Shown here one piece after another: positions 1 to 64,000 of a DNA stretch of 64,000 nt. This stretch comes from Candidatus Nitronereus thalassa. Its GTDB lineage: Bacteria; Nitrospirota; Nitrospiria; Nitrospirales; UBA8639. Both the position numbers and the translations under genes were made by a program. The notes under the pieces are model-generated. The model worked only from the letters and a program-made list of their open reading frames with translations. It was not told where the DNA came from and did no database searches. The stretch's first letter is position 1. Each line of letters begins with the position of its first letter. Location: contig NZ_JAQOUE010000002.1 of assembly GCF_032191465.1 (NCBI RefSeq), forward strand, positions 578,409-642,408, written 5' to 3'.

Positions 1-2154
1 TCCACAGGTAAGACTCAAGACAACCGAAAGATTATTGAGGTCAGCCCCACTATAATGCTCCTTCGCCATCGGTCTTACTTTACTGATTTCTCTCGATGGA
101 TTGAGCGACCGCAACTGACAAGGGCTTTCTCCTTCTAGTAGGTTGCTCCCAGCCCATGCAACCTGCGACACAAGATTTTGTTCTTCTACAGCATCAATCA
201 AATTTTGATAAAACGGCTCTGGTCGTTGCACCCCGTTGGTCCAATAATACCCAACCTCAAAGTGCCGAATAATCCACGCCAATCCGCCCACATGATCAAG
301 TTGCGGGTGGGTGGCAATGAGATGATCAATCTTGCGGATACCTTGATCCCACAAATACGGACCAACCACCGACCGCCCCATATTCCACCGTTCATAAGCG
401 GCTCCCCCATCAATGAGTAGGACTTGCCCTTCAGGTAATTCAAGAAGCGTGGCATCACCTTGCCCAACATCGAGGAACGTTATACGCAAGGTATCATCAC
501 TGAAGAATTGCCGAGGAGACCAAAGCCACCAACTGATAAGTCCAACCAGTATAAATGTGCTACCCCATCGCAGCATGGGCCGATGATCTCTGAATACCAA
601 AAAGAGACAGAAGTAAAATGCGCCAATAGCTAAGGGGGCCGGCGAAGCCACATGCCATTCAGCCCCAGGTATCTCCGCAATGATATGAACCAACACATTG
701 AGCCCATCCAATAAACGTTGATTGAGCCCTGCCAAAGGAAGGTGCTCCATATCCAAGGCCAATGTAAGGATCGAGGAAAATAAGCCCAATGGCACCACGA
801 AGAATCCCACGAACGGCACCACCACCATATTGGCTAAAACTCCCAGCCAGGCCACTTGATTAAAGTACAGGGCCACGAGGGGGAGTGTGGCGAGCGAAGC
901 CGCACCAGATATGAGAAAGTATTGTTTGATCCAGTTCTTTAGTTTTTCGCTCGAAGATAAAACAAATTCCCAGTCGTCTTCAGGAGGGGATGTCAATTGC
1001 AGAGCCAACGCAATGGCAAAGACTGATACATAGGATAGTTGAAAGGACAGGTCATAAATCACCATGGGATCGAATAGCGTGGCAAATAAAGCCGACAGGC
1101 CCAACGCGATCATCATCTGCCGTTCATGGCCAAACCACACAGCCAATAAGTATAACGCGATCATGATCAGCGATCGCACCGTTGCGACATGAGCTCCCGA
1201 TAGCAACGTATAAAATCCCACCAAAGGTAGAGTGAGAATCACGGCAAGTTGTTTGGGAGTCAACCGACAGGAAAGACGTTCCAACCATGGCGCCGGAATT
1301 CGTCGGGCACCCCCCCTTACGATAAAGAAGGAAAGGAATGCCAACAGGCCTAGGTGTGAACCAGAAATTGAAATAATGTGAACCGTCCCAGTCGTCATGA
1401 AATCATCACGAACCGCCTGGTCAAGATAACTTTGTTCACCCACTATCATCCCTAAAAACAGACCGCGCGCGGGCTCGCCAATGCTTCGTAACACAGCCTG
1501 GCGAACCTGATCTCTCCAACGATCAACCCGGTTCCAAGCATTTAACAGAGTGGCATCCGAACCTGAGCCTTTGACTTGAGCTCCATCCGGCCCGCGCACC
1601 AAGGCCACCGCGTCAACCCCGCGTTGTTGAAGAAATGCACCATAGTCAAATCCACCGGGATTTCGAGTCCCAAACGGTTCTCGAATACGGGCCTTCACTT
1701 GTATTTCATCTCCCCGATACACTGCCCCCTGAGGATCAAGCCAGGTTAATCGAAGTATCCCTGTAACAGGTTGCTTATTATTTTTCTCTCCAATGGATTG
1801 CACGGACACGAGCATCGTCACTCGCCCTGGCGAATGTTGAACAGGCTCCACGATCACTCCGGAGAGAAAAGTGGTTTGTTCGCTGATAAGGTGGCGAAAC
1901 GCACGTGGGGATTGATCCCATTGATTGATGGCCCAATAGCCCACACCAGCCATTATGCACGCATAGAGAACCAGACTCTTTTGATAGGTCAATACCGAAT
2001 GACGCTCACACCACGTGAGTCCAACCGCACACAGCAACAAAATGGAAATGATTGAGATGGGAATGTATAGAAGATAGGACCCACACCAGAGTCCAGCAAG
2101 GAAGCATAGGATGCTAAGCAGAAGAAATGGCGGCACGAAACTTGAGAAAGACAC
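1..2154 (-). CDS. comEC: ComEC/Rec2-type DNA uptake channel protein, C-terminus cut by window edge
   Basis: This is an inner-membrane protein expected to pass single-stranded DNA into the cytoplasm during natural transformation. About 718 codons are visible in one open frame from a GTG at 2154 to the window edge. The N-terminus has hydrophobic helices, then a soluble part, then the multi-helix competence core with the segment VHIISISGSHLGLLAF near the middle. A metallo-beta-lactamase-like domain starts around residue 555 with FLDVGQGDAT, LIDGG and HPQLDHVGG, which supply the expected His/Asp ligands. The last part of that domain lies outside the window. The GTG start lies 5 bases after the glmM stop and no in-frame ATG is near, so translation may be coupled to glmM. 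No other competence gene is in the window. Family assignment is firm; the exact start is less certain. Confidence 0.92.
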   Translation of the reverse strand, partial: MSFSSFVPPFLLLSILCFLAGLWCGSYLLYIPISIISILLLCAVGLTWCERHSVLTYQKSLVLYACIMAGVGYWAINQWDQSPRAFRHLISEQTTFLSGVIVEPVQHSPGRVTMLVSVQSIGEKNNKQPVTGILRLTWLDPQGAVYRGDEIQVKARIREPFGTRNPGGFDYGAFLQQRGVDAVALVRGPDGAQVKGSGSDATLLNAWNRVDRWRDQVRQAVLRSIGEPARGLFLGMIVGEQSYLDQAVRDDFMTTGTVHIISISGSHLGLLAFLSFFIVRGGARRIPAPWLERLSCRLTPKQLAVILTLPLVGFYTLLSGAHVATVRSLIMIALYLLAVWFGHERQMMIALGLSALFATLFDPMVIYDLSFQLSYVSVFAIALALQLTSPPEDDWEFVLSSSEKLKNWIKQYFLISGAASLATLPLVALYFNQVAWLGVLANMVVVPFVGFFVVPLGLFSSILTLALDMEHLPLAGLNQRLLDGLNVLVHIIAEIPGAEWHVASPAPLAIGAFYFCLFLVFRDHRPMLRWGSTFILVGLISWWLWSPRQFFSDDTLRITFLDVGQGDATLLELPEGQVLLIDGGAAYERWNMGRSVVGPYLWDQGIRKIDHLIATHPQLDHVGGLAWIIRHFEVGYYWTNGVQRPEPFYQNLIDAVEEQNLVSQVAWAGSNLLEGESPCQLRSLNPSREISKVRPMAKEHYSGADLNNLSVVLSLTCG

Positions 2155-2159
2155 CCACG

Positions 2160-3509
2160 TTAGCCTATGGCAGCTTTGACCACCCCCACTAACTGATCGG
2201 CCACTTGCCGAATTTGATTATCATTTTGTCCTTCCACCATGACACGAACGAGGGGTTCGGTACCGGAATACCTAACAAGGACGCGACCCGTCCCATTCAA
2301 GGCTTTTTCACACGACCGTATGGCAGCTTGCAATTCAGGAATTGAATCAAGGTCTGGCTTTCGACTGACTTCAACACCCAGCAAAACCTGAGGTACCGCT
2401 TCCATACACTGGGTCACCACCGACAGGGGTTGTTCAGCTCGTTTCATCAGCTTTAACATTTGAAGGCCAGAAATCAATCCATCTCCGGTCGAATTATAAT
2501 CTAAGAAAATAAAATGTCCCGATTGTTCGCCGCCGAGATTATGACCATTGGCCAACATCTGCTCGAGGATATAACGATCACCCACGGGGGTACGAAGGAG
2601 AGAAATTCCGACTTTCTGCAACGCCACTTCAAAACCAAAGTTACTCATCACGGTTCCCACCACCGTCTGTTTTTCCAGACGCCCCCGTTCGTGAAGATCA
2701 AAGGCGAATGCGGCTAACGCCTGATCTCCTGAGACCACGTGCCCTTCTTCATTAACAAACACTGATCGATCAGCATCCCCATCCAAAGCAATGCCGATAT
2801 CAGCCCCTTGAAGCAACACTTCCTCTTGCAATCGTTTCGGACTCATGGCGCCATAACCGGCGTTAATGTTGGTCCCATTTGGCTCATCCCCAATCACTGA
2901 CACTTCAGCACCCAATTCCCGCACTACCTTGGGAAACACCGAATAGCCCGCCCCATGAGCGCAGTCCAGCACAACCTTGAGCCCCTGGAAGTCCATTTCA
3001 CGCGGCAGTGATCGCTTGACGTATTCGATATACCGGCCCTCGGCATGGTCAATTCGATAGGCTTTCCCAATCTCCTTGGCTGTTGGACGAAGATGTTCTA
3101 TTTCATTGGTGAGAATAAGTTCTTCTATTCGTAGTTCAACTTCATCCGGAAGCTTCAATCCGTCATTTGAAAAAAACTTAATCCCATTATCTTGGTACGG
3201 ATTATGAGAAGCCGAAATCATGACCCCCGCATCGGCTCGAAGGCTGCGAGTTAAAAACGCCACTCCAGGAGTCGGCATCGGCCCCACCAGCAACACATCC
3301 ACACCCATTGAACAAATCCCGGAAGTTAAGGCAGACTCCAACATGTACCCGGACAATCGTGTATCCTTGCCAATGACAATTTGGTGGCGACCTTCACGCC
3401 GTTTGAACAAGTGAGCCACCGCACGACCCAACTTCATGGCGGTCTCACTTGTCATGGGTTCGAGATTGGCCACGCCACGCACACCATCTGTCCCGAATAA
3501 CTTCCGCAT
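2160..3509 (-). CDS. glmM: Phosphoglucosamine mutase
   Basis: The enzyme converts glucosamine-6-phosphate to glucosamine-1-phosphate, feeding UDP-GlcNAc synthesis for peptidoglycan and LPS in the cytoplasm. The 449-residue length is typical. The N-terminal signature RKLFGTDGVRGVAN is present, the catalytic phosphoserine loop is ISASHNPYQDNG near residue 100, the magnesium loop is DGDADR near residue 243, and the C-terminal phosphate-binding loop is RYSGTEPLVRV. The gene follows folP by 17 bases on the same strand, an arrangement seen in many bacteria (folP-glmM), and comEC starts 5 bases after its stop. Nothing is missing from the active site. Confidence 0.97.
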   Translation of the reverse strand: MRKLFGTDGVRGVANLEPMTSETAMKLGRAVAHLFKRREGRHQIVIGKDTRLSGYMLESALTSGICSMGVDVLLVGPMPTPGVAFLTRSLRADAGVMISASHNPYQDNGIKFFSNDGLKLPDEVELRIEELILTNEIEHLRPTAKEIGKAYRIDHAEGRYIEYVKRSLPREMDFQGLKVVLDCAHGAGYSVFPKVVRELGAEVSVIGDEPNGTNINAGYGAMSPKRLQEEVLLQGADIGIALDGDADRSVFVNEEGHVVSGDQALAAFAFDLHERGRLEKQTVVGTVMSNFGFEVALQKVGISLLRTPVGDRYILEQMLANGHNLGGEQSGHFIFLDYNSTGDGLISGLQMLKLMKRAEQPLSVVTQCMEAVPQVLLGVEVSRKPDLDSIPELQAAIRSCEKALNGTGRVLVRYSGTEPLVRVMVEGQNDNQIRQVADQLVGVVKAAIG

Positions 3510-3526
3510 GAACCCTCCCTGATTTC

Positions 3527-4399
3527 CTAATTCAAGTGAGCGTTTTTGATTGCCGTGACCATAGCTACGACATCCCGCATCGGCTCCACATCATGCACTC
3601 GAATAATGTGAGCCCCCTGAAATACCGCAGTCGCCACCGCCGCCGCAGTGCCCATCATTCTTTCAGCCACAGGCCTCTTCACAATGGAACCAATGAACGA
3701 TTTATTGGAAACCCCCACCAACACTGGTTGCCCCAAACTCTCAAACGCCGCTAACCCATTTAACAATTGGAGATTCTGTTCGGTATTTTTTGCAAAGCCA
3801 ATTCCAGGGTCAATCACGATTTGCTCACGGTCGATCCCATAGGATTCAGCCATCTCAATTCGAGTCTGCAAAAAATGTTTCACGTCATCGACCACATTGT
3901 CATAGTGACAATAATCCTGCATGGTCGCGGGATCGCCCTCCATATGCATCAACACGATCCCAGCCTGATATTCAGCCACGACCTTTCCCATGTTCGGACT
4001 AAACTGCAAGGCACTGATATCGTTAATGACATGCACCCCTAATTCCAAGGCTCTTCGCGCTACCTCCCCCTTCCGAGTGTCGACTGACAGGGGCACAGAG
4101 CACCGCTTTCCTAGCACTTCCAAGACAGGATTGAGCCGACGAAGTTCTTCTTGCACATCAACACATTGAGAACCTGGCCTAGTCGATTCTGCTCCCACAT
4201 CAATGATGTCTGCCCCACTATCAACCATCTTTTGAGCCTGATCAATAGCCTGATGAGGATCAAGGAACCGGCCTCCGTCTGAAAAGGAATCAGGAGTGAT
4301 ATTCAAGACCCCCATGATCAACGGACGTGGGCCAAGCAAAATTCGTTTGCTTCCGGCACGTATCCATCGTTCAGTAACTTCGGTGACTGAACCTGCCAT
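3527..4399 (-). CDS. folP: Dihydropteroate synthase
   Basis: It condenses 6-hydroxymethyl-dihydropterin pyrophosphate with p-aminobenzoate in folate synthesis. Family signatures are GVLNITPDSFSDGG near the start, DVGAESTRPG, and DPGIGFAK in the second half, in the usual order of the TIM barrel. I chose the ATG at 4399 (290 residues) because GAGGAG lies 9 bases upstream. The frame stays open 42 codons further up to 4525, but that extension resembles no folP N-terminus and lacks a ribosome site. The gene sits between ftsH and glmM on the same strand; the ftsH-folP-glmM order is common. Confidence 0.95.
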   Translation of the reverse strand: MAGSVTEVTERWIRAGSKRILLGPRPLIMGVLNITPDSFSDGGRFLDPHQAIDQAQKMVDSGADIIDVGAESTRPGSQCVDVQEELRRLNPVLEVLGKRCSVPLSVDTRKGEVARRALELGVHVINDISALQFSPNMGKVVAEYQAGIVLMHMEGDPATMQDYCHYDNVVDDVKHFLQTRIEMAESYGIDREQIVIDPGIGFAKNTEQNLQLLNGLAAFESLGQPVLVGVSNKSFIGSIVKRPVAERMMGTAAAVATAVFQGAHIIRVHDVEPMRDVVAMVTAIKNAHLN

Positions 4400-4588
4400 G
4401 AAGACTTGCTCCTCGGAAATGGGGATGAAGATTATTCGGATGTCAGGAAAACATCCTTGATGCTGGAGAAGAGTATAAAAATTTTGATGAAATGTGAAGA
4501 CCTGGATTATTTCACTTCCAGGCAACCCTCACGTATTCTTACAGAAGGCTGGAATCAGGGTGGGGCCAGCCCCTTCTTCACCGCCGTT

Positions 4589-6412
4589 TCACCCCGAAAC
4601 GGGCGAAGGGTCCTGAACGATGGAGCCTGAAGAAATAATCTGGTCAATTTCCAAAGAGTCCAGGACTTCTTTTTCCAACAACGCTTCAGCCAACGCTCGC
4701 AAGGTATGAATATTTTCCGTCAACATGCGTTTGGTGCGCTCATAAGATTCGACAATAAGGCGCTTGACTTCGTGATCGATCTCTAAAGCCACCTGATCAC
4801 TGACATCACGCCGCTGAGCGATTTCCCGCCCGAGGAACACTTCTTCATCTTTTTTCCCAAAGGTAATGGGACCAAGTTTGGCACTCATACCCCATTCACA
4901 GACCATTTTCCTCGCTAACTCGGTCGCACGTTCAATATCATTCCCAGCCCCAGTGGTGACATCCTTGAGCACGAGCTCTTCAGCCACACGGCCTCCCAAA
5001 AGAATCGACAAGGTATTATATAAAAATTCTTGGGAATAGCTATGCCGGTCATCGATCGGCAGCTGCATGGTCATGCCCATGGCCCGCCCACGCGGAATAA
5101 TAGTCACCTTATGAACGGGGTCGGTCCCCGGCAGCAATTTCGCCATGAGCGCATGCCCGGCTTCATGAAATGCCGTCGTCCGCTTCTCTGCCTCACTCAG
5201 CACCATACTCTTTCGCTCAACCCCCATCATGACCTTGTCTTTAGCATTTTCAAAATCGATGAGTTCCACGACTTTTTTATTGAGACGAGCTGCCCATAAT
5301 GCGGCCTCATTGACCAGATTTTCTAAATCCGCACCTGAAAAACCAGGGGTACCTCGGCCGATTTGCTCTAAGTTGACATCGGTCCCAATCGGAACTTTTT
5401 TCGTATGTACTTTTAAAATTTCTACCCGACCCCGAACATCAGGGCGATTTACCACTACCTGCCGATCAAACCGACCCGGACGCAATAACGCAGGATCCAA
5501 CACATCAGGTCTGTTCGTCGCGGCGACAAGAATTACACCTTCCGTCGTATCAAACCCATCCATTTCCACAAGTAATTGATTGAGAGTTTGTTCCCGTTCA
5601 TCGTGACCACCACCGAGGCCAGCGCCCCGTAAACGACCCACGGCATCAATTTCATCAATAAAAATGATGCAGGGGGCATGCTTTTTTCCTTGCTCAAATA
5701 AATCACGAACCCTGGAGGCACCAACCCCTACAAACATTTCAACGAAATCAGACCCACTGATGCTAAAGAAGGGAACGCCCGCTTCGCCAGCAATAGCCTT
5801 GGCCAGAAGCGTTTTTCCAGTGCCAGGAGGGCCCACCACAAGGACTCCCTTGGGAATCCGGCCCCCTAATTTTTGAAACTTTTGCGGATCCTTCAAAAAC
5901 TCTATAATTTCAACAACTTCTTCTTTGGCTTCATCGACGCCTGCGACATCCGCGAAGGTAATTCTCTTTTTTTCTTCAGTAAGTAATCTGGCCCTGCTTT
6001 TTCCAAAGGACAGCGCACGATTGCCCCCGATCTGCATTTGCCGCATTAAGAAAAACCAAAGGCCCAAGAACAAGACAAAGGGGCCCCAGGTCACGAGAAA
6101 GGTAATATACCAGGGGCTTTCATCAGGTGGCTTGGCCTCAATTTGAACTCCATTCTCCCTGAGGGCTTTCACTAAATCAGGATATTCAACGGTATACGTA
6201 TTAATCTTCGTTCCATCTTTGAGGACAGCACTAATTTGGCTATCTCTCATAACCACCTTAGAAACCTCTCCACGTTCCAGGTGCGTCATAAATTCGCTAA
6301 ATATCACTGGTTCTTCAGGAGCATGAGTCGGGACCGTAAATAAATTGAACAGTAGGATCATAAATAGTCCAACTACGACCCAAAAAAGCAAGTTCTTTAC
6401 CCGAGAATTCAT
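4589..6412 (-). CDS. ftsH: ATP-dependent zinc metalloprotease FtsH
   Basis: This is a membrane-anchored AAA+ protease that degrades misfolded membrane proteins and regulatory substrates. The order is a first membrane helix at about residues 8-26, a periplasmic segment, a second helix at about 102-123, and an AAA module with Walker A GPPGTGKT at 194-201. Walker [11 protein letters not shown] lies near 251-260, the second region of homology ends RPGRFDRQ near 311-318, and the protease zinc motif HEAGH is at 416-420. At 607 residues it is of usual length. It follows tilS with a 282-base gap, so it could have its own promoter, and is followed by folP. The gap before folP (189 bases) has no gene that I can see. 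Confidence 0.97.
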
Positions 6413-6694
6413 TCGAGTTCTCTTCCTCCTAGACTAAATATTCAATTCTATCTAGATTTGCTTGGATAAGTAATCCTAAAAAACAATTAGGAAATCTCAC
6501 GAATATTACCATGCAGCTGGATTCTATGACAACCAACTCCATGCCAGATTATACTGAACCCGGCCAATCCCCGACCCATGCTACCCCCAACCCATTGAAT
6601 TTTCATTGATTCTTAATCATCCCTCAACGATTTATACCGAAAGGAAAAGGTTAAAGAAAAGCCGCAAAGGCAATGCCGTTCTGCCTCCATTCTC

Positions 6695-8125
6695 TCATGA
6701 AGCAGAAGTAGAAAAATCTGGACTCATTCTCAAGGCTACAATCCTTTTGGTTTTTCCTTTGTCCAGACGAAACCGGTGATCCATTCGAAACCCAGCCACC
6801 CAGACAATGCCCTCCGGCGCAACAACTAATGGGACTTCAGAGCGTCTCTTTCGACTCAGTTTAATATCAGAGAAAAAATCCTGAACTTTTTTATTTTGGC
6901 CATTCATGCCCAATGGGAAAAACGAATCGCCAGGCGCCCACTGGCGAACGATAAGGTCCGGAGTAAATTGGTCTGCATCAAGATAGGCTAAGGATGGACC
7001 CTCGTTCCATGACTCTGGAAGTCTTTCCATGACACAGGCCCTAAGGGTGTGATCCGTCAAAGGCCAAGAAACTAACCCTGGGATAGATAATGGCAGGGAA
7101 AGCGTCGCAGAAACCTCTTCATTTGTCCTGACAACGCAAAAATGAATTTCTTCATAGTCTCGAAAGACTTGCACACCTGAGAAATGAATCATCTGCCCGG
7201 AGCCGACACGATTCACTAGCTCCAACACGCCTTCGACAAAATCAAATCGTGGATGAACCTCGGTTTCTGTCACCTGACGATAGGCCAACAGCACAACTCT
7301 TCGCTGAAGGGCTCTAGGAAGTTCCACCAATTTCGTTCGGTTTAACACTAGGCCATTTGTGGAGGTCTTGAGGCACACCGCCACCAGCGCCTCCGCCCCC
7401 AAATGATCAAGAAAATCTGATTCATCCCGTACAATACTCGCTTGGCGGGACAACACTTGAACAATATTAGGATTGAATTTTCTGAAGATCGGCAAAACCT
7501 CCTGACGAATACGATTCCGATGATATTTCGAGTTGGCATTACTCGAATCGGTACGATAGGGCCATCGGTTTTTTAGGAGGTAGCCTTCAATCTCAGCCCT
7601 CGACTTTCCCAGGAAGGGGCGAATGAAATATGGCATCCTAAAGGCAGGCATTCCTGAGAGTCCAGACGATCCAGCCCCTCTCATCATCCACATCAGCACG
7701 GTTTCAGCTTGATCATCCTTGGAATGCCCGAGGGCCACTTTTGTGAAACCAAGTTTTTGGACGATTTTCGTAAAGACTTCATACCGAAGCTTACGTGCCA
7801 GAGACTGAAGAGATTCTCCATTTCGTGTTGGGATTTTCCCTTTGACATTCAGCCGCTGAATCACACACGGCACTCGGAGTTGTTCACACAACCTGTGAAC
7901 AAAGTGCGCATCAGCCTCGCTCTCTTCGCCTCGGAGGCTATGATTCACATGGATCACATGAAGTGACAAATTCAACGCTTCCTGCCAGGCACAGAAGGCA
8001 TGCAACAGAGCCACCGAATCTGCCCCGCCCGACACCGCTACCAAGACACGGTCATGATCACACAACATTCCTTGTCGACGGGCACTCGCGAGGACCTGTT
8101 GTTCAAATCGCGTCATCGAATCCAT
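6695..8125 (-). CDS. tilS: tRNA(Ile)-lysidine synthase
   Basis: TilS attaches lysine to C34 of the tRNA-Ile with CAU anticodon so that it reads AUA codons. The PP-loop SGGADS sits at about residues 32-37, followed by the N-type ATPase core with HVNHSLRGEESEAD and GHSKDDQAET. The C-terminal half holds the substrate-recognition region ending with a segment around GDSFFPLGMNG. I place the start at the ATG at 8125 (476 residues), preferring it to the GTG one codon upstream; another ATG at 8116 is also possible and no strong ribosome site separates them. Minus-strand gene between ribF (34 bases upstream) and ftsH. Confidence 0.94.
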   Translation of the reverse strand: MDSMTRFEQQVLASARRQGMLCDHDRVLVAVSGGADSVALLHAFCAWQEALNLSLHVIHVNHSLRGEESEADAHFVHRLCEQLRVPCVIQRLNVKGKIPTRNGESLQSLARKLRYEVFTKIVQKLGFTKVALGHSKDDQAETVLMWMMRGAGSSGLSGMPAFRMPYFIRPFLGKSRAEIEGYLLKNRWPYRTDSSNANSKYHRNRIRQEVLPIFRKFNPNIVQVLSRQASIVRDESDFLDHLGAEALVAVCLKTSTNGLVLNRTKLVELPRALQRRVVLLAYRQVTETEVHPRFDFVEGVLELVNRVGSGQMIHFSGVQVFRDYEEIHFCVVRTNEEVSATLSLPLSIPGLVSWPLTDHTLRACVMERLPESWNEGPSLAYLDADQFTPDLIVRQWAPGDSFFPLGMNGQNKKVQDFFSDIKLSRKRRSEVPLVVAPEGIVWVAGFRMDHRFRLDKGKTKRIVALRMSPDFSTSAS

Positions 8126-8158
8126 CACATTCCATGAAAGTTAACTAGATATTTCGGA

Positions 8159-9097
8159 TTAACTTCGAGGCAACTCGTTTGCCAACACCTCTTTGGCAAT
8201 TTCAACATCCAAGGCAATACGGGCAGCTAAGGCCTCAGAAGAGTCAAACACTTCGTCTCCTCTCACATATTTGAGAAAGTGAACATGAATGTGTTCCCCA
8301 TATAATTGACATTCTTCATCGAGCAAATGGACTTCCAATAGTCGCTCTCCCTGGCCAAACGTCGGCCGCGTCCCAATGTAACTCACCGAAGGAAATACCT
8401 TGTCTTTCCACTGCATGGTTGTCACATAGATCCCATCAGGAGGGATGACCCGATCGATCGGCAAACGAAGATTGGCGGTTCGATAACCTAAACCTTCCCC
8501 ACGCTGCTCCCCCTCAATCACGGTCCCTTCCAACGCATAGGGTCTTCCTAAACATTCCCGCGCCTCATCCATATGGCCTTGTTGAATCAATGTGCGGATT
8601 CTGGTCGAGCTCACGATCTTGTCTGCAGAACCGAGGGGTTTGAGGAGATGGACCTGAAAATTGGCACGATTTCCTAATTCGGTCAGAATGGAGACATTCC
8701 CAGCTCGTCCCTTCCCAAAGACAAAATGCTCTCCAACAAAAATATCCCGCACTCCTAATCCATCACGTAAAATTGACTGCACAAATTCTTTAGGACTCAA
8801 GGCAGCGAAGGCTTTCGTAAACTCCAGAATCACCAGGTGTTCTACCCCCACAGTCTCAAACCATTGGAGCTTCTCGTTCTGAGTTGTCAAAAATTTAAAA
8901 TTGAATTTGGGATTCAGGACTTGAACCGGATGAGGATCAAAAGTCAACACCATGGGGGTGCCATGACATTCACGTGCCCAATTGACCACCGTGGAAAGCA
9001 AATGACGATGACCAAGATGCTGACCATCAAAATTACCAATAGTTAATACAGGATGAGGAGGGAGGGGAGGATTCGGAAGACCCCGCGAAACCTTCAT
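8159..9097 (-). CDS. ribF: Bifunctional riboflavin kinase / FAD synthetase
   Basis: This protein makes FMN from riboflavin and then FAD from FMN. The nucleotidyltransferase half begins with the motif [16 protein letters not shown], in which Gln replaces the more usual Val of GNFDGVHLGH, and contains the conserved STRIR segment. The C-terminal flavokinase half contains [10 protein letters not shown] and PPDGIYVT. The 312-residue length is typical. The start ATG overlaps the hemB stop (ATGA), which implies translational coupling. No FMN riboswitch precedes it, in keeping with its position inside a long operon. Confidence 0.94.
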
Positions 9098-10077
9098 GTG
9101 TATCGACGATTGAGGATTTGCGCGGCCTCTTTGGCGAAATAGGTCAGGATCAGATCCGCACCCGCCCGTTTAATCGAAAGCAAAGTTTCCATCATCACCT
9201 TGGATTCATCGATCCACCCTTGTTGTCCAGCCGCCTTAATCATGCTGTATTCGCCACTCACCTGATAGGCGGCAATGGGCACCGACACTTGTGCTCGCGT
9301 TTGAGCAATCACGTCGAGGTAGGGCAGCGCTGGTTTCACCATTACAATATCCGCCCCTTCTTCGACATCGAGTTCGACCTCGCGAAGAGCTTCACGAGCA
9401 TTGGCGGGGTCCATTTGATAGGACCGCCGATCACCAAAGGCCGGGGTAGAGTCCGCAGCTTCACGAAACGGCGCATACAAACTTGAGGCATATTTCGCGG
9501 CATAGGACATGATGGGCATATCACAAAACCCCGATCGATCTAATTCCTCGCGGATGGCCCCAACTCGACCGTCCATCATGTCGGAAGGTGCCACCATATC
9601 AACGCCCGCCTCAGCATGGGTCCAAGCCATCTGTCGCAAACATTCTAAAGTCTCATCATTGAGAATCTTGCCGTCTTGCACGACCCCACAATGCCCATGG
9701 TCCGTATATTCATCAATACACACATCCGTAATGATGAGGAGATCGGGCACCTGACTCTTCAGTATCCGAATCGCCTCTTGAACGATTCCCTTGGGATCGT
9801 AAGCCGCGGTTCCCCGAGCATCTTTGCGGTCGGGGATACCAAAGAGCATGACCGCAGGAATTCCTAACTGATGCGTTTCTGCAACCTCTTTCACCAGCAG
9901 ATCGATGGACCATCGGTATTGCCCGGGCATGGAGGAAATGGGCGTTTTCTGATTCTTTCCTACCGTTACAAACAGGGGATAGATCAGGTCATTCGGAGTC
10001 AGATGGGTTTCGCGTACCAAACGACGCAGCGATTCATGTTGCCGCAACCTCCGCATGCGGTGTCGAGGAAATGCCAT
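9094..10077 (-). CDS. hemB: Delta-aminolevulinic acid dehydratase (porphobilinogen synthase)
   Basis: It condenses two 5-aminolevulinate molecules to porphobilinogen, the second common step of tetrapyrrole synthesis. Both active-site lysine segments are present: [17 protein letters not shown] and [12 protein letters not shown]. The metal loop reads [14 protein letters not shown], keeping two of the three cysteines of the classical zinc site while the middle one is Asp, so metal preference cannot be assumed. The length of 327 residues is typical. The gene belongs to the hem cluster that includes hemA, hemC and cobA-hemD upstream, and it overlaps ribF by 4 bases. Confidence 0.97.
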
Positions 10078-10163
10078 AATCGTGAAAATCCTATTGCGTT
10101 ACGAGATGCCTTGGGACATCAGGCTGCCCAAGCAACGGAACCGGCCCCCGGCATTATCCCGTA

Positions 10164-10559
10164 CTATTTCCGGGGAAGGTTTGTAAGAAATACCACAAGG
10201 TCGCGCACTGAAATCATACCAACGAGCTCACCCCCTGCTCCGGACACCCCTAAGTGCCGGATATGTTCTTTGGCCATCAAATCATTGGCATCAAGAAGCG
10301 TTTTATTTTCGTCAATACATAAGATGGGCGCAGACATAATTTGTTCAACGGTCGTCTGAGTTGATTCCAACCCAGCGGCCACCAAACGCCTCACCAGATC
10401 GGTATCCGTGAGGATCCCAATAATTTTACCCTCACGAGTGACGAAAATACTTCCAATGCCGCTAGCACGCATGATTTCTGCTGCCTGACGGACATTCACG
10501 TCACGATCGACGGTAATGAACTTGTCGGCCGGAACCATAAAAGATTTCACGGGAACCAT
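10164..10559 (-). CDS. CBS-domain protein (single Bateman pair)
   Basis: This 131-residue protein is almost entirely two CBS motifs, the first around residues 8-65 with GKIIGILTDTDLVRRL and the second around 72-128 with GELVGMISVRDLVVF. Such stand-alone pairs bind adenosyl nucleotides and act as energy or redox sensors in other systems; no effector domain is attached, so the partner is unknown. The start is supported by GAAGGAGA five bases upstream. It is set between cobA-hemD and hemB, inside the tetrapyrrole cluster, which may mean a regulatory link or only co-transcription. A four-CBS relative with similar motifs lies at 52725-53585. Confidence 0.88.
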   Translation of the reverse strand: MVPVKSFMVPADKFITVDRDVNVRQAAEIMRASGIGSIFVTREGKIIGILTDTDLVRRLVAAGLESTQTTVEQIMSAPILCIDENKTLLDANDLMAKEHIRHLGVSGAGGELVGMISVRDLVVFLTNLPRK

Positions 10560-10641
10560 AAGTGTCTCCTTCGTTTAACAACCTAGTAATGGTTAGTCTC
10601 TTCTCTCATGTGTGAATGACAACCTCACCTTTCGCCAGATC

Positions 10642-12204
10642 CTAGCTTGACACGGTAGCGCGGGTCTGTCGTTGACGATATTCCACCAGCGCCTCAACCA
10701 GAGCGGGAATGGTATTTTGCCCGGCAACGACATCAACTTGCAATCCCAATTCTCTGGCCGTTTCGGCAGTGATAGGCCCAATACACCCGATAATGGTGTG
10801 TTGGAGATTTTTTTTCAATTCCTTCATCCCACCAAACAACTCCACGAAATTTCGAACGGTGGACGAACTCGCAAAGGTGATAATCTCTATTTCTTGAGAA
10901 CGCAGCCGGCCGACGATGGCATCGACGGCAGCTTGGGGAATTACCGTTTGATAGACCGACACAACCTGGACCTCTGCCCCTAAACGACGCAATTCCTCTG
11001 GCAAAATTTCCCTGGCTTGTGCCGCACGAGCAATCAACACACGTTGACCGGCCACCCCCGCCTTTTTCATGACTTCAAGGATACCCTCGGCTTGAAATTT
11101 CGAAGGCACTACATCAGCCTGCACACCAAATTTTTCTAATTCCTCAGCAGTTCGTGGGCCGATACAACATACACGCATGCCATGTAGGCTCCGAGCATCC
11201 CGACCGAGATGCCACAACCGTCGCATAAAATGCTGCACGCCGTTCACACTCGTCAAAACCAACCACTGAAACGTATCAAGATGACCAATCGCGTCATCAG
11301 CGGATTTCCAATTGTCGGGTGGTAGAAATTCAATGGTGGGACATTCCACCGGCTCCCCGCCATAGGCTAACAAAAGCCGAGAGAGTTCAAAGGCTTGACT
11401 ACGTGCACGAGTTACTAAAATCCGAGCGCCAAACAACGGACGGGATTCAAACCAATTCATGTGCTCGCGCAACTGAACTACCTGGCCAATAACAATAATA
11501 GTCGGTGGTTGAATGTTGGCGACCTCGGCCTTCGCCACGATGTCTGACAACATTCCAACTACGGTTCGTTGCTTGGGATAAGTCCCCCATTGAATAAGGG
11601 CAATAGGAGTATCTCCTGATTTGCCTTCCTCCATTAACCGATGCACGATAGTCGGCAAATTTTTTGCGCCCATGAGGAACACCAACGTGCCATCCACAGT
11701 AGCTAATCGTGGCCACTCCAGCACCGTCCCCCCCTTGCTGGGGTCCTCATGACCCGTCACAAAGGTCACGGTGGAAGCCAGCGTTCGGTGTGTCACCGGA
11801 ATACCGGCATAGGCGGGCACGGCCACTGCCGATGTCACACCAGGGACTATTTCAAAAGGCACAGATTGTTCAGCCAACATTTCGGCTTCCTCACCTCCCC
11901 GTCCAAAAACAAACGGGTCCCCACCTTTCAAACGAACCACCTGTTTTCCCTCTTGAACCTTTTGAATCAACAAACGATGAATTTCTTCTTGAGGACGATA
12001 CGCCCCTCGCCCACAGCGCCCGACATAAATTCGTTCTGCCTGGGACGGCGCATAGTCCAACAACGCAGGATTGGCTAGATGGTCGTAGAGCACCACGTCG
12101 GCCTTTTCCAAACAGGCCTTTCCATAAATAGTAAGCAATCCAGGGTCTCCAGGACCTGCACCAATTAAATAGACTTTTCCTATTCGCATACCAACACCAT
12201 TCAC
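10642..12204 (-). CDS. cobA-hemD: Fusion of uroporphyrinogen-III C-methyltransferase and uroporphyrinogen-III synthase
   Basis: The first half (to about residue 250) is a SUMT that methylates uroporphyrinogen III at C2 and C7 toward siroheme, cobalamin or heme d1. Its signatures are VYLIGAGPGDPGLLT, VVRLKGGDPFVFGRGGEE and PGVTSAVAVPAYAG. The second half (from about 260) is HemD-like, beginning GARILVTRARSQA and containing TSVNGVQHF and ITFASSSTVRNF; it closes the linear tetrapyrrole made by HemC. Fusions of this kind are known in several phyla. The GTG at 12204 overlaps the hemC stop (GTGA) and is my preferred start; the ATG at 12189 is an alternative. It lies directly downstream of hemC, so HemC and HemD activities come from one transcript. 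Confidence 0.94.
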   Translation of the reverse strand: MNGVGMRIGKVYLIGAGPGDPGLLTIYGKACLEKADVVLYDHLANPALLDYAPSQAERIYVGRCGRGAYRPQEEIHRLLIQKVQEGKQVVRLKGGDPFVFGRGGEEAEMLAEQSVPFEIVPGVTSAVAVPAYAGIPVTHRTLASTVTFVTGHEDPSKGGTVLEWPRLATVDGTLVFLMGAKNLPTIVHRLMEEGKSGDTPIALIQWGTYPKQRTVVGMLSDIVAKAEVANIQPPTIIVIGQVVQLREHMNWFESRPLFGARILVTRARSQAFELSRLLLAYGGEPVECPTIEFLPPDNWKSADDAIGHLDTFQWLVLTSVNGVQHFMRRLWHLGRDARSLHGMRVCCIGPRTAEELEKFGVQADVVPSKFQAEGILEVMKKAGVAGQRVLIARAAQAREILPEELRRLGAEVQVVSVYQTVIPQAAVDAIVGRLRSQEIEIITFASSSTVRNFVELFGGMKELKKNLQHTIIGCIGPITAETARELGLQVDVVAGQNTIPALVEALVEYRQRQTRATVSS

Positions 12205-13148
12205 GCTTGGTCGTAAATTTCGTGCAGAATTTTATCCCCGCCTGCAGCCAAAATTCGTTCAGCGACGGTCACTCCCAAGGACTCAACCTCTTCCACTGGA
12301 CCAGAGATTTTTTCATGAATGATTTTCCGACCATCCACACTTGCCACCAACCCATGGAAAGTCAGTCGTTGACCATCAAGCGCCGCATGCCCGGCAATAG
12401 GCACCTGACAGCCACCCTCCAACCGCGCAAGAAACGCCCGCTCTGTGGTCACGGCTATTCGAGAAGGCGGGTCATTGAGCGAATCCAACAGATTTGCCAC
12501 AAATAAATCATCCATCCGCCCCTCAATACCCAACGCTCCCTGTCCTACAGCTGGAAGACAAATATCCGGGGAAAGACATTCCGTAATCTGTTTCGCCCAG
12601 CCGAGTCGCTTCAACCCGGCGGCGGCGAGAATGATCGCATCAAATTGCCCTTCTTGAAGTTTTCGCATCCGGGTATCGAGATTGCCCCTCAACATATGGA
12701 TGGATAAGTCTGGCCGTTGCGCTAACAATTGGGATTGTCGCCGAAGACTACTTGTGCCAACTTTGGCTGACGAGGGCAGATCCCGAAACGACCAGCCCCC
12801 ACGGCTCAATAAGGCATCCCGTGGATCTTCACGACGCGGCACACAGTGAAGAGTTAACCCTTCAGGCAAGACCGAAGGCACATCTTTCATGCTATGCACC
12901 GCCAGGTCAATATCTTTCCTCAGTAACGCCTCTTCAATTTCTTTAACAAATAGGGCCTTCCCTCCAATCTTAGCCAACGGTACATCTTGAATTTTATCCC
13001 CACTGGTTTGGATCCGCTCCAAACGAATGGAAAGATGCGGAGCCACCTCTTGAAGCCGTGCCAGCACCCATTCGGCTTGCCACATCGCTAACTGACTGCC
13101 ACGAGTCCCAATGACTAATGACCTTCGAGACCCGTTTTCTGAACTCAC
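12201..13148 (-). CDS. hemC: Hydroxymethylbilane synthase (porphobilinogen deaminase)
   Basis: It polymerises four porphobilinogens into hydroxymethylbilane on a dipyrromethane cofactor. Conserved segments are VIGTRGSQLAMWQAEWV near the N-terminus, DLAVHSMKDVPS, GTSSLRRQSQLL, and the cofactor cysteine in LEGGCQVPIAGHA near residue 245. I chose the GTG at 13148 (315 residues) because GGGAG lies a few bases upstream and the length fits the family. An upstream ATG at 13229 would add 27 residues not typical of HemC. The stop overlaps the start of cobA-hemD. hemA lies upstream in the same direction. Confidence 0.95.
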   Translation of the reverse strand: MSSENGSRRSLVIGTRGSQLAMWQAEWVLARLQEVAPHLSIRLERIQTSGDKIQDVPLAKIGGKALFVKEIEEALLRKDIDLAVHSMKDVPSVLPEGLTLHCVPRREDPRDALLSRGGWSFRDLPSSAKVGTSSLRRQSQLLAQRPDLSIHMLRGNLDTRMRKLQEGQFDAIILAAAGLKRLGWAKQITECLSPDICLPAVGQGALGIEGRMDDLFVANLLDSLNDPPSRIAVTTERAFLARLEGGCQVPIAGHAALDGQRLTFHGLVASVDGRKIIHEKISGPVEEVESLGVTVAERILAAGGDKILHEIYDQA

Positions 13149-13252
13149 GTGTTCTCCCTTTGACACACACCTTGATCGATCATTGCTCTCCAGACTTCTT
13201 GGGCTAAGAAGATTCTCCCCGCCCTTCAAGAGGGGAACCTTCTGCCACCCCG

Positions 13253-14665
13253 CTAGGCTAACTTTTTGGTTTCCTGAGAAAGTTGAGGATTTACTGAAGG
13301 GTGTACATTGAGCTGATCCACAGATGGTTTTGGGTTAGAGTTCTCAGTACACTCAGATGATGCCCGTGATGGCTCATCCCCTTCTTTTTCAATATCGCCA
13401 GTATCCAGATCATAAAAACGGCGGGCCGCATCAATATAGATCGAACCATTGGAAGATTGTGCCGCAGACTTAAGAGTCACTAACGACCCATGGATCAGTT
13501 TATTCACAATCCCTGAGGCCAACCCTTCAATCGTTTCACGATCCACATCAGAGAGTGCGCTCAACCGATTGAGAGCTTTCTCCACCTCCACTTTTTTAAT
13601 TTCCTCAGCCCGTTTTCGTAACGCCACAATCGTAGGAGTTGCCACGAGGGATTGTAGCCATTTTTGAATTACAACCACCTCCTCCTTCGCAATGGCCTCG
13701 GCTTTGGTGGATTCGGCTCGTCGCTCTTCTCGATTCTGCTCGATGTGCATTTCTAAGTCATCAATATCGAACAGAAACGCGTTATCCACTTCACGCACCG
13801 CCGGGTCGATGTTTCGAGGAACCGACACGTCAATGAGGAAAATGGGCCGATTCCTGCGTTCGCGCACTGCTCGATTTACATCTTCGGCGCTGATTAAATA
13901 ATGTGATGCTCCTGTAGAACAAATGACGATATCGGCTTTCCCCATTTCACTTCGAAAATCCTCAAAAGGAATTGGTGAACCTTCAAACCGATTGGCCACC
14001 GTTCGCGCGCGCAAAGGATCACGGGTAGTCAACAACACCTGCCTGACCCCATGATTTACCAGATGTTGGGCCGCGAGCTTCGCCATTTCTCCGGCCCCCA
14101 CGAGCATCACGGTCCGGGCTGATAAATTGCCAAATACTTTTTTGGCCAATTCTACGGCCGCATAGCTGACCGACACGGCATTTTCTGCAATACGCGTTTC
14201 TGTTCGAACTCGTTTGGCCACCGATATGGCTTTTTTCACAAGCTTATTGAGGATGATTCCACTCGCGTTATGGGTTAATGCCAATCGAAAAGCATTTTTT
14301 ACTTGCCCCAAAATTTGTGGTTCCCCAACGACCATGGAATCTAGGCTTGAGGTCACGCGAAAAAGGTGGGAGATAGTTCGATCTCCAGCATGCCAATACA
14401 AGTGGGGCAAGAGCTGCTCTGCCGAAAGAGAAAGATGTGAATCCACAAGAAACTCCTGAATCGAGGAGAACCCGGACTCGACCTGATCCACCACGGCATA
14501 CACCTCCACGCGATTACAGGTTTGCAGCACCATGCCCTCTTTCACGCCAGGATAAGTCATGAGCCGTGTCAACGCTTCGCCCATGCGGCTATCCGGGACG
14601 GCTAATAATTCCCGAAGTTCTACCGGTGCAGTCTTGTGAGATAGACCTACGGCAATAATGTGCAT
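13253..14665 (-). CDS. hemA: Glutamyl-tRNA reductase
   Basis: The enzyme reduces charged tRNA-Glu to glutamate-1-semialdehyde with NADPH, the first step of the C5 route to heme. The N-terminus is MHIIAVGLSHKTAPVELRE, the catalytic cysteine is in LQTCNRVEVYAV near residue 50, and the NADPH-binding Rossmann segment is VMLVGAGEMAKLAAQHL near residue 190. A long helix with many charged residues follows (dimerisation domain). At 470 residues it is longer than many homologues; the last 50 or so residues are polar and probably disordered. The ATG shares a base with the stop of the upstream CcsA-like gene, a tight junction. Confidence 0.96.
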   Translation of the reverse strand: MHIIAVGLSHKTAPVELRELLAVPDSRMGEALTRLMTYPGVKEGMVLQTCNRVEVYAVVDQVESGFSSIQEFLVDSHLSLSAEQLLPHLYWHAGDRTISHLFRVTSSLDSMVVGEPQILGQVKNAFRLALTHNASGIILNKLVKKAISVAKRVRTETRIAENAVSVSYAAVELAKKVFGNLSARTVMLVGAGEMAKLAAQHLVNHGVRQVLLTTRDPLRARTVANRFEGSPIPFEDFRSEMGKADIVICSTGASHYLISAEDVNRAVRERRNRPIFLIDVSVPRNIDPAVREVDNAFLFDIDDLEMHIEQNREERRAESTKAEAIAKEEVVVIQKWLQSLVATPTIVALRKRAEEIKKVEVEKALNRLSALSDVDRETIEGLASGIVNKLIHGSLVTLKSAAQSSNGSIYIDAARRFYDLDTGDIEKEGDEPSRASSECTENSNPKPSVDQLNVHPSVNPQLSQETKKLA

Positions 14666-15471
14666 TAGCTCACCGGTGTCCCACTACTTTTTAGAATGAC
14701 TCCTAGGAAGGTGAGGAGCACTCCAGCAAATCCGACAACCGTTAAATAGGCGGCTTTTTTCGCTCTCCACCCTCCTGTCACTCGCCCCAGCAATACAATA
14801 AGATAAAATACCCAAGTCACCATGGCCCACGTTTGTTCAGGATTCCAACTCAAATAAGCGCCCACCGTAATCTGGGCAGAAATCGCCCCAGTCAAAATCC
14901 CCAGTGTTAAAAAAGGAAAACCCAGCAAAATGGAACGCTGGTTCAACATATCCAAAAAGTCCAAGGGGGGCAGTTTAAAAAAAAGCACATTAAATTGTTT
15001 GGATTTGAGCAATCGCTCCTGCATTAAATACATCAGGCCCGCCACAAAGGCGACGGCAAACCCCACCGTGCCCAACATACTCAGCGTCACGTGGACCCAC
15101 ACCGCCTGAAACATCGGGTGCAAGACCGGAGCTTCTGCAGGAAGAATGGCCGTAGAAACTAAGGAAAGAAATGCCAACGGAAGGATAAAAGACCCGAGAA
15201 CTTGCAAATGCGGTCGAATCGCAGCGCCCAAAAACACCAACACCAAGGACCAGGAGAAAAAAGAGAGGGCCTTTGGGAAGGTGACCCATTTCAATTCATC
15301 GCCAGACCAAAGTTGTAAGGCGAGAGCTAGGGTATGGGTCAAAAATCCGAGTCCAGTCATTCCCACAGCCATTTTAGCCAGGAGGTCGGAACGGCGTACC
15401 AAGCAAATCAAAAAGCTAACTGTCCCGAGGAAGTACAACCCCAAGGTGATTTGGAAAAAAACAACCGTCAT
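14665..15471 (-). CDS. CcsA/HemX-family membrane protein (cytochrome c assembly)
   Basis: An integral membrane protein with about eight hydrophobic helices over 268 residues. The conserved segment SWNPEQTWAMVTW near residue 200 corresponds to the tryptophan-rich, heme-interacting motif of the CcsA/CcmC/CcmF superfamily. A histidine in the segment VWVHVTLSMLGTVGF is a likely heme ligand. Proteins of this kind placed directly before hemA are called HemX or CcsA; the first modulates glutamyl-tRNA reductase amounts and the second exports heme for cytochrome c. Sequence alone does not decide between them, so I leave the symbol blank. The stop overlaps the hemA start by one base, suggesting a shared transcript. 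Confidence 0.85.
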   Translation of the reverse strand: MTVVFFQITLGLYFLGTVSFLICLVRRSDLLAKMAVGMTGLGFLTHTLALALQLWSGDELKWVTFPKALSFFSWSLVLVFLGAAIRPHLQVLGSFILPLAFLSLVSTAILPAEAPVLHPMFQAVWVHVTLSMLGTVGFAVAFVAGLMYLMQERLLKSKQFNVLFFKLPPLDFLDMLNQRSILLGFPFLTLGILTGAISAQITVGAYLSWNPEQTWAMVTWVFYLIVLLGRVTGGWRAKKAAYLTVVGFAGVLLTFLGVILKSSGTPVS

Positions 15472-15743
15472 AACTTGTGGAAATCCTTTTAAAATAGTCC
15501 TAAAGACCCAGTATCAAAGTATAGTTACGCCCATGAGGGAGGTCAAGGAATTGTCCTAGGAGAGCAAAAGAGGACTTCTGAAAAGATTGCTGCTGATCAT
15601 GATCCTTGGCAGGTTCGTCTTTCTGATAAAATGCCCATTTTGAATTTTATAAACAGAACACTCTGAGGATTGAATTTGGAAGTCCCAACAATTCCGTTCG
15701 TGTTGCCAAGCAGAATGTAAAATCTTTGCCAGTTCCAGAAGCC

Positions 15744-16526
15744 TTACCCGCCAGATGCCGCAGTAGCGCCACCGCAAACATTAATTGCCTGACCGGTAAT
15801 TGCCGCAGCCGTTGGCGAGCACAGAAAAAGAATAGTCGCGGCAATTTCTTCCACATCTGCCATGCGCTTGATCGGAACCGCTTCAATAGCGAGATTTTTG
15901 AAATCTTCAGCTGGCATTCCCAAAACCTCGGCCGTTTCTTCAATACCTTGGCGCGCCATGGCCGTATCGACCCAGGTGGGACACACGGCATTCACGGTAA
16001 TTCCTCGTTCCGCGACCTCCAAGGCTACGGCTTTCGTAAATCCAATAATGCCATGTTTGGCCGTGCAATAGGCCGCATAACCGGGAACGCCAAATCGGCC
16101 CAAAACCGAAGAAAGATTAATAATTCGGCCATAACCGGGAGCCTTCATATGTGGCAATACGACCTTTGAACAAAGGTACGACCCAGTAAGATTAGTTTGA
16201 AGAATACTGAGCCATCGAGAGTCATCCATTTCATCCATTGGAGTGCGCCCCGACATTCCGGCATTGTTCACCAAAATATCAATTTTCCCCCATTCTGCCA
16301 CAATGGTTGCGACAACCCTTTCGACATCCGAACGGTTGGTCACGTCCGCAGGAATACCAATGGCTTGAGTGCCCATTTCCTTCAGCGCCGTCACTGTTTC
16401 CTCAAGAGGTTGTGGACGCCGCCCACAAATAGCGACTCGCGCCCCCTCAACAGTAAGGGCTTTGGCCACTCCACAACCAATTCCCACTCCGCCCCCCGTG
16501 ATCAAGGCCACACGATCTTTCAGCAT
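15744..16526 (-). CDS. Short-chain dehydrogenase/reductase (FabG-like)
   Basis: A 260-residue NAD(P)-dependent oxidoreductase of the classical SDR family. Visible features are the cofactor loop TGGGVGIGCG near residue 11, NNAGMSG near 88, the catalytic Ser in NLSSVLGRFG, and the YxxxK pair in YCTAKHGIIGF. The C-terminal segment TGQAINVCGG matches the usual end of 3-oxoacyl-ACP reductase and 3-hydroxybutyrate dehydrogenase type proteins; the substrate cannot be read from sequence. AGGAG lies 10 bases before the ATG. It is divergent from rsmI. The 272-base gap between it and the CcsA gene holds no gene that I can support. Confidence 0.92.
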   Translation of the reverse strand: MLKDRVALITGGGVGIGCGVAKALTVEGARVAICGRRPQPLEETVTALKEMGTQAIGIPADVTNRSDVERVVATIVAEWGKIDILVNNAGMSGRTPMDEMDDSRWLSILQTNLTGSYLCSKVVLPHMKAPGYGRIINLSSVLGRFGVPGYAAYCTAKHGIIGFTKAVALEVAERGITVNAVCPTWVDTAMARQGIEETAEVLGMPAEDFKNLAIEAVPIKRMADVEEIAATILFLCSPTAAAITGQAINVCGGATAASGG

Positions 16527-16725
16527 AATTTGGTGTCTCCTAAAGGGTCATGCTATTTTGGGATGACAGAATTCCCAGAATGTTTCAAAACTAGCTTTCT
16601 CAACGACAGATTTTTATGAATTGATGCCCCCTGAAACAAACACGGGTATTTCTCAGCTGGAAAAACTTTGTTTGTCAGAAAGCACCAACAGATAGATTAG
16701 GAAACCTTTTGATAACGAGAACACT

Positions 16726-17490
16726 ATGAGCGGCAAATTATACATCGTGAGTACCCCTATCGGGAACCTGGAGGACCTGACATACCGGGCCCATCGTATT
16801 CTCCAAGAGGCTAATATCATTGCGGCTGAAGACACTAGGCATACACAAAAACTCTGCCTTCATTATGGAATTGGTACAACGCTTACAAGTTATCACGATT
16901 ACAACAAAGAAGAGAAAACCCCGGTGCTTCTGGAAAAAATTCGAGAAGGCCAATCCATTGCTCTGGTGTCTGATGCAGGCACACCATTAATTTCCGATCC
17001 GGGATACTATCTCCTGACTCGAACTATAGCCGCCGGTTTCACGGTAGTTCCAATCCCAGGCCCCTCAGCAATTCTCACCGCTCTGGCAGCATCAGGATTG
17101 CCCACAGATGCCTTTCGATACGAAGGGTTTTTGCCAAAGAAATCAGGGGCAAGGTCTCGAATGTTACAAACTTTAGCGGAGGAATCCCGAACAATTATTC
17201 TTTTTGAAACCCCTCATCGAATTAAAGCCACATTGGAAGAAATCCAAGAATGTTTTGGGACTCGACCATTAGTCCTCGCTCGAGAATTGACAAAAACCTA
17301 TGAGGAAATCATTCGAGGAAGTGCTGAAGAAATATTGGGAAAATACCAGACTCTAAAACCAAAGGGCGAGATGACTTTGCTGATCGCGGGAAAACCAAAG
17401 GCAAAAAAACTTCCCAAACGGAAAATGGGCCCTAATCCTCACCCTTTTGGATTAAAATCCGATGATGAACTCCATAAGGCTCCTGAATAA
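16726..17490 (+). CDS. rsmI: 16S rRNA (cytidine-1402-2'-O)-methyltransferase
   Basis: RsmI methylates the ribose of C1402 in 16S rRNA. The tetrapyrrole-methylase fold is clear: LYIVSTPIGNLEDLTYRA at the N-terminus, AEDTRHTQKL near residue 36, SDAGTPLISDPG near 85 and IPGPSA near 108. At 254 residues it is slightly shorter than the E. coli protein, with a basic, proline-rich tail in place of the full C-terminal domain. Its last 59 bases run through the 3' end of the TusA-like gene on the opposite strand. It is divergent from the SDR gene, with 199 bases between starts. Confidence 0.94.
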   Translation: MSGKLYIVSTPIGNLEDLTYRAHRILQEANIIAAEDTRHTQKLCLHYGIGTTLTSYHDYNKEEKTPVLLEKIREGQSIALVSDAGTPLISDPGYYLLTRTIAAGFTVVPIPGPSAILTALAASGLPTDAFRYEGFLPKKSGARSRMLQTLAEESRTIILFETPHRIKATLEEIQECFGTRPLVLARELTKTYEEIIRGSAEEILGKYQTLKPKGEMTLLIAGKPKAKKLPKRKMGPNPHPFGLKSDDELHKAPE

Positions 17491-17677
17491 GAACAGCATG
17501 CCCCTCATTACGTAAACTTTGAGGAACATTTTTTATTGGCTCGCCATCATCCAAGACCACCGCTAAAATATCCCCCGCCTGCATCCTATCCAATTGCAAT
17601 TTCGTCTTTACGAAATTATATGGACAAATGACTCCTCGCAAATCTAATTCCGTTTGAACTTTAATCTTGTTACTCAT
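17432..17677 (-). CDS. TusA-family sulfur-carrier-like protein
   Basis: An 81-residue protein with the TusA/SirA core: LDLRGVICPYNFVKTKLQLDRM near the N-terminus, where the cysteine is the expected sulfur-carrying residue, and a two-layer alpha/beta fold ending near LIQEPYGVHHRILIQ. The motif is CPYN rather than CPMP, as in several TusA paralogues, so a role in tRNA thiolation should not be assumed. I use the ATG at 17677; a TTG one codon upstream is less likely. The gene is convergent with rsmI and the two coding frames share 59 bases. Confidence 0.85.
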   Translation of the reverse strand: MSNKIKVQTELDLRGVICPYNFVKTKLQLDRMQAGDILAVVLDDGEPIKNVPQSLRNEGHAVLIQEPYGVHHRILIQKGED

Positions 17678-17751
17678 CAACCAAGACCCAGGGTTACCCC
17701 AATTCCATTAACCAATGACTCAGGACATCTTCATTTTGACATAAGATTCTT

Positions 17752-17789
17752 AAAAAAAAGGAGCGTGTCAACAACCGCTGACACGCTCC
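17752..17789 (-). terminator. Intrinsic terminator after the secreted protein gene at 17828
   Basis: A perfect 11-bp stem (GGAGCGTGTCA with its complement at 17760-17770 and 17779-17789) surrounds an 8-base loop. On the minus strand it is followed directly by eight Ts (plus-strand As at 17752-17759). It ends transcription from the gene at 17828-18583 and separates it from the TusA-like gene. Confidence 0.93.
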
Positions 17790-17827
17790 ATAGTTATGTA
17801 AAGAAACCGGAATAATTCAACAGGTAA

Positions 17828-18583
17828 TTACTGAACCGTTCCCTTGCTGAAATTTGCCCGGTCAGAACCATAGTCTGTCGCAATGGTATCCGCAACCCGT
17901 TTGTTTACATTATCCGGCTGTGGCGCACATTGCCAACAAGGAGCGGCACCCGTTATCACACCAATACTGGAAGTAATCCCGGAGTTCAAGGCACCTTCTT
18001 GGATCCCGCCTTCAGGCACTCCCGTGTAACTACCACTACCGATTGGAAGAACAGAAGCAGTCGACGGATCTGGTCGTTGACCTAAACCACCTCCGAAGCC
18101 AGTGTTATTCAGGCCACCAAGAACTTGGGATCCTTTAAGGACATACACAGACCGAACCAGCTTTCTCCCAGTGCTAAATTTGTGGTCCCGATCTGTTTCC
18201 TGTACCAATTGAACCGAGACATGGTCGCCCTTATTAATGGCTTTTAAATTTTCGAGGTTGGTATGGTCGTCAAAATACAATTCTTGAATATTCATGGACC
18301 CTCGTTGCATCTGACGTTCATCTTGTGAACTTCCGCCCATGTCAAGAAACAATCGACCACTTGCCAAATCTACTCCAACCACCTCTCCCTGAACAGTTTC
18401 AGGTTGTGACAAATACCGTAACATGTCACCTTCATCCATAACCCGAGCACGTGTCCCTGATCCTTGTGAATCACCAACACCCGTTCCGAATCCAGAGTGC
18501 TGAGGCGCCCGCTCTTGCGCCACGGCCACGCCGACTGAGCCTGCAAGAATGATAGCTGCTCCAAAATACCCTAACTTCCGCAT
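17828..18583 (-). CDS. Secreted protein of unknown function, glycine/serine-rich
   Basis: I do not recognise a named family. The 251-residue product begins with a clear signal peptide (MRKLGYFGAAIILAGSVGVA, cleavage likely after AVAQ). Residues 55-135 form a compact part with GEVVGVDLASGRLFLDMGG and KGDHVSVQLVQETDRDHKF. That resembles the small beta-barrel seen in periplasmic proteins that carry a variable-oxygen or metal tolerance domain, but the match is only by eye. The C-terminal part is rich in Gly, Ser, Pro and Thr and carries a CWQC pair. AAGGAGG precedes the ATG, and a strong terminator follows. It is a single-gene transcript by the flanking signals. Confidence 0.75.
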   Translation of the reverse strand: MRKLGYFGAAIILAGSVGVAVAQERAPQHSGFGTGVGDSQGSGTRARVMDEGDMLRYLSQPETVQGEVVGVDLASGRLFLDMGGSSQDERQMQRGSMNIQELYFDDHTNLENLKAINKGDHVSVQLVQETDRDHKFSTGRKLVRSVYVLKGSQVLGGLNNTGFGGGLGQRPDPSTASVLPIGSGSYTGVPEGGIQEGALNSGITSSIGVITGAAPCWQCAPQPDNVNKRVADTIATDYGSDRANFSKGTVQ

Positions 18584-18853
18584 GTGGCTCCTCCTTAGGA
18601 AGTGTAAGTTAATAATCTAAAAAATTAATAACGAATGATACCCGGTCCACTAACATTTTCAGTCCTAGGGTTGGTAACTATAGTGATCTCATTCCCCGCT
18701 GTCAAGGGGATTTTCCCCCATATTTCTATGTGTAAACTTCGAAGCAAAGGATGAAAATCCTATAGTTTACTCAATCGGTTATATAACTATTGTTCCCTTG
18801 AGTCCACACGTAATCTTTCAAAACAATCTAACCCTATGAAATTTCCGAAAAAA

Positions 18854-18940
18854 TGGTGCCCGGACCGAGGGTCGAACTCGGACTCTCTTGCGAGAACCGG
18901 ATTTTGAGTCCGGCGCGTCTGCCAGTTCCGCCATCCGGGC
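18854..18940 (-). tRNA. tRNA-Leu, anticodon CAA
   Basis: A complete cloverleaf on the minus strand with acceptor stem GCCCGGA/TCCGGGC and encoded CCA. The anticodon stem CCGGA/TCCGG encloses a loop with anticodon CAA (reads UUG). The long variable arm is typical of leucine tRNAs, and the T-arm is CCGAG-TTCGACC-CTCGG. Length is 87 bases with CCA. It stands alone between the secreted protein gene and the YggX-like gene. Confidence 0.96.
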
Positions 18941-19102
18941 ATGGGTTGACAAGGGTCAATTTCTAGCATGATCCCCAAACCCCGTCAATGAACGCCGGGG
19001 TAGCTTTTCAGAAATTCTTTTCCCGTGATATGATTTACTGTTTTTCCAACACAGCCTCTACCATTATTTGCCTTCATTCAAAGAGAAAAAAGGAGAAGGT
19101 TC

Positions 19103-19375
19103 ATGGCCGAAATTCAATGTTTAAAATGCGAAAAGACTTCAGAAATGATGACTGAACCCTTATTTATGGGAAAATTAGAACAAGAGATAAAAAATAGCGT
19201 CTGCGAGGCCTGTTGGACGGAATGGAATAAACCCGGTGGCGTAAAGACCATGGTCATCAATGAATACCAACTTAATCTAGGGGATGAAAACGGTCGCGCT
19301 GCACTCAAAAAACAAATGCGAGCCTTTTTTAAACTTCCCGATGCAGGTGTTGAATTTAAGGACTATCGAACGTAA
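19103..19375 (+). CDS. YggX-like protein with two added CxxC pairs
   Basis: This 90-residue protein aligns with the YggX Fe(2+)-trafficking / oxidative-damage-protection family over its second half: the segment WTEWNKPGGVKTMVINEYQLNL followed by R-x-x-L and M-R-A-F-F matches WxxWxxxxTMLINExxLN of YggX. The family normally has one cysteine near the N-terminus. Here there are four, as C6-x2-C9 and C34-x2-C37, a spacing that could bind zinc or iron-sulfur. The ribosome site is AAAGGAGAAGG just upstream. No operon partner: tRNA-Leu is upstream on the other strand and the YqgE gene starts 139 bases downstream. Confidence 0.8.
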   Translation: MAEIQCLKCEKTSEMMTEPLFMGKLEQEIKNSVCEACWTEWNKPGGVKTMVINEYQLNLGDENGRAALKKQMRAFFKLPDAGVEFKDYRT

Positions 19376-19514
19376 AAACCGTTAAACTACCTAACAAGTT
19401 TCACTTCATTAGCTAAAGAGAAACTCATTATGAGGATTTGGCTCAACTCCGAAGATGGAAAGAGGGTTCACTCATAACTACCACAGATAAGAGTTTACTT
19501 TTACCGTTAGTGTT

Positions 19515-20075
19515 ATGAATACGCCACTTGGAAAAGGCATTTTTTTGGTCGCCACCCCAAGCCTCCGGGATCCCAATTTTCGACAGACGGTCGTGTTACT
19601 TTGTGAATATGGAACCGAAGGCGCATTGGGGGTGGTGGTCAACCGTCCAACGGAAATGAACATCACAGAAGTCTTGCCTCAGGTCCCGATTTTAGAAGGC
19701 CAGAGCCACATGGTGTTTTCAGGCGGCCCCGTTCAGCAAAATCATCTTTTGGTGTTGTACAAAACCCCCGAAGGACCTGAAAATACACATCACGTGTTTG
19801 ATGGTGTGTATCTTGGGGGCAACATGGAAATACTAGAAGAAATTGTGAAAAACCCATTTAGCCCAGATAATTTTCGCGCGTTCATGGGGTACTCCGGATG
19901 GGCACCTGGGCAACTAGAAGCTGAAATGGAAACCGGCTCATGGCTCACCTTGCCGGCTGACTCTTCTTTTATGTTTGACCGAGAACATACCCGGCTTTGG
20001 GGGGATATCCTCCGATCGTTGGGGAACCAATATGAAATGTATGGGGACATGCCTGTCGATCCTAATATGAACTAA
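19515..20075 (+). CDS. YqgE/AlgH family protein
   Basis: A 186-residue member of the conserved YqgE/AlgH (UPF0301) family. Diagnostic pieces are GKGIFLVATPSLRDPNFRQTV near the start, EGALGVVVNRPTE, FSGGPVQQNHLLVLY and FMGYSGWAPGQLEAEM near residue 130. The biochemical role of the family is not settled; in Pseudomonas the homologue affects alginate regulation, which should not be carried over. The gene is convergent with uvrA, 76 bases away, with no clear terminator between. Confidence 0.92.
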   Translation: MNTPLGKGIFLVATPSLRDPNFRQTVVLLCEYGTEGALGVVVNRPTEMNITEVLPQVPILEGQSHMVFSGGPVQQNHLLVLYKTPEGPENTHHVFDGVYLGGNMEILEEIVKNPFSPDNFRAFMGYSGWAPGQLEAEMETGSWLTLPADSSFMFDREHTRLWGDILRSLGNQYEMYGDMPVDPNMN

Positions 20076-20151
20076 AACAGTTCTGGCAAATTGGCCTTTT
20101 CAATGGTTCAATTTAGAAGCCCCCCTCTACCACTACCGAGACAAATTCTTC

Positions 20152-22968
20152 TTAGGCCACAGCCTTCCGTAAAAACTTCCCAGTGAAAGAGAACTCATTT
20201 TCCATCACATCCTCAGGCCGCCCCTCCGCCACAATTCTTCCACCCTGATGGCCACCTCCAGGACCAAGATCAATAACCCAGTCGGCTGACTTGATAACAT
20301 CGAGCTGGTGTTCGACCACGATCACTGAATTCCCGGCATCGACCAATTTTTCCAACACCTGCAATAAATTTCGCACATCGGCCAGATGAAGCCCAGTGGT
20401 TGGTTCATCCAAAATATACAATACTCCCTTGGCCTGGGAAGAAAAACTCTGCACCTTCCCAGATTTCTTTGTTCCATTCACCGTAGCCAGCTCTGCCGCC
20501 ATTTTGAGCCTCTGCGCTTCACCTCCCGAAAGACTGGGCGCCGATTGACCGAGGCGAAGGTACCCCAAACCCAGGTCAATCAAAAGATCCAACACACGTG
20601 ATAATGCACCAGAGGACCCGCGAAACACCTGTTGAGCTTCTCGAACTGTCAGGTCGAGGATGTCGTGAATGGAATAACCACGCCAGCGAACGTGCAGCAC
20701 GTCGGAATTAAACCGTCGGCCTTCACAGGCCTCACACGTCACATATAAATCTTCAAAAAAATACATTTCGAGTTTTTCCAACCCATTCCCCTGGCACCGT
20801 TGGCACCGACCTAACCCTGAATTAAACGAAAAATGCGATGCCGTTAGCCCACGTTGCTTGGCATCAAACGTCGAGGCAAAGAGTTGCCGAATGTGTTGGA
20901 ACCCTTTCATATAAGTGATGGGATTTGATCTCGGGGTTCGTCCAATGGGGTCTTGATTGATCATCCGAACTGTCGACACCTGACTGAGCCCTTCGATTTT
21001 GTCAAAACGACCCATCGGCAAAAACTCAAGCCCAAACGCCCTCGCCATCGCCCGATATAATGTCTGCGCCACTAACGTGCTTTTTCCAGAACCAGAGACT
21101 CCGGTTACACAGACGAGCATCCCCAATGGAAATCGAACGGTCAGGTGTTGAAGATTATTCTCCTGAGCCCCGTGCAGAATGATAAATTGTCCGCTATCTG
21201 GCCTACGCATCTGCGGAATAAGGATTTGCTCGTCACCTCGAAGAAACCGAGCTGTCAACGCATCAGGATGTCTAAGAAATTCATTGCGAGGGGCTGAGCA
21301 CACGATTGTGCCGCCTTGTTCACCAGCCAATGGGCCAAGCTCTATTACATGATCGGCCTGCTCGATCACCTGACGATCGTGCTCCACGACCACAATAGTA
21401 TTCCCACGGTGCGCCAGTTCTCGCAAAATTGTGGCCAACATGGCCGTATCTCGGGCATGCAGGCCGATTGTTGGCTCATCCAATACGTACAATGAGCCAA
21501 CAAGGTGTGCCCCCAATTGATTCGCCAGAGCAATCCGCTGTGCTTCTCCGCCGGAGAGCGAACGGGTTTCACGCAACAGCGTGAGATACTCCAACCCGAC
21601 CCTCACGAGAAAATCGAACTTAAGTTGCAAGCGGGGAATCAGATCCTTCGTGAGGGAAGACTCGAAGTCCGAGATAGGAAGATCATTCAGCCATTGGCTG
21701 ACTTGCCCGATCGAAAGCTGCGAAACCTCATGAATATTCATGCCATGGATGGTGACATGAAGCGCCTCAGGCTTGAGCCGACTTCCGTGACAAACCAGAC
21801 ATTGCACGGGACTTCGATACCGGCTCAGGAATACCCGCACGTGCATCTTGTATCGTTTCCTCTCCAAGGCTTCGAAAAACTGGTCGACTCCTTTCAGGCC
21901 CTTCGCCCCTTTCCATATCAGCGCCCGATGTTCTTCACTGAGTTTTTGGTATGGCATCGTGATATCGATCCCGTACCTTTTGGCTCCACGAAGCAATTGA
22001 TGTTGCCACAATGCAGCAGATGGCTTGGTCCAGGGCTCGATCGCCCCTGCCATCAATGATCGTGTTTGATCTGGCACGACCAAGGCTTCGTCATACTGCA
22101 GCACATTGCCAAACCCTTTGCATTCCAGACAGGCACCCAAAGGATGATTGTATGAAAACGAAACCGGCCGTGGCGGCACCGCCTTGTATCCACAAGATCG
22201 ACATTGCGCTTCTGCGTTGTATTGAAATGAGCCACCGTCAATTACAGCCACGCGGCATTGGCCGTCGCCTTCTCGATAGGCGGCCTCTACCGCTTCCATC
22301 AATCGAGTGCGATTATCCTGGCGTAACACCAATCGATCCAAGATCACAAAAAATTGTTTTGGCCAACGATGGGGTAGGGAATCCGAGCCATCGAGGGAGA
22401 GCACTTTGTCCTTTACTAGAACACGGACAAATCCCCGTTGAAGTAACACCTCAGCAATTGAAGATTTGGGCAGGGCCTTACATTCTGAAAAAGGAAACAA
22501 CACCATTACCCGGCCCTGCGGATATCGCTCAAGTAACTCATCAACAATGGCATCCGGCAGATCAGCACGAACTTCGACCTGACACTTTGGACAAATGGGA
22601 CGACCGATTTTGGAAAACAAAAGGCGTAGATGATCAGATATTTCAGTGGCGGTCCCGACAGTCGAACGCGCCGTTCGAACCGAATTCTTCTGTTCAATGG
22701 CAATCGCTGGACGAATGTTCTCGATGTGATCAACCTCAGGCCGATCCAGTCGCTCAATAAACATTCGCGTGTAAGTAGAAAGCGATTCGACAAACCGCCA
22801 TTGCCCCTCAGCAAACAACGTATCAAACGCTAGCGACGACTTTCCGGATCCCGACACTCCCGTCACCACCGTGACCGCATTGTGAGGGATACTCACGGAT
22901 ACATTGCGAAGATTGTTCTGTCGCGCTCCCTGAATTATGATCGCGTCTTTATCTTGTCCGTTTTTCAT
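20152..22968 (-). CDS. uvrA: Excinuclease ABC subunit A (UvrA), divergent type
   Basis: UvrA scans DNA for bulky lesions and loads UvrB in nucleotide excision repair. Two ABC modules are present: Walker A GVSGSGKSS at about 37-45 with signature LSGGEAQRIALANQL, and GVSGSGKST near residue 640 with LSGGEAQRLKMAAEL. Zinc-finger cysteines are present in CPKC, in CRSCGY..CLECKGFG, and in CQRCQGNG..CEACEGRR. The segment IRPAIAIEQKNSVRTARSTVGTATE differs from the canonical SPAISIEQKTTSHNPRSTVGT. That is the pattern seen in UvrA-like paralogues, so a second, canonical UvrA may exist elsewhere. Length 938 is normal. Confidence 0.9.
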   Translation of the reverse strand: MKNGQDKDAIIIQGARQNNLRNVSVSIPHNAVTVVTGVSGSGKSSLAFDTLFAEGQWRFVESLSTYTRMFIERLDRPEVDHIENIRPAIAIEQKNSVRTARSTVGTATEISDHLRLLFSKIGRPICPKCQVEVRADLPDAIVDELLERYPQGRVMVLFPFSECKALPKSSIAEVLLQRGFVRVLVKDKVLSLDGSDSLPHRWPKQFFVILDRLVLRQDNRTRLMEAVEAAYREGDGQCRVAVIDGGSFQYNAEAQCRSCGYKAVPPRPVSFSYNHPLGACLECKGFGNVLQYDEALVVPDQTRSLMAGAIEPWTKPSAALWQHQLLRGAKRYGIDITMPYQKLSEEHRALIWKGAKGLKGVDQFFEALERKRYKMHVRVFLSRYRSPVQCLVCHGSRLKPEALHVTIHGMNIHEVSQLSIGQVSQWLNDLPISDFESSLTKDLIPRLQLKFDFLVRVGLEYLTLLRETRSLSGGEAQRIALANQLGAHLVGSLYVLDEPTIGLHARDTAMLATILRELAHRGNTIVVVEHDRQVIEQADHVIELGPLAGEQGGTIVCSAPRNEFLRHPDALTARFLRGDEQILIPQMRRPDSGQFIILHGAQENNLQHLTVRFPLGMLVCVTGVSGSGKSTLVAQTLYRAMARAFGLEFLPMGRFDKIEGLSQVSTVRMINQDPIGRTPRSNPITYMKGFQHIRQLFASTFDAKQRGLTASHFSFNSGLGRCQRCQGNGLEKLEMYFFEDLYVTCEACEGRRFNSDVLHVRWRGYSIHDILDLTVREAQQVFRGSSGALSRVLDLLIDLGLGYLRLGQSAPSLSGGEAQRLKMAAELATVNGTKKSGKVQSFSSQAKGVLYILDEPTTGLHLADVRNLLQVLEKLVDAGNSVIVVEHQLDVIKSADWVIDLGPGGGHQGGRIVAEGRPEDVMENEFSFTGKFLRKAVA

Positions 22969-23125
22969 AAGTCCTAGTTTCTCAAATCAAATTGGCAGAC
23001 GTTTCCTACACCCCTCTTTCGAGAGAATCATAATTTTCTTACCGGTTCAGAGTTAAGAATAGCAAAGGGGAGAAAAATAAGAGAAAGGGATGGGGATTAG
23101 AACAGCGTTGGTCAATGAGAAATCA

Positions 23126-23506
23126 TCAAACTACCCGACCCAGCATATCCCCGAGCCATACTGCGATGAGGCCAAAGAAGACTTGTACTGTCACATTGGC
23201 CATGGCTTGCACAAGGGCTGCATCTCGAATCAGTGCAAGGGTCTCAGAGCCAAAGGTCGAGAAAGTCGTAAACCCGCCAAGCATACCGATCATTAAAAAA
23301 ATTCGAAGATCCGGTCCAATTATCTGTCTAGTCTCAGATAGGCCGTTTAATACGCCAATGAGCAAGCATCCCAGAACATTAACCGCCAAGGTTCCCAAAG
23401 GGAACTCTGCGAGCGGTACCATCCGGTGAACGAATCCTGACAAGAGGAATCGGAACACCGACCCCATGAATCCGCCAATGCCCACTAAAAATATTTGAAA
23501 TGCCAT
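23126..23506 (-). CDS. crcB: Fluoride channel / exporter CrcB (Fluc)
   Basis: A 126-residue four-helix membrane protein that exports fluoride as an antiparallel dimer. Conserved parts are GGFMGSVFRFLLSG, NVLGCLLIGVL with the channel Asn, and GMLGGFTTFSTFGSET, which contains the Phe-box and the central sodium site. The ATG at 23506 is preferred to a TTG one codon upstream. It is 25 bases downstream of the ROK kinase on the same strand, so it is read from that transcript; there is no room for, and no sign of, a fluoride riboswitch immediately before it. Confidence 0.93.
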   Translation of the reverse strand: MAFQIFLVGIGGFMGSVFRFLLSGFVHRMVPLAEFPLGTLAVNVLGCLLIGVLNGLSETRQIIGPDLRIFLMIGMLGGFTTFSTFGSETLALIRDAALVQAMANVTVQVFFGLIAVWLGDMLGRVV

Positions 23507-23531
23507 CAATCAATTCTGAGACAGAGAATCA

Positions 23532-24311
23532 TCAAGAACGTGCGACCTTCATTTTCACCAAAGGGCTCTCATCCATTTGCCAAAAAGCAATGCCCCCCAA
23601 CAACCCCGCCACATTAGAAATCAGCGTCACATTTTCAGGCAACTCCAAGGTCACCTTTTTGGCATTGCCCCCACCCATATACAACCGGTCATAATTAAAC
23701 AACGCTTCAAGAGACTCGATGGCCAACTTCAAACGATGATTCCATTTCTTTTTGCCTATCTCTTTAAGCACCTTATCTCCCAATTCCTCTTCATAGGTTT
23801 TTTTGCTTCGAAAGGGATGATGAGCAATTTCCAAATTCGGCACGAGCCTTCCATCCACAAATAACGCCGAGCCAAAGCCCGTCCCCAAGGTCACGACTAA
23901 TTCCACTCCTTCGCCCTGAATCGCGCCAAACCCCTGCACGTCAGCATCGTTGGCAGCTCGAACCGGCTTTCCGAGCCATTGCTCAACATGATGAACCAGA
24001 TCAAACCCTTTCCAGGAAGGATCCAGATTCGGCGCTGTGATAGTCACACCCTTGCGAACGACACCAGGGAATCCGATCGACACACGATCAAACACGCCTT
24101 GGCCTTTGGCTAATTCCGCAATGGTATCCAAAATGGCCTGAGGCGTCGCAGGCCGAGGCGTAACAATACGCCCACGCTCCGTCACAGGGTGGCCTTTATC
24201 ATCCAACACGATGGCCTTCACTCCGGTCCCCCCAATATCAATGGCCAAGGTCCGCACGGACTTTTTGGGGTTGGGGTTTCGGTGTTTGCTTGCCTTGGTT
24301 TTTTTCTTCAT
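23532..24311 (-). CDS. ROK-family sugar kinase, probably polyphosphate glucokinase
   Basis: A 259-residue protein with the ASKHA phosphate loop TLAIDIGGTGVKAIVLD, the sugar-binding and catalytic region RAANDADVQGFGA (catalytic Asp), and VVTLGTGFGSALFVDG as the second phosphate loop. The order FPGVVRKG..APNLDPSWKGFDL is like the PpgK polyphosphate glucokinases, and the N-terminus is Lys-rich. Polyphosphate use is inferred, not shown. I place the start at the ATG at 24311 because AGGAGG lies just before it; an earlier start at 24341 would add ten residues. It stands upstream of crcB and 101 bases after the TSUP gene. Confidence 0.85.
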   Translation of the reverse strand: MKKKTKASKHRNPNPKKSVRTLAIDIGGTGVKAIVLDDKGHPVTERGRIVTPRPATPQAILDTIAELAKGQGVFDRVSIGFPGVVRKGVTITAPNLDPSWKGFDLVHHVEQWLGKPVRAANDADVQGFGAIQGEGVELVVTLGTGFGSALFVDGRLVPNLEIAHHPFRSKKTYEEELGDKVLKEIGKKKWNHRLKLAIESLEALFNYDRLYMGGGNAKKVTLELPENVTLISNVAGLLGGIAFWQMDESPLVKMKVARS

Positions 24312-24412
24312 GCAACCTCCTGCACGTCGATGGCTTCTCAATGTGTTTTCAAGCGAATTGGAATTTTAGTCTTAAGAGAACTTCAAAATATTCCTAATGT
24401 TCGATCGGCGAA

Positions 24413-25210
24413 TTACGCCGTAAACCAAAGTCTAAGAGCAAACACTATTACCATAACGGTCACAACATGACGTACCCACTCATGCCCTTTGAGAATCGTC
24501 AATCTCACTCCAATCAACCCACCCAATACCGTGCCTCCCGCCAAAGCCAGCCCCAACGGCCAATGCACCTTTCCCTGCCACACAAACAACAGGAGAGACA
24601 GACTTGTAAACCCCAGTACCGTTAAAACCTTCACCCCATTGCCCTGGACCAGATTCAAACCCAACACCGATGTCATCGCCAAAATTAAAAACCCCACTCC
24701 TGCCTGGACAAAACCGCCATACACTCCAATCAAAAAAAACCCGGATGCCGTGATAACTCCTCGCACCGGAGAAGAATGAGTCCCAGCCATAGGCCTGCCT
24801 CCTTGGGGACCCCACAAAGTCCACAGCGTAATCCCAACCATAAAAAAAGCCAACAACTTTTGGAAAGTCGCTTCTTGAAGGGAAAGAGCAAGCCACGTTC
24901 CTAATGGGGCACCGGCCACCGCCGGCATCACGGCCCATCGTAAGGCTTGCCAATCAAGCACCTTATGCCGGTGAAAGCTCCACACTGCAACTAGGTTCTG
25001 AAAAAAAATTCCAACACGATTGGTGCCATTGGCCACAGAGGGCGGCAGACCAAGAAAAATCAACAATGGCAAGGTGAGAAAAGAACCACCACCCGCGACC
25101 ACATTTAATATTCCCACAAATACTCCCAACAAAAATAAGAGGCTATTGGCAATTAGTGATGAAGCTGGGTCGCCGGCCAAGAACCAGTCAGCTGATAGGG
25201 CAAGTTCCAT
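24413..25210 (-). CDS. TSUP-family membrane transporter (TauE/SafE, former DUF81)
   Basis: A 265-residue integral membrane protein with about eight helices in two repeats. The first repeat shows FVGILNVVAGGGSFLTLPLLI followed by LPPSVANGTNRVGIFFQNL, and the second shows GVYGGFVQAGVGFLILAMT and VLGLNLVQGNGVKVL, the inverted repeats of the family. Members export sulfite, sulfoacetate or other small organosulfur anions; the substrate here cannot be given. It is first in a minus-strand run with the ROK kinase and crcB. Confidence 0.92.
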   Translation of the reverse strand: MELALSADWFLAGDPASSLIANSLLFLLGVFVGILNVVAGGGSFLTLPLLIFLGLPPSVANGTNRVGIFFQNLVAVWSFHRHKVLDWQALRWAVMPAVAGAPLGTWLALSLQEATFQKLLAFFMVGITLWTLWGPQGGRPMAGTHSSPVRGVITASGFFLIGVYGGFVQAGVGFLILAMTSVLGLNLVQGNGVKVLTVLGFTSLSLLLFVWQGKVHWPLGLALAGGTVLGGLIGVRLTILKGHEWVRHVVTVMVIVFALRLWFTA

Positions 25211-25285
25211 GAGTTCTTATTCTTTCAAATTAAACGCAAAAGCGTTCATTGAGATTCATTCAGCAACCGCAACAACACGGAACAT

Positions 25286-25320
25286 AAAAAGAGCCGCCTT
25301 CCCAAATGGAAAGGCGGCTC
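25286..25320 (-). terminator. Intrinsic terminator
   Basis: A 10-bp stem (GAGCCGCCTT at 25291-25300 with its complement at 25311-25320) has a 10-base loop, partly pairable. On the minus strand it is followed by five Ts (plus-strand As 25286-25290). It would end transcripts coming leftward from the small genes at 25482-26057 before the TSUP gene. Confidence 0.85.
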
Positions 25321-25481
25321 TTCGTCGGCGCATACACGCCACAAACAGACTTGCCTTCGCTTACCTCGACCCGCCTATCATGGACAGTCGAGCCTTTTTG
25401 CCGAAAGTTGCCCTGGGGTTTGCTTCCCGCCACCGAGGAAATATCATTTATTCTTAGTGGAGTCGTCTGTATTTTTTCTGC

Positions 25482-25621
25482 TCATCTTAAGCACATGCCA
25501 ACGGGCATGACCACCAAACAGACAGCACGAACGCCAGCTAAAAGCAAAAAACCCGCTGTGAGAGGAAGGCACTCTTCATCATAGGCGGGACCAACTGGTC
25601 AGGTGGAGTATCGTCTTGCAT
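25482..25621 (-). pseudogene. Possible frameshifted small membrane protein gene
   Basis: An ATG at 25621 lies seven bases after AAGGAGGG, a strong ribosome site. It opens a 27-codon frame that starts MQDDTPPDQLVPP and stops at 25538. A second frame, read as if two bases were skipped or one reused near 25580, continues with DEECLPLTAGFLLLAGVRAV and reaches a stop at 25482. Together the two would make a peptide of about 45 residues with an acidic N-terminus and one hydrophobic helix. The combination of a strong ribosome site and a hydrophobic continuation in the wrong frame suggests a decayed gene or a sequencing slip. I know no family for it. Confidence 0.3.
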
Positions 25622-25724
25622 TGCCAGACCCTCCTTTGTGTGTCGAATCGAGGAGTGAGATTTCCCCTCGGGAAATACCTCCAATATGAGGCAAGAAAAA
25701 GGCTACGCCGAATCAAGAATGATG

Positions 25725-26057
25725 TCAATGACTTTGACCAAACAAATCAAGCCTGGGTCGCGGGGAACTGCACTGCTTTCGACGATGTTGCCTCCGTCGC
25801 CGAAGGGTTTCAATCGTAGAGAGTGAGGAAAAAGAAGGCTGAGATTGACGAGTCCCTATGATACCCACCCATGCACAAGTAAATCCTAATAAGACCAGGC
25901 ATGCCGCCGCAAAAGCATCAAAAGACAACAACGGCAACACGATCACTTTTTCAGATAACCGTGAACCAAACAATTCACCACGGCTCAAGATAATTGGGGT
26001 CGAGAGAAAGAACCCAATCAGGAGTCCACCAACAAACCGCTTAAGTGGGCTAATCAT
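25725..26057 (-). CDS. Small membrane protein of unknown function
   Basis: I do not recognise a family. The 110-residue product has two hydrophobic helices (about residues 8-25 and 42-67, with the second reading FDAFAAACLVLLGFTCAWVGI) and a basic, Arg-rich tail (ETLRRRRQHRRKQ). The ATG at 26057 has AAGGAAACGAG about 8-17 bases upstream, an acceptable but loose ribosome site. The tail may be true coding or may reflect a shifted frame. It lies between the YtxH-like gene and the gene-poor interval on the same strand. Confidence 0.5.
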   Translation of the reverse strand: MISPLKRFVGGLLIGFFLSTPIILSRGELFGSRLSEKVIVLPLLSFDAFAAACLVLLGFTCAWVGIIGTRQSQPSFSSLSTIETLRRRRQHRRKQCSSPRPRLDLFGQSH

Positions 26058-26149
26058 ACTTTAACTCGTTTCCTTATCGCTCATCTTTCATCCATTCACG
26101 GAAACCTTTTGAATCCAGCATGAGATCTTTAGGTGTTCAATCCGTGAAG

Positions 26150-26389
26150 CTAATAGGCGTGAGTATTGGTCAGGACTTGCTTTCCCTTCTCAAGTACGGA
26201 ATCCACATGTTGCATGACTTGACCACCCATGTGGGTCATTTCGTCTTGAGCTTTGTTGAGTTGCACCCGAATCTGCCCACGCGTCACACGGCCAGAATGA
26301 GGCGCAAATAACATTCCCAAGCCAGCTCCTACGGCCATGCCACCGGCAACCATTCCTGTCCTTATCAACACTTGTCGAAGCATAGACAT
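26150..26389 (-). CDS. YtxH-domain small protein
   Basis: A 79-residue protein with an N-terminal hydrophobic stretch that contains GMVAGGMAVGAGLGMLFAP, the glycine-rich helix and following Pro characteristic of YtxH proteins, then a basic motif HSGRVTRGQIR and an amphipathic helix rich in Gln and Lys. Family members are linked with general stress in Firmicutes, but function is unknown. I start at the ATG at 26389 because AAGGAGG lies six bases upstream; the frame is open further up to 26428 but without a ribosome site. Confidence 0.8.
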   Translation of the reverse strand: MSMLRQVLIRTGMVAGGMAVGAGLGMLFAPHSGRVTRGQIRVQLNKAQDEMTHMGGQVMQHVDSVLEKGKQVLTNTHAY

Positions 26390-26634
26390 CCAACACCTCC
26401 TTGCTAGAAATAGAGTAGGGTTTCCCACCGCTCGTAATCCGAGGGGAGAGAGTTTCTCTAAGCAAGTGTGCCCCCCTCCAGGAATTCGGTAAATACGCGG
26501 TTTGAAGTAGAAATTGGTGAAGACCTACCAATCTCAAACTAGGGGAAAAGCAAAATTCTACCTAGGAAAGCACCTGCCTAGACCGAAGCCTTCCCACATT
26601 GGAGTTTTTGTGCCCCCCTACCGATAAGTGGGGC

Positions 26635-26880
26635 ATGAGCGTGTCGATGTTTACGGTTAAACCTGATTTTACCCCCCATGACCAGCTTCGCCTGTTAGAG
26701 GCCTGGGATGCCTGGGGCATTTCACGTGACCAACAACGAAGTTGGCAAATTCAACTTTTTGGCCCTGGATTCCACTCCCACCTCTCAGACTATTGTAGTT
26801 ACCAAACCATTCACGCCAAAGACGACCAACTCGAACTTCCTTTTGACATTGAAGTGTCCGATTCTCCGATTTCTGAATAA
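26635..26880 (+). CDS. Hypothetical protein
   Basis: An 81-residue protein that I cannot place in a family. It starts at the ATG at 26635 (MSVSMFTVKPDF); GTGGGG directly before it may serve as a ribosome site. It has many aromatic residues, a segment RLLEAWDAWGISRDQQ that could be helical, and an acidic C-terminus (QLELPFDIEVSDSP). There is no signal peptide or membrane helix. It is divergent from the YtxH-like gene. Composition is like that of neighbouring genes, so it is probably real, but this rests only on length and start context. Confidence 0.5.
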   Translation: MSVSMFTVKPDFTPHDQLRLLEAWDAWGISRDQQRSWQIQLFGPGFHSHLSDYCSYQTIHAKDDQLELPFDIEVSDSPISE

Positions 26881-27081
26881 ATAATTTGGAAATTCACATC
26901 AGATCAGCGGTGTATATCTCCCCCTTTTCAAACCCAGCCAGTAGTACTTTCCTCTCACGTAAGAAATTTTGTGCAGAGCTCAATACAGAAACATAAGAGA
27001 AAAAATAGGAAAGTCACTTTATCTGCGCACATCACCCAGGAAAGATTTGACTAAACTCCATCGAAGAAGAAATAGACGCGG

Positions 27082-27108
27082 TTAAGTTTCACCAACAAAG
27101 GCCGAAGT
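27082..27108 (+). promoter_or_regulatory. Sigma-28 (FliA)-like promoter
   Basis: TTAAGTTT at 27082-27089 and GCCGAAGT at 27101-27108 are separated by 11 bases. The flagellar sigma-28 consensus is TAAAGTTT, 11 bases, GCCGATAA, so the spacing is exact and 12 to 13 of 16 positions agree. A start site about seven bases downstream would give a leader of roughly 40 bases before the ATG at 27154. Confidence 0.55.
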
Positions 27109-27153
27109 CACTGAAATAACCATTATTTACCCATCCATAAAAGGAGGCATTTC

Positions 27154-27321
27154 ATGGATGTTTCAGCTGTAAGTGCAGCGAGCGCCGGGCACGAGGTTCA
27201 TACCAAAGCCTCTGCCTCAGAAAAACAATCCCCACCACCGCCACCTCCTGCTCAAGGTGATTCAGTGGAAATTTCCGATGATGCCAAAACCTTGGCGTCT
27301 AAATCCGTGTTAGACGAATAA
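27154..27321 (+). CDS. 55-residue protein, possibly of the flagellar regulon
   Basis: This small gene has a strong ribosome site (AAAAGGAGG, spacing seven), an ATG at 27154 and a TAA at 27319-27321, followed by a hairpin. The product begins MDVSAVSAASAGHEVH, has a run of six prolines near residue 32 and ends with DSVEISDDAKTLASKSVLDE. The N-terminus resembles small putative motility proteins (YjfB-like, MD-[IV]-S/A start), and the SVEISDDAK piece resembles a motif found in FlgM and other flagellar proteins. These are resemblances by eye. The sigma-28-like promoter upstream supports a motility link. It is not followed closely by another gene. Confidence 0.7.
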   Translation: MDVSAVSAASAGHEVHTKASASEKQSPPPPPPAQGDSVEISDDAKTLASKSVLDE

Positions 27322-27338
27322 CACGTCTCCCTAGAAGT

Positions 27339-27362
27339 GGTACGTCAAGGGAGGGACGTACC
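27339..27362 (+). terminator. Hairpin terminator after the 55-residue gene
   Basis: An 8-bp stem (GGTACGTC at 27339-27346, GACGTACC at 27355-27362) with loop AAGGGAGG. The following sequence has a T-rich stretch (TTTTTTGGTTTT) only about 16 bases later, so it may be a weak or factor-assisted terminator. Between it and 27615 I see no gene. Confidence 0.55.
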
Positions 27363-27614
27363 TCTTACCCATCACAGTTTTTTGGTTTTCTCCTGCATTT
27401 GCCTAAGCGAATGGCAACCCATTCTGGATTCTACTATTTCCCGACACCCTCCAAGACAAACCCTGTCACCAGAAAAAACCAAAGGGTTTTAATCCATAGA
27501 TTCCTGACAACAGATAGATTAATATTTCGGAATTGACACCTAGACATCCGGACGGACATCCTATAGAAAGTCTATATCTTCTGAAGTAGACCCAACAGGG
27601 CACATGAGATATCA

Positions 27615-29240
27615 GTGACTAATCAAACCAAAACACAACAATTTAAAAATCTACTTCTTTCAGATCAGTTGGAGTTTATTTGCGAAGCGCATAATGGGCT
27701 GAGTGCCAAGATCGTAGAAGAGGCGGGATTCAAAGGTATCTGGGGAAGTGGGCTGACGATTTCCGCTCAGTTTGGAGTGCGGGACAATAATGAGGCGAGC
27801 TGGACCCAAGTGTTGGATAACTTGGAATTCATGTCCGACGCGACACAGATTCCCATTTTACTCGATGGTGATACCGGCTATGGCAACTTCAACAACATGC
27901 AACGGCTCATTCGGAAGCTGGAACAACGCCACATTGCCGCCGTGTGCATCGAAGACAAACTATTTCCAAAGACCAATAGTTTTTTGAAGGGCGATGCCCA
28001 ACCCATGGCGGACATGGATGAATTTTGCGGGAAGATTAAAGCCGGAAAAGATGCGCAAACCGACGATGATTTTTGTATCATTGCACGAGTCGAAGCGTTT
28101 ATTTGCGGTTGGGGATTAGCCGAGGCGTTACGACGCGCCGAAGCCTATCATCAGGCTGGGGCCGATGGCATTTTGATTCATAGTGCCCTGGCTATTCCCG
28201 ACGAGATCTTAGCATTCAAACGCGAATGGGGAAATCGTAGCCCGGTGGTCATTGTCCCCACCAAGTATTATTCCACGCCAACAGAAATTTTCAGACAATC
28301 GGGATTTTCCATGGTCATTTGGGCCAATCATCTCCTTCGGTCCGCAGTGACTACTATGCAAAAAACTGCTCAAACGTTAATGGAAAACCAGCACCTGCTA
28401 GCCATCGAAGATCGTATCGCCCCAGTATCTGAGGTATTTCGTCTACAAGGCGCGGCCGAACTCCAAGAAGCAGAGAAACGCTATCTTCCACAGAACGCCG
28501 AGAACATGGCCGCCATTGTTCTTGCCGCCTCTCGTGGTGATGAACTAGGCGAGCTCACAGAAGACAAGCCGAAAACGATGGTGCCGATTCAAGGCATGCC
28601 AATTCTTTCGCATATTGTGGATGCTTATAACGCCGTAGGCGTCAAAAATATTACCGTCGTTCGCGGGTATAAAAAAGAAGCGGTTACGCTCCCAAACCTC
28701 ACCTATGCGGACAACGATGATTTTGCCAGCACTGGAGAATTAGATTCCCTACTCAAGGCGCTTCGCACAAAAAAAGGCACCTTCCAAGACACGATTATTT
28801 CCTACGGTGATGTCTTGTTCAATCAATACATTCCCCAAACACTCTTCCATGCACCGGAAGACTTTGTCATCTCCGTGGATAGCCAATGGGAAGGGAGAAC
28901 CAGCTATAGCCGCCTTGGAGGGTTCGCCGAATGTACTACTCCAAATTCCCGGAAGGCCTTTCATTCCAAAGTCTATCTCACGAAATTAGGGCACGATGTC
29001 ACGGAAGGCTCGATCCATGGCGTCTGGATGGGGTTCCTCAAAGTATCTTCCAAAGCATGCGAACAACTCCAAGAAATTTTAGAGCATCTACTAGCCGATC
29101 CGGCCAACCGGAAAGCCGGCATGTCTGAATTGTTTCAAGAATTACTCCGGCGGAATCATTCCATCCGCGTACTGTATACGGTCGGGCATTGGCTTGATAT
29201 TAACAGCCTTGAAGATGTCGTACAGGCTGGAGAGTTTTAA
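27615..29240 (+). CDS. aepX: Phosphoenolpyruvate mutase fused to a nucleotidyltransferase domain
   Basis: The N-terminal half (about 1-290) is a PEP mutase of the isocitrate-lyase fold: [30 protein letters not shown] and the defining loop [10 protein letters not shown] at about 113-122, which distinguishes PEP mutase from hydrolases. It makes phosphonopyruvate, the first C-P bond of phosphonates. From about residue 303 there is a nucleotidyltransferase domain with [21 protein letters not shown] and a metal-binding ISYGDVLF. Such fusions are thought to activate the phosphonate as a CMP or similar derivative for attachment to polymers. The only available start is GTG at 27615. aepY follows after 48 bases. 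Confidence 0.92.
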
Positions 29241-29288
29241 CCTCAATTTTCATTGACACGAGACCATCGTCTCAAATAGAAATCCCCC

Positions 29289-30413
29289 ATGCTGAACCCC
29301 GAACAATTTTTTGAATGTCTTCAACACCATGGGGTGTCATTTTTTACGGGCGTCCCCGACTCGCTTCTCAAAGACTTTTGTGCCTGCGTCACGGAGAAGG
29401 CTGCCGCCCACCAACATATTATTAGCGCCAATGAAGGGGGAGCCGTAGGCCTCGCGGTCGGTTATCATCTCGCCACCGGAAAAATTCCGTTGGTGTACCT
29501 TCAAAATTCCGGGGTAGGAAACATTATTAATCCGCTGTTGTCGTTGGGCGACCCTGAAGTCTATGCCATTCCTATGTTATTCGTCATTGGATGGCGAGGA
29601 GAACCAGGCGTGCATGATGAGCCGCAACATAAAAAACAGGGGCGCGTGATGCTCCCGATGCTGGATTCAATGGAGATTCCCTATGCCATTGTCAGCCTGG
29701 AAATGGCCGAGGCCGAAGTAGCTATCAAACAAGCCCTTCACGAAGCCCATTCCAACCAGGGCCCCTATGCCCTTATCGTGCGAAAAGGCACGTTTAGCTC
29801 ATTTCAACTTCAGCAACCACAAACCCCGGCCATGGAATTGACCCGGGAAGATGCGATTCGCGAAATACTTGAGGAACTTGGAGGTCAGGATATTGTCGTC
29901 TCCACCACCGGCATGCCCTCTCGAGAAGTCTTTGAAACCCGAGCCCACAAAAATCAAGGGCACCAACGCGATTTCTTAACCGTCGGAGGGATGGGGCATG
30001 CGTCACAAATCGCTTTGGGTATTGCGCTTCAAAAACCCCACAGACAAGTCTTTTGCTTGGATGGCGATGGTGCGACACTCATGCATCTGGGAGCCCTGGC
30101 CATTAATGGATCCCTCCAGCCACAAAATTTCCACCATATCGTGCTGAATAATGGGGCCCACGATTCCGTGGGGGGGCAACCTACTGTGGGATTCCAGGTA
30201 GACTTTCTCCAAATGGCCAAAGCCGCAGGTTATCAAACAACAGCTCAGGTACAATCGGCTGAAGGAATCAAACACGAACTCACCACACTTCGAAAATCCC
30301 CAGGTCCGCATTTACTGGAAATCCGTGTCAAAAAAGGCGCAAGAAAAGATTTGGGAAGACCAACCTTAACTCCCATTGAAAACAAACAGGGATTCATGAG
30401 GTTTCTTTCCTAG
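29289..30413 (+). CDS. aepY: Phosphonopyruvate decarboxylase
   Basis: This thiamine-diphosphate enzyme decarboxylates phosphonopyruvate to phosphonoacetaldehyde, making the reversible PEP mutase reaction run forward. The 374 residues contain an N-terminal pyrimidine-binding region (SANEGGAVGLAVGYHLATG with the catalytic Glu, then VYLQNSGVGN) and a C-terminal diphosphate-binding motif starting CLDGDGATLMHLG and ending HIVLNN. Length fits the Ppd family, shorter than acetolactate synthases because the middle domain is missing. It is second in the phosphonate set. Confidence 0.93.
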   Translation: MLNPEQFFECLQHHGVSFFTGVPDSLLKDFCACVTEKAAAHQHIISANEGGAVGLAVGYHLATGKIPLVYLQNSGVGNIINPLLSLGDPEVYAIPMLFVIGWRGEPGVHDEPQHKKQGRVMLPMLDSMEIPYAIVSLEMAEAEVAIKQALHEAHSNQGPYALIVRKGTFSSFQLQQPQTPAMELTREDAIREILEELGGQDIVVSTTGMPSREVFETRAHKNQGHQRDFLTVGGMGHASQIALGIALQKPHRQVFCLDGDGATLMHLGALAINGSLQPQNFHHIVLNNGAHDSVGGQPTVGFQVDFLQMAKAAGYQTTAQVQSAEGIKHELTTLRKSPGPHLLEIRVKKGARKDLGRPTLTPIENKQGFMRFLS

Positions 30414-30518
30414 GCTAGGAAGACGTTATGCGCAAGGCGTAATATATGAAACGAGAATTTGCCAACGAATTTAATTCCGCGGCACAATAACGATAAAAAT
30501 TTTCCTCAACCATTAATC

Positions 30519-31361
30519 ATGAAAACAATCACAACCTACAATGGCATTTCCATACCTGCTTTCATGTATGGAACAGCCTGGAAAAAAGAGGCCACAGCCA
30601 ATCTCGTCCAATTGGCGGTCCGTGCGGGCTTTAAAGCCATCGACACCGCCAACCAACTGGTCCACTATAATGAAGCCCTAGTTGGCGAGGCCCTACTTGC
30701 CTTGGCCAATCAAGGCATCTCACGAGACTCCTTATTTCTTCAAACTAAGTTCACCCCAGTTTCAGGCCAGGACCATCGCACCCCATATGACCCGATGGCC
30801 TCTCTTACAGACCAAGTTGAGCAATCGTTCGAGAGCTCTCTTCAACATCTGCATACGGATTACCTCGATTCTTACATGTTACATGGGCCCTATTCGCGAT
30901 ACGGGTTAGGAAAAGAAGACTGGGAGGTGTGGAAGGCTATTGAAGGAATTTACCAATCAGGTCGAGCAAAAATGATCGGCGTCAGCAATATGACAGCTAG
31001 CCAGCTCAATCTGCTCTGCGAGAAAGCCACGGTGAAACCGATGGTCGTTCAGAATCGGTGCTATGCGGCCTTGGGATGGGATAATGAGGTTCGAGAAATT
31101 TGCAAGATACAGGATATCATTTATCAGGGCTTTTCCCTATTGACAGCCAATCAGAATGTATTAAGAACTGCGGAGATAGGAAAGATTGCTCAACGAGTCG
31201 GGGCGGGACCGATACAAGTCATTTTCCGGTTCTCACAACAAATCGGAATGCTCCCCTTAACCGGTACCACCAACGAGCAGCATATGAAAGACGATTTACA
31301 TAGCGAACACTTCGACCTTACCTCTCAAGAGCTCACGCAAATTGAAAAAATGGGGTTATGA
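30519..31361 (+). CDS. Aldo/keto reductase
   Basis: A 280-residue NADPH-dependent AKR barrel. The catalytic tetrad can be placed: Asp in KAIDTANQLVHYNEALVG, Tyr in the same segment (HYNEA), Lys in FLQTKFTP and His in DSYMLHGP. I start at the ATG at 30519; a TTG 20 codons earlier is unlikely. It follows aepY by 105 bases in the same direction, so it may reduce phosphonoacetaldehyde to 2-hydroxyethylphosphonate, a known branch otherwise carried by other dehydrogenases. That role is inferred from place only. Its stop overlaps the 3' end of the convergent bactofilin gene by six bases. Confidence 0.85.
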   Translation: MKTITTYNGISIPAFMYGTAWKKEATANLVQLAVRAGFKAIDTANQLVHYNEALVGEALLALANQGISRDSLFLQTKFTPVSGQDHRTPYDPMASLTDQVEQSFESSLQHLHTDYLDSYMLHGPYSRYGLGKEDWEVWKAIEGIYQSGRAKMIGVSNMTASQLNLLCEKATVKPMVVQNRCYAALGWDNEVREICKIQDIIYQGFSLLTANQNVLRTAEIGKIAQRVGAGPIQVIFRFSQQIGMLPLTGTTNEQHMKDDLHSEHFDLTSQELTQIEKMGL

Positions 31362-31949
31362 TTTCTTGACCTCCGTTGCCTGGGTTTCTGATTTCTCTGA
31401 ATCACTAGATTCTTTCCCCCCGGCATCAGATACTCCATCATTCGTCTTCTGAGAGGAATCTTCAGTTTTCTTTTCCGTGTCCACCGCCTTCACATTTTTA
31501 TTCTGATCACCCTTATTCTGATTTCCCTTATTCGACTCTGCCCATCCCTGGGATACCTTATTCTGACCGGCTGAGGAACCCATACTAATCTTTCCATTAA
31601 AGGTCACCCCGTTGTCCATGGAAAGTTTCGGGGTGGAAATAGAGGCATCGATAACCGCGGGCGATTTAAGTTCGACTCGCTGGCTGGCGGTAATTTCCCC
31701 TTTAATTCGCCCGCTGGCAATAACCGACCCAGCTCGAATTTGGGCTTTCACGTTGGCTTGTTCACCGATAAACAGAATGTCGGTTGTTTCAATTTCCCCA
31801 TCGAAGGTTCCATCGATTCGAACATTGCCTTTATACGTAAGAACTCCAGAAAACTGCACCTCGTGACCCACAAACGCCACGATATCTCCGAGTTCCGACA
31901 AAGTTCTACCCGCCGTACGTTTGGAGTCTTCATTTTTTTCATTATCCAT
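31356..31949 (-). CDS. Bactofilin (polymer-forming cytoskeletal protein)
   Basis: The middle of this 197-residue protein (about 25-130) is a bactofilin beta-helix: VQFSGVLTYKGNVRIDGTFDG followed by repeats ending IRAGSVIASGRIKGEI and QRVELKSPAVI. Bactofilins polymerise without nucleotide and help set cell shape or anchor proteins at the envelope. The C-terminal third is a low-complexity tail rich in Asn, Lys, Ser and Glu. I chose the ATG at 31949 because AAAGGG lies eight bases before it; the frame is open to 31991 with no ribosome site. It is convergent with the aldo/keto reductase gene and divergent from the membrane-anchored protein gene at 32296. Confidence 0.9.
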   Translation of the reverse strand: MDNEKNEDSKRTAGRTLSELGDIVAFVGHEVQFSGVLTYKGNVRIDGTFDGEIETTDILFIGEQANVKAQIRAGSVIASGRIKGEITASQRVELKSPAVIDASISTPKLSMDNGVTFNGKISMGSSAGQNKVSQGWAESNKGNQNKGDQNKNVKAVDTEKKTEDSSQKTNDGVSDAGGKESSDSEKSETQATEVKKS

Positions 31950-32295
31950 GGAATTCCCTTTCATCCTGAAAGATACCCTCAAAATCCCCAATTCGGAGAC
32001 ACCCTACAAGAAAAACGCGTTTGCTTCAATGCAGAAACCTATTTTTCCTTTCTCATTACCGCCAGACCGAACCACCTAGAGGAGAAAATACCAAATCACC
32101 GAAGAAAACAATCACCTAAATCTTAACTCCACCCAGTGATGGCACATCGCCATGCCATTTTGCCTACGTAGCATTCGCTCCATTACCACCTCTCAATTAA
32201 GATATTAAGCGAACCACTCGAAATGCCGAACATGAAGACAGGATTCTCCCTGGTTCCCTTCATCCGTGTCACTCTGATATTGCGAGGCCAATGAT
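31950..32295. other. Divergent intergenic region, no gene seen
   Basis: The 346 bases between the bactofilin start and the gene at 32296 have stop codons in all useful frames and no tRNA-like fold. They should hold both promoters; I cannot mark a convincing -35/-10 pair for either. Confidence 0.5.
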
Positions 32296-33555
32296 ATGCG
32301 GTGGATATTTCGAGCGGTGTTCCTCATTCTGATTCTCATCCCGGTTTCCGTAGTTGGGGCAGCCTATTTGGCAATCGAAGACCAACCCTTAATCCAACGC
32401 GACGTTCGACTCACGCCGAAAGAAGTGCAACAAGCGAAAAAGCTGTTTAAGGAACATGATCCTCGATCATTACAACATGGCGAAGTGAAAACTATCACGG
32501 TGAGCAGGCAGGATTTAGACTTGGCACTCAATTACCTGGTGCATTTGGTTGGGAACGGCGGTTCCATCGTGACCGTCACGGATGGATATCTCATGAGCAA
32601 AACCACGGTCAAACTCCCCAAGAATCCCGTGGGAGAATTCATTAATGTTGATCTGGGAATTGCCCAAACAAAAGACCGGCCACAGTTAGCCCATTTACGA
32701 ATCGGACAACTCACAATTCCCCAATGGCTGGCCGAAAAGAGCCTTCAGCTCGCTCTTAGCCGAGCGTATCATGACACAGGGTCACCAGCAGCTAGTGAGA
32801 TCATTCACCAGGTCGCCATTCACCCTGACCACATTCAAATTACCTATCAATGGAATTCTTCCATAACGGAAATTGTACGAAGTACCTTGGTGAGTCCGGA
32901 AGACCAGGAGCGACTCAAGGCCTATCATCAACGGCTCACCCAGGTCAGCACCACCATTGGATCACAATCCACCGTGTCTCTCGTCACCCTCATGCAGCCC
33001 TTGTTTGCGTTGGCACAAGAACGTTCCAAAGACGGCAACGTCATTCAAGAAAACCGGGCCGTCATTCTGGTACTTGCGGATTATATTAATGGCCGAGGGT
33101 TGCGGCGGCTGGCTCCCGATTCCGAGCATTGGGCGCAACCCATTCAGCATAAAGTCACCTTGTCCGGACGAAAAGATTTTTCCCAGCATTTTATCATTTC
33201 CGCGGCCTTGGCCATGGAAGGTGGCGATATGATCTCCAATGCCATCGGCCTCATGAAAGAAGTGGATGATTCCCGTGGCGGCAGCGGGTTTAGTTTCACC
33301 GATTTGGGCGCTGACAAAGCCGGCACACGTTTCGGCCAACTGATAACCACATCTAAGTCAGGTCCACAGCTCCAGCAAAAACTCGCCCGCGCCATTCGCG
33401 AACAAGATTTCATGCCGGAAACTAAAGACCTTCCTGAAGGTTTATCCGAATCAGAATTTCTCCAACGTTTTGGTGGAGTGGATAGCCCACGGTATAACAA
33501 GGTGGTCGCCAAAATTGACCAACGGGTCGCCGATCTTCCTCTCTATCGAAATTAG
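32296..33555 (+). CDS. Conserved membrane-anchored protein of unknown function
   Basis: 419 residues with one N-terminal hydrophobic helix (RAVFLILILIPVSVVGAAYLAI) and a large part that should face the periplasm. The order after the helix is a mixed region with SRQDLDLALNYLVHLVG, then a helical part, then a C-terminal motif with FSQHFIISAALAMEGGD, DSRGGSGFSFTDLGADKAGTRF and a short tail. I have seen this C-terminal combination in proteins from several proteobacteria, always without an assigned function. No catalytic motif is recognisable. It stands alone, after the bactofilin on the other strand, and is followed by a candidate small RNA. Confidence 0.82.
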   Translation: MRWIFRAVFLILILIPVSVVGAAYLAIEDQPLIQRDVRLTPKEVQQAKKLFKEHDPRSLQHGEVKTITVSRQDLDLALNYLVHLVGNGGSIVTVTDGYLMSKTTVKLPKNPVGEFINVDLGIAQTKDRPQLAHLRIGQLTIPQWLAEKSLQLALSRAYHDTGSPAASEIIHQVAIHPDHIQITYQWNSSITEIVRSTLVSPEDQERLKAYHQRLTQVSTTIGSQSTVSLVTLMQPLFALAQERSKDGNVIQENRAVILVLADYINGRGLRRLAPDSEHWAQPIQHKVTLSGRKDFSQHFIISAALAMEGGDMISNAIGLMKEVDDSRGGSGFSFTDLGADKAGTRFGQLITTSKSGPQLQQKLARAIREQDFMPETKDLPEGLSESEFLQRFGGVDSPRYNKVVAKIDQRVADLPLYRN

Positions 33556-33720
33556 ACCTTTCTCTTAACAATCCAAATGTTGTCCGCCCATTTCTGAGAA
33601 ACAACTTTCCCTGCGAAACAGAAAGGCAGCACTCCAAAAAGATCATGGAATTCCTGTGCTCCTCAGCATACTACGCTCTTTACTTCTAATCGTTCTGCAT
33701 CATCCTCTCTAGAATTCACC

Positions 33721-33749
33721 TTGACTCCACTTCCCCGGAGGCTTATGAT
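33721..33749 (+). promoter_or_regulatory. Sigma-70 promoter for the candidate small RNA
   Basis: TTGACT at 33721-33726 and TATGAT at 33744-33749 are separated by 17 bases, a near-consensus housekeeping promoter (five of six matches in each box). The start of transcription would be near 33756. Confidence 0.7.
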
Positions 33750-33755
33750 TTTTAT

Positions 33756-33868
33756 ATAACATGGCTTGGGGGGTCGCTAATGGGATAATCCTCGGGCTTC
33801 TGCCTAGCACTACGTCTGAAGAAACAAAACTAAGCCTTTTCGGTGATGACAACCGAAAAGGCTTTTTT
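33756..33868 (+). ncRNA. Candidate small RNA of about 110 bases
   Basis: A strong promoter, about 75 bases without a credible coding frame, and a strong intrinsic terminator follow each other in order. The body contains a G-run (CTTGGGGGGTCGC) and a segment CCTCGGGCTTCTGCCTAG that can form local stems. I find no match by eye to a known riboswitch or to 6S, tmRNA or SRP RNA. The terminator lies about 195 bases before the receiver/Rossmann gene, so it could also act as an attenuated leader, but the distance and the ribosome site of that gene argue for a separate RNA. Confidence 0.5.
33832..33868 (+). terminator. Strong intrinsic terminator
   Basis: A perfect 13-bp stem (AAGCCTTTTCGGT at 33832-33844 and its complement at 33852-33864) with a 7-base loop runs into six Ts. 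It closes the candidate small RNA. Confidence 0.93.
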
Positions 33869-34062
33869 AATTCCCCCATGTCATCCACAATATTATGTCA
33901 CCCTCAAAACCGCGTAAATTTTGCCTATAGAAAGGGAAGGAGAGACGCGGCCAAAGACTCGCAAGTCGGCACAGCACCCATTGAGAATGATGGGAAGGTT
34001 GTGAGTGGGGGAAGAACCCCCTGCCATCAATAACCATCTGTATTCTTCAAAGGAGGTGTATC

Positions 34063-34863
34063 ATGTCAACTCCCAAATCCTCATCATTTTTTGGATCAAC
34101 CCAAACCACCAACGGTTGCGTCATGGTGGTGGAGGACGATCCAAATATCAGAAACCACGTGTCCAAACTTCTGGAGAAAAAAGGGTATGACGTCATCGAG
34201 GTAGAAAACGGCACAAAGGCCATTGAAACTATTGGATCTGGAGAGAACCCCTTGGTAGTCGATGTGGTCATTGCTGATATCGACAAACCCAAGGGCATGG
34301 AAGCCATTAACTTCCTTAAAAAAGAGTATCCCCGTGTGTCAGTGATCGCATTAACGGGATTGGAAGAGAAGTTAAAGACCACTCAAGTAGAAACCAAAGT
34401 GGTCATTCTCGGGGCAGGAAAAGGTGGCTCTGCGTTTCTTGACCTATTGAATCACCTTCCCGAAGTCGAAATTGTAGGCATCGCGGATAAAGTCGCCTCA
34501 GCTCCTGGATTAATTAGCGCCCGTCAACTTGGGGTCCCTGTTTGGGATAATATCATAGAACTTATCGCCCAGGAGGACGTGAATCTGATTGTGGATGTCA
34601 CCGGGAACCCTGAAATGGCTCAGATTATTGAAAAACATAAAAGCGATACAGCCGAAATTCTTAGTGGGACTGCCTCAAAACTTCTCTGGGATGTGGTCCG
34701 ATACGAATCACAGATGCAAAGCCATGTCCTCCAAACGGAAAAGATGTCTAATCTCATGAAGGCTGGAATGATCTTTGATTACCTCATCAAGCCTGTAAAA
34801 GAAGATAAAATTAACTCCGTGATTATCCAAGCCATGGATCACCGGGAAATCGCCAAGCTCTAA
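34063..34863 (+). CDS. Response-regulator receiver domain split by an inserted Rossmann domain
   Basis: 266 residues. The first part is a receiver domain: strand 1 with the acidic cluster VVEDD (Asp 25, 26), the phosphoacceptor Asp 72 in VVIADIDKP, and strand 4 with VIALTG (Thr 98). Instead of the usual helix 4 and strand 5, residues about 111-230 form an NAD(P)-type Rossmann domain: KVVILGAGKGGSAFLDLL, EVEIVGIADK, then VNLIVDVTGNPEMAQI. The missing receiver end then appears at the C-terminus: MIFDYLIKPVKEDKINSVII, with the conserved Lys 243-Pro. Read together this is one domain inserted into another, not a tandem fusion. AAGGAGG lies just before the ATG. No kinase is adjacent. Confidence 0.8.
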   Translation: MSTPKSSSFFGSTQTTNGCVMVVEDDPNIRNHVSKLLEKKGYDVIEVENGTKAIETIGSGENPLVVDVVIADIDKPKGMEAINFLKKEYPRVSVIALTGLEEKLKTTQVETKVVILGAGKGGSAFLDLLNHLPEVEIVGIADKVASAPGLISARQLGVPVWDNIIELIAQEDVNLIVDVTGNPEMAQIIEKHKSDTAEILSGTASKLLWDVVRYESQMQSHVLQTEKMSNLMKAGMIFDYLIKPVKEDKINSVIIQAMDHREIAKL

Positions 34864-35272
34864 ACACACTGACCCTGGCCATGAGGATGTAAACCATACA
34901 TAGCAGGTCCACAAAAGAACACCGTTACAGGGAAAAAACATACGCACCATAGGAGAGAAGAAATACACCTCTGCTGTGGTGCCTTCCCAGACATTTACCC
35001 TCCCCCAAATCCGTCTTTTTGAATGGCAGAGAGTTCGCAACTTCATCCTAAAGGCCGTCAAACTTGTCGCTAAAAATTGCTCGGCCAGATATCCGATCGC
35101 GTTATCCAATTTCTCGAGATTCCACCTCCAACCACCATGGTCGTTCGTGTTGCGAAGCCATACGAAAGGCCTTAGGATTCCTTTCCAGACAAAAGGATTC
35201 GAATCAATTCCATCATGGCAAAGAGTTGGGGTTGATCATTTCCCAACAGGCGCAGCAACTCAAAACCATACG
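34864..35272. other. Intergenic region before fetB, no gene seen
   Basis: The fetB frame stays open upstream through 34976, but the extension has no ribosome site and no family character, so I treat it as non-coding. I looked for the FetA ATPase here and see no Walker A or LSGG motif in any frame. Confidence 0.5.
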
Positions 35273-36007
35273 ATGAATAACTCTCTTCAGGCCATCTCAT
35301 TATCAGGAATTTTGTGGGCCTTTGCGCCAACGCTCATTGTTTTGGCCATTCTGTATGGATGGAAGCTCAATTTAAACGCTACACTGCATGCCATCACACG
35401 CATGTTTGTTCAATTACTGCTCATCGGATATGTCCTCGTGTTTATCTTTGAGACCGAACATGCCGGCGTAATTCTTTCAGTGTTAGGGGTGATGCTAGTT
35501 GCGGCAAGCTGGATTGCATTACGACCAGTCAAAAATAAACACCCTCGGCTCTACCAAGATGCACTCCTCGCCATTGTGATTGGCGGAGGACTCACTCTGG
35601 GGCTAGTCACTCAAGTCATCCTCGAAGTCCAACCCTGGTTCTTGCCACGGTATGTAGTCCCTTTGGCGGGAATGCTCTTTGCCAGTGCCATGAACGCCGT
35701 CAGCTTAGCTGCTGAACGTTTCGAGGCAGAATGCGGAAGAGACCGTTCCTATGCCGAAGCCAGAAATACGGCACTACGTGCAGCCCTTATCCCTGTAACC
35801 AATTCATTGTTTGCCGTCGGGCTAGTTTCCTTGCCCGGCATGATGACTGGTCAAATTCTTTCCGGCATTTCCCCCCTCATCGCGGCCAAGTATCAAATAG
35901 TCATTATGTGCACCGTCTTTGGCAGTTCTGGAATTTCCGCAGCTCTCTATTTGACATTCGCAAAGAAGCATTCATCCCTAAAACAAATAGATGCCCCGAT
36001 TCATTGA
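35273..36007 (+). CDS. fetB: FetB-like ABC transporter permease (UPF0014)
   Basis: A 244-residue membrane protein with about seven helices. Family segments are ITRMFVQLLLIGYVL, VPLAGMLFASAMNAVSLAAERF and LIPVTNSLFAVGLVSLPGMMTGQILSG, the last being the permease signature, followed by KYQIVIMCTVFGSSGISAAL. In E. coli FetAB exports iron under oxidative stress. Here the partner ATPase FetA is not next to it. The ATG at 35273 begins MNNSLQAISLSG and fits the family start; the frame is open for 99 codons before it. It is convergent with trmL, ten bases apart. Confidence 0.88.
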   Translation: MNNSLQAISLSGILWAFAPTLIVLAILYGWKLNLNATLHAITRMFVQLLLIGYVLVFIFETEHAGVILSVLGVMLVAASWIALRPVKNKHPRLYQDALLAIVIGGGLTLGLVTQVILEVQPWFLPRYVVPLAGMLFASAMNAVSLAAERFEAECGRDRSYAEARNTALRAALIPVTNSLFAVGLVSLPGMMTGQILSGISPLIAAKYQIVIMCTVFGSSGISAALYLTFAKKHSSLKQIDAPIH

Positions 36008-36017
36008 TTTCCCGGCA

Positions 36018-36482
36018 CTACCGAGAGCCAGAAAACCCCAACTGCCGCCAGGCTTCATAGACGACCACCGCCACGGCATTACTCAAATTGAGACTCCGGC
36101 TCTCGGGTCTCATGGGAATACGAAGACGATGTGAAAGTGGCAAGGTATCCAAAAAATCGACAGGAAGGCCTCGGGTTTCTGGTCCAAAGATCAAAGCATC
36201 GCCAATCTGAAAGGAAACTTCCTGATAGGGCTGCCGGCCCTTCGTGGTGATTCCAAATATTCTGCCAGGCTTTCTTTTTTCCAGATAGGCATCCAAACTT
36301 TCATGAACCGCCATGTTGGCTAATTCACGGTAATCAAGCCCCGCTCGTCTGGCCTTTTTGTCATCGATTTTAAAACCCAAGGGCCGGATCAAATGTAAGG
36401 GGAAGCCTGTGTTCGCACAGAGCCGGATAATATTCCCCGCGTTTTGAGGAATTTCCGGTTGATAGAGAACAATATCGAGCAT
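36018..36482 (-). CDS. trmL: tRNA (cytidine/uridine-34-2'-O)-methyltransferase TrmL
   Basis: A SPOUT-fold methyltransferase that modifies the wobble base of leucine tRNAs. In 154 residues it shows [21 protein letters not shown] at the N-terminus, [12 protein letters not shown], then [14 protein letters not shown] and the knot region [23 protein letters not shown]. Length and motif order match the short TrmL family, without the extra N-terminal domain of TrmH. A tRNA-Leu(CAA), a possible substrate type, is encoded at 18854-18940. Confidence 0.95.
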
Positions 36483-36567
36483 GGAAGCGGTAGTGGTTGG
36501 AAATGAAAAAAGAACGGCTGCGATTTAAACTCACAGGGACAGGTTTAGAGAGGGACGGGTGACGCTA

Positions 36568-37056
36568 TTAATTGGATCCACAACATTTTTTATATTTTTT
36601 TCCGCTTCCGCAGGTGCAGGGATCATTCCGTCCGACTTTGGGTTGGGCACGAACTACCGTCTGTCCTTTGGGTTGCACACTGTCATGGTAATACCACGTC
36701 CCATCCTGTTTTCGAAATAGGCTGAGTTCATGATGAATTTGTGGGCCTTCATCTGTGAGAAAGGTGGCTTTAAATTCAACCGTACCACTTTCATCATCCG
36801 GACCTCCCTGCTTGGTCTCAACAATTTCTAATCCTTGCCAATTCGTTGACTCCGCCCATTGCCGGCTCCCCTGCATATCAATATCGGCACGGCTTTTCGG
36901 ATCATGGGTACGCTCGATAAAATCCATTTCAATCTGCGTATAGGCGGTATACCTCGCCCTCATGAGTTGCTCGGCCGTCGCAGCTTGTTTTTTCCCTTTA
37001 ATGAGCGGCTCACAACACTGACTGTACTTCGCCCCACTTTGACATGGACATTCCAT
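36568..37056 (-). CDS. YchJ-family protein with two SEC-C motifs
   Basis: 162 residues with cysteine-rich ends: [19 protein letters not shown] at the N-terminus and [19 protein letters not shown] at the C-terminus, both SEC-C zinc motifs. Between them is the UPF0225 / YchJ core, including [20 protein letters not shown] and [18 protein letters not shown]. The function is not known; an NTF2-like fold is expected for the core. The ATG at 37056 has GGAG six bases upstream and is preferred over a TTG at 37068. Confidence 0.92.
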
Positions 37057-37236
37057 TCGACACTCCAATGAAGGTTAGACCAAAATGGTCTTCTTGTACT
37101 TCCCTAAGAAAGAGAAGTCAAAAGTCTCCATTCCAGGCATTTCAAGAAATTTCTTAATCCGCCACAACGAAATGTCGTGTACTTCTTGAAATATCACGGT
37201 TCCTCTTTTTTTTATTGTGCCTAGTCACCAATAGAA

Positions 37237-37282
37237 TCAATGCGTTACATTGAGTTTGTATTGGCATGCCCTGTGCTAGTAT
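37237..37282 (+). promoter_or_regulatory. Palindrome and sigma-54-like elements before the RND operon
   Basis: TCAATG-CGTTA-CATTGA at 37237-37253 is a perfect 6-bp inverted repeat of the kind bound by small dimeric regulators. Just after it, TTGGCATG and GTGCT put GG at 37263-37264 and GC at 37275-37276, exactly ten bases apart, which is the sigma-54 -24/-12 spacing. A TAGTAT box at 37277-37282 could instead be a poor sigma-70 -10. Only one of these is likely right. Confidence 0.35.
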
Positions 37283-37332
37283 GAATCCAGGCAAAAAGGC
37301 AAGATAAACTAGGAATTAATCGGAGTACAAGA

Positions 37333-38523
37333 ATGCCCATGTACGCTATGAAGTATTATTGGAAAACCTATACGACCCTCACCCTCCTGACTATTGCCCT
37401 TGCTCTCGGGATGGGAGGTGCGGTTTTCCATTACCTGACTCAAGCCTATGCTTCAAAAACGGACCAGGCTCCGGAACACATGCCTACACCAACTGTTGAT
37501 GTCGTCACGCTACAACCACAGTCTGTGCGCACGTGGAGGGAATTTTCAAGCCGTTTACGAGCAGTGGATTATGTCGAAGTCCGTCCGCAGGTAGGAGGCA
37601 CCATTACTCAGGTACTTTTTGAAGAGGGGGCCATCGTTCATAAAGGGGATCCTCTTTTTGTGATTGATCCAAGACCTTTTGAAGCTGAATTTGCAAGTGC
37701 GCGAGCGGAGTTAGAATCGGCCCGCTCGCGCGCCACTATGGCCAAACAGGAACTGAGCCGTGCGCAAGGGTTGGTAAAAAAGAACGCTATCTCTCAAAGC
37801 CGTTTTGATGCGGCCACCAATGACTATAAAGTTGCGATAGCCTCAATCAACGCAGCCAAGGCACGAATCACACGCGCCACACTTGATCTCGAATATGCGC
37901 ATATTAAGGCACCAGTCACCGGACGAATCAGTCGCGCCGAAATTACCGAAGGCAATGTCATTGAAGCCGGTCCTAACGCCCCAGTACTGGCCACAATTGT
38001 TTCCGTGGATCGACTCTACGCAGAGTTTGATGTGGATGAACAGACCTATGTCAGCACCAGACGCCAGGCAACTGGAGACACAATGCCTGTTCAGTTAACA
38101 CTGACGAGTGATCAAAGTGTGATCTATGAAGGGATCATTCACTCATTCGACAATCAACTCGATACCACGTCTGGCACGATTCGGGCTCGGGCTATATTTT
38201 CCAACACTGATGGCGTCCTGGTTCCAGGAATGTTTGCCACAGTTCAAATGGGGTCTCCGACAGAACAATCAATGTTGCTCATTAATGATCGAGCAGTGCG
38301 AACGGATCAAGATAAGAAATACGTGTATGTGGTGACACCTGAAAATACTGTCGCCTACCGCGAGGTCAAACTCGGTCGAGCCATTGAAGGAAAGCGTATG
38401 GTCCATTCGGGTCTCGAAGCGGGAGATCAAGTCCTGGTAAACAGTTTGCAACGTGTGCGCCCAGATATGGAAGTCCAGCCAATCGAACTCTCGAACTCCA
38501 TCACGCCGAAATTTGAATCATGA
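37333..38523 (+). CDS. RND efflux periplasmic adaptor (membrane-fusion protein)
   Basis: 396 residues. An N-terminal hydrophobic segment (YTTLTLLTIALALGMGGAVF) serves as signal or anchor. The order then is lipoyl half-domain (VEVRPQVGGTITQVLFEEG), an alpha-helical hairpin with Ala/Arg/Gln-rich coiled coil (about 110-190), the returning half-motif IKAPVTGRISRAEITEGNVI, and the beta-barrel and membrane-proximal domains. It links the pump at 38520 to the outer-membrane channel at 41683. It overlaps the pump gene by four bases (ATGA). The regulatory gene usual for such operons is not next to it. Confidence 0.94.
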   Translation: MPMYAMKYYWKTYTTLTLLTIALALGMGGAVFHYLTQAYASKTDQAPEHMPTPTVDVVTLQPQSVRTWREFSSRLRAVDYVEVRPQVGGTITQVLFEEGAIVHKGDPLFVIDPRPFEAEFASARAELESARSRATMAKQELSRAQGLVKKNAISQSRFDAATNDYKVAIASINAAKARITRATLDLEYAHIKAPVTGRISRAEITEGNVIEAGPNAPVLATIVSVDRLYAEFDVDEQTYVSTRRQATGDTMPVQLTLTSDQSVIYEGIIHSFDNQLDTTSGTIRARAIFSNTDGVLVPGMFATVQMGSPTEQSMLLINDRAVRTDQDKKYVYVVTPENTVAYREVKLGRAIEGKRMVHSGLEAGDQVLVNSLQRVRPDMEVQPIELSNSITPKFES

Positions 38524-41500
38524 ACATCGCAAAATTCTTTATCGATCGCCCAATTTTTGCGGGAGTGCTCTCCACCCTTATTTTTTTGGGCGGCCTCATT
38601 GCCATGTTTCAACTTCCGATTTCGGAATATCCGGATGTCGTCCCCCCCTCCGTGTTGGTGAACGCGCAATTTCCTGGCGCCAATCCCAAGGTTATTGCCG
38701 AAACCGTCGCCACGCCTCTGGAAGAACAAATTAATGGCGTGGACAACATGCTGTATATGTACTCGCAATCAACCTCTGACGGAAAGATGACGTTGACGGT
38801 CACCTTTGAATTGGGGACAGATCCAGATCTTGCTCAACAGCTCGTGCAAAACCGCGTATCCCAGGCTCTGCCGCGCCTCCCTGCCGTTACCCGCCAGTTA
38901 GGGGTCACCACAATCAAAAGCTCTGCCGACCTGACCATGGTCGTCCATCTGAAATCACCCAACGACCGATATGACATGCTCTACCTCCGTAACTATGCGG
39001 TCCTCAATGTCAAAGATGAATTAGCCAAAATTCCCGGCGTCGGGCAGGTCCTGCTCTTTGGCGCTGGCGACTATGCCATGCGCCTTTGGCTGAACCCCGA
39101 AAAAATTGCCGAACGCAATCTCACTGCGGGAGATGTGGTGAATGCAGTCCGAGAGCAAAACGTGCAGATCGCGGCTGGCATCATCGGTGGTGCGCCATAT
39201 GCGGATGTCGTTGAACTTCAGTTGCCCGTCAATGCCAAAGGTCGACTGGAAACTCCAGAAGAATTTGAAGAGATCATTATTCGGACAGGTCTCAATGGAC
39301 AAATCACCAGGCTCAAAGATGTGGCAAAGGTAGAAATGGGCGCTTCGGAATATGCTCTGCGCTCGCTCCTGAATAACAAAAATGCCGCCGCCATCCCCAT
39401 CTTTGCTTCACCAGGCGCCAATGCGTTGGATATTTCGAATAATGTCCGCCACAAAATGGAAGAGTTGAAAAAAAACTTTCCTGAAGGCCTGGATTATAGC
39501 GTGGTTTACGATCCGACCGTTTTTGTCAGGGGTTCGATTAAAGCCGTCATTAAAACCTTACTCGAAGCCGTCGCCTTAGTGGTATTGGTGGTGATTTTGT
39601 TTCTTCAAACATGGCGGGCCTCGATCATTCCGTTGCTCGCCGTGCCTGTCTCCATTATTGGCACCTTTGGGCTCATGTACCTGTTCGGATTTTCCATAAA
39701 CGTCCTCACGCTGTTCGGACTGATTCTCGCCATTGGCATCGTGGTGGATGATGCCATCGTGGTCGTGGAAAATGTGGAACGCAATATTGAAAATGGCCTT
39801 TCACCCAAAGAGGCCACGTACAAAGCCATGCGTGAAGTCAGCGGCCCGATCATCGCCATTACGTTGACCCTCGTTGCCGTGTTCGTGCCAATTGCGTTTA
39901 CCAGCGGGCTCACTGGACAGTTCTACAAACAATTTGCCTTGACCATTGCCATTTCCACGGTCATCTCTGCGTTCAACTCGCTGACCTTAAGCCCCGCCAT
40001 AGCAAGCTTGCTGCTCAAACCTCAAGGCCAAGCCAATGATTGGCTGACACGGAGCATGAACAAAGCCTTTGGCCCGTTTTTTCAGGGTTTCAATCGTTTT
40101 TTTCGCTTTAGCTCAGAAAAATATTCAAGTGGCGTGGGGAAAACTCTGGCCCGTCGAGGTGCAGGGCTTGCCCTCTATGTAGTTTTACTCGTCATGGCCT
40201 ACGGCATGTTCAAAACGGTGCCCAACGGTTTTGTGCCAGTGCAAGACAAACAATATCTCGTCAGTTTTGCGCAATTGCCTGATGGCGCAACGTTGGACCG
40301 TACGGAAGCCGTCCTTCGCGAAATGTCGGACATGGCACTACGCATCCCTGGCGTGGCCGGGGCCGTCGGCTTTCCAGGACTCTCGATCAATGACTTTACC
40401 AATAGTTCAAGCGCCGGGATCGTGTTTCTCCCACTTGATGATTTTGATCAGCGCACCGATCCGTCGAGGTCAGCCTTCGCAATCACCCAGACCCTTCAAC
40501 AACAATATAACGGCATTGAAGAAGCCTTTGTGGCGATTTTTCCACCACCACCAGTCCAAGGTCTCGGCACCATTGGAGGGTTTAAACTGCAGATCGAAGA
40601 CCGAACCGACCAAGGCTATCAAGCCTTGCAGGAGGCCGTGGGGAACGTCCTGGCCAAAGCCTATGCCTCTCCAGAACTGACCGGAGTATTCTCCAGCTAC
40701 AAAATCAATGTGCCGCAATTGTATGCGGAATTGGATCGTACCAAAGCCAAGCAACTTGGGCTCAATATCAATGAAGTGTTTGAAGCCATGCAGGTCTATC
40801 TCGGCTCGCTCTATATCAATGACTTCAATGCCTTTGGACGCACTTATCAGGTCATTGCCCAAGCCGAAAAACAGTTTCGCGATGCACCGAACGATATTCT
40901 GAATCTCAAGGTTCGAAATCAACGTGGGGAAATGGTGCCTCTAGGATCAATCGTGCACATCAGCGAAACCTTCGGACCGGAATCGGCTCAACGATATAAT
41001 GCCTTCCGCGCCGCGGATCTGAATGGGAATGCCGCGCCTGGATATTCTTCAGGCCAGGCACAGGAAACAATCACGCGAATCTTAGAAGAAACGCTTCCAC
41101 AGGGCATGCAATTTGAGTGGACGGACCTCACCTATCAGCAAATACTGGCCGGGGATACTACAATGTATGTGATACCTTTGGTGCTGTTCCTTGTGTTCTT
41201 GGTGTTGGCTGCACAATATGAAAGTTTGACTCTTCCGCTCGCGATCATACTCATCGTTCCGATGAGTATGCTGTCGGCTTTAATCGGTGTGTGGCTGTCA
41301 GGAGGCGACAATAATATCTTCACCCAGATCAGTTTGTTTGTACTCATGGGACTCGCGACGAAAAACGCGATCCTCATTGTGGAATTTGCACGCGAGCTGG
41401 AGCATCAAGGCCAAAGCATTGTCCAAGCTGCCTTGGAAGCCTGTCGTTTGCGATTACGCCCAATTCTCATGACCTCATTTTCGTTCATTATGGGTGTCCT

Positions 41501-41705
41501 GCCGATGGCCATCTCTTCTGGCGCGGGAGCGGAAATGCGAAATGCCATGGGTATTGCCGTGTTTTCAGGCATGCTGGGTGTGACCTTTTTCGGACTTTTT
41601 CTCACGCCTGTGTTTTATGTCGTCTTACGCAAGCTGGAAACCCGCACGACTAAAACGGAAATTACCAAAGATGAGCTGAGTCATGATGTGGTTCCGAATA
41701 ATTAA
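38520..41705 (+). CDS. RND efflux pump inner-membrane transporter (HAE1 family)
   Basis: 1061 residues, with the expected first helix (FFIDRPIFAGVLSTLIFLGG), two large periplasmic loops, and the proton-relay segment IGIVVDDAIVVVENVERN in helix 4, which has the two Asp residues. The second half shows FVPVQDKQYL, GFPGLSINDF and LATKNAILIVEFA. Length and helix pattern match AcrB/MexF-type drug pumps; the substrate range cannot be read. The ATG overlaps the adaptor stop, and the OMF gene start overlaps its own end by 23 bases, so all three are translated from one mRNA. Confidence 0.95.
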   Translation: MNIAKFFIDRPIFAGVLSTLIFLGGLIAMFQLPISEYPDVVPPSVLVNAQFPGANPKVIAETVATPLEEQINGVDNMLYMYSQSTSDGKMTLTVTFELGTDPDLAQQLVQNRVSQALPRLPAVTRQLGVTTIKSSADLTMVVHLKSPNDRYDMLYLRNYAVLNVKDELAKIPGVGQVLLFGAGDYAMRLWLNPEKIAERNLTAGDVVNAVREQNVQIAAGIIGGAPYADVVELQLPVNAKGRLETPEEFEEIIIRTGLNGQITRLKDVAKVEMGASEYALRSLLNNKNAAAIPIFASPGANALDISNNVRHKMEELKKNFPEGLDYSVVYDPTVFVRGSIKAVIKTLLEAVALVVLVVILFLQTWRASIIPLLAVPVSIIGTFGLMYLFGFSINVLTLFGLILAIGIVVDDAIVVVENVERNIENGLSPKEATYKAMREVSGPIIAITLTLVAVFVPIAFTSGLTGQFYKQFALTIAISTVISAFNSLTLSPAIASLLLKPQGQANDWLTRSMNKAFGPFFQGFNRFFRFSSEKYSSGVGKTLARRGAGLALYVVLLVMAYGMFKTVPNGFVPVQDKQYLVSFAQLPDGATLDRTEAVLREMSDMALRIPGVAGAVGFPGLSINDFTNSSSAGIVFLPLDDFDQRTDPSRSAFAITQTLQQQYNGIEEAFVAIFPPPPVQGLGTIGGFKLQIEDRTDQGYQALQEAVGNVLAKAYASPELTGVFSSYKINVPQLYAELDRTKAKQLGLNINEVFEAMQVYLGSLYINDFNAFGRTYQVIAQAEKQFRDAPNDILNLKVRNQRGEMVPLGSIVHISETFGPESAQRYNAFRAADLNGNAAPGYSSGQAQETITRILEETLPQGMQFEWTDLTYQQILAGDTTMYVIPLVLFLVFLVLAAQYESLTLPLAIILIVPMSMLSALIGVWLSGGDNNIFTQISLFVLMGLATKNAILIVEFARELEHQGQSIVQAALEACRLRLRPILMTSFSFIMGVLPMAISSGAGAEMRNAMGIAVFSGMLGVTFFGLFLTPVFYVVLRKLETRTTKTEITKDELSHDVVPNN

Positions 41706-43218
41706 TAATCCCAGGCTCATATTCCTGATCGGAAGTCTGCTGGCATTGTCGGCCTGCTCCGTTGGGAGGGAATACCACACACCGAAAACCGAGACCTTGG
41801 CTCAAGACAAATTCTTGGAACAAGACCAGGGACGTTTTCGCGCAACGGAACCAGTTGCCGCATGGTGGCGACAATTGGGGGATGACCAACTTACCTTGTT
41901 GGTGGAACAGGGGCTTGAGCATAACCTGGATATTCAAATTGCCCTCGCAAATCTGCAAGAAGCTCGCTTCTTGTTGAGTGAGACCACTTTCGATCGTTTT
42001 CCCACAGTGGAAACTCAAGGAAAAGTGACACGCCAATTACAAAGTAAAGAAGCGATATTTCCGCCATTTGGCAACCGGACGCAGACCACCTATAACGCCG
42101 GGTTTGATGCATTCTGGGAACTCAATTTGTTTGGCCGTGTCAGCCAGCGAATCGCCGCATCCGAAGCCAATTTAGAGGCACGGGAGGCAGATCTTGATGC
42201 CACCTATGTCACGATCGCTGCGGAAGTCGCTCGAACCTATGTAGAACTCCGTGGTGGGCAATACCGTCTCGAGGTCGCGAGGCGAAACGCGGACAATCAA
42301 CAACAGACCTACAACCTGACAAAGGACTTGTTTGAAGCCGGCGCCAGTGACGGGCTGGACATGGAACGCGCACGAACGCAATTAGAATTGACCAAGTCCA
42401 CAATTCCACCACTCGAAGCCGAAGTGAACTCGGCCATGAACCGCCTTGCAGTGCTGACCGGACAACCCCCAACGACGTTTCATGTAATGTTACAGTCCGT
42501 AGAGCCGCTTCCGTCCATTCCCACCACCGTCGACGTTGGAGACCCAATGGCCCTGCTTCAACGCCGGCCGGATATCCGGGCAGCCGAGCGAGACCTTGCA
42601 AGCGCAGTTGCGGAATATAATGTGAACGTGACGGATCTCTATCCTAATGTCACGGTTAAAGGAAGTCTTGGGTTTTCCTCGACGTCGATTTCCGATCTCG
42701 TCACAGGATCAGCAGGAACATATCTCATCGGCCCACAAATCAACTGGGCCGCATTCAACCTTGGCCGTGTCTTCGCTAGGATAGATGCCGCAGATGCGCG
42801 GGCCAAGGCCCGCTTGGCGTCCTTTGAAAAAACCGTATTGCGAGCTCTGGAAGAAACTGAATCCGCGATGGTTAATTTTTCCCGGCAGGAACAAAGCCGC
42901 GCACGCCTCCAAGACGCCGCGGTCTCAAGCGCGAAGGCCGCAAAGTTTGCAGAGGAACGATTCGACGCTGGAATTGATAATTTTCTGGATGTACTCGTCG
43001 CTCAGGCGACGATGCTGGAAGCGCAAGATCGTTTGGCTAACAGCGAGATTAATGTTGCGTTGAATTTGGTGGCAATTTATAAAGCCCTCGGTGGCGGATG
43101 GCAGGTAAAAACTCCCTCGACCAACCTATCGACCGATGTAGCTGTCGTCCCCACCGCTACGCGACAAGACATTGTTGATTCGTTTATGCAGAAGGTGCCT
43201 ACATCAAAAGGCCAGTAA
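41683..43218 (+). CDS. Outer-membrane efflux channel lipoprotein (NodT/OprM family)
   Basis: 511 residues with a lipoprotein signal (LIFLIGSLLALSACSVG; lipobox LSAC, so Cys is acylated). The two TolC-like repeats follow: WWRQLGDDQLTLLVEQGLEHN and LEARFLLS..VETQG in the first and ERDLASAVAEYNVNVTDLYPNVTVKG in the second, with long helical stretches. The C-terminus is Thr/Val-rich. It forms the duct for the RND pump upstream. Its start at 41683 lies inside the pump gene. Confidence 0.94.
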   Translation: MMWFRIINNPRLIFLIGSLLALSACSVGREYHTPKTETLAQDKFLEQDQGRFRATEPVAAWWRQLGDDQLTLLVEQGLEHNLDIQIALANLQEARFLLSETTFDRFPTVETQGKVTRQLQSKEAIFPPFGNRTQTTYNAGFDAFWELNLFGRVSQRIAASEANLEAREADLDATYVTIAAEVARTYVELRGGQYRLEVARRNADNQQQTYNLTKDLFEAGASDGLDMERARTQLELTKSTIPPLEAEVNSAMNRLAVLTGQPPTTFHVMLQSVEPLPSIPTTVDVGDPMALLQRRPDIRAAERDLASAVAEYNVNVTDLYPNVTVKGSLGFSSTSISDLVTGSAGTYLIGPQINWAAFNLGRVFARIDAADARAKARLASFEKTVLRALEETESAMVNFSRQEQSRARLQDAAVSSAKAAKFAEERFDAGIDNFLDVLVAQATMLEAQDRLANSEINVALNLVAIYKALGGGWQVKTPSTNLSTDVAVVPTATRQDIVDSFMQKVPTSKGQ

Positions 43219-43255
43219 TAAACTGCCAGCTATGATTTCTGAGTTACAACCTCAT

Positions 43256-44245
43256 TCAGTTAAGGCGTCCAGGCCGGTATACGGATAGATACACGGAATT
43301 GGCCTTTTTTCTAATCCACGGAAATCGAAAGAGGGTCCGAATCTGGCTGGCATATTGCCCAATATTGGCTTGTTGCCATAGCCCTTTTTCAAAATAGGGT
43401 TGATTCTCCAAATCACTGACAAACCCCGCGAATTTCTTTTCTGTAAAAAAACTCACGGCCCAACTATTCGTCCACCTCGGTTGACAATGCCGGACATAAT
43501 CATCCACCTCGTAAAGCAAGGCTTGCGCCTTCGTCAGATCCATCATGACGGTTTCACTCGTCAGAAGAAACAGCACATCGTGGTCGTGAGGAATACGGAT
43601 AAGTCCAATCGCATCCTGTAACTTCTGACACAGAAGCTCATCAATGATGTAGACATCAGGCTGTCCCGGATCACCTTTGGGAATCGTGACTGAATGTGGT
43701 GCATCCTTTTGGCAAACGAATTTTATGCCAGACGGTGGACAATCCCACTGAAGAAGGACTCCGGACTGCTGAATATTCTCCAATAACGACCGAATCTGAT
43801 GATTCAAGACAATCCTATCCTGAACCGACTCTCCAGGAAGCAGGCGAATACTTCGTGACCCAAAATTTCCGAGAAAGGAGGTTTGGATGAGAGGAAGGTG
43901 CTCTCCCTCCAGACGAAACGCTTTAAACCATTTGGAATCATTCGGAGGTGTCCATGGAAGATCATGAACATCGACAGAAACTGGCTCCGCACTGACATTG
44001 GTTAAGTGAACGTGAAACTCATACAAGCTTGGCTGAGGTTTTTTTAACGAAACCTCTAAGGCCAAAGGCAATCGGGGTTCCTCTTCAGGATCATCGCCCG
44101 AATTTGCGGCAGGGATCAGGGAAGGAACCCCAGCCACTCCTAGCCCCCCCAGAAACACCACGGCATAAAAAACAATCATGGCCCATCTAGTTACCATGGC
44201 GCAGACGGTCTTCGAATAAAAAGATTGGCTCCATGCCTTTTTCAT
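43256..44245 (-). CDS. Membrane-anchored protein of unknown function
   Basis: 329 residues from the ATG at 44245 (MKKAWSQSFYSK); a TTG at 44278 is an unlikely longer start. One hydrophobic helix near residues 18-41 (WAMIVFYAVVFLGGLGVAG) is probably a signal anchor. The next 110 residues look like a beta-sandwich, with SLYEFHVHLTNVSAEPVSVD resembling periplasmic immunoglobulin-like folds and a WFKAFRLEGE strand. The rest contains DEEL-type acidic pieces and DHDVLFLLTSETVMMDLTKAQAL. I know no family. It is convergent with the OMF gene. Confidence 0.65.
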   Translation of the reverse strand: MKKAWSQSFYSKTVCAMVTRWAMIVFYAVVFLGGLGVAGVPSLIPAANSGDDPEEEPRLPLALEVSLKKPQPSLYEFHVHLTNVSAEPVSVDVHDLPWTPPNDSKWFKAFRLEGEHLPLIQTSFLGNFGSRSIRLLPGESVQDRIVLNHQIRSLLENIQQSGVLLQWDCPPSGIKFVCQKDAPHSVTIPKGDPGQPDVYIIDELLCQKLQDAIGLIRIPHDHDVLFLLTSETVMMDLTKAQALLYEVDDYVRHCQPRWTNSWAVSFFTEKKFAGFVSDLENQPYFEKGLWQQANIGQYASQIRTLFRFPWIRKKANSVYLSVYRPGRLN

Positions 44246-44468
44246 ATTAAAACGCACCCTTAATCTAAGGGGAGACAACCCCGGCTCCCCCGCCTTCGGC
44301 CATCTATCCTATGCTATACTGAATACATGATTGCATATGAAAGTTTTTTCCTTTAAGAATTTTCAGACTTACCCACGCATGTTGATACAACAGTCAAAAA
44401 CTCTCGACAAGTCCGGCTTTTTCACCATGACATGTTGCACCATGAATTTCCAACCATAGGTAAAATCC

Positions 44469-46235
44469 ATGTTCACCACGACATACAACAATTCTCACAA
44501 ACATAATTTGTCAACCGACAAAAAATCTTCACGGGTCCTTGACCCCATTCTGGCCCTGGCCCTTCTCCTCTGTTCGACCACTCCGGCCTTGGCCCAAGAC
44601 CTGCCAATGACTCCGGAACAAGAAATCCTGGCGGATGCGGAAGCCGCTTGGATGGAAGGTACGACACCACTTGCCTTGGAAATTCTCCGCCAAGGAATTC
44701 AAGACCATCCAGACGCGCTAGAGTTACAAAAACTGCGTGGCGATATTCTCGTCACCACTCGTCGCCCACAAGAAGCCCTTGAGGCCTATGACGCAGTTCT
44801 TCACAAAGCGCCGGACGCGCTGAATGCCCTTTGGGCCAAATGGAGTACTTTATTACGTTCCGGGCAGAGCGACCAGGCCATCGAAGAGTTTCAACGCATT
44901 GCCCAATATGATCCCACGAATCCCTTAGTACCCCTGCGATTGGCCCAAGAGCTGAGAAAGATTGATCGTCTGGAAGAATCCTTTGAATGGTACAAAAAAG
45001 CGCTGGCCCTCGGCCCTGACCTCCCTGGCTGGCGACTCGCCAAAGCCCGCGCCCAGTTTGATATCCTGGATGGTCGAGGTGCCCGTGACGAAGTGAAACA
45101 AGTGCTCGCCATGGTTGCTCCCGGGTCGCCGGAAGAGACCGCTGCTCGCAATCTGCTTTCTGTTGTGTATGGCGCCACCAAAGAACGGGGCCGACGGTAT
45201 CAGTACATTTTCAGCCCCGAAGGCACAGCAGCAGAACGCAAGGAATGGGCCGCAATCCGTGCCGATTCCTGGAGACTTGTCGAAGAAGGACGCTATGCCG
45301 AAGCCGAACCGCTGTTACGCCGCGTGATCGAACTCAAGCCCAGCGACTATCGGGCCAGCCATGATTTGGGACGAGCCCTTATGGGCATGGATCGATGTCA
45401 AGAGGCCGTCGATATCTTTGAAAAAATGGTGGGGCTCAACCCCTCGGATGAAGTGTATACCGACACCTTTTACCGCATGGGGCTGTGCCTCATGAAGTTG
45501 GAACACTGGAAGGAAGCGCTGATTCATTTCCAAATACTTCATGACGCTGCGCTGGAATTTGAGCTCAGTACAAAAGAGGCCCCAGTCCCTGGAGGACTGA
45601 CAGTTCTGGATATCAAAAAAATTGAGCAGCGGTTAAAAGAAGTTCGGGAACATCTTCCCGCGGCCGAACTACCGAAGGATGACGCCAATGAGCGTATTCC
45701 CTTGGCCAATGGCTCGAAGCCCGAAGGTCAATCCGAGGAGGAACTGTACAAGAAACTCGCCTCGAAACGATTGGAACCCGAGGACCCTATTTTTACACGG
45801 GCTTCCTTAATGGGTCGAGATGCGGATTTCAGCTTATTTCGACATGTGATTCCAGCTGGTCGCGTCATGCGAGATGATTTACCGGGAGGGGCTCATGAAT
45901 TTATTCCGATCAACCCTGGGGATACATTTCCCACGACACAGGAAGAGATATTTTTAGTATTCGGGCTCGTAACCGCATCCTATGATGAGGTCGCCCTGGC
46001 TACCCAATGCTACCTAGAAACTTCAGAAATCACCCTGGAGCAACAGCCATTGGCACAAGATCGCATCGTCATGGCCATGAGTGAACAAACTGGTTACTTT
46101 CTCCTATCTCCACCAGAAAAAGGCTGGCTTCCAGGTTTGTACCGCTGCGGATTGTTTGTGGGCAATACGATCACGGCCTATACTCACACCGACGAAGTAC
46201 GGTTCCGCATTATCGAACCCACCCCGTCGACCTAA
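44469..46235 (+). CDS. Secreted tetratricopeptide-repeat protein
   Basis: 588 residues with an N-terminal signal peptide (LALALLLCSTTPALAQ, cleavage after residue 42 or so). At least seven TPR-like helix pairs follow up to about residue 370, for example EALEAYDAVLHKAPDALNAL, AIEEFQRIAQYDPTNPL, AEPLLRRVIELKPSDYRA and AVDIFEKMVGLNPSDEV. The last 170 residues are not repeats and contain FTRASLMGRDADFSLFRHV and TFPTTQEEIFLVFGLVTASYD, which resembles a beta-rich domain. It is probably a periplasmic scaffold; its partner is unknown. A bidirectional terminator follows. Confidence 0.85.
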   Translation: MFTTTYNNSHKHNLSTDKKSSRVLDPILALALLLCSTTPALAQDLPMTPEQEILADAEAAWMEGTTPLALEILRQGIQDHPDALELQKLRGDILVTTRRPQEALEAYDAVLHKAPDALNALWAKWSTLLRSGQSDQAIEEFQRIAQYDPTNPLVPLRLAQELRKIDRLEESFEWYKKALALGPDLPGWRLAKARAQFDILDGRGARDEVKQVLAMVAPGSPEETAARNLLSVVYGATKERGRRYQYIFSPEGTAAERKEWAAIRADSWRLVEEGRYAEAEPLLRRVIELKPSDYRASHDLGRALMGMDRCQEAVDIFEKMVGLNPSDEVYTDTFYRMGLCLMKLEHWKEALIHFQILHDAALEFELSTKEAPVPGGLTVLDIKKIEQRLKEVREHLPAAELPKDDANERIPLANGSKPEGQSEEELYKKLASKRLEPEDPIFTRASLMGRDADFSLFRHVIPAGRVMRDDLPGGAHEFIPINPGDTFPTTQEEIFLVFGLVTASYDEVALATQCYLETSEITLEQQPLAQDRIVMAMSEQTGYFLLSPPEKGWLPGLYRCGLFVGNTITAYTHTDEVRFRIIEPTPST

Positions 46236-46247
46236 CACCTGAACATG

Positions 46248-46303
46248 AAAAAAGGCCAACACCCCAAACACATATAACCATGTGCGAGAGGTTGGCCCTT
46301 TTC
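46248..46303. terminator. Bidirectional intrinsic terminator
   Basis: Inverted repeat GGCCAAC (46254-46260) / GTTGGCC (46291-46297) encloses a second small hairpin CACAT..ATGTG. Six As stand on the left (46248-46253) and TTTT on the right, so it can end both the TPR gene and the convergent isomerase gene. Confidence 0.85.
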
Positions 46304-46329
46304 CTTGACCACAAGAGAACCGACCTGGC

Positions 46330-46869
46330 CTAGTGCGTGCCCCCCTCTTTAATATTCAACACCTTCACATCAAAATACAGTGTTTGCCCAGCCAGGGGAT
46401 GATTGAGGTCGAGGATCGCCGTTTTGTCGCGAATCTCCGTCACTTTGGCATACATCGGTTTTCCAGTTGGATCTTGGCCTTCCAAGACTTGCCCGACCTT
46501 TAATGAATCACCAGGAAGCTGTTCTTTCGGCACTTCAATTATGGCCTGCGGATTCACTGGCCCATATCCTTCTTCCGGCGTGACCACGACCTGTTTTTCT
46601 TGGCCAACCGCCATCCCTTCCAATCGCTTCTCAAGACCAGGAATAATTTGCATCGAGCCCTGCGTAAAGACCAAAGGCTCGGCCGCGACATTGGTATCCA
46701 CAATTTTTTTATCCTCCAACCGTAAGGTATATTCCAACGATACTTCTTTGCCATGAGAAATAGTCAAGGCCTGAGGAGCTTGGGCCAAGCTCAGGGAACT
46801 GATGTTGAACGTAAACACAACCAACCACAAGACAACTAAGACACGTTGAATCCGAGCGCGAAGGGACAT
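46330..46869 (-). CDS. Secreted FKBP-type peptidyl-prolyl isomerase (SlyD-like)
   Basis: 179 residues from the ATG at 46869, chosen because AAGGAGAG lies seven bases upstream. A signal peptide (VLVVLWLVVFTFNISSLSLAQ) is followed by the FKBP core: SLEYTLRLEDKKIVDTN, FTQGSMQIIPGLEKRLEGM and EKQVVVTPEEGYG, then an insert-in-flap domain PQAIIEVPKEQLPGDSLKVG, and the core end ILDLNHPLAGQTLYFDV. It lacks the His-rich metal tail of SlyD. It would act as a periplasmic foldase. Convergent with the TPR gene, separated by the terminator. Confidence 0.92.
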   Translation of the reverse strand: MSLRARIQRVLVVLWLVVFTFNISSLSLAQAPQALTISHGKEVSLEYTLRLEDKKIVDTNVAAEPLVFTQGSMQIIPGLEKRLEGMAVGQEKQVVVTPEEGYGPVNPQAIIEVPKEQLPGDSLKVGQVLEGQDPTGKPMYAKVTEIRDKTAILDLNHPLAGQTLYFDVKVLNIKEGGTH

Positions 46870-47020
46870 GGGACAACTCTCCTTGTAATCACACCGACGT
46901 AAGAAAGAAAAAATAGGCTGGAAGTGTTCGCGGAAAAGGCGGAACAAACGGGACAGGCGTTCAGTCCCAGACTATTGGTGAACGGATAAAATTATCTTAC
47001 CAAATACCTTAAGTAGGTTT

Positions 47021-47049
47021 CCAACAACCTGAAATGCTGGGGTTGTTGG
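47021..47049 (-). other. Hairpin after pyruvate kinase, no T-tract
   Basis: CCAACAACC (47021-47029) and GGTTGTTGG (47041-47049) make a 9-bp stem 15 bases after the pyk stop. On the minus strand the following bases are not T-rich, so I call it only a possible transcript end or mRNA-stability structure. Confidence 0.4.
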
Positions 47050-47063
47050 CCAATCGGTTTACA

Positions 47064-48464
47064 TTATGGAATGTCTCGAATTTGGATGGAATCGACCCGA
47101 TGTTGCGCCAGGACATCTGAAATAATCACGACTTTTTCTCCCATTTGGAAATGTTCCCGTTCCTTTAAAATCCTAAAGGCCGTTTGCAACGTCTTTTCAG
47201 GGTCGGAGCTAAAATTAATTCTGAAGGGGAACACTCCGCGATTGAGTGTCATGGTCCGACGGGATTGACTCATGTTAGTGAAGGCATAAATATTGGTGAA
47301 AAATGGGCGACAATTTGAAACGAAGTCGGCCATGATTCCCCTTCTCGTGATCACAACAATCCCTTTGGCTTGCAAGCCTCCTGCAAGTTGGACGGCTGCG
47401 ATGGCTAATTGTTGTTTATCTTTTGTCCGCTGCAAATTTTTCGCAAATTGCAATCCAGGGATCGCTTCGGTTTTGATTGCAATCTTTCGTAGGTGCTCAA
47501 CACATTTAATCGGATATTTCCCCACCGTGGTTTCACCAGAAAGCATCACGGCATCCACTTCTTCATAAACCGCATTGGCCACATCCGTCACTTCCGCGCG
47601 AGTAGGGATCGGATTGTGAATCATCGACTCCAGAAGATGGGTCGCGACAATCACCCGCTTTCCATATTCCGCGCAGAGTCTGACGATTCGACGCTGGACG
47701 TTTGGTAAATCCTCCAGGTTGATTTCTGCTCCCAAATCTCCTCGAGCCACCATAATGCCATCGGCTTCCTGAATGATGTCTTCCAGGTTGCGCACCCCTT
47801 CCTGGTCTTCAATTTTCGCAATAATTTTTACCCTCCCGGCTTTGTGGCCCATGAGGTGTCGTAACCGTCGAATATCCTCAGCTTCTCTAACAAACGACAG
47901 GGCAATAAAATCCACATCCGCCGCCAAGCCAAACGCAATATCCTGTTCGTCCTTTTGCGTAATCGCCGGAAGATTGACACGTATGCCTGGCAAATTAACA
48001 TGGCGTTTACTTTTCAACACCCCCCCATCAATGACACGACACTGCATGAGACGATCTCTTTTCTCCAGGATTTCAAAATTAATCAACCCATTATCCACAG
48101 TAATTTTGTCACCCACGTTTACCGACTCCATAATTTCGGCATAGTTGATGTGAATAGAACTTTCCTCCACATCCAGAGGTCCGCGTGCAGCAATCGATAC
48201 GATCGTGCCTTCCTGTAAATTGAGATCCTGGACCAGATCCCCTGTTCGAATTTCTGGGCCTTGGGTATCCAGGAGAATCGGAATCGGAAATTCAACCTTT
48301 TTGTTGAGGGTCTTTATATGCTTGATCACCTTGGTATGGGATTCGTGAGTGCCATGAGACATGTTCAACCGAACAATGTCCATGCCGGCATCATACATTT
48401 TGCGCAACATCTCGTAAGATTCTGTCGCCGGACCAATCGTACAAATAATTCGTGTTTTCTGCAT
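47064..48464 (-). CDS. pyk: Pyruvate kinase
   Basis: It converts PEP and ADP to pyruvate and ATP. In 466 residues the order is RIICTIGPATESYEMLRKM, the catalytic-site segment RLNMSHGTH, the Lys-containing IIAKIEDQEG, GIMVARGDLGAEI, and LSGETTVGKYPI. A C-terminal allosteric domain is included. The usual AT-Q-M-LESM reads ATHLLESM here, which is a small variant. I chose the ATG at 48464, with GAAGGG a few bases before it; the frame continues to 48686, but that part shows no homology and overlaps the divergent gene. It is divergent from the phosphatase-PFK gene by 212 bases. Confidence 0.95.
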   Translation of the reverse strand: MQKTRIICTIGPATESYEMLRKMYDAGMDIVRLNMSHGTHESHTKVIKHIKTLNKKVEFPIPILLDTQGPEIRTGDLVQDLNLQEGTIVSIAARGPLDVEESSIHINYAEIMESVNVGDKITVDNGLINFEILEKRDRLMQCRVIDGGVLKSKRHVNLPGIRVNLPAITQKDEQDIAFGLAADVDFIALSFVREAEDIRRLRHLMGHKAGRVKIIAKIEDQEGVRNLEDIIQEADGIMVARGDLGAEINLEDLPNVQRRIVRLCAEYGKRVIVATHLLESMIHNPIPTRAEVTDVANAVYEEVDAVMLSGETTVGKYPIKCVEHLRKIAIKTEAIPGLQFAKNLQRTKDKQQLAIAAVQLAGGLQAKGIVVITRRGIMADFVSNCRPFFTNIYAFTNMSQSRRTMTLNRGVFPFRINFSSDPEKTLQTAFRILKEREHFQMGEKVVIISDVLAQHRVDSIQIRDIP

Positions 48465-48676
48465 AAGCCCTTCTTGGAAGAATGAAATCTTTCTGATTTT
48501 GGAGTTATTTCCCAAATTGGTCAATAATGTGAAAGACAAGAGGCCTGGCGTATGACCAAGGATACAGGTATTTTCCAAGTCAAACTCTCTGTTTACGACG
48601 AAGCCAAAAAACATATAGGATATAGAATTTTCCGCGTTTAGGTAGTTGAAAGCTGGACGCGTAAACGAGGTAAAGG

Positions 48677-50995
48677 ATGAATGCAAAAGCCGAAAATCTG
48701 AATTTTGTGACCATCAATGGTCTTCTCTCTTACGGGGAAGCCTTAGTCCGACGTCCGTCAGTGGAGGGTGCAGAACTCCCTCCCGCTCCAGGTCCATCAG
48801 AAGATCGCCCAAAACGGGTGCTGGTGGCTATGACCGCAATTAGAGCGTTTGTCCATGATGCCCAAAAGGGTTTTGCCGATGCAGCAGCATATGGAAATGC
48901 CAGGCACCAGCTGATCCAACAAGCATGTGGAGGAGATGATTTGGTGTTTTTCGCAGCCTGGAATCAGCTCCTGGCTCAAGGGGAGCTTTCCGCTTTGATG
49001 CGAGCGCCAATCGGCGCCACAATCAAACCAACACGACGTCGCCCAGTGGCGATCGTGCCCCGCGAACACATGACTCCCAATTTGGCTGAAGGCCGGATCG
49101 TCCTGGACATAGGAAACGATCAATTTTGGTTGATGCCCAAGGACTTAAGCGACCGCACATTATTTCTGACCATGCGGCACGGAGTCTCACAGGTCGACAG
49201 TAAGAAGTTTCGTGTGGGACGCCGGTTGAAGAACGTGCTTGATCCCGAGCGAGGAATCCCTAAAGCAGAGGCCATTGGAACCGCCCTTGCCCGAACTTTA
49301 GGCCTGGTAGGAAAACAACTGGACTTCCTCCACCTGCATAACTACCTGGACCCAAAATCATTTGTGCATATGGTAAGTCGCAGTCCCAATACTCGTCAGC
49401 TCTTTGAACGGGTCGTCTCCATCCTGTCCCCGGATACAGCCAAGACGACTCAACCCATTGTAGAAGGTGCATTAGAATCACAAGACTTCGGATGGGCCAC
49501 CGGCATTGAAAAAACCGCCGAACTCGAAGAAGCCGCTAAAGCCTTTGGCGTGGATACGAAGACAGCCCAGCGTCTGATTAAACACCCACTTTATAGTTAT
49601 CCGGGGGGCCATTCGTTTTTTGAACTCTATGTGGACTTGGTAGATGGGTTCCATCATTTGGGCCAGACCCACCAGGGAGAGGTCCTGTGTTTGTATACAC
49701 ACAGCTCGACATTACGGGCACTTTTAATATTTCTAGATCCTCGTCCATTCAGCGAGGCCTTTTCTGAATTTGGCGCCTATAAGGAAGGACAGGATAACGT
49801 CGTGCTCCTGACCTTTGAGCACGGTCAATTGTCGGGATATTCCACGGCAGTCGGACTTTCAGAACGGGAACGTGCAGCCCGCGAGGCCTGGAAAACCGTA
49901 GAACAAGAACGTCGTGATAAGGTCACACTTCACCCACGCCAAATTCGGCGGGTGGTTGCCTTGGTCTCAGGTGGAGATTTTGCAGGTGCCGGAGCGGCAT
50001 TGAAGGAACTTCGCGTCACGGGAAATCGATTAGGTCTCGAAGTCTATTTCGTGCAACATGGCTTTCTGGGGTTGGCCAATAATTGGATAGAACTGGTAAC
50101 CGAACAAAACACGCGTGGCATGAGCAATCATGCCAGCAGCCCAATTGGAAGTAGCCGCTTTGAAGATTTTAAAGATGAAGAGGTGCAACTGGCCGCTATT
50201 CATCATCTCAAACCATACATGGAAGATGGAGCATTGGTCGTGATGGGCGGTGACGGCAGTATGCGTGGGGCTCGTGCCATCTTTGAACGGTTTGGAATAC
50301 AGGTCATCGGGATTCCAGGTTCGATCGATGACAATATTGCCGGGACCACCTCCCTTGGGCTTCAATCAGCAGTAGCTCTGGCCAATCAATCCATCGAGTC
50401 GCTGAAAGCGACGAGTGCGGCTATGGGAAGTGTATTTTTCGTGGAAGTCATGGGTGCGGGCTCCGGTCATTTAGCCTTAATGTGTGCCTATCAGGCACGC
50501 GCGGAAGGGCTGTTGGTCAACGAACATCCTGACCCTGATGCGTATATCGAAGAAGTCATTTTGGGAACATTGAAACAAACCTTGGGGGTCCAAAACAAAA
50601 GCCACATTATTGTGGTGGCCGAACGCACACCTCACTGCCATCATCCCGTGGGTGGAGTCCATGGTCTGGTCGACTATGTCGCCAATAGGATTTCCCAGTG
50701 GACCCACCTTCAAACAAGATCCGGATCTTACCCACTGTCCGTTGCCACGAAGGCCACCATTTTGGGCCATACACTCCGAGGTGCATCCCCGACACCGGTG
50801 GACAAAACCATGGCTCAACACCTCGCCTACGAAGCCATTCGAAGTTTGGTCGAACAGCCCCAAGAAGTCATCGGATGCATGTTAGCGTACCGAGACTCAG
50901 GAACCATTCAACCGATTCCCCTGCATGCGTTGGCACCCAAACCCTTTGATTGGGAATTGTTCGCTCGAATGCACGGAACCGAATTGGCATTGTAG
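48677..50995 (+). CDS. Histidine-phosphatase-like domain fused to a phosphofructokinase
   Basis: 772 residues in three parts. Residues 1-155 are an unrecognised N-terminal domain. From about 160 to 390 there is a histidine-phosphatase fold: LTMRHGVSQ (Arg 167, His 168), YSYPGGHSFFELY at 307-318 and YTHSSTLRALL with His 342, the same order as in the phosphoglycerate mutase and FBPase-2 superfamily. From about 424 there is a PFKA-type domain: VVALVSGGDFAG, MGGDGSMRGA (524 GGDGS) and IPGSIDDNIAGTT in place of the canonical IPGTIDNDI.GTD, then VMGAGSGHLAL. Several active-site residues differ from the E. coli enzyme, so activity is uncertain. Divergent from pyk. Confidence 0.88.
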   Translation: MNAKAENLNFVTINGLLSYGEALVRRPSVEGAELPPAPGPSEDRPKRVLVAMTAIRAFVHDAQKGFADAAAYGNARHQLIQQACGGDDLVFFAAWNQLLAQGELSALMRAPIGATIKPTRRRPVAIVPREHMTPNLAEGRIVLDIGNDQFWLMPKDLSDRTLFLTMRHGVSQVDSKKFRVGRRLKNVLDPERGIPKAEAIGTALARTLGLVGKQLDFLHLHNYLDPKSFVHMVSRSPNTRQLFERVVSILSPDTAKTTQPIVEGALESQDFGWATGIEKTAELEEAAKAFGVDTKTAQRLIKHPLYSYPGGHSFFELYVDLVDGFHHLGQTHQGEVLCLYTHSSTLRALLIFLDPRPFSEAFSEFGAYKEGQDNVVLLTFEHGQLSGYSTAVGLSERERAAREAWKTVEQERRDKVTLHPRQIRRVVALVSGGDFAGAGAALKELRVTGNRLGLEVYFVQHGFLGLANNWIELVTEQNTRGMSNHASSPIGSSRFEDFKDEEVQLAAIHHLKPYMEDGALVVMGGDGSMRGARAIFERFGIQVIGIPGSIDDNIAGTTSLGLQSAVALANQSIESLKATSAAMGSVFFVEVMGAGSGHLALMCAYQARAEGLLVNEHPDPDAYIEEVILGTLKQTLGVQNKSHIIVVAERTPHCHHPVGGVHGLVDYVANRISQWTHLQTRSGSYPLSVATKATILGHTLRGASPTPVDKTMAQHLAYEAIRSLVEQPQEVIGCMLAYRDSGTIQPIPLHALAPKPFDWELFARMHGTELAL

Positions 50996-51037
50996 CCGGT
51001 CCGACGTGTTCAAGGAATTCAGTCTGGGAAAATAGAA

Positions 51038-52690
51038 TTAAGAGGCGGGGATAGCAAAGGCTTTCTCAATCAGTGCTTGCGCTTCTTCCTGAATCTTTCG
51101 AAGATGATCCTGCCCCTTGAAGCTCTCGGCGTAAATCTTATAGACATCTTCGGTGCCTGAAGGGCGAGCAGCAAACCAGCCGTTCTCGGTAATCACTTTC
51201 AGCCCCCCAATCGCACTATCATTACCAGGCGCTGCAGTCAGAATAGCTTTGATCTTCTCACCTGCTAAATGGTAAGCCTGCACTTGTTTCGGTGAGAGCT
51301 GTTTAAGACTGGCCTTCTGCTCTCGCGTGGCGGGTGCATCAATTCGCTCATACACTGGATCTCCCAATTCCTTCGTGAGATCGAGGTAGAGCTGGCCGGG
51401 ATCTTTTCCTGTTTTGGCCATCATTTCCACGGCCAAAAGATCCAGAATGATACCGTCCTTATCGGTAGTCCAGACCGATCCATCACGACGAAGAAAGGAT
51501 GCTCCTGCACTCTCCTCTCCTCCAAAACCCAGGGAGCCATTAAGAAGCCCATCCACAAACCATTTGAACCCGACCGGAACTTCAACGAGACGTCGTCCGA
51601 GTTTGCCGGCGACGCGATCGATCATACTGCTACTTACCACTGTCTTTCCGATGGCCGAATCCTCTTTCCAATCCGAACGGTGCGTAAAGAGATAAGAAAT
51701 GGCCACAGACAAATAATGATTGGGGTTCATCAACCCACCACTGCGTGTCACGATTCCATGTCGATCGTGATCGGTATCATTAGCAAAGGCGATCTCGAAA
51801 CGGTCTTTCATGGCAATCAGTCCGGCCATGGCATAGGGTGATGAACAGTCCATGCGGATCTTTCCATCCCAGTCCACACTCATGAAGCGAAAGGTCGGAT
51901 CAACCGCGTCATTTACCACGGTCACGTCAAAACCGTAACGTTCGCTGATGGGCCCCCAATATGCCACCCCCGCACCACCAAGCGGATCGACTCCGATGGC
52001 GAGGCCTGCACTTCGAATCACCTCCATGTCGATCACCGTTCCAAGGTCTCCAACGTAGGAGCCCACGTAGTCGTACCGATAGGTCGTCGCAGCGCGGAGG
52101 GCCTTCTCATACGGAACACGCATGACCTCGCGCAGGTCATTGGCAAGGAACGCGTTCGCACGTTCCTCAATCCAGTTGGTCGCTAGAGTGTCGGCCGGAC
52201 CACCGTGGGGAGGGTTGTATTTGATACCACCGTCTTCGGGAGGATTATGTGAGGGCGTGATGACGATGCCGTCGGCAAAGCCTTCACTACGCTCACTATT
52301 ATAGCTAAGAATGGCATGAGAGATCACTGGTGTTGGGGTGTAGCCGAGGTCCTGATCAATCATTGCCACCACACCGTTTGCCGCCAACACTTCGAGTACA
52401 CTTGTAAAGGCAGGTTCAGAGAGCGCGTGAGTATCCATGCCCAGAAAGAGTGGGCCGACAAGGGATTGTTGTTGACGATACAAGCAGATAGCTTGGGTAA
52501 TCGCCAAAATATGCGCTTCGTTAAAAGAATTTTTGAAGGATGACCCTCGATGGCCTGAGGTACCGAACCCCACCAGTTGCTCGGGGATTGAGGGATCTGG
52601 GCGGCCCGTGTAATAGGCAGTCACCAACTTAGGAATGTTGGCGAGCATGGAAGGCTCAGTGGGTTTCCCGGCAAGGGGACTTACCTTCAT
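51038..52690 (-). CDS. pgm: Phosphoglucomutase (alpha-D-glucose type)
   Basis: It interconverts glucose-1- and glucose-6-phosphate at the start of glycogen and nucleotide-sugar routes. 550 residues from the ATG at 52690, chosen because GGGGAG lies six bases upstream; the frame runs further to 52753, overlapping the CBS gene. Signatures are GFGTSGHRGSS, the phosphoserine loop TPSHNPPEDGG near residue 140, NDTDHDRHGIV as the metal loop, GGEESAGASF and the phosphate-binding RPSGTEDVYKIYAE near the end. This matches the E. coli Pgm type. It is convergent with the phosphofructokinase gene and 34 bases after the four-CBS gene. Confidence 0.95.
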   Translation of the reverse strand: MKVSPLAGKPTEPSMLANIPKLVTAYYTGRPDPSIPEQLVGFGTSGHRGSSFKNSFNEAHILAITQAICLYRQQQSLVGPLFLGMDTHALSEPAFTSVLEVLAANGVVAMIDQDLGYTPTPVISHAILSYNSERSEGFADGIVITPSHNPPEDGGIKYNPPHGGPADTLATNWIEERANAFLANDLREVMRVPYEKALRAATTYRYDYVGSYVGDLGTVIDMEVIRSAGLAIGVDPLGGAGVAYWGPISERYGFDVTVVNDAVDPTFRFMSVDWDGKIRMDCSSPYAMAGLIAMKDRFEIAFANDTDHDRHGIVTRSGGLMNPNHYLSVAISYLFTHRSDWKEDSAIGKTVVSSSMIDRVAGKLGRRLVEVPVGFKWFVDGLLNGSLGFGGEESAGASFLRRDGSVWTTDKDGIILDLLAVEMMAKTGKDPGQLYLDLTKELGDPVYERIDAPATREQKASLKQLSPKQVQAYHLAGEKIKAILTAAPGNDSAIGGLKVITENGWFAARPSGTEDVYKIYAESFKGQDHLRKIQEEAQALIEKAFAIPAS

Positions 52691-52724
52691 TCTGATCTCC
52701 CCAAATCGCCCAGGAAGAATCTTT

Positions 52725-53585
52725 TCATCCCTGTTCGTGGCCTCGTTGTTCACGCAAGAACCGTGGGCGATCGCGAACCGAGATCATCCGAATAAGATCA
52801 CGAACAGAAAGAATCCCTACGATGGCATGGTTTTCGGTTACCGTTAAATGACGAATACCTTTTTCAGCCATAAGATCACTGGCATCATGCACGGTTCGAT
52901 TGATATCGATATCAATGAGGGGACAAGACATGACGCTACCAACCGTGACCTGATTGGGATCCTGATCACAACCAACGACTTTTTGGACAAGATCACGTTC
53001 CGTGACAATGCCTACGACAACCCCGTTTTGTGACACTAATAATGAGCCGATGCGCTTTTGGGTCATGGTGGTGGCGACGCGTAAAAGAGATTCCTCTCGA
53101 TCAATCGTCACCATCGACTTCTGCATCAGGATACTCAAGGGCCGATAGACATCATCCAAATCACGAAGTGGCCCAGACGCGGCATACACAAAATGTTTTA
53201 CCAAATCACGAACGGAAATCAGCCCCACAATATCATTTCCATTAGACACGCAAAGATGACGAACTCCTGACTGCTCCATCACATGACTGGCATCCAACAT
53301 CGTGGACTCGATGGAAATGGTCTGAAGGGGCGTGGTCATGATCTGAGTCACCTTGGTGGCCGGGAGGGACAAACCTTGGGCCAGACCTTTCCGCACAAGA
53401 TCGGTTTCTGAAAGCAACCCAATCATGGCAGATGATTGGGTTGCTTGCCCTTCTCCATGAACCAGGAGACATCCGATCTTTTGCTCAGCCATCCTTTTGG
53501 CTGCCTCCACGAGAGTCGTCGCCGCCTTGACCGAGACAAGATTCCGCTGCATAAATTTTTCCACTCGTTCACCTGGACTGGCCAT
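52725..53585 (-). CDS. Four-CBS-domain protein
   Basis: 286 residues made of two Bateman pairs, four CBS motifs in all: GLLSETDLVRKGLAQG, VGLISVRDLVKHFVYA, VGIVTERDLVQKVVG and VGILSVRDLIRMISVR. No catalytic domain is attached. The start ATG has AAGGA eight bases before it. It ends 34 bases before pgm, so it may sense adenylates and act on sugar metabolism, but no partner is proven. Its motif style is close to the single-pair CBS protein at 10164-10559. Confidence 0.88.
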   Translation of the reverse strand: MASPGERVEKFMQRNLVSVKAATTLVEAAKRMAEQKIGCLLVHGEGQATQSSAMIGLLSETDLVRKGLAQGLSLPATKVTQIMTTPLQTISIESTMLDASHVMEQSGVRHLCVSNGNDIVGLISVRDLVKHFVYAASGPLRDLDDVYRPLSILMQKSMVTIDREESLLRVATTMTQKRIGSLLVSQNGVVVGIVTERDLVQKVVGCDQDPNQVTVGSVMSCPLIDIDINRTVHDASDLMAEKGIRHLTVTENHAIVGILSVRDLIRMISVRDRPRFLREQRGHEQG

Positions 53586-54181
53586 AGAATTTTCCTTGGC
53601 GTTGAAGTAAATGAAGGGTTAGGAGCGAATCAGCATTACTCGTGAGCCAAGACATGATTGGAATACGATTGAGAATCCCAACGGCACGTTGCGTTTGTTG
53701 ATCCTCTGCCTGGTATCTCCTGCGTCAGGGAATACAAAAAAAGCCAAAAGTTTTATCCCAAACAAAAAGTAGCGAAAGAAACCGTAGAGGGTCAAATGCG
53801 GTATGCGCTCTTAGGAAGAGGTCAAGAATTGGGATGGGATCGAGATGCAGGCGGGACAAATCCAAGAAACCAAAATTTAGCAGGTTGTCAATTTTCACTT
53901 TTGCCAATCAAATCAAGGCCTTACCAAAATCCGTCCCGAGTTTTCCCTGACACATGCACCCTATCTTTTCTGCAAAGTGCATGCTATGCTGGCCCTACTT
54001 TATCGCGTTGGACCTGGTGATAAAGAATAAGCAAACGAGGTCCTTTACCGATATTGTTTTGTCATAGAGTTCATTCGGAAGTTAGCCCCTTATCGCATCA
54101 GTTTCGCGTCAACGGATTCCACCTTCCCCATTCGCTATCTCTAAAACAAGACAGTGTCAAAATTTTCAAAGGAGGAACCGC
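53586..54181. other. Intergenic region before the RRM gene, nothing clear
   Basis: 596 bases with stops in most frames. A minus-strand frame of 60 codons at 53725-53907 starts with TTG and has no ribosome site; I do not accept it. The end probably holds the promoter and leader of the RRM gene, but I cannot mark boxes with confidence. Confidence 0.5.
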
Positions 54182-54499
54182 ATGGGTTCTAAAATTTATG
54201 TTGGTGGTTTACCGTATTCTGCAACCGAATCTGAGATCGAGACCTTATTCGGCGCGCATGGCACCGTAGAGTCTGCACGAGTCATCACAGACAAGTACAC
54301 CGGGCAATCTCGCGGGTTTGGTTTTGTGGAAATGTCATCTCCAAGTGAAGCGGAAGCCGCTATTTCGGCCTTGCACTCTACGGAGATGGGTGGTCGTACC
54401 TTAACCGTGAACGAAGCCAAACCAATGGCCCCACGCTCTGGCGGTGGTGGTGGATTTGGTGGTGGAGGCGATAGAGGCGGCCGGGGCAACCGGTTTTAA
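54182..54499 (+). CDS. RNA-binding protein with one RRM and Gly-rich tail
   Basis: 105 residues with an RRM over residues 3-82: RNP2 is KIYVGGLPY and RNP1 is RGFGFVEM, both complete. The tail is Gly- and Arg-rich (GGGGGFGGGGDRGGRGNRF). Small bacterial proteins of this type are cold- or stress-induced RNA chaperones. The ATG has AAAGGAGG a few bases before it. It stands alone, with a long upstream gap and a strong terminator, and so is a single-gene unit. Confidence 0.93.
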   Translation: MGSKIYVGGLPYSATESEIETLFGAHGTVESARVITDKYTGQSRGFGFVEMSSPSEAEAAISALHSTEMGGRTLTVNEAKPMAPRSGGGGGFGGGGDRGGRGNRF

Positions 54500-54523
54500 T
54501 CGTCACCAAGTAATTCCTATATT

Positions 54524-54568
54524 AGCGGCGTGGCTGGTTATAAAATCCAGCCACGCCGCTTTTCTTTT
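54524..54568 (+). terminator. Intrinsic terminator of the RRM gene
   Basis: A perfect 14-bp GC-rich stem (54524-54537 and 54547-54560, core GCGGCGTGGCTGG) with a 9-base loop, followed by TTTCTTTT. The arrangement is one-directional for the plus strand. Confidence 0.95.
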
Positions 54569-54634
54569 GCCGTTAAGTGATGGCAGTTCTTGAACCCATC
54601 GCGCAGTTTTGTGAAATGTAAATGTGATCGGCGT

Positions 54635-56059
54635 TTAATCCTCTGCCACCCGGGAGGGCTTTTGATACACGTGCGGGGATTTTCCGAGGTACACCTCTGC
54701 GGCTTCCATAAGGGTTTCAGACAACGTAGGATGGGGATGAATCGAGAAAGCCAGGTCTTCCGCCAAAGCTCCCATTTCAATGGCCAACACGCCCTCCCCG
54801 ATCAACTCACCTGCTCCGGAACCGACTAGTCCCACACCCAAAATTTTCCCGGTCTCAGGATCAAGAATCAATTTAGTGAAGCCATCCGGTCTTCCAAGAG
54901 TCTGCGCTCTTCCTGAGGCTCCCCAGGGAAATTTTGCTATTTTGATTTCTCGATGACTTTTTCGCGCCTCGGTTTCCGTAACCCCAGCCCAGGCAATTTC
55001 CGGATCAGTGAACACGACTGCGGGAATCGCCCGGTGATCAAAGGCCTCTTCTTTTCCAGCAATCACTTCAACAGCCACATGGGCCTCTGCCGTTGCTTTA
55101 TGAGCCAGCATCGCCCCCCCTACCACATCTCCAATCGCGGAAATCGCTGAGTCTGCGGTGTGCTGTTGATGATCGATTTCAACAAATCCATGTTCATCAG
55201 TTTTGACCTTGGTGTGTTCCAATCCGATTCCTTTTGAGTTGGGTTGACGGCCCACGGAAACCAGAATTTGATCGAACGTATGTTCTTTTTCAGAGACCGC
55301 TCCTTCTAAAACGGCTGTAAAACCGGAATTGCTTTTTTCAATGGATTCGACTTTGGTTTTGAGGAAAATATTTTCAAACTGCCTTTTTAATCTCAACTGA
55401 AGTGGTCTGACCAAATCCGCATCCACTCCAGGGAGCAAGCTGTCCATCATCTCCACCACCGTCACCTTACTACCAAACGCCGCATACACCGTTCCCATCT
55501 CTAGACCGATGTACCCGCCTCCGACGATCAGAATTTTCTTTGGGATCTCATCCACTTCCAGCGCAGAAGTAGAATCCAACACCGGTGGATCGAGGGCTTC
55601 AAACATTTTCGGAAGAATGGGCCTGGACCCCACGGCCAGAATACAATGATCAAAACGTATCGTATCCTTACCCGAAACCACGATCGTATGAGAATCCTGG
55701 AATACTCCATGTCCCGAAACAAATTTGACCCCTCGCTGTTTACAGAGTGTCACCAGGCCGCTGGCCATTTTATCCACCACTGAGTTTTTCCATTGTCGCA
55801 CTTGTCCAATATCGATCGCGGGTTCTCCAAAGACGACTCCCCACTCTTTTGCCTGCCGAGTCTCATGGATCAGTTTTGCCAGATGAAGTAACGCTTTTGA
55901 AGGAATGCAACCCCGATGAAGACAGACTCCTCCGGGCTTGTGTCCGGAATCCACCAGGGTCACGGTCATGCCCATGTCCGCCGCAAGAAATGCCGCGGCA
56001 TATCCCCCCGGACCTCCACCCAAGACCAGAAGGTGTTTTTTGCTCATAGAGGTCATCAT
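54635..56059 (-). CDS. lpdA: Dihydrolipoamide dehydrogenase (E3)
   Basis: The FAD enzyme that reoxidises dihydrolipoyl groups of the pyruvate dehydrogenase complex and passes electrons to NAD+. 474 residues: FAD-binding LVLGGGPGGYAAAF near the start, the redox disulfide in GGVCLHRGCIPSK (Cys 46 and Cys 51), NAD-binding KILIVGGGYIGLEMG, and the acid-base His region FSIHPHPTLSE near the C-terminus. It follows aceF with 14 bases between. Start is ATG at 56059 with AAAGGG five bases upstream; a second ATG at 56047 is possible. Confidence 0.96.
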   Translation of the reverse strand: MMTSMSKKHLLVLGGGPGGYAAAFLAADMGMTVTLVDSGHKPGGVCLHRGCIPSKALLHLAKLIHETRQAKEWGVVFGEPAIDIGQVRQWKNSVVDKMASGLVTLCKQRGVKFVSGHGVFQDSHTIVVSGKDTIRFDHCILAVGSRPILPKMFEALDPPVLDSTSALEVDEIPKKILIVGGGYIGLEMGTVYAAFGSKVTVVEMMDSLLPGVDADLVRPLQLRLKRQFENIFLKTKVESIEKSNSGFTAVLEGAVSEKEHTFDQILVSVGRQPNSKGIGLEHTKVKTDEHGFVEIDHQQHTADSAISAIGDVVGGAMLAHKATAEAHVAVEVIAGKEEAFDHRAIPAVVFTDPEIAWAGVTETEARKSHREIKIAKFPWGASGRAQTLGRPDGFTKLILDPETGKILGVGLVGSGAGELIGEGVLAIEMGALAEDLAFSIHPHPTLSETLMEAAEVYLGKSPHVYQKPSRVAED

Positions 56060-56073
56060 TATTACCCTTTCAA

Positions 56074-57417
56074 TTATCCTTCCAAAAGTAGTTCCTGATA
56101 GGTTTCCAGTTCGTGCGCAATCAATCGGGAAAAACGGACGGCATCGGCCCCGTCAATGACCCGGTGATCGTAAGAAACACTGAAAGGCAGAATTAACCTT
56201 GGCTGGACCTGGCCGTGCCTCCAGACTGGGACCAGCTTGTTCCGCGAGAGCCCCACCACCGCCACGTCTGGCGGACTGACCAACGGCGTAAACCCGGTTC
56301 CGCCAATGCCACCCAAATTAGAGATAGAGATGTTGCCTCCGCGCAAGTCTTCCAGTGCGACTTTGCGACTCCGGGCCTTCTCGGACAACTCGGTCAATTC
56401 AATCGCCAGTTCAGTGAAACTTTTTTGATCTACATTTTTTAACACAGGCACGATCAGTCCCGCTGGGGTATCGACCGCCACCCCGACATTGAAATATTTT
56501 TTATAGATGAGTTCTTTGTGAGTCATATCCAAGCTGGCATTGAATTGTGGCAAAGCCTTTAACGCAGCCACGACGGTTTTCAACACAAACACCGTCATCG
56601 TCAATTTGCCGCCCTTCTGCTTTACATACTCAAGATTCTTCTTTCGCATGGTTTCCAGCTCAGTAATGTCGGCTTCATCAAACTGAGTGACCAGCGGCAC
56701 TCTGGGCCAGGCAGATGATAGATTCTCGGCGACCTTCCGGCGTAAGGATGACAGGGGTTTCGTTTCGATCGCACCCCATTGGGAAAAATCCGGCAATTCC
56801 TCAACCGCTTGGGCACCTGAAAATGACCCAGCTCGAAGCAGCTGTTTGGTATGGGCCTTTATATCATCTGGAGTGATTCGACCTCCCCGGGCAGTTCCCT
56901 TCACCGTGGAAAGATCAATCCCCAGATCTCTGGCCAGTCTCCGCGTGGCGGGCCCGGCCGGGATTAATGTTCCTGTCGTCTTGCCATCTTCGGCTTTAGG
57001 CGTTTGGTCATCAGACTGGGAAGAGACTTTTTGGGATTCTTCCTTCACGGAAGCGGTCTGACCTTCTTCAGCAACAGGCTGTTTGTCATCTTTTGGCTTT
57101 TTGTCTTCTGTATCTTGTTTCGCTTCCTCGGGCTTTCTGTCTTCCTGAGGTTCGGTTTCTGGTTTTTCGCTGGAGGCTTCCTCAGGTTCGAGAGTGAACA
57201 ACACCTGACCAACCTTGACCGTATCTCCTTTTTTGATACGGACACTCGCAATTTTTCCCGCTTGAGGTGAAGGGAGTTCAATCACCGCTTTGTCGGTCTC
57301 CAATTCCAAGAGAACGGAATCTTGGGCGACGTCATCACCTGTGGAAACCAGGATATTCACCACCTCGCCAGTTTCGATGCCATCGCCCAATTCTGGAAGC
57401 ACAATTTCTTCGTTCAT
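56074..57417 (-). CDS. aceF: Dihydrolipoyllysine acetyltransferase (E2)
   Basis: The core of the pyruvate dehydrogenase complex. 447 residues: one lipoyl domain with Lys 43 in LELETDKAVIELPSP as the lipoylation site, then a long charged hinge rich in Glu, Lys, Asp and Gln (about 80-150), a peripheral subunit-binding domain ATRRLARDLGIDLSTVKGT, and the catalytic domain with SYDHRVIDGADAVRF, which holds the His and Asp. Only one lipoyl domain is present. The start overlaps the aceE stop by four bases. Confidence 0.96.
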   Translation of the reverse strand: MNEEIVLPELGDGIETGEVVNILVSTGDDVAQDSVLLELETDKAVIELPSPQAGKIASVRIKKGDTVKVGQVLFTLEPEEASSEKPETEPQEDRKPEEAKQDTEDKKPKDDKQPVAEEGQTASVKEESQKVSSQSDDQTPKAEDGKTTGTLIPAGPATRRLARDLGIDLSTVKGTARGGRITPDDIKAHTKQLLRAGSFSGAQAVEELPDFSQWGAIETKPLSSLRRKVAENLSSAWPRVPLVTQFDEADITELETMRKKNLEYVKQKGGKLTMTVFVLKTVVAALKALPQFNASLDMTHKELIYKKYFNVGVAVDTPAGLIVPVLKNVDQKSFTELAIELTELSEKARSRKVALEDLRGGNISISNLGGIGGTGFTPLVSPPDVAVVGLSRNKLVPVWRHGQVQPRLILPFSVSYDHRVIDGADAVRFSRLIAHELETYQELLLEG

Positions 57418-60113
57418 AATGTCAACGGATTGTCCTTTTCAGGGTCAATATTCAAATCTGTGATGGCTTGTTGAACGGTTTTCTTGTCAAGTTTATTTTG
57501 CCACCGGAGCGCATCCAGCGTGGCCAGTGTCATGCATTCCGCATCGACCTCAAAAAACCGTCGGAGCGCGGACCGTGAATCACTCCGACCAAACCCATCC
57601 GTACCCAGAACAATCAATCCACCTGGAACCCATGGAGTAATTTGCTCAGCCACCAGTTTCATATAGTCCGACACTGCGACAAAAGGCCCCTCTTCTTCCT
57701 TCAGGATGGATTCAATATAGGAAACCTTTGGGGTTTCCAAAGGGTGTAAACGATTCCACCGGTCGACTTCCAACGCATCTCTTCGCAGTTCCTTATAGCT
57801 GGTCACGCTCCAGACATCAGCAGAGACTTGATAACGTTCTGCCAGAATGGTCTGGGCCCGAAGGGCTTCCGTGATCAGGCTTCCACTGCCAAACAGATGC
57901 GCTTTGATCATTTTGGCATCCGTGGGCCCAGGCTGAAACTTATAGATTCCCTTTAAAATGCCTTCGTGATTGTGTTCCTTCATGGGGGGCATCGCGTAAT
58001 TTTCGTTGCCCAGAGTAATGTAATAAAAAACGTCTTCCTGCTTCTCGTACATTCTTCGAATGCCATCCTGAATAATGACCGCAATTTCATAGGCAAAAGC
58101 CGGATCGTATGCGACCAGATTAGGAACAGTCGTAGCCAGCAAATGACTGTGACCGTCCTGGTGCTGTAATCCTTCCCCATTCAAAGTGGTCCGTCCGGAC
58201 GTGCCTCCCAACAAAAACCCTTTGCTTCGCATATCCCCTGCGGCCCAAATCAAATCGCCAATGCGTTGAAAGCCAAACATGGAATAAAAAATATAAAAGG
58301 GAATCGTATTGATACCATGCGTGGAATAGGCTGTTCCGGCCGCGATGAAAGAAGCCATTGACCCGGCTTCATTGATCCCTTCCTCCAGAATCTGCCCGTC
58401 CTTCGCTTCTCGGTAATACAACAGTTGCTTGGAATCCACAGGCTCATACAGTTGGCCCTGGCTGGCATAGATGCCATATTGCCGGAATAACGACTCCATC
58501 CCAAAAGTCCTGGCCTCATCCGGAACGATCGGGACAATCAACTTTCCGATTTCCTTATGTCGTAACAAACGATTAAAAATCTGGACGAAGGCCATGGTGG
58601 TGGAGACTTCTCGTTCCCCGGATCCCTCGAAAAACTCCTTAAAGACTTCCTGGTCCGGGGTTTTTAAGGGAGGCGCCTTCTTGACGCCACGATTCGGAAG
58701 ATAGCCTCCCAACGCTTTTCGTCGTTCATGCAAATACCGGATTTCGTCACTGTCGTCCGAGGGTTTAAAATACGGAGCGTCCCCAACCTCTTCATCATTA
58801 AGCTCAATGCCGAGCCGGGAACGGAAATTCTTCAATTCCTCTTCATTCAATTTCTTTTGCTGGTGAGTCACATTCCGGCCCTCTCCGGCTTCGCCTAATC
58901 CATATCCCTTGATGGTTTTGGCGAGAATCACAGTTGGGGCTCCCTTAAATTTGACCGCCGCGTGATAGGCCGCAAAAATTTTTTCCAGATCATGTCCTCC
59001 GCGTCTCAATTTCGGCAGATTTTCATCAGTCAGATGTTCCACCAGTGACAGCAACTCGGGATTTGCCCCGAAAAAATGCTCCCGAATAAATGGTCCCGAC
59101 TCCACACTGTATTTCTGATACCATCCGTCCACCACTTCGCTCATTCTCTGCCGAAGTAATCCGTCTTGATCTTTTTCCAGCAGTGGATCCCAGTCAGCAC
59201 CCCAGACGAGCTTAATCACATTCCACCCGGCGCCCCGGTACGCGGCTTCCAATTCCTGAATCACTTTGCCATTGCCCCGAACCGGGCCATCCAATCGCTG
59301 CAGATTGCAATTGATCACGAAAATGAGATTGTCCAGTTTCTCCCTGGTAGGGAGCGTCAGACTTCCCATGCTTTCGGGTTCGTCGGTTTCGCCATCTCCC
59401 ACAAACACCCACACTTTCGATTGGGAGGTATCCAGTAACCCGCGTTGTTCGAGATACCGGTTGAAGCGGGCTTGATAGATTCCCATGAGAGGCCCCAGCC
59501 CCATGGAGACCGTAGGGAATTGCCAGAAGTTTGGCATCAACCATGGATGGGGATACGAAGAGAGCCCTCCCCCTGGCTGCAATTCCCTGCGAAAATTTTC
59601 CAATTGTTGTTCTGACAACCGTCCTTCCAGAAACGCACGGGCATAAATTCCGGGAGAGGCATGTCCTTGAAAGTACACCTGATCCCCAGAGGAGTTGGTG
59701 CTGGATGCACGAAAGAAATGGTTAAACCCGACATCCAACAGCATGGCCAATGAAGCAAAGGTGGAAATGTGCCCACCAATGCCCGGGCACACACGGTTGG
59801 CCCGAACGACCATCGCCATCGCATTCCAACGCACCAGACTTCTGATCCGTTTTTCCAGGGCAATATTTCCCGGATACTTCGGCTCCTGATGGACAGGTAT
59901 CGTATTGACGTACGCCGTATTCGCCGTAAATGGCAGAGGATGTCCTGCCTTGTCCATTTCCTCTTGAAGACGCTTGAGAATAAAAATAGCTCGATCTTTC
60001 CCAGCTTCCCGCAAAATATAATCCAGGGAATCGACCCACTCCTGAGTTTCCACGGGATCAAGATCTCCCACGGTCGCCATGTCTATTTGCTGGTCATTTG
60101 TTGGCATGTTCAT
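57414..60113 (-). CDS. aceE: Pyruvate dehydrogenase E1 component, homodimeric type
   Basis: The thiamine-diphosphate enzyme that decarboxylates pyruvate and reductively acetylates E2. 899 residues from the ATG at 60113 (MNMPTNDQQIDMATVG); the frame also has a TTG at 60131. The length fits AceE of the E. coli type. The thiamine site is VFVGDGETDEPESMG with INCNLQRLDGP, and GLLRQRMSEVVDGWYQKYSVE and later segments follow the family. aceE-aceF-lpdA together make a full acetyl-CoA-forming complex. Confidence 0.96.
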   Translation of the reverse strand: MNMPTNDQQIDMATVGDLDPVETQEWVDSLDYILREAGKDRAIFILKRLQEEMDKAGHPLPFTANTAYVNTIPVHQEPKYPGNIALEKRIRSLVRWNAMAMVVRANRVCPGIGGHISTFASLAMLLDVGFNHFFRASSTNSSGDQVYFQGHASPGIYARAFLEGRLSEQQLENFRRELQPGGGLSSYPHPWLMPNFWQFPTVSMGLGPLMGIYQARFNRYLEQRGLLDTSQSKVWVFVGDGETDEPESMGSLTLPTREKLDNLIFVINCNLQRLDGPVRGNGKVIQELEAAYRGAGWNVIKLVWGADWDPLLEKDQDGLLRQRMSEVVDGWYQKYSVESGPFIREHFFGANPELLSLVEHLTDENLPKLRRGGHDLEKIFAAYHAAVKFKGAPTVILAKTIKGYGLGEAGEGRNVTHQQKKLNEEELKNFRSRLGIELNDEEVGDAPYFKPSDDSDEIRYLHERRKALGGYLPNRGVKKAPPLKTPDQEVFKEFFEGSGEREVSTTMAFVQIFNRLLRHKEIGKLIVPIVPDEARTFGMESLFRQYGIYASQGQLYEPVDSKQLLYYREAKDGQILEEGINEAGSMASFIAAGTAYSTHGINTIPFYIFYSMFGFQRIGDLIWAAGDMRSKGFLLGGTSGRTTLNGEGLQHQDGHSHLLATTVPNLVAYDPAFAYEIAVIIQDGIRRMYEKQEDVFYYITLGNENYAMPPMKEHNHEGILKGIYKFQPGPTDAKMIKAHLFGSGSLITEALRAQTILAERYQVSADVWSVTSYKELRRDALEVDRWNRLHPLETPKVSYIESILKEEEGPFVAVSDYMKLVAEQITPWVPGGLIVLGTDGFGRSDSRSALRRFFEVDAECMTLATLDALRWQNKLDKKTVQQAITDLNIDPEKDNPLTL

Positions 60114-60593
60114 GAACCCATTCCGGCCCAAAATTAGAAAATATATTTTTGATCTCTTGTGGATTATTCAACATACCAGGACCATAGTCAAAATGTAGCC
60201 ATTCAGTGATATTTTTCATGCTGAAACTATGTTCATTGATCAGACGGTGAAAATTTGGTTTTGATGTCTCCCCTTGGATTACTGCTGGGTAAGTTGATTG
60301 CGGAACTCGGTTGCGGTGTTGAAGAGACTCAACGCAGCTGAATAGCTGAGAGCAGCTGATACGGAATCAGTCAAACTGAAGAGGAAAAGACTTTTGGTCT
60401 CATAGGTTTGAAAAAAGCGCACATTTGGGAAACCTGTTTTAGAACCTGTTTGAACCAGGTCAGTTTGGATTGGTGAAAAAGGCAGATATGTTTTTTCAAT
60501 ACAAGATAGGCGAATCCATTTCTGGATTTATGGAAAAATGTGATTAATAGGAATTGCTTTATTAATTCTTGAAACTTTCAGGGTACTTTCTTC
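60114..60593. other. Intergenic region at the boundary to the AT-rich segment
   Basis: 480 bases. It should carry the aceE promoter near its left side, but I cannot mark boxes. A minus-strand frame of about 78 codons without any ATG runs from about 60524 to about 60288 and ends LSLFNTATEFRNQLTQQ; it could be the tail of a lost gene. One copy of the 22-base repeat is at 60430-60451. Confidence 0.45.
60430..60451 (-). repeat. Copy 1 of a 22-base repeat with ACAGGTT half-sites
   Basis: On the minus strand this reads as two AACAGGTT half-sites 11-13 bases apart. It differs by one base from the copy at 62347-62368, which is on the opposite strand. A third, slightly shorter copy is at 62146-62166. 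Confidence 0.75.
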
Positions 60594-61895
60594 TTAATCT
60601 ACTAAATTTCGTGTATGGGGAAATCTAAGCATTTGGCCTTGCCGTTCAACTAGGTGGCTGAGTGCCTCGACTTTTTTTATTTGAAGCACGCCGCCTTCCC
60701 AAAAATAGTCATCATTAAAAATTACCGGGACAGGAACCTGTCCATTCAAAATTTTTAGGGGATCAGCAAGCCTGTCTTCTCGACTTAACTCAGCAGAATA
60801 ATTATTCACCCACTCCAAAAGGTTTTTTATTTTTTGCCCAAGTGGAAATGTGTCTAGCCGGGCCAAGATTTTCTTTAAAAGATCATCCCTATGTTTTTGA
60901 AGTTCATTTAAGGGTGGCAGGCCCACTTCTTTTAATAGGTGTTTCATGCCTTGTTCTATATCATCAGTTTGGAAAGTATTAAATGAGTGAGAGCTTTTTT
61001 CTAAAGCAGCACGAAAAATTGGAAAAATAAATGAAGGGTGAGGCACGTCAAGGTGAGGTAACAAATCTGGACGATGGATTTCAGCAAAGGACCTTAATGC
61101 CCTCCATATATCCGGGTCATCGAATGGAATCTCGGTTAAGAGAAGGACCAAATGGCCTGAGACAAGATAGGCTTTGTCAATGTTTTCTTTTCCATAAATT
61201 CGCGCTAGCAACGGGGCGAGCCAATGAGTCAGACAATAGTAATGGAGTAAACTGGGCACATATGCCTGTTGAGATAATTTTTCAACGATACTGTGCCTAT
61301 CTTGGGTTTTCATCTCCCCCAAAAAGTCAACAGCCTTAGCCATGTGTTCAAGCAAAGTTCGCATTCCTACTGGAATCCGCAAAAAGGAAGGGCTGGTATC
61401 AGGATGCCCCACATGAAATCGGGTTGCCCAAAAACTATGTCCTGATAATGAACCATCCACACGGAAAAGACGGCCCGTCACTTCTTTTACTTGCCAAATT
61501 TCCTTATTCAATAAAGCATTCTCAAATTCCCACGGGCGTTCTTCGTAGTAGTATTCATCATCAATAGAGAGAATCTGTTTGGTCCGCGCAATGCGAAGAA
61601 TTTGCTCCGCTTTCCACGTTAACTCCTGTTCTGCAGTTTTTTTCGGCATCTTTTTTTGAATGACATCAATTGATTCTACCCAAAAGCTTAAATCTTTTAG
61701 GCCAATATAAGTAGTGAGGTAGTGGAGCAAATGCCCAAATTCGTGCCTGAGTGTTAAATGTGCCTCTCGAGGCAATTCTTGAAATGAGTCGACATACTTG
61801 GTCGATAAATTGATATGGAATGTTTGGAGACTAAAGCTTCCCAGAGTAACAACATCTCTTAGGTTTTTCTGAATTATGAGAGGAAGAGCTTTCAT
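60594..61895 (-). CDS. Protein with an HExxH zinc-protease-like motif, unknown family
   Basis: 433 residues. The clearest feature is HEFGHLLHY at residues 51-59, inside a helix after SFQELPREAHLTLR, as in zincin-type metallopeptidases (His 51, Glu 52, His 55). A third ligand could not be placed. The rest is helical with several aromatic-rich pieces (LHYYCLTHWLAPLLARIYG) and ends with a Lys/Arg-rich C-terminus. There is no signal peptide or membrane helix. AAAAGG lies about nine bases before the ATG. Codon use and base content differ from the genes on the left (more A and T). Not assigned to a named family. Confidence 0.65.
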   Translation of the reverse strand: MKALPLIIQKNLRDVVTLGSFSLQTFHINLSTKYVDSFQELPREAHLTLRHEFGHLLHYLTTYIGLKDLSFWVESIDVIQKKMPKKTAEQELTWKAEQILRIARTKQILSIDDEYYYEERPWEFENALLNKEIWQVKEVTGRLFRVDGSLSGHSFWATRFHVGHPDTSPSFLRIPVGMRTLLEHMAKAVDFLGEMKTQDRHSIVEKLSQQAYVPSLLHYYCLTHWLAPLLARIYGKENIDKAYLVSGHLVLLLTEIPFDDPDIWRALRSFAEIHRPDLLPHLDVPHPSFIFPIFRAALEKSSHSFNTFQTDDIEQGMKHLLKEVGLPPLNELQKHRDDLLKKILARLDTFPLGQKIKNLLEWVNNYSAELSREDRLADPLKILNGQVPVPVIFNDDYFWEGGVLQIKKVEALSHLVERQGQMLRFPHTRNLVD

Positions 61896-62145
61896 CCTTC
61901 CTGAACCTTTTGGGAATTTTTATGTGTTTTTAAAGACTGCAACAAATTACTCCCCCATAAATTTTCCCTTTTACGTCTTAGGGGACAAAACAGTCCGAGA
62001 AATATATGCCCCCCTAGCCTTGAAGTCGGAGAGAATCAAGTGTTTCTAAGGGATCCAAATTATTGGAATGAATGGTTACATTACAGGATAACTGAAAGTT
62101 AGCCTACCGACCCAGCCACATTATTGAACTGAGGCCAACTCCCAG

Positions 62146-62166
62146 AAACAGGTCTAAAACGGGTTT
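62146..62166 (+). repeat. Copy 2 of the ACAGGTT repeat (21 bases)
   Basis: Two ACAGGT/ACGGGT half-sites separated by CTAAA. It is one base shorter than the other two copies and has a G in the second half-site. It lies 18 bases from the tRNA-Lys fragment. Confidence 0.65.
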
Positions 62167-62184
62167 TTCCTTGAGAGAGAAAGA

Positions 62185-62230
62185 TGGTGGGTCGTACAGG
62201 GGTCGAACCTGTGGCCCGCTGATTAAGAGT
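62185..62230 (-). tRNA. 3' fragment of tRNA-Lys (CTT), probable attachment-site remnant
   Basis: On the minus strand 46 bases read as the end of a lysine tRNA. They include anticodon loop CTCTTAA (anticodon CTT), 3' anticodon stem TCAGC, the variable region, a complete T-arm (ACAGG-TTCGACC-CCTGT), the 3' half of the acceptor stem ACGACCC and an encoded ACCA. Bases before the loop (GTAACGAACA) do not match a tRNA, so the 5' half is absent. Such pieces are left when an element integrates into the 3' part of a tRNA gene. Confidence 0.85.
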
Positions 62231-62346
62231 TGTTCGTTACCTGATTTTTCTAATTATATATCCCTATAGTTTCTCTTGTACACCAAGAACTTGCGGACGA
62301 CTTTAGTTTTCCATTGATATTCTGAGTTTTCTCCTGATTTATAAGG

Positions 62347-62368
62347 AAACAGGTTTTAAAACAGGTTT
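62347..62368 (+). repeat. Copy 3 of the 22-base repeat with ACAGGTT half-sites
   Basis: Two AACAGGTTT half-sites, in opposite orientation to copy 1 and identical to it but for one base. It lies 116 bases to the right of the tRNA-Lys fragment. Confidence 0.75.
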
Positions 62369-62474
62369 AAATAACTCGTCAATGAAGTTTGCCAAAAGGT
62401 ATCATTCCAAGAAATTCGCAACATGAACGCCTAGTGAATCTCCTCAAATACACTAGAGCAAATAAAAATTCTTT

Positions 62475-64000
62475 TTATTTATTTTGGAGTAGACCTTTTG
62501 TGTTATGCTGTGGAAAAATTTCGAGAATGGAATTAAGGGTTTTCTGATTGATAAAGCTTACCATACTTATATCGTCTTCTCCCTTATAAGCAACCCCAAA
62601 AGGGGTTTCATCTGAAAATGAACCAGATAAATTTTTAGAGGATTCAAAGGTACCCTTCAAAGCATCAGGTCTCCCTACAAAACCTTTGCTCTCCACTGGC
62701 ACATATTTCTTTGGAATAAATCCTATCTTTGGGTCCACACATTCCACCTTATTATTTTCATAGTAAAGCACACGCACCTCACCATTATCTTCGCTTAGTA
62801 CATTCCTTGGAACAAAAAGCCCATTTGCTGAACTGTTTGGAATATTATCCAATATCAAAACCATCACAGCAGGCATGCCATTCTGACTAATAAGATCGCG
62901 GACTTGCCGAAGGCGCGGGGCTCTGTTCCAGATCCCATTTTTTTGGACAATATTCGTCACACTAAGCACCAATCCTTGGGAATCTCGAGGTTGGATTAGA
63001 ACTCCAAAATCTACCAGATTTAAATCCAGCTGCAATCGCACCTTCTCTGCATTTGAATATTGTAGATACTGTATGGGTTTCCCATCGCTTGAAAGCTTTG
63101 AACCGCCCTTTTTACACTTTGGTTTAGCCTCCGGAACAACTAAAGATGCCAATTTTTCATTAAGTTTTCTTTTTGGTGGAGTCTTTTTAGTTACAAGATT
63201 TGAATCCCTTTTTACCTTAGCATAAGTCTTTTCACCTAATGCACTCTTTTGTTCGGAAACAGGGTGGTATGTCTTTTTTGCCAATATTGGCAATGATGAA
63301 TCCAATTTAAAAATTAGCGGGATCTCAATAGTTGATTTTTGAGTAATCCCATTTTTTTCCGAAGGTCGAAAAACCCATTTCCATATTGAGCCTGATGCAG
63401 CCCGATCTAAAACAGCATGGCCACTACTTTGCACAACTCTTACACTTTCGGCATTCCCACCTTGGTTTACAACAATTCTTAGGAGCACGGTTCCTTCAAG
63501 GCCATTCGCCTTTGCTATGCCGGGATATTGTACCGGCGCATCTAAAACAATCACATTTCTATTTTTAGGGTCTTGCTCGGATATATTTTGTGTTTCTTGG
63601 TCTAAGTTTTTGAATACGACCTGGCCCTTTGTGTTTGAGTTTTCCTTAATTCTTTCGGAACGAAGATCAAAGTTGATGGGGATATCAACGATAGAAGAGG
63701 TTGGAGTCCCGTTTTCTTTGGCTGGAATGAAATTCCATTTCCAAACAGCGTCATAAGCTGCCCAATCTAGTATGTCCTGGCCACTACTTTTTTTAATTTG
63801 AACACGTTCGACCTTTCCTTTTTCATCTACGTAGGCTCGTATTAAAACCGTACCTTCCCACCCTTTTTCCTTTGCTTCTCTTGGGTAAACCGGCGGAATG
63901 GTATGACTCAAACCAACCCTTGTTGTTTGGGCCTCCCCAACCGGCGGAAAACTAAAAAAGATAAGACAAAAGCAAAAAAAGATAATTACTCTTATTTTTC
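62475..64000 (-). CDS. Protein with two TonB C-terminal-like domains, N-terminus beyond window
   Basis: The frame stays open to the right edge, so the true start is outside; a TTG at 63911 is not the start. Visible codons begin with a signal peptide (VIIFFCFCLIFFSFPP..GEAQ). Two TonB-C-like domains follow: the first with PPVYPREAKEKGWEGTVLIR and WKWNFIPAKENG, the second with PVQYPGIAKANGLEGTVLLR and WKWVFRPSEKNG. The last 250 residues contain KCKKGGSKLSS, then a part I do not recognise (DLNLVDFGVLIQPRDSQG). TonB domains normally occur singly at the end of proteins that energise outer-membrane receptors; a tandem pair at the N-terminal side is unusual. Confidence 0.78.
   Translation of the reverse strand, partial: KIRVIIFFCFCLIFFSFPPVGEAQTTRVGLSHTIPPVYPREAKEKGWEGTVLIRAYVDEKGKVERVQIKKSSGQDILDWAAYDAVWKWNFIPAKENGTPTSSIVDIPINFDLRSERIKENSNTKGQVVFKNLDQETQNISEQDPKNRNVIVLDAPVQYPGIAKANGLEGTVLLRIVVNQGGNAESVRVVQSSGHAVLDRAASGSIWKWVFRPSEKNGITQKSTIEIPLIFKLDSSLPILAKKTYHPVSEQKSALGEKTYAKVKRDSNLVTKKTPPKRKLNEKLASLVVPEAKPKCKKGGSKLSSDGKPIQYLQYSNAEKVRLQLDLNLVDFGVLIQPRDSQGLVLSVTNIVQKNGIWNRAPRLRQVRDLISQNGMPAVMVLILDNIPNSSANGLFVPRNVLSEDNGEVRVLYYENNKVECVDPKIGFIPKKYVPVESKGFVGRPDALKGTFESSKNLSGSFSDETPFGVAYKGEDDISMVSFINQKTLNSILEIFPQHNTKGLLQNK

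Follow-up and report, generated by a model that had tools for sequence, protein, structure and literature searches.

A receiver domain interrupted by a Rossmann-type domain in Candidatus Nitronereus thalassa and its relatives

Few signalling domains are as common as the receiver, which is generally regarded as a unit that cannot be divided. The locus studied here raises the question of whether a receiver can be split by a second domain, and of what such a protein might do. It lies in a window of 64,000 nucleotides from Candidatus Nitronereus thalassa (assembly GCF_032191465.1, contig NZ_JAQOUE010000002.1, positions 578,409 to 642,408 of the forward strand), the whole stretch of DNA that was analysed, in which a gene at positions 34063 to 34863 (+ strand, as for all features of this gene and its upstream region) starts with ATG and encodes 266 amino acids followed by a stop codon. 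An earlier note had proposed that this gene encodes a receiver interrupted by a Rossmann domain; the residues on which the proposal was built (Asp25, Asp26, Asp72, Thr98 and Lys243) were found at these very positions when read in the 266-residue frame.

The first part of the receiver covers residues 18-100 (34114-34362), from beta1 to beta4, and holds the acidic pair Asp25/Asp26, the aligned phospho-acceptor Asp72 (codon 34276-34278) and Thr98. It is recognised by the Pfam profile Response_reg (PF00072; residues 20-104, 53.8 bits for a cut-off of 30.2, profile positions 1-83 of 111), while the C-terminal tail alone gave no Pfam match. When the insert was skipped, the Response_reg score rose from 49.2 to 60.6 bits with coverage extending over positions 1-109 of 111, and that of a relative (L055) rose from 35.5 to 52.3 bits with coverage of positions 1-110. 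A more specific profile, built from 21 contiguous receivers encoded in a related operon type described below (the operon-REC profile), matched the protein in two pieces: its positions 1-87 fell on residues 19-103 (92.3 bits) and its positions 88-127 on residues 226-266, so that the two pieces join at 87|88. The tail alone scored 30.5 bits against this profile, when the best of 2000 shuffled sequences reached 10.5 bits, and two well-scoring pieces flanking the insert were found in all 16 family members tested. Using blastp, contiguous receivers of about 150 residues from the same genome and from relatives mostly gave two matches each, at query residues ~5-100 and 225-266, with identities of 35-45% for the tail and with few receiver residues separating the paired matches; for example, query residues 5-100 aligned with residues 28-124 of the L069 receiver and query residues 225-266 with its residues 127-167.

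The second part of the receiver (residues 226-266, 34738-34860, as delimited by the operon-REC profile) thus comprises the end of alpha4, beta5 and alpha5, and holds Lys243-Pro244 together with the aromatic switch residue Tyr240 in beta5. The earlier note was right that the end of the receiver follows the insert, but its starting point at residue 233 has to be moved to about 226, since alpha4 as well as beta5 and alpha5 follow the insert; the break therefore lies in the beta4-alpha4 loop, directly after Thr98-Gly99, where about 125 residues forming a GAGKGG Rossmann domain and a helix are intercalated. The window protein lacks the uninterrupted chain that is usual for PF00072 and not needed for homology; its membership of the receiver domain rests on homology. 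Altogether, these comparisons confirm, at the level of sequence, that the 34063-34863 frame encodes a receiver interrupted in its beta4-alpha4 loop. The central claim of the earlier note is thereby upheld by the homology to contiguous receivers, as well as by 17 further genes and by purifying selection (see below), and less independently by structure prediction.

The predicted structures have to be read together with the alignments that they were made from. AlphaFold2 run on two sequences left the tail unplaced, with pLDDT below 40. For a second alignment, seven contiguous receivers were added and the 17 split relatives were left out, and row subsets were tried until MAFFT set alpha4 and beta5 at the tail, a choice that favours the split-receiver model. 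The second model, in which the tail completes the receiver, had a mean pLDDT of 76, from a shallow alignment whose rows already span the insert (mostly 75-93 for residues 18-100, ~76-88 for the insert and 81-85 for the tail), and a single helix at residues 204-233 connects the insert to beta5. A structural aligner superposed this model, whose alignment rows already bridge the insert, on whole receivers with Z scores of 17-19, including 118 of the 120 residues of YycF over model residues 17-264 (Z 18.3, 1.7 Å). The model thus appears to show one receiver fold around the insert, partly built in by the choice of rows; since the helper rows bridge the insert, it indicates that such an arrangement is sterically feasible and falls short of proof. 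The linker and helix residues 209-221 were modelled at low confidence, so that the model does not demonstrate a rigid coupling through the helix. Neither of the outcomes that the earlier note had named as speaking against a split receiver, a tail packing elsewhere or a second set of catalytic residues, was seen, although the two-sequence model could not place the tail.

The insert begins with a variable linker (residues 101-110, 34363-34392) that forms its 5' junction, as judged from the alignment and from pLDDT below 50 at residues 102-107. It is followed by the nested Rossmann domain (residues 111-203, 34393-34671), in which Pfam recognised GFO_IDH_MocA (PF01408; residues 112-187, 28.8 bits for a cut-off of 24) and also DapB_N within residues 112-203; eight of ten members matched GFO_IDH_MocA at E 0.01 or better. 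No catalytic C-terminal domain of the GFO/IDH/MocA type follows in the window protein sequence, and sequence searches of solved structures matched the receivers and gave just weak Rossmann-type matches for the insert. The domain carries the glycine motif G117xG119xxG122, an aspartate (Asp142) ending the second strand and a DVTG motif at residues 178-181; Gly119, Gly121 and Asp142 are invariant in all 17 aligned sequences, and Gly117 and Gly122 in every row of a ten-row alignment. In Rossmann domains in general, an aspartate ending the second strand is expected to favour NAD(H) rather than NADP(H). Going by the glycine motif and Asp142, a dinucleotide would be the probable ligand, if the domain binds one. 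The long single helix at residues 204-233 (34672-34761), delimited by the model, by the spacing and by a match to kinases, leads from the Rossmann domain into alpha4 of the receiver; the Trp209-Gly235 spacing is fixed in all members, and the first two thirds of this helix match the linker helix of these kinases (LW...TEKLAGM).

Where the two components may come from is indicated by the rest of the genome. Within its own genome, and leaving the protein itself aside, the first half is most similar to two receivers; the gene of one of them immediately precedes the kinase gene with the best match to the insert, and the same pair of a receiver (REC) and a Rossmann-histidine-kinase was repeatedly present as an operon in relatives. 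Receiver halves and insert thus have their closest relatives in a single type of operon. In a tree, the split receivers grouped with the operon receivers (support 100), away from other receivers of the same genome used as an outgroup, and formed one side of a weakly supported branch (65); in the tree of the insert, which had few supported branches, the split sequences were not one clade, so that a single origin is not demonstrated. In the kinases, a helix (LW...QTEKLAGMGTF...H) connects the Rossmann domain to HisKA; the split proteins keep this helix and its spacing as far as TEK(L/M)A, beyond which they continue with receiver sequence ending in G..(D/N)(Y/F)..KP. This sets the 3' junction at about residues 229-232, where the kinase sequence (KLA) and the receiver sequence (EMA) resemble each other. 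HisKA and HATPase_c, both found in the parent kinases, gave no Pfam match in the window protein. These patterns lead us to infer that the split gene arose through a rearrangement within a REC/Rossmann-kinase operon. Apparent gene fusions of REC, Rossmann domain and kinase (open frames of ~570 residues) were rejected, because TGA or TAG separates the genes in all four loci checked.

The operon itself is part of a cluster recurring in relatives, in which a stand-alone REC and a Rossmann-sensor histidine kinase are often followed, just downstream, by a large histidine kinase (L004 1414-3108; L003 1414-3176; L050 5251-9466); the ligand and the role of this cluster appear to be undescribed. The genome of the window species also encodes a second type of Rossmann kinase (L005 781-1953), with the same kind of domain before a different kinase core, and the adjoining gene (123-809) encodes a response regulator that looks NarL-like by eye.

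The search for homologues with the same split, which the earlier note had called for, was productive: the layout recurs in 17 further genes from 16 genomes of the same taxonomic family and order, two of which are single-contig assemblies (G012 and G018); the tail of one copy (L051) is masked by N. When 396 genomes were sampled evenly across the phylum, a match at E 1e-50 or better turned up in 16; complete or almost complete split genes account for 15 of these, and G003 has the Rossmann part alone. Ordinary receivers were present on viral contigs and no split relative was found there, nor did plasmids match the split protein. Members are 39-79% identical to the window protein. Against the 79%-identical relative, the overall dN/dS was 0.056, indicating purifying selection; by segment, dN was lowest in the tail and highest in the linker (residues 101-110), low dN alone being used where synonymous sites were saturated. 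The acidic pair, Asp72, Thr98 and Lys243-Pro244 are kept in nearly all members, and the aromatic residue three positions before the lysine is always Tyr or Phe wherever readable. The equivalent of Asp72 is Asp in 16 of 17 aligned sequences and Asn in L050, and L049 has Gly at position 25 of the acidic pair, so that phosphorylation is perhaps not needed everywhere. The Asn-bearing split protein (L050 68-928), which may work without phosphorylation, is encoded ~4.3 kb from a parent-type operon.

The surroundings of the gene make it look like an orphan, as no neighbour is conserved throughout the family; in one genus it is flanked by genes that look, by eye, like housekeeping genes, such as polA. 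A strong Shine-Dalgarno sequence, AAAGGAGGTG (34049-34058), could be read directly from the sequence 4 bases 5' of the ATG. Further upstream, a stem-loop of 13 pairs with a T tail (33832-33864) resembles an intrinsic terminator and is no more than suggestive of a transcription unit of the split gene's own, as the consensus scan found 3 such structures when 1.9 were expected by chance. Rfam gave no match within 33400-35400. An RND-efflux-like operon is located close to the split gene both in the window (37333-43218) and in G018 (L054 3-5569), a proximity that is probably due to chance. The protein begins with a peptide (residues 1-17, 34063-34113) carrying a MFGS-like motif that, according to alignments, the stand-alone REC encoded in the parent operon shares; more generally, a K-S/T-A-x-M-F-G-G/S peptide is conserved at the N-terminus of split proteins and of many stand-alone RECs (L069, L071 and other operon RECs), where it may serve as a docking or localisation signal. 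In two relatives (L047 and L052), a hydrophobic helix, read from the sequence, takes the place of this peptide and is probably a transmembrane membrane anchor.

The layout, its conservation, the selection acting on it and the operon most similar to it are established here, and the reading that we prefer, at a probability of roughly 55%, is that the split protein is a receiver with a Rossmann-type sensor insert that arose by operon rearrangement and works as a two-input switch. The sensor of the kinase, together with its signal-carrying helix, would have been moved into the adjacent receiver on one or a few occasions; in consequence, the helix driving the histidine domain of the kinase would now run on as alpha4 of the receiver. 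One input would be the phosphorylation of Asp72 by some kinase and the other a small ligand, probably a dinucleotide, bound by the GAGKGG domain; both could shift alpha4-beta5-alpha5, the usual output face of receivers. With the insert beside the switch Thr and its helix serving as alpha4, ligand state and phosphorylation may be mutually coupled, a link between dinucleotide binding and phosphorylation being plausible and its route through the shared alpha4 helix being what the arrangement leads us to infer. The switched protein would then act through the binding of a partner, which is likely since it carries no DNA-binding or other output domain. A sharper form of this proposal, a receiver with a built-in metabolite sensor whose ligand moves alpha4 via the continuous helix, so that phosphorylation and metabolic (e.g. 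redox) state are computed together with no kinase in between, is put forward more tentatively, as a candidate that we would not bet on at even odds.

Instead, the receiver might be an ordinary phosphorylated switch whose insert is a dimerisation or docking module and no longer a sensor, as it perhaps is in the kinase. No ligand is known for the Rossmann domain of the kinases either, the insert's Pfam matches are modest (28.8 bits) and the helix resembles a kinase dimer helix, yet the glycine motif, Asp142 and DVTG are invariant or nearly so among proteins as little as 39% and at most 79% identical, which is more than a spacer needs, and we consider a role in dimerisation or docking alone unlikely, if still a serious competitor. 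Considerably less probable is that the protein antagonises the parent pathway or serves as its decoy, pairing with the Rossmann kinase via the shared domain and helix, or draining its phosphate. Such a role would fit the Rossmann domain, helix and receiver that the split protein has in common with the operon proteins, as well as the split gene of G045 located ~4.3 kb from a parent operon, but within one genus there are nine genomes, including two single-contig ones at 99-100% completeness, that contain the split protein and yielded no Rossmann-kinase operon. This retention argues against a role only as operon decoy, and in these genomes another kinase, a small phosphodonor or the ligand alone would have to drive the protein.

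That the gene strings together three independent domains (a Rossmann domain between a truncated receiver and an unrelated C-terminal segment) agrees with Pfam seeing no receiver in the tail and is highly improbable, as the tail scores far above all shuffled sequences and resumes the profile where the first part stops, a two-piece match that rejects this explanation at sequence level. An assembly error or a decaying fusion gene, conceivable because some relatives come from fragmented assemblies, is next to impossible and was rejected given the same layout in 17 independent genomes, single-contig ones included, the dN/dS value and the lack of stops or frameshifts.

We return to the two-input switch and to how it compares with what is known. 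The earlier note knew of no described family with this layout, and the open-access papers searched bear this out: they yielded no receiver with a folded domain in the beta4-alpha4 loop, so that the layout is apparently undescribed, and the main text of a 2026 survey of domain insertions (PMC13114784) mentions neither receivers nor response regulators nor CheY. The family described here shows that, in nature, the loop between beta4 and alpha4, adjacent to the switch Thr, tolerates a domain, here a sensor-type one that appears to be joined to alpha4. It offers a natural design for ligand-gated receivers, and since relatives still have both parents next to each other in an operon, the domain-insertion step is open to study.

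In the parts seen of a study of fungal Ssk1 and hybrid kinase receivers (PMC8510515), insertions of at least 10 residues occur in the alpha2-beta3 or alpha3-beta4 loops, and are described there neither as folded domains nor in the beta4-alpha4 loop. The single-domain receivers CheY, Spo0F and DivK likewise lack a fused effector domain, and the model superposes on whole CheY-type receivers, but their chains are continuous and carry no built-in ligand sensor. The PATAN domain of PatA, reportedly described by Makarova in 2006 (reference 53 of PMC7690835), is said to be a response-regulator-associated domain with an alpha-helical insertion; that insertion is inside the PATAN domain, whereas in the split protein a Rossmann domain is inside the receiver. 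The redox repressor Rex senses the NADH/NAD+ ratio with a Rossmann domain, and the likeness is that of a regulator containing such a domain; Rex is a DNA-binding repressor and involves neither a receiver nor phosphorylation. Closest of all are the two parents. The stand-alone operon RECs (L004 1414-1914, L069 404-904) belong to the same receiver family (~40-55% identity over beta1-beta4), with a MFGG/MFGS-like N-terminal peptide and a similar C-terminus (REL/REI..L in many), but they are contiguous proteins of ~150 residues with no insert and with a beta3-alpha3 loop longer than that of the split protein. The Rossmann-sensor histidine kinase of the operon (L050 5943-6974) has the same Rossmann domain (~50% identity) and the same linker helix up to TEKLAGM; in the kinase this helix continues into HisKA and HATPase_c, whereas in the split protein it continues into alpha4 of the receiver.
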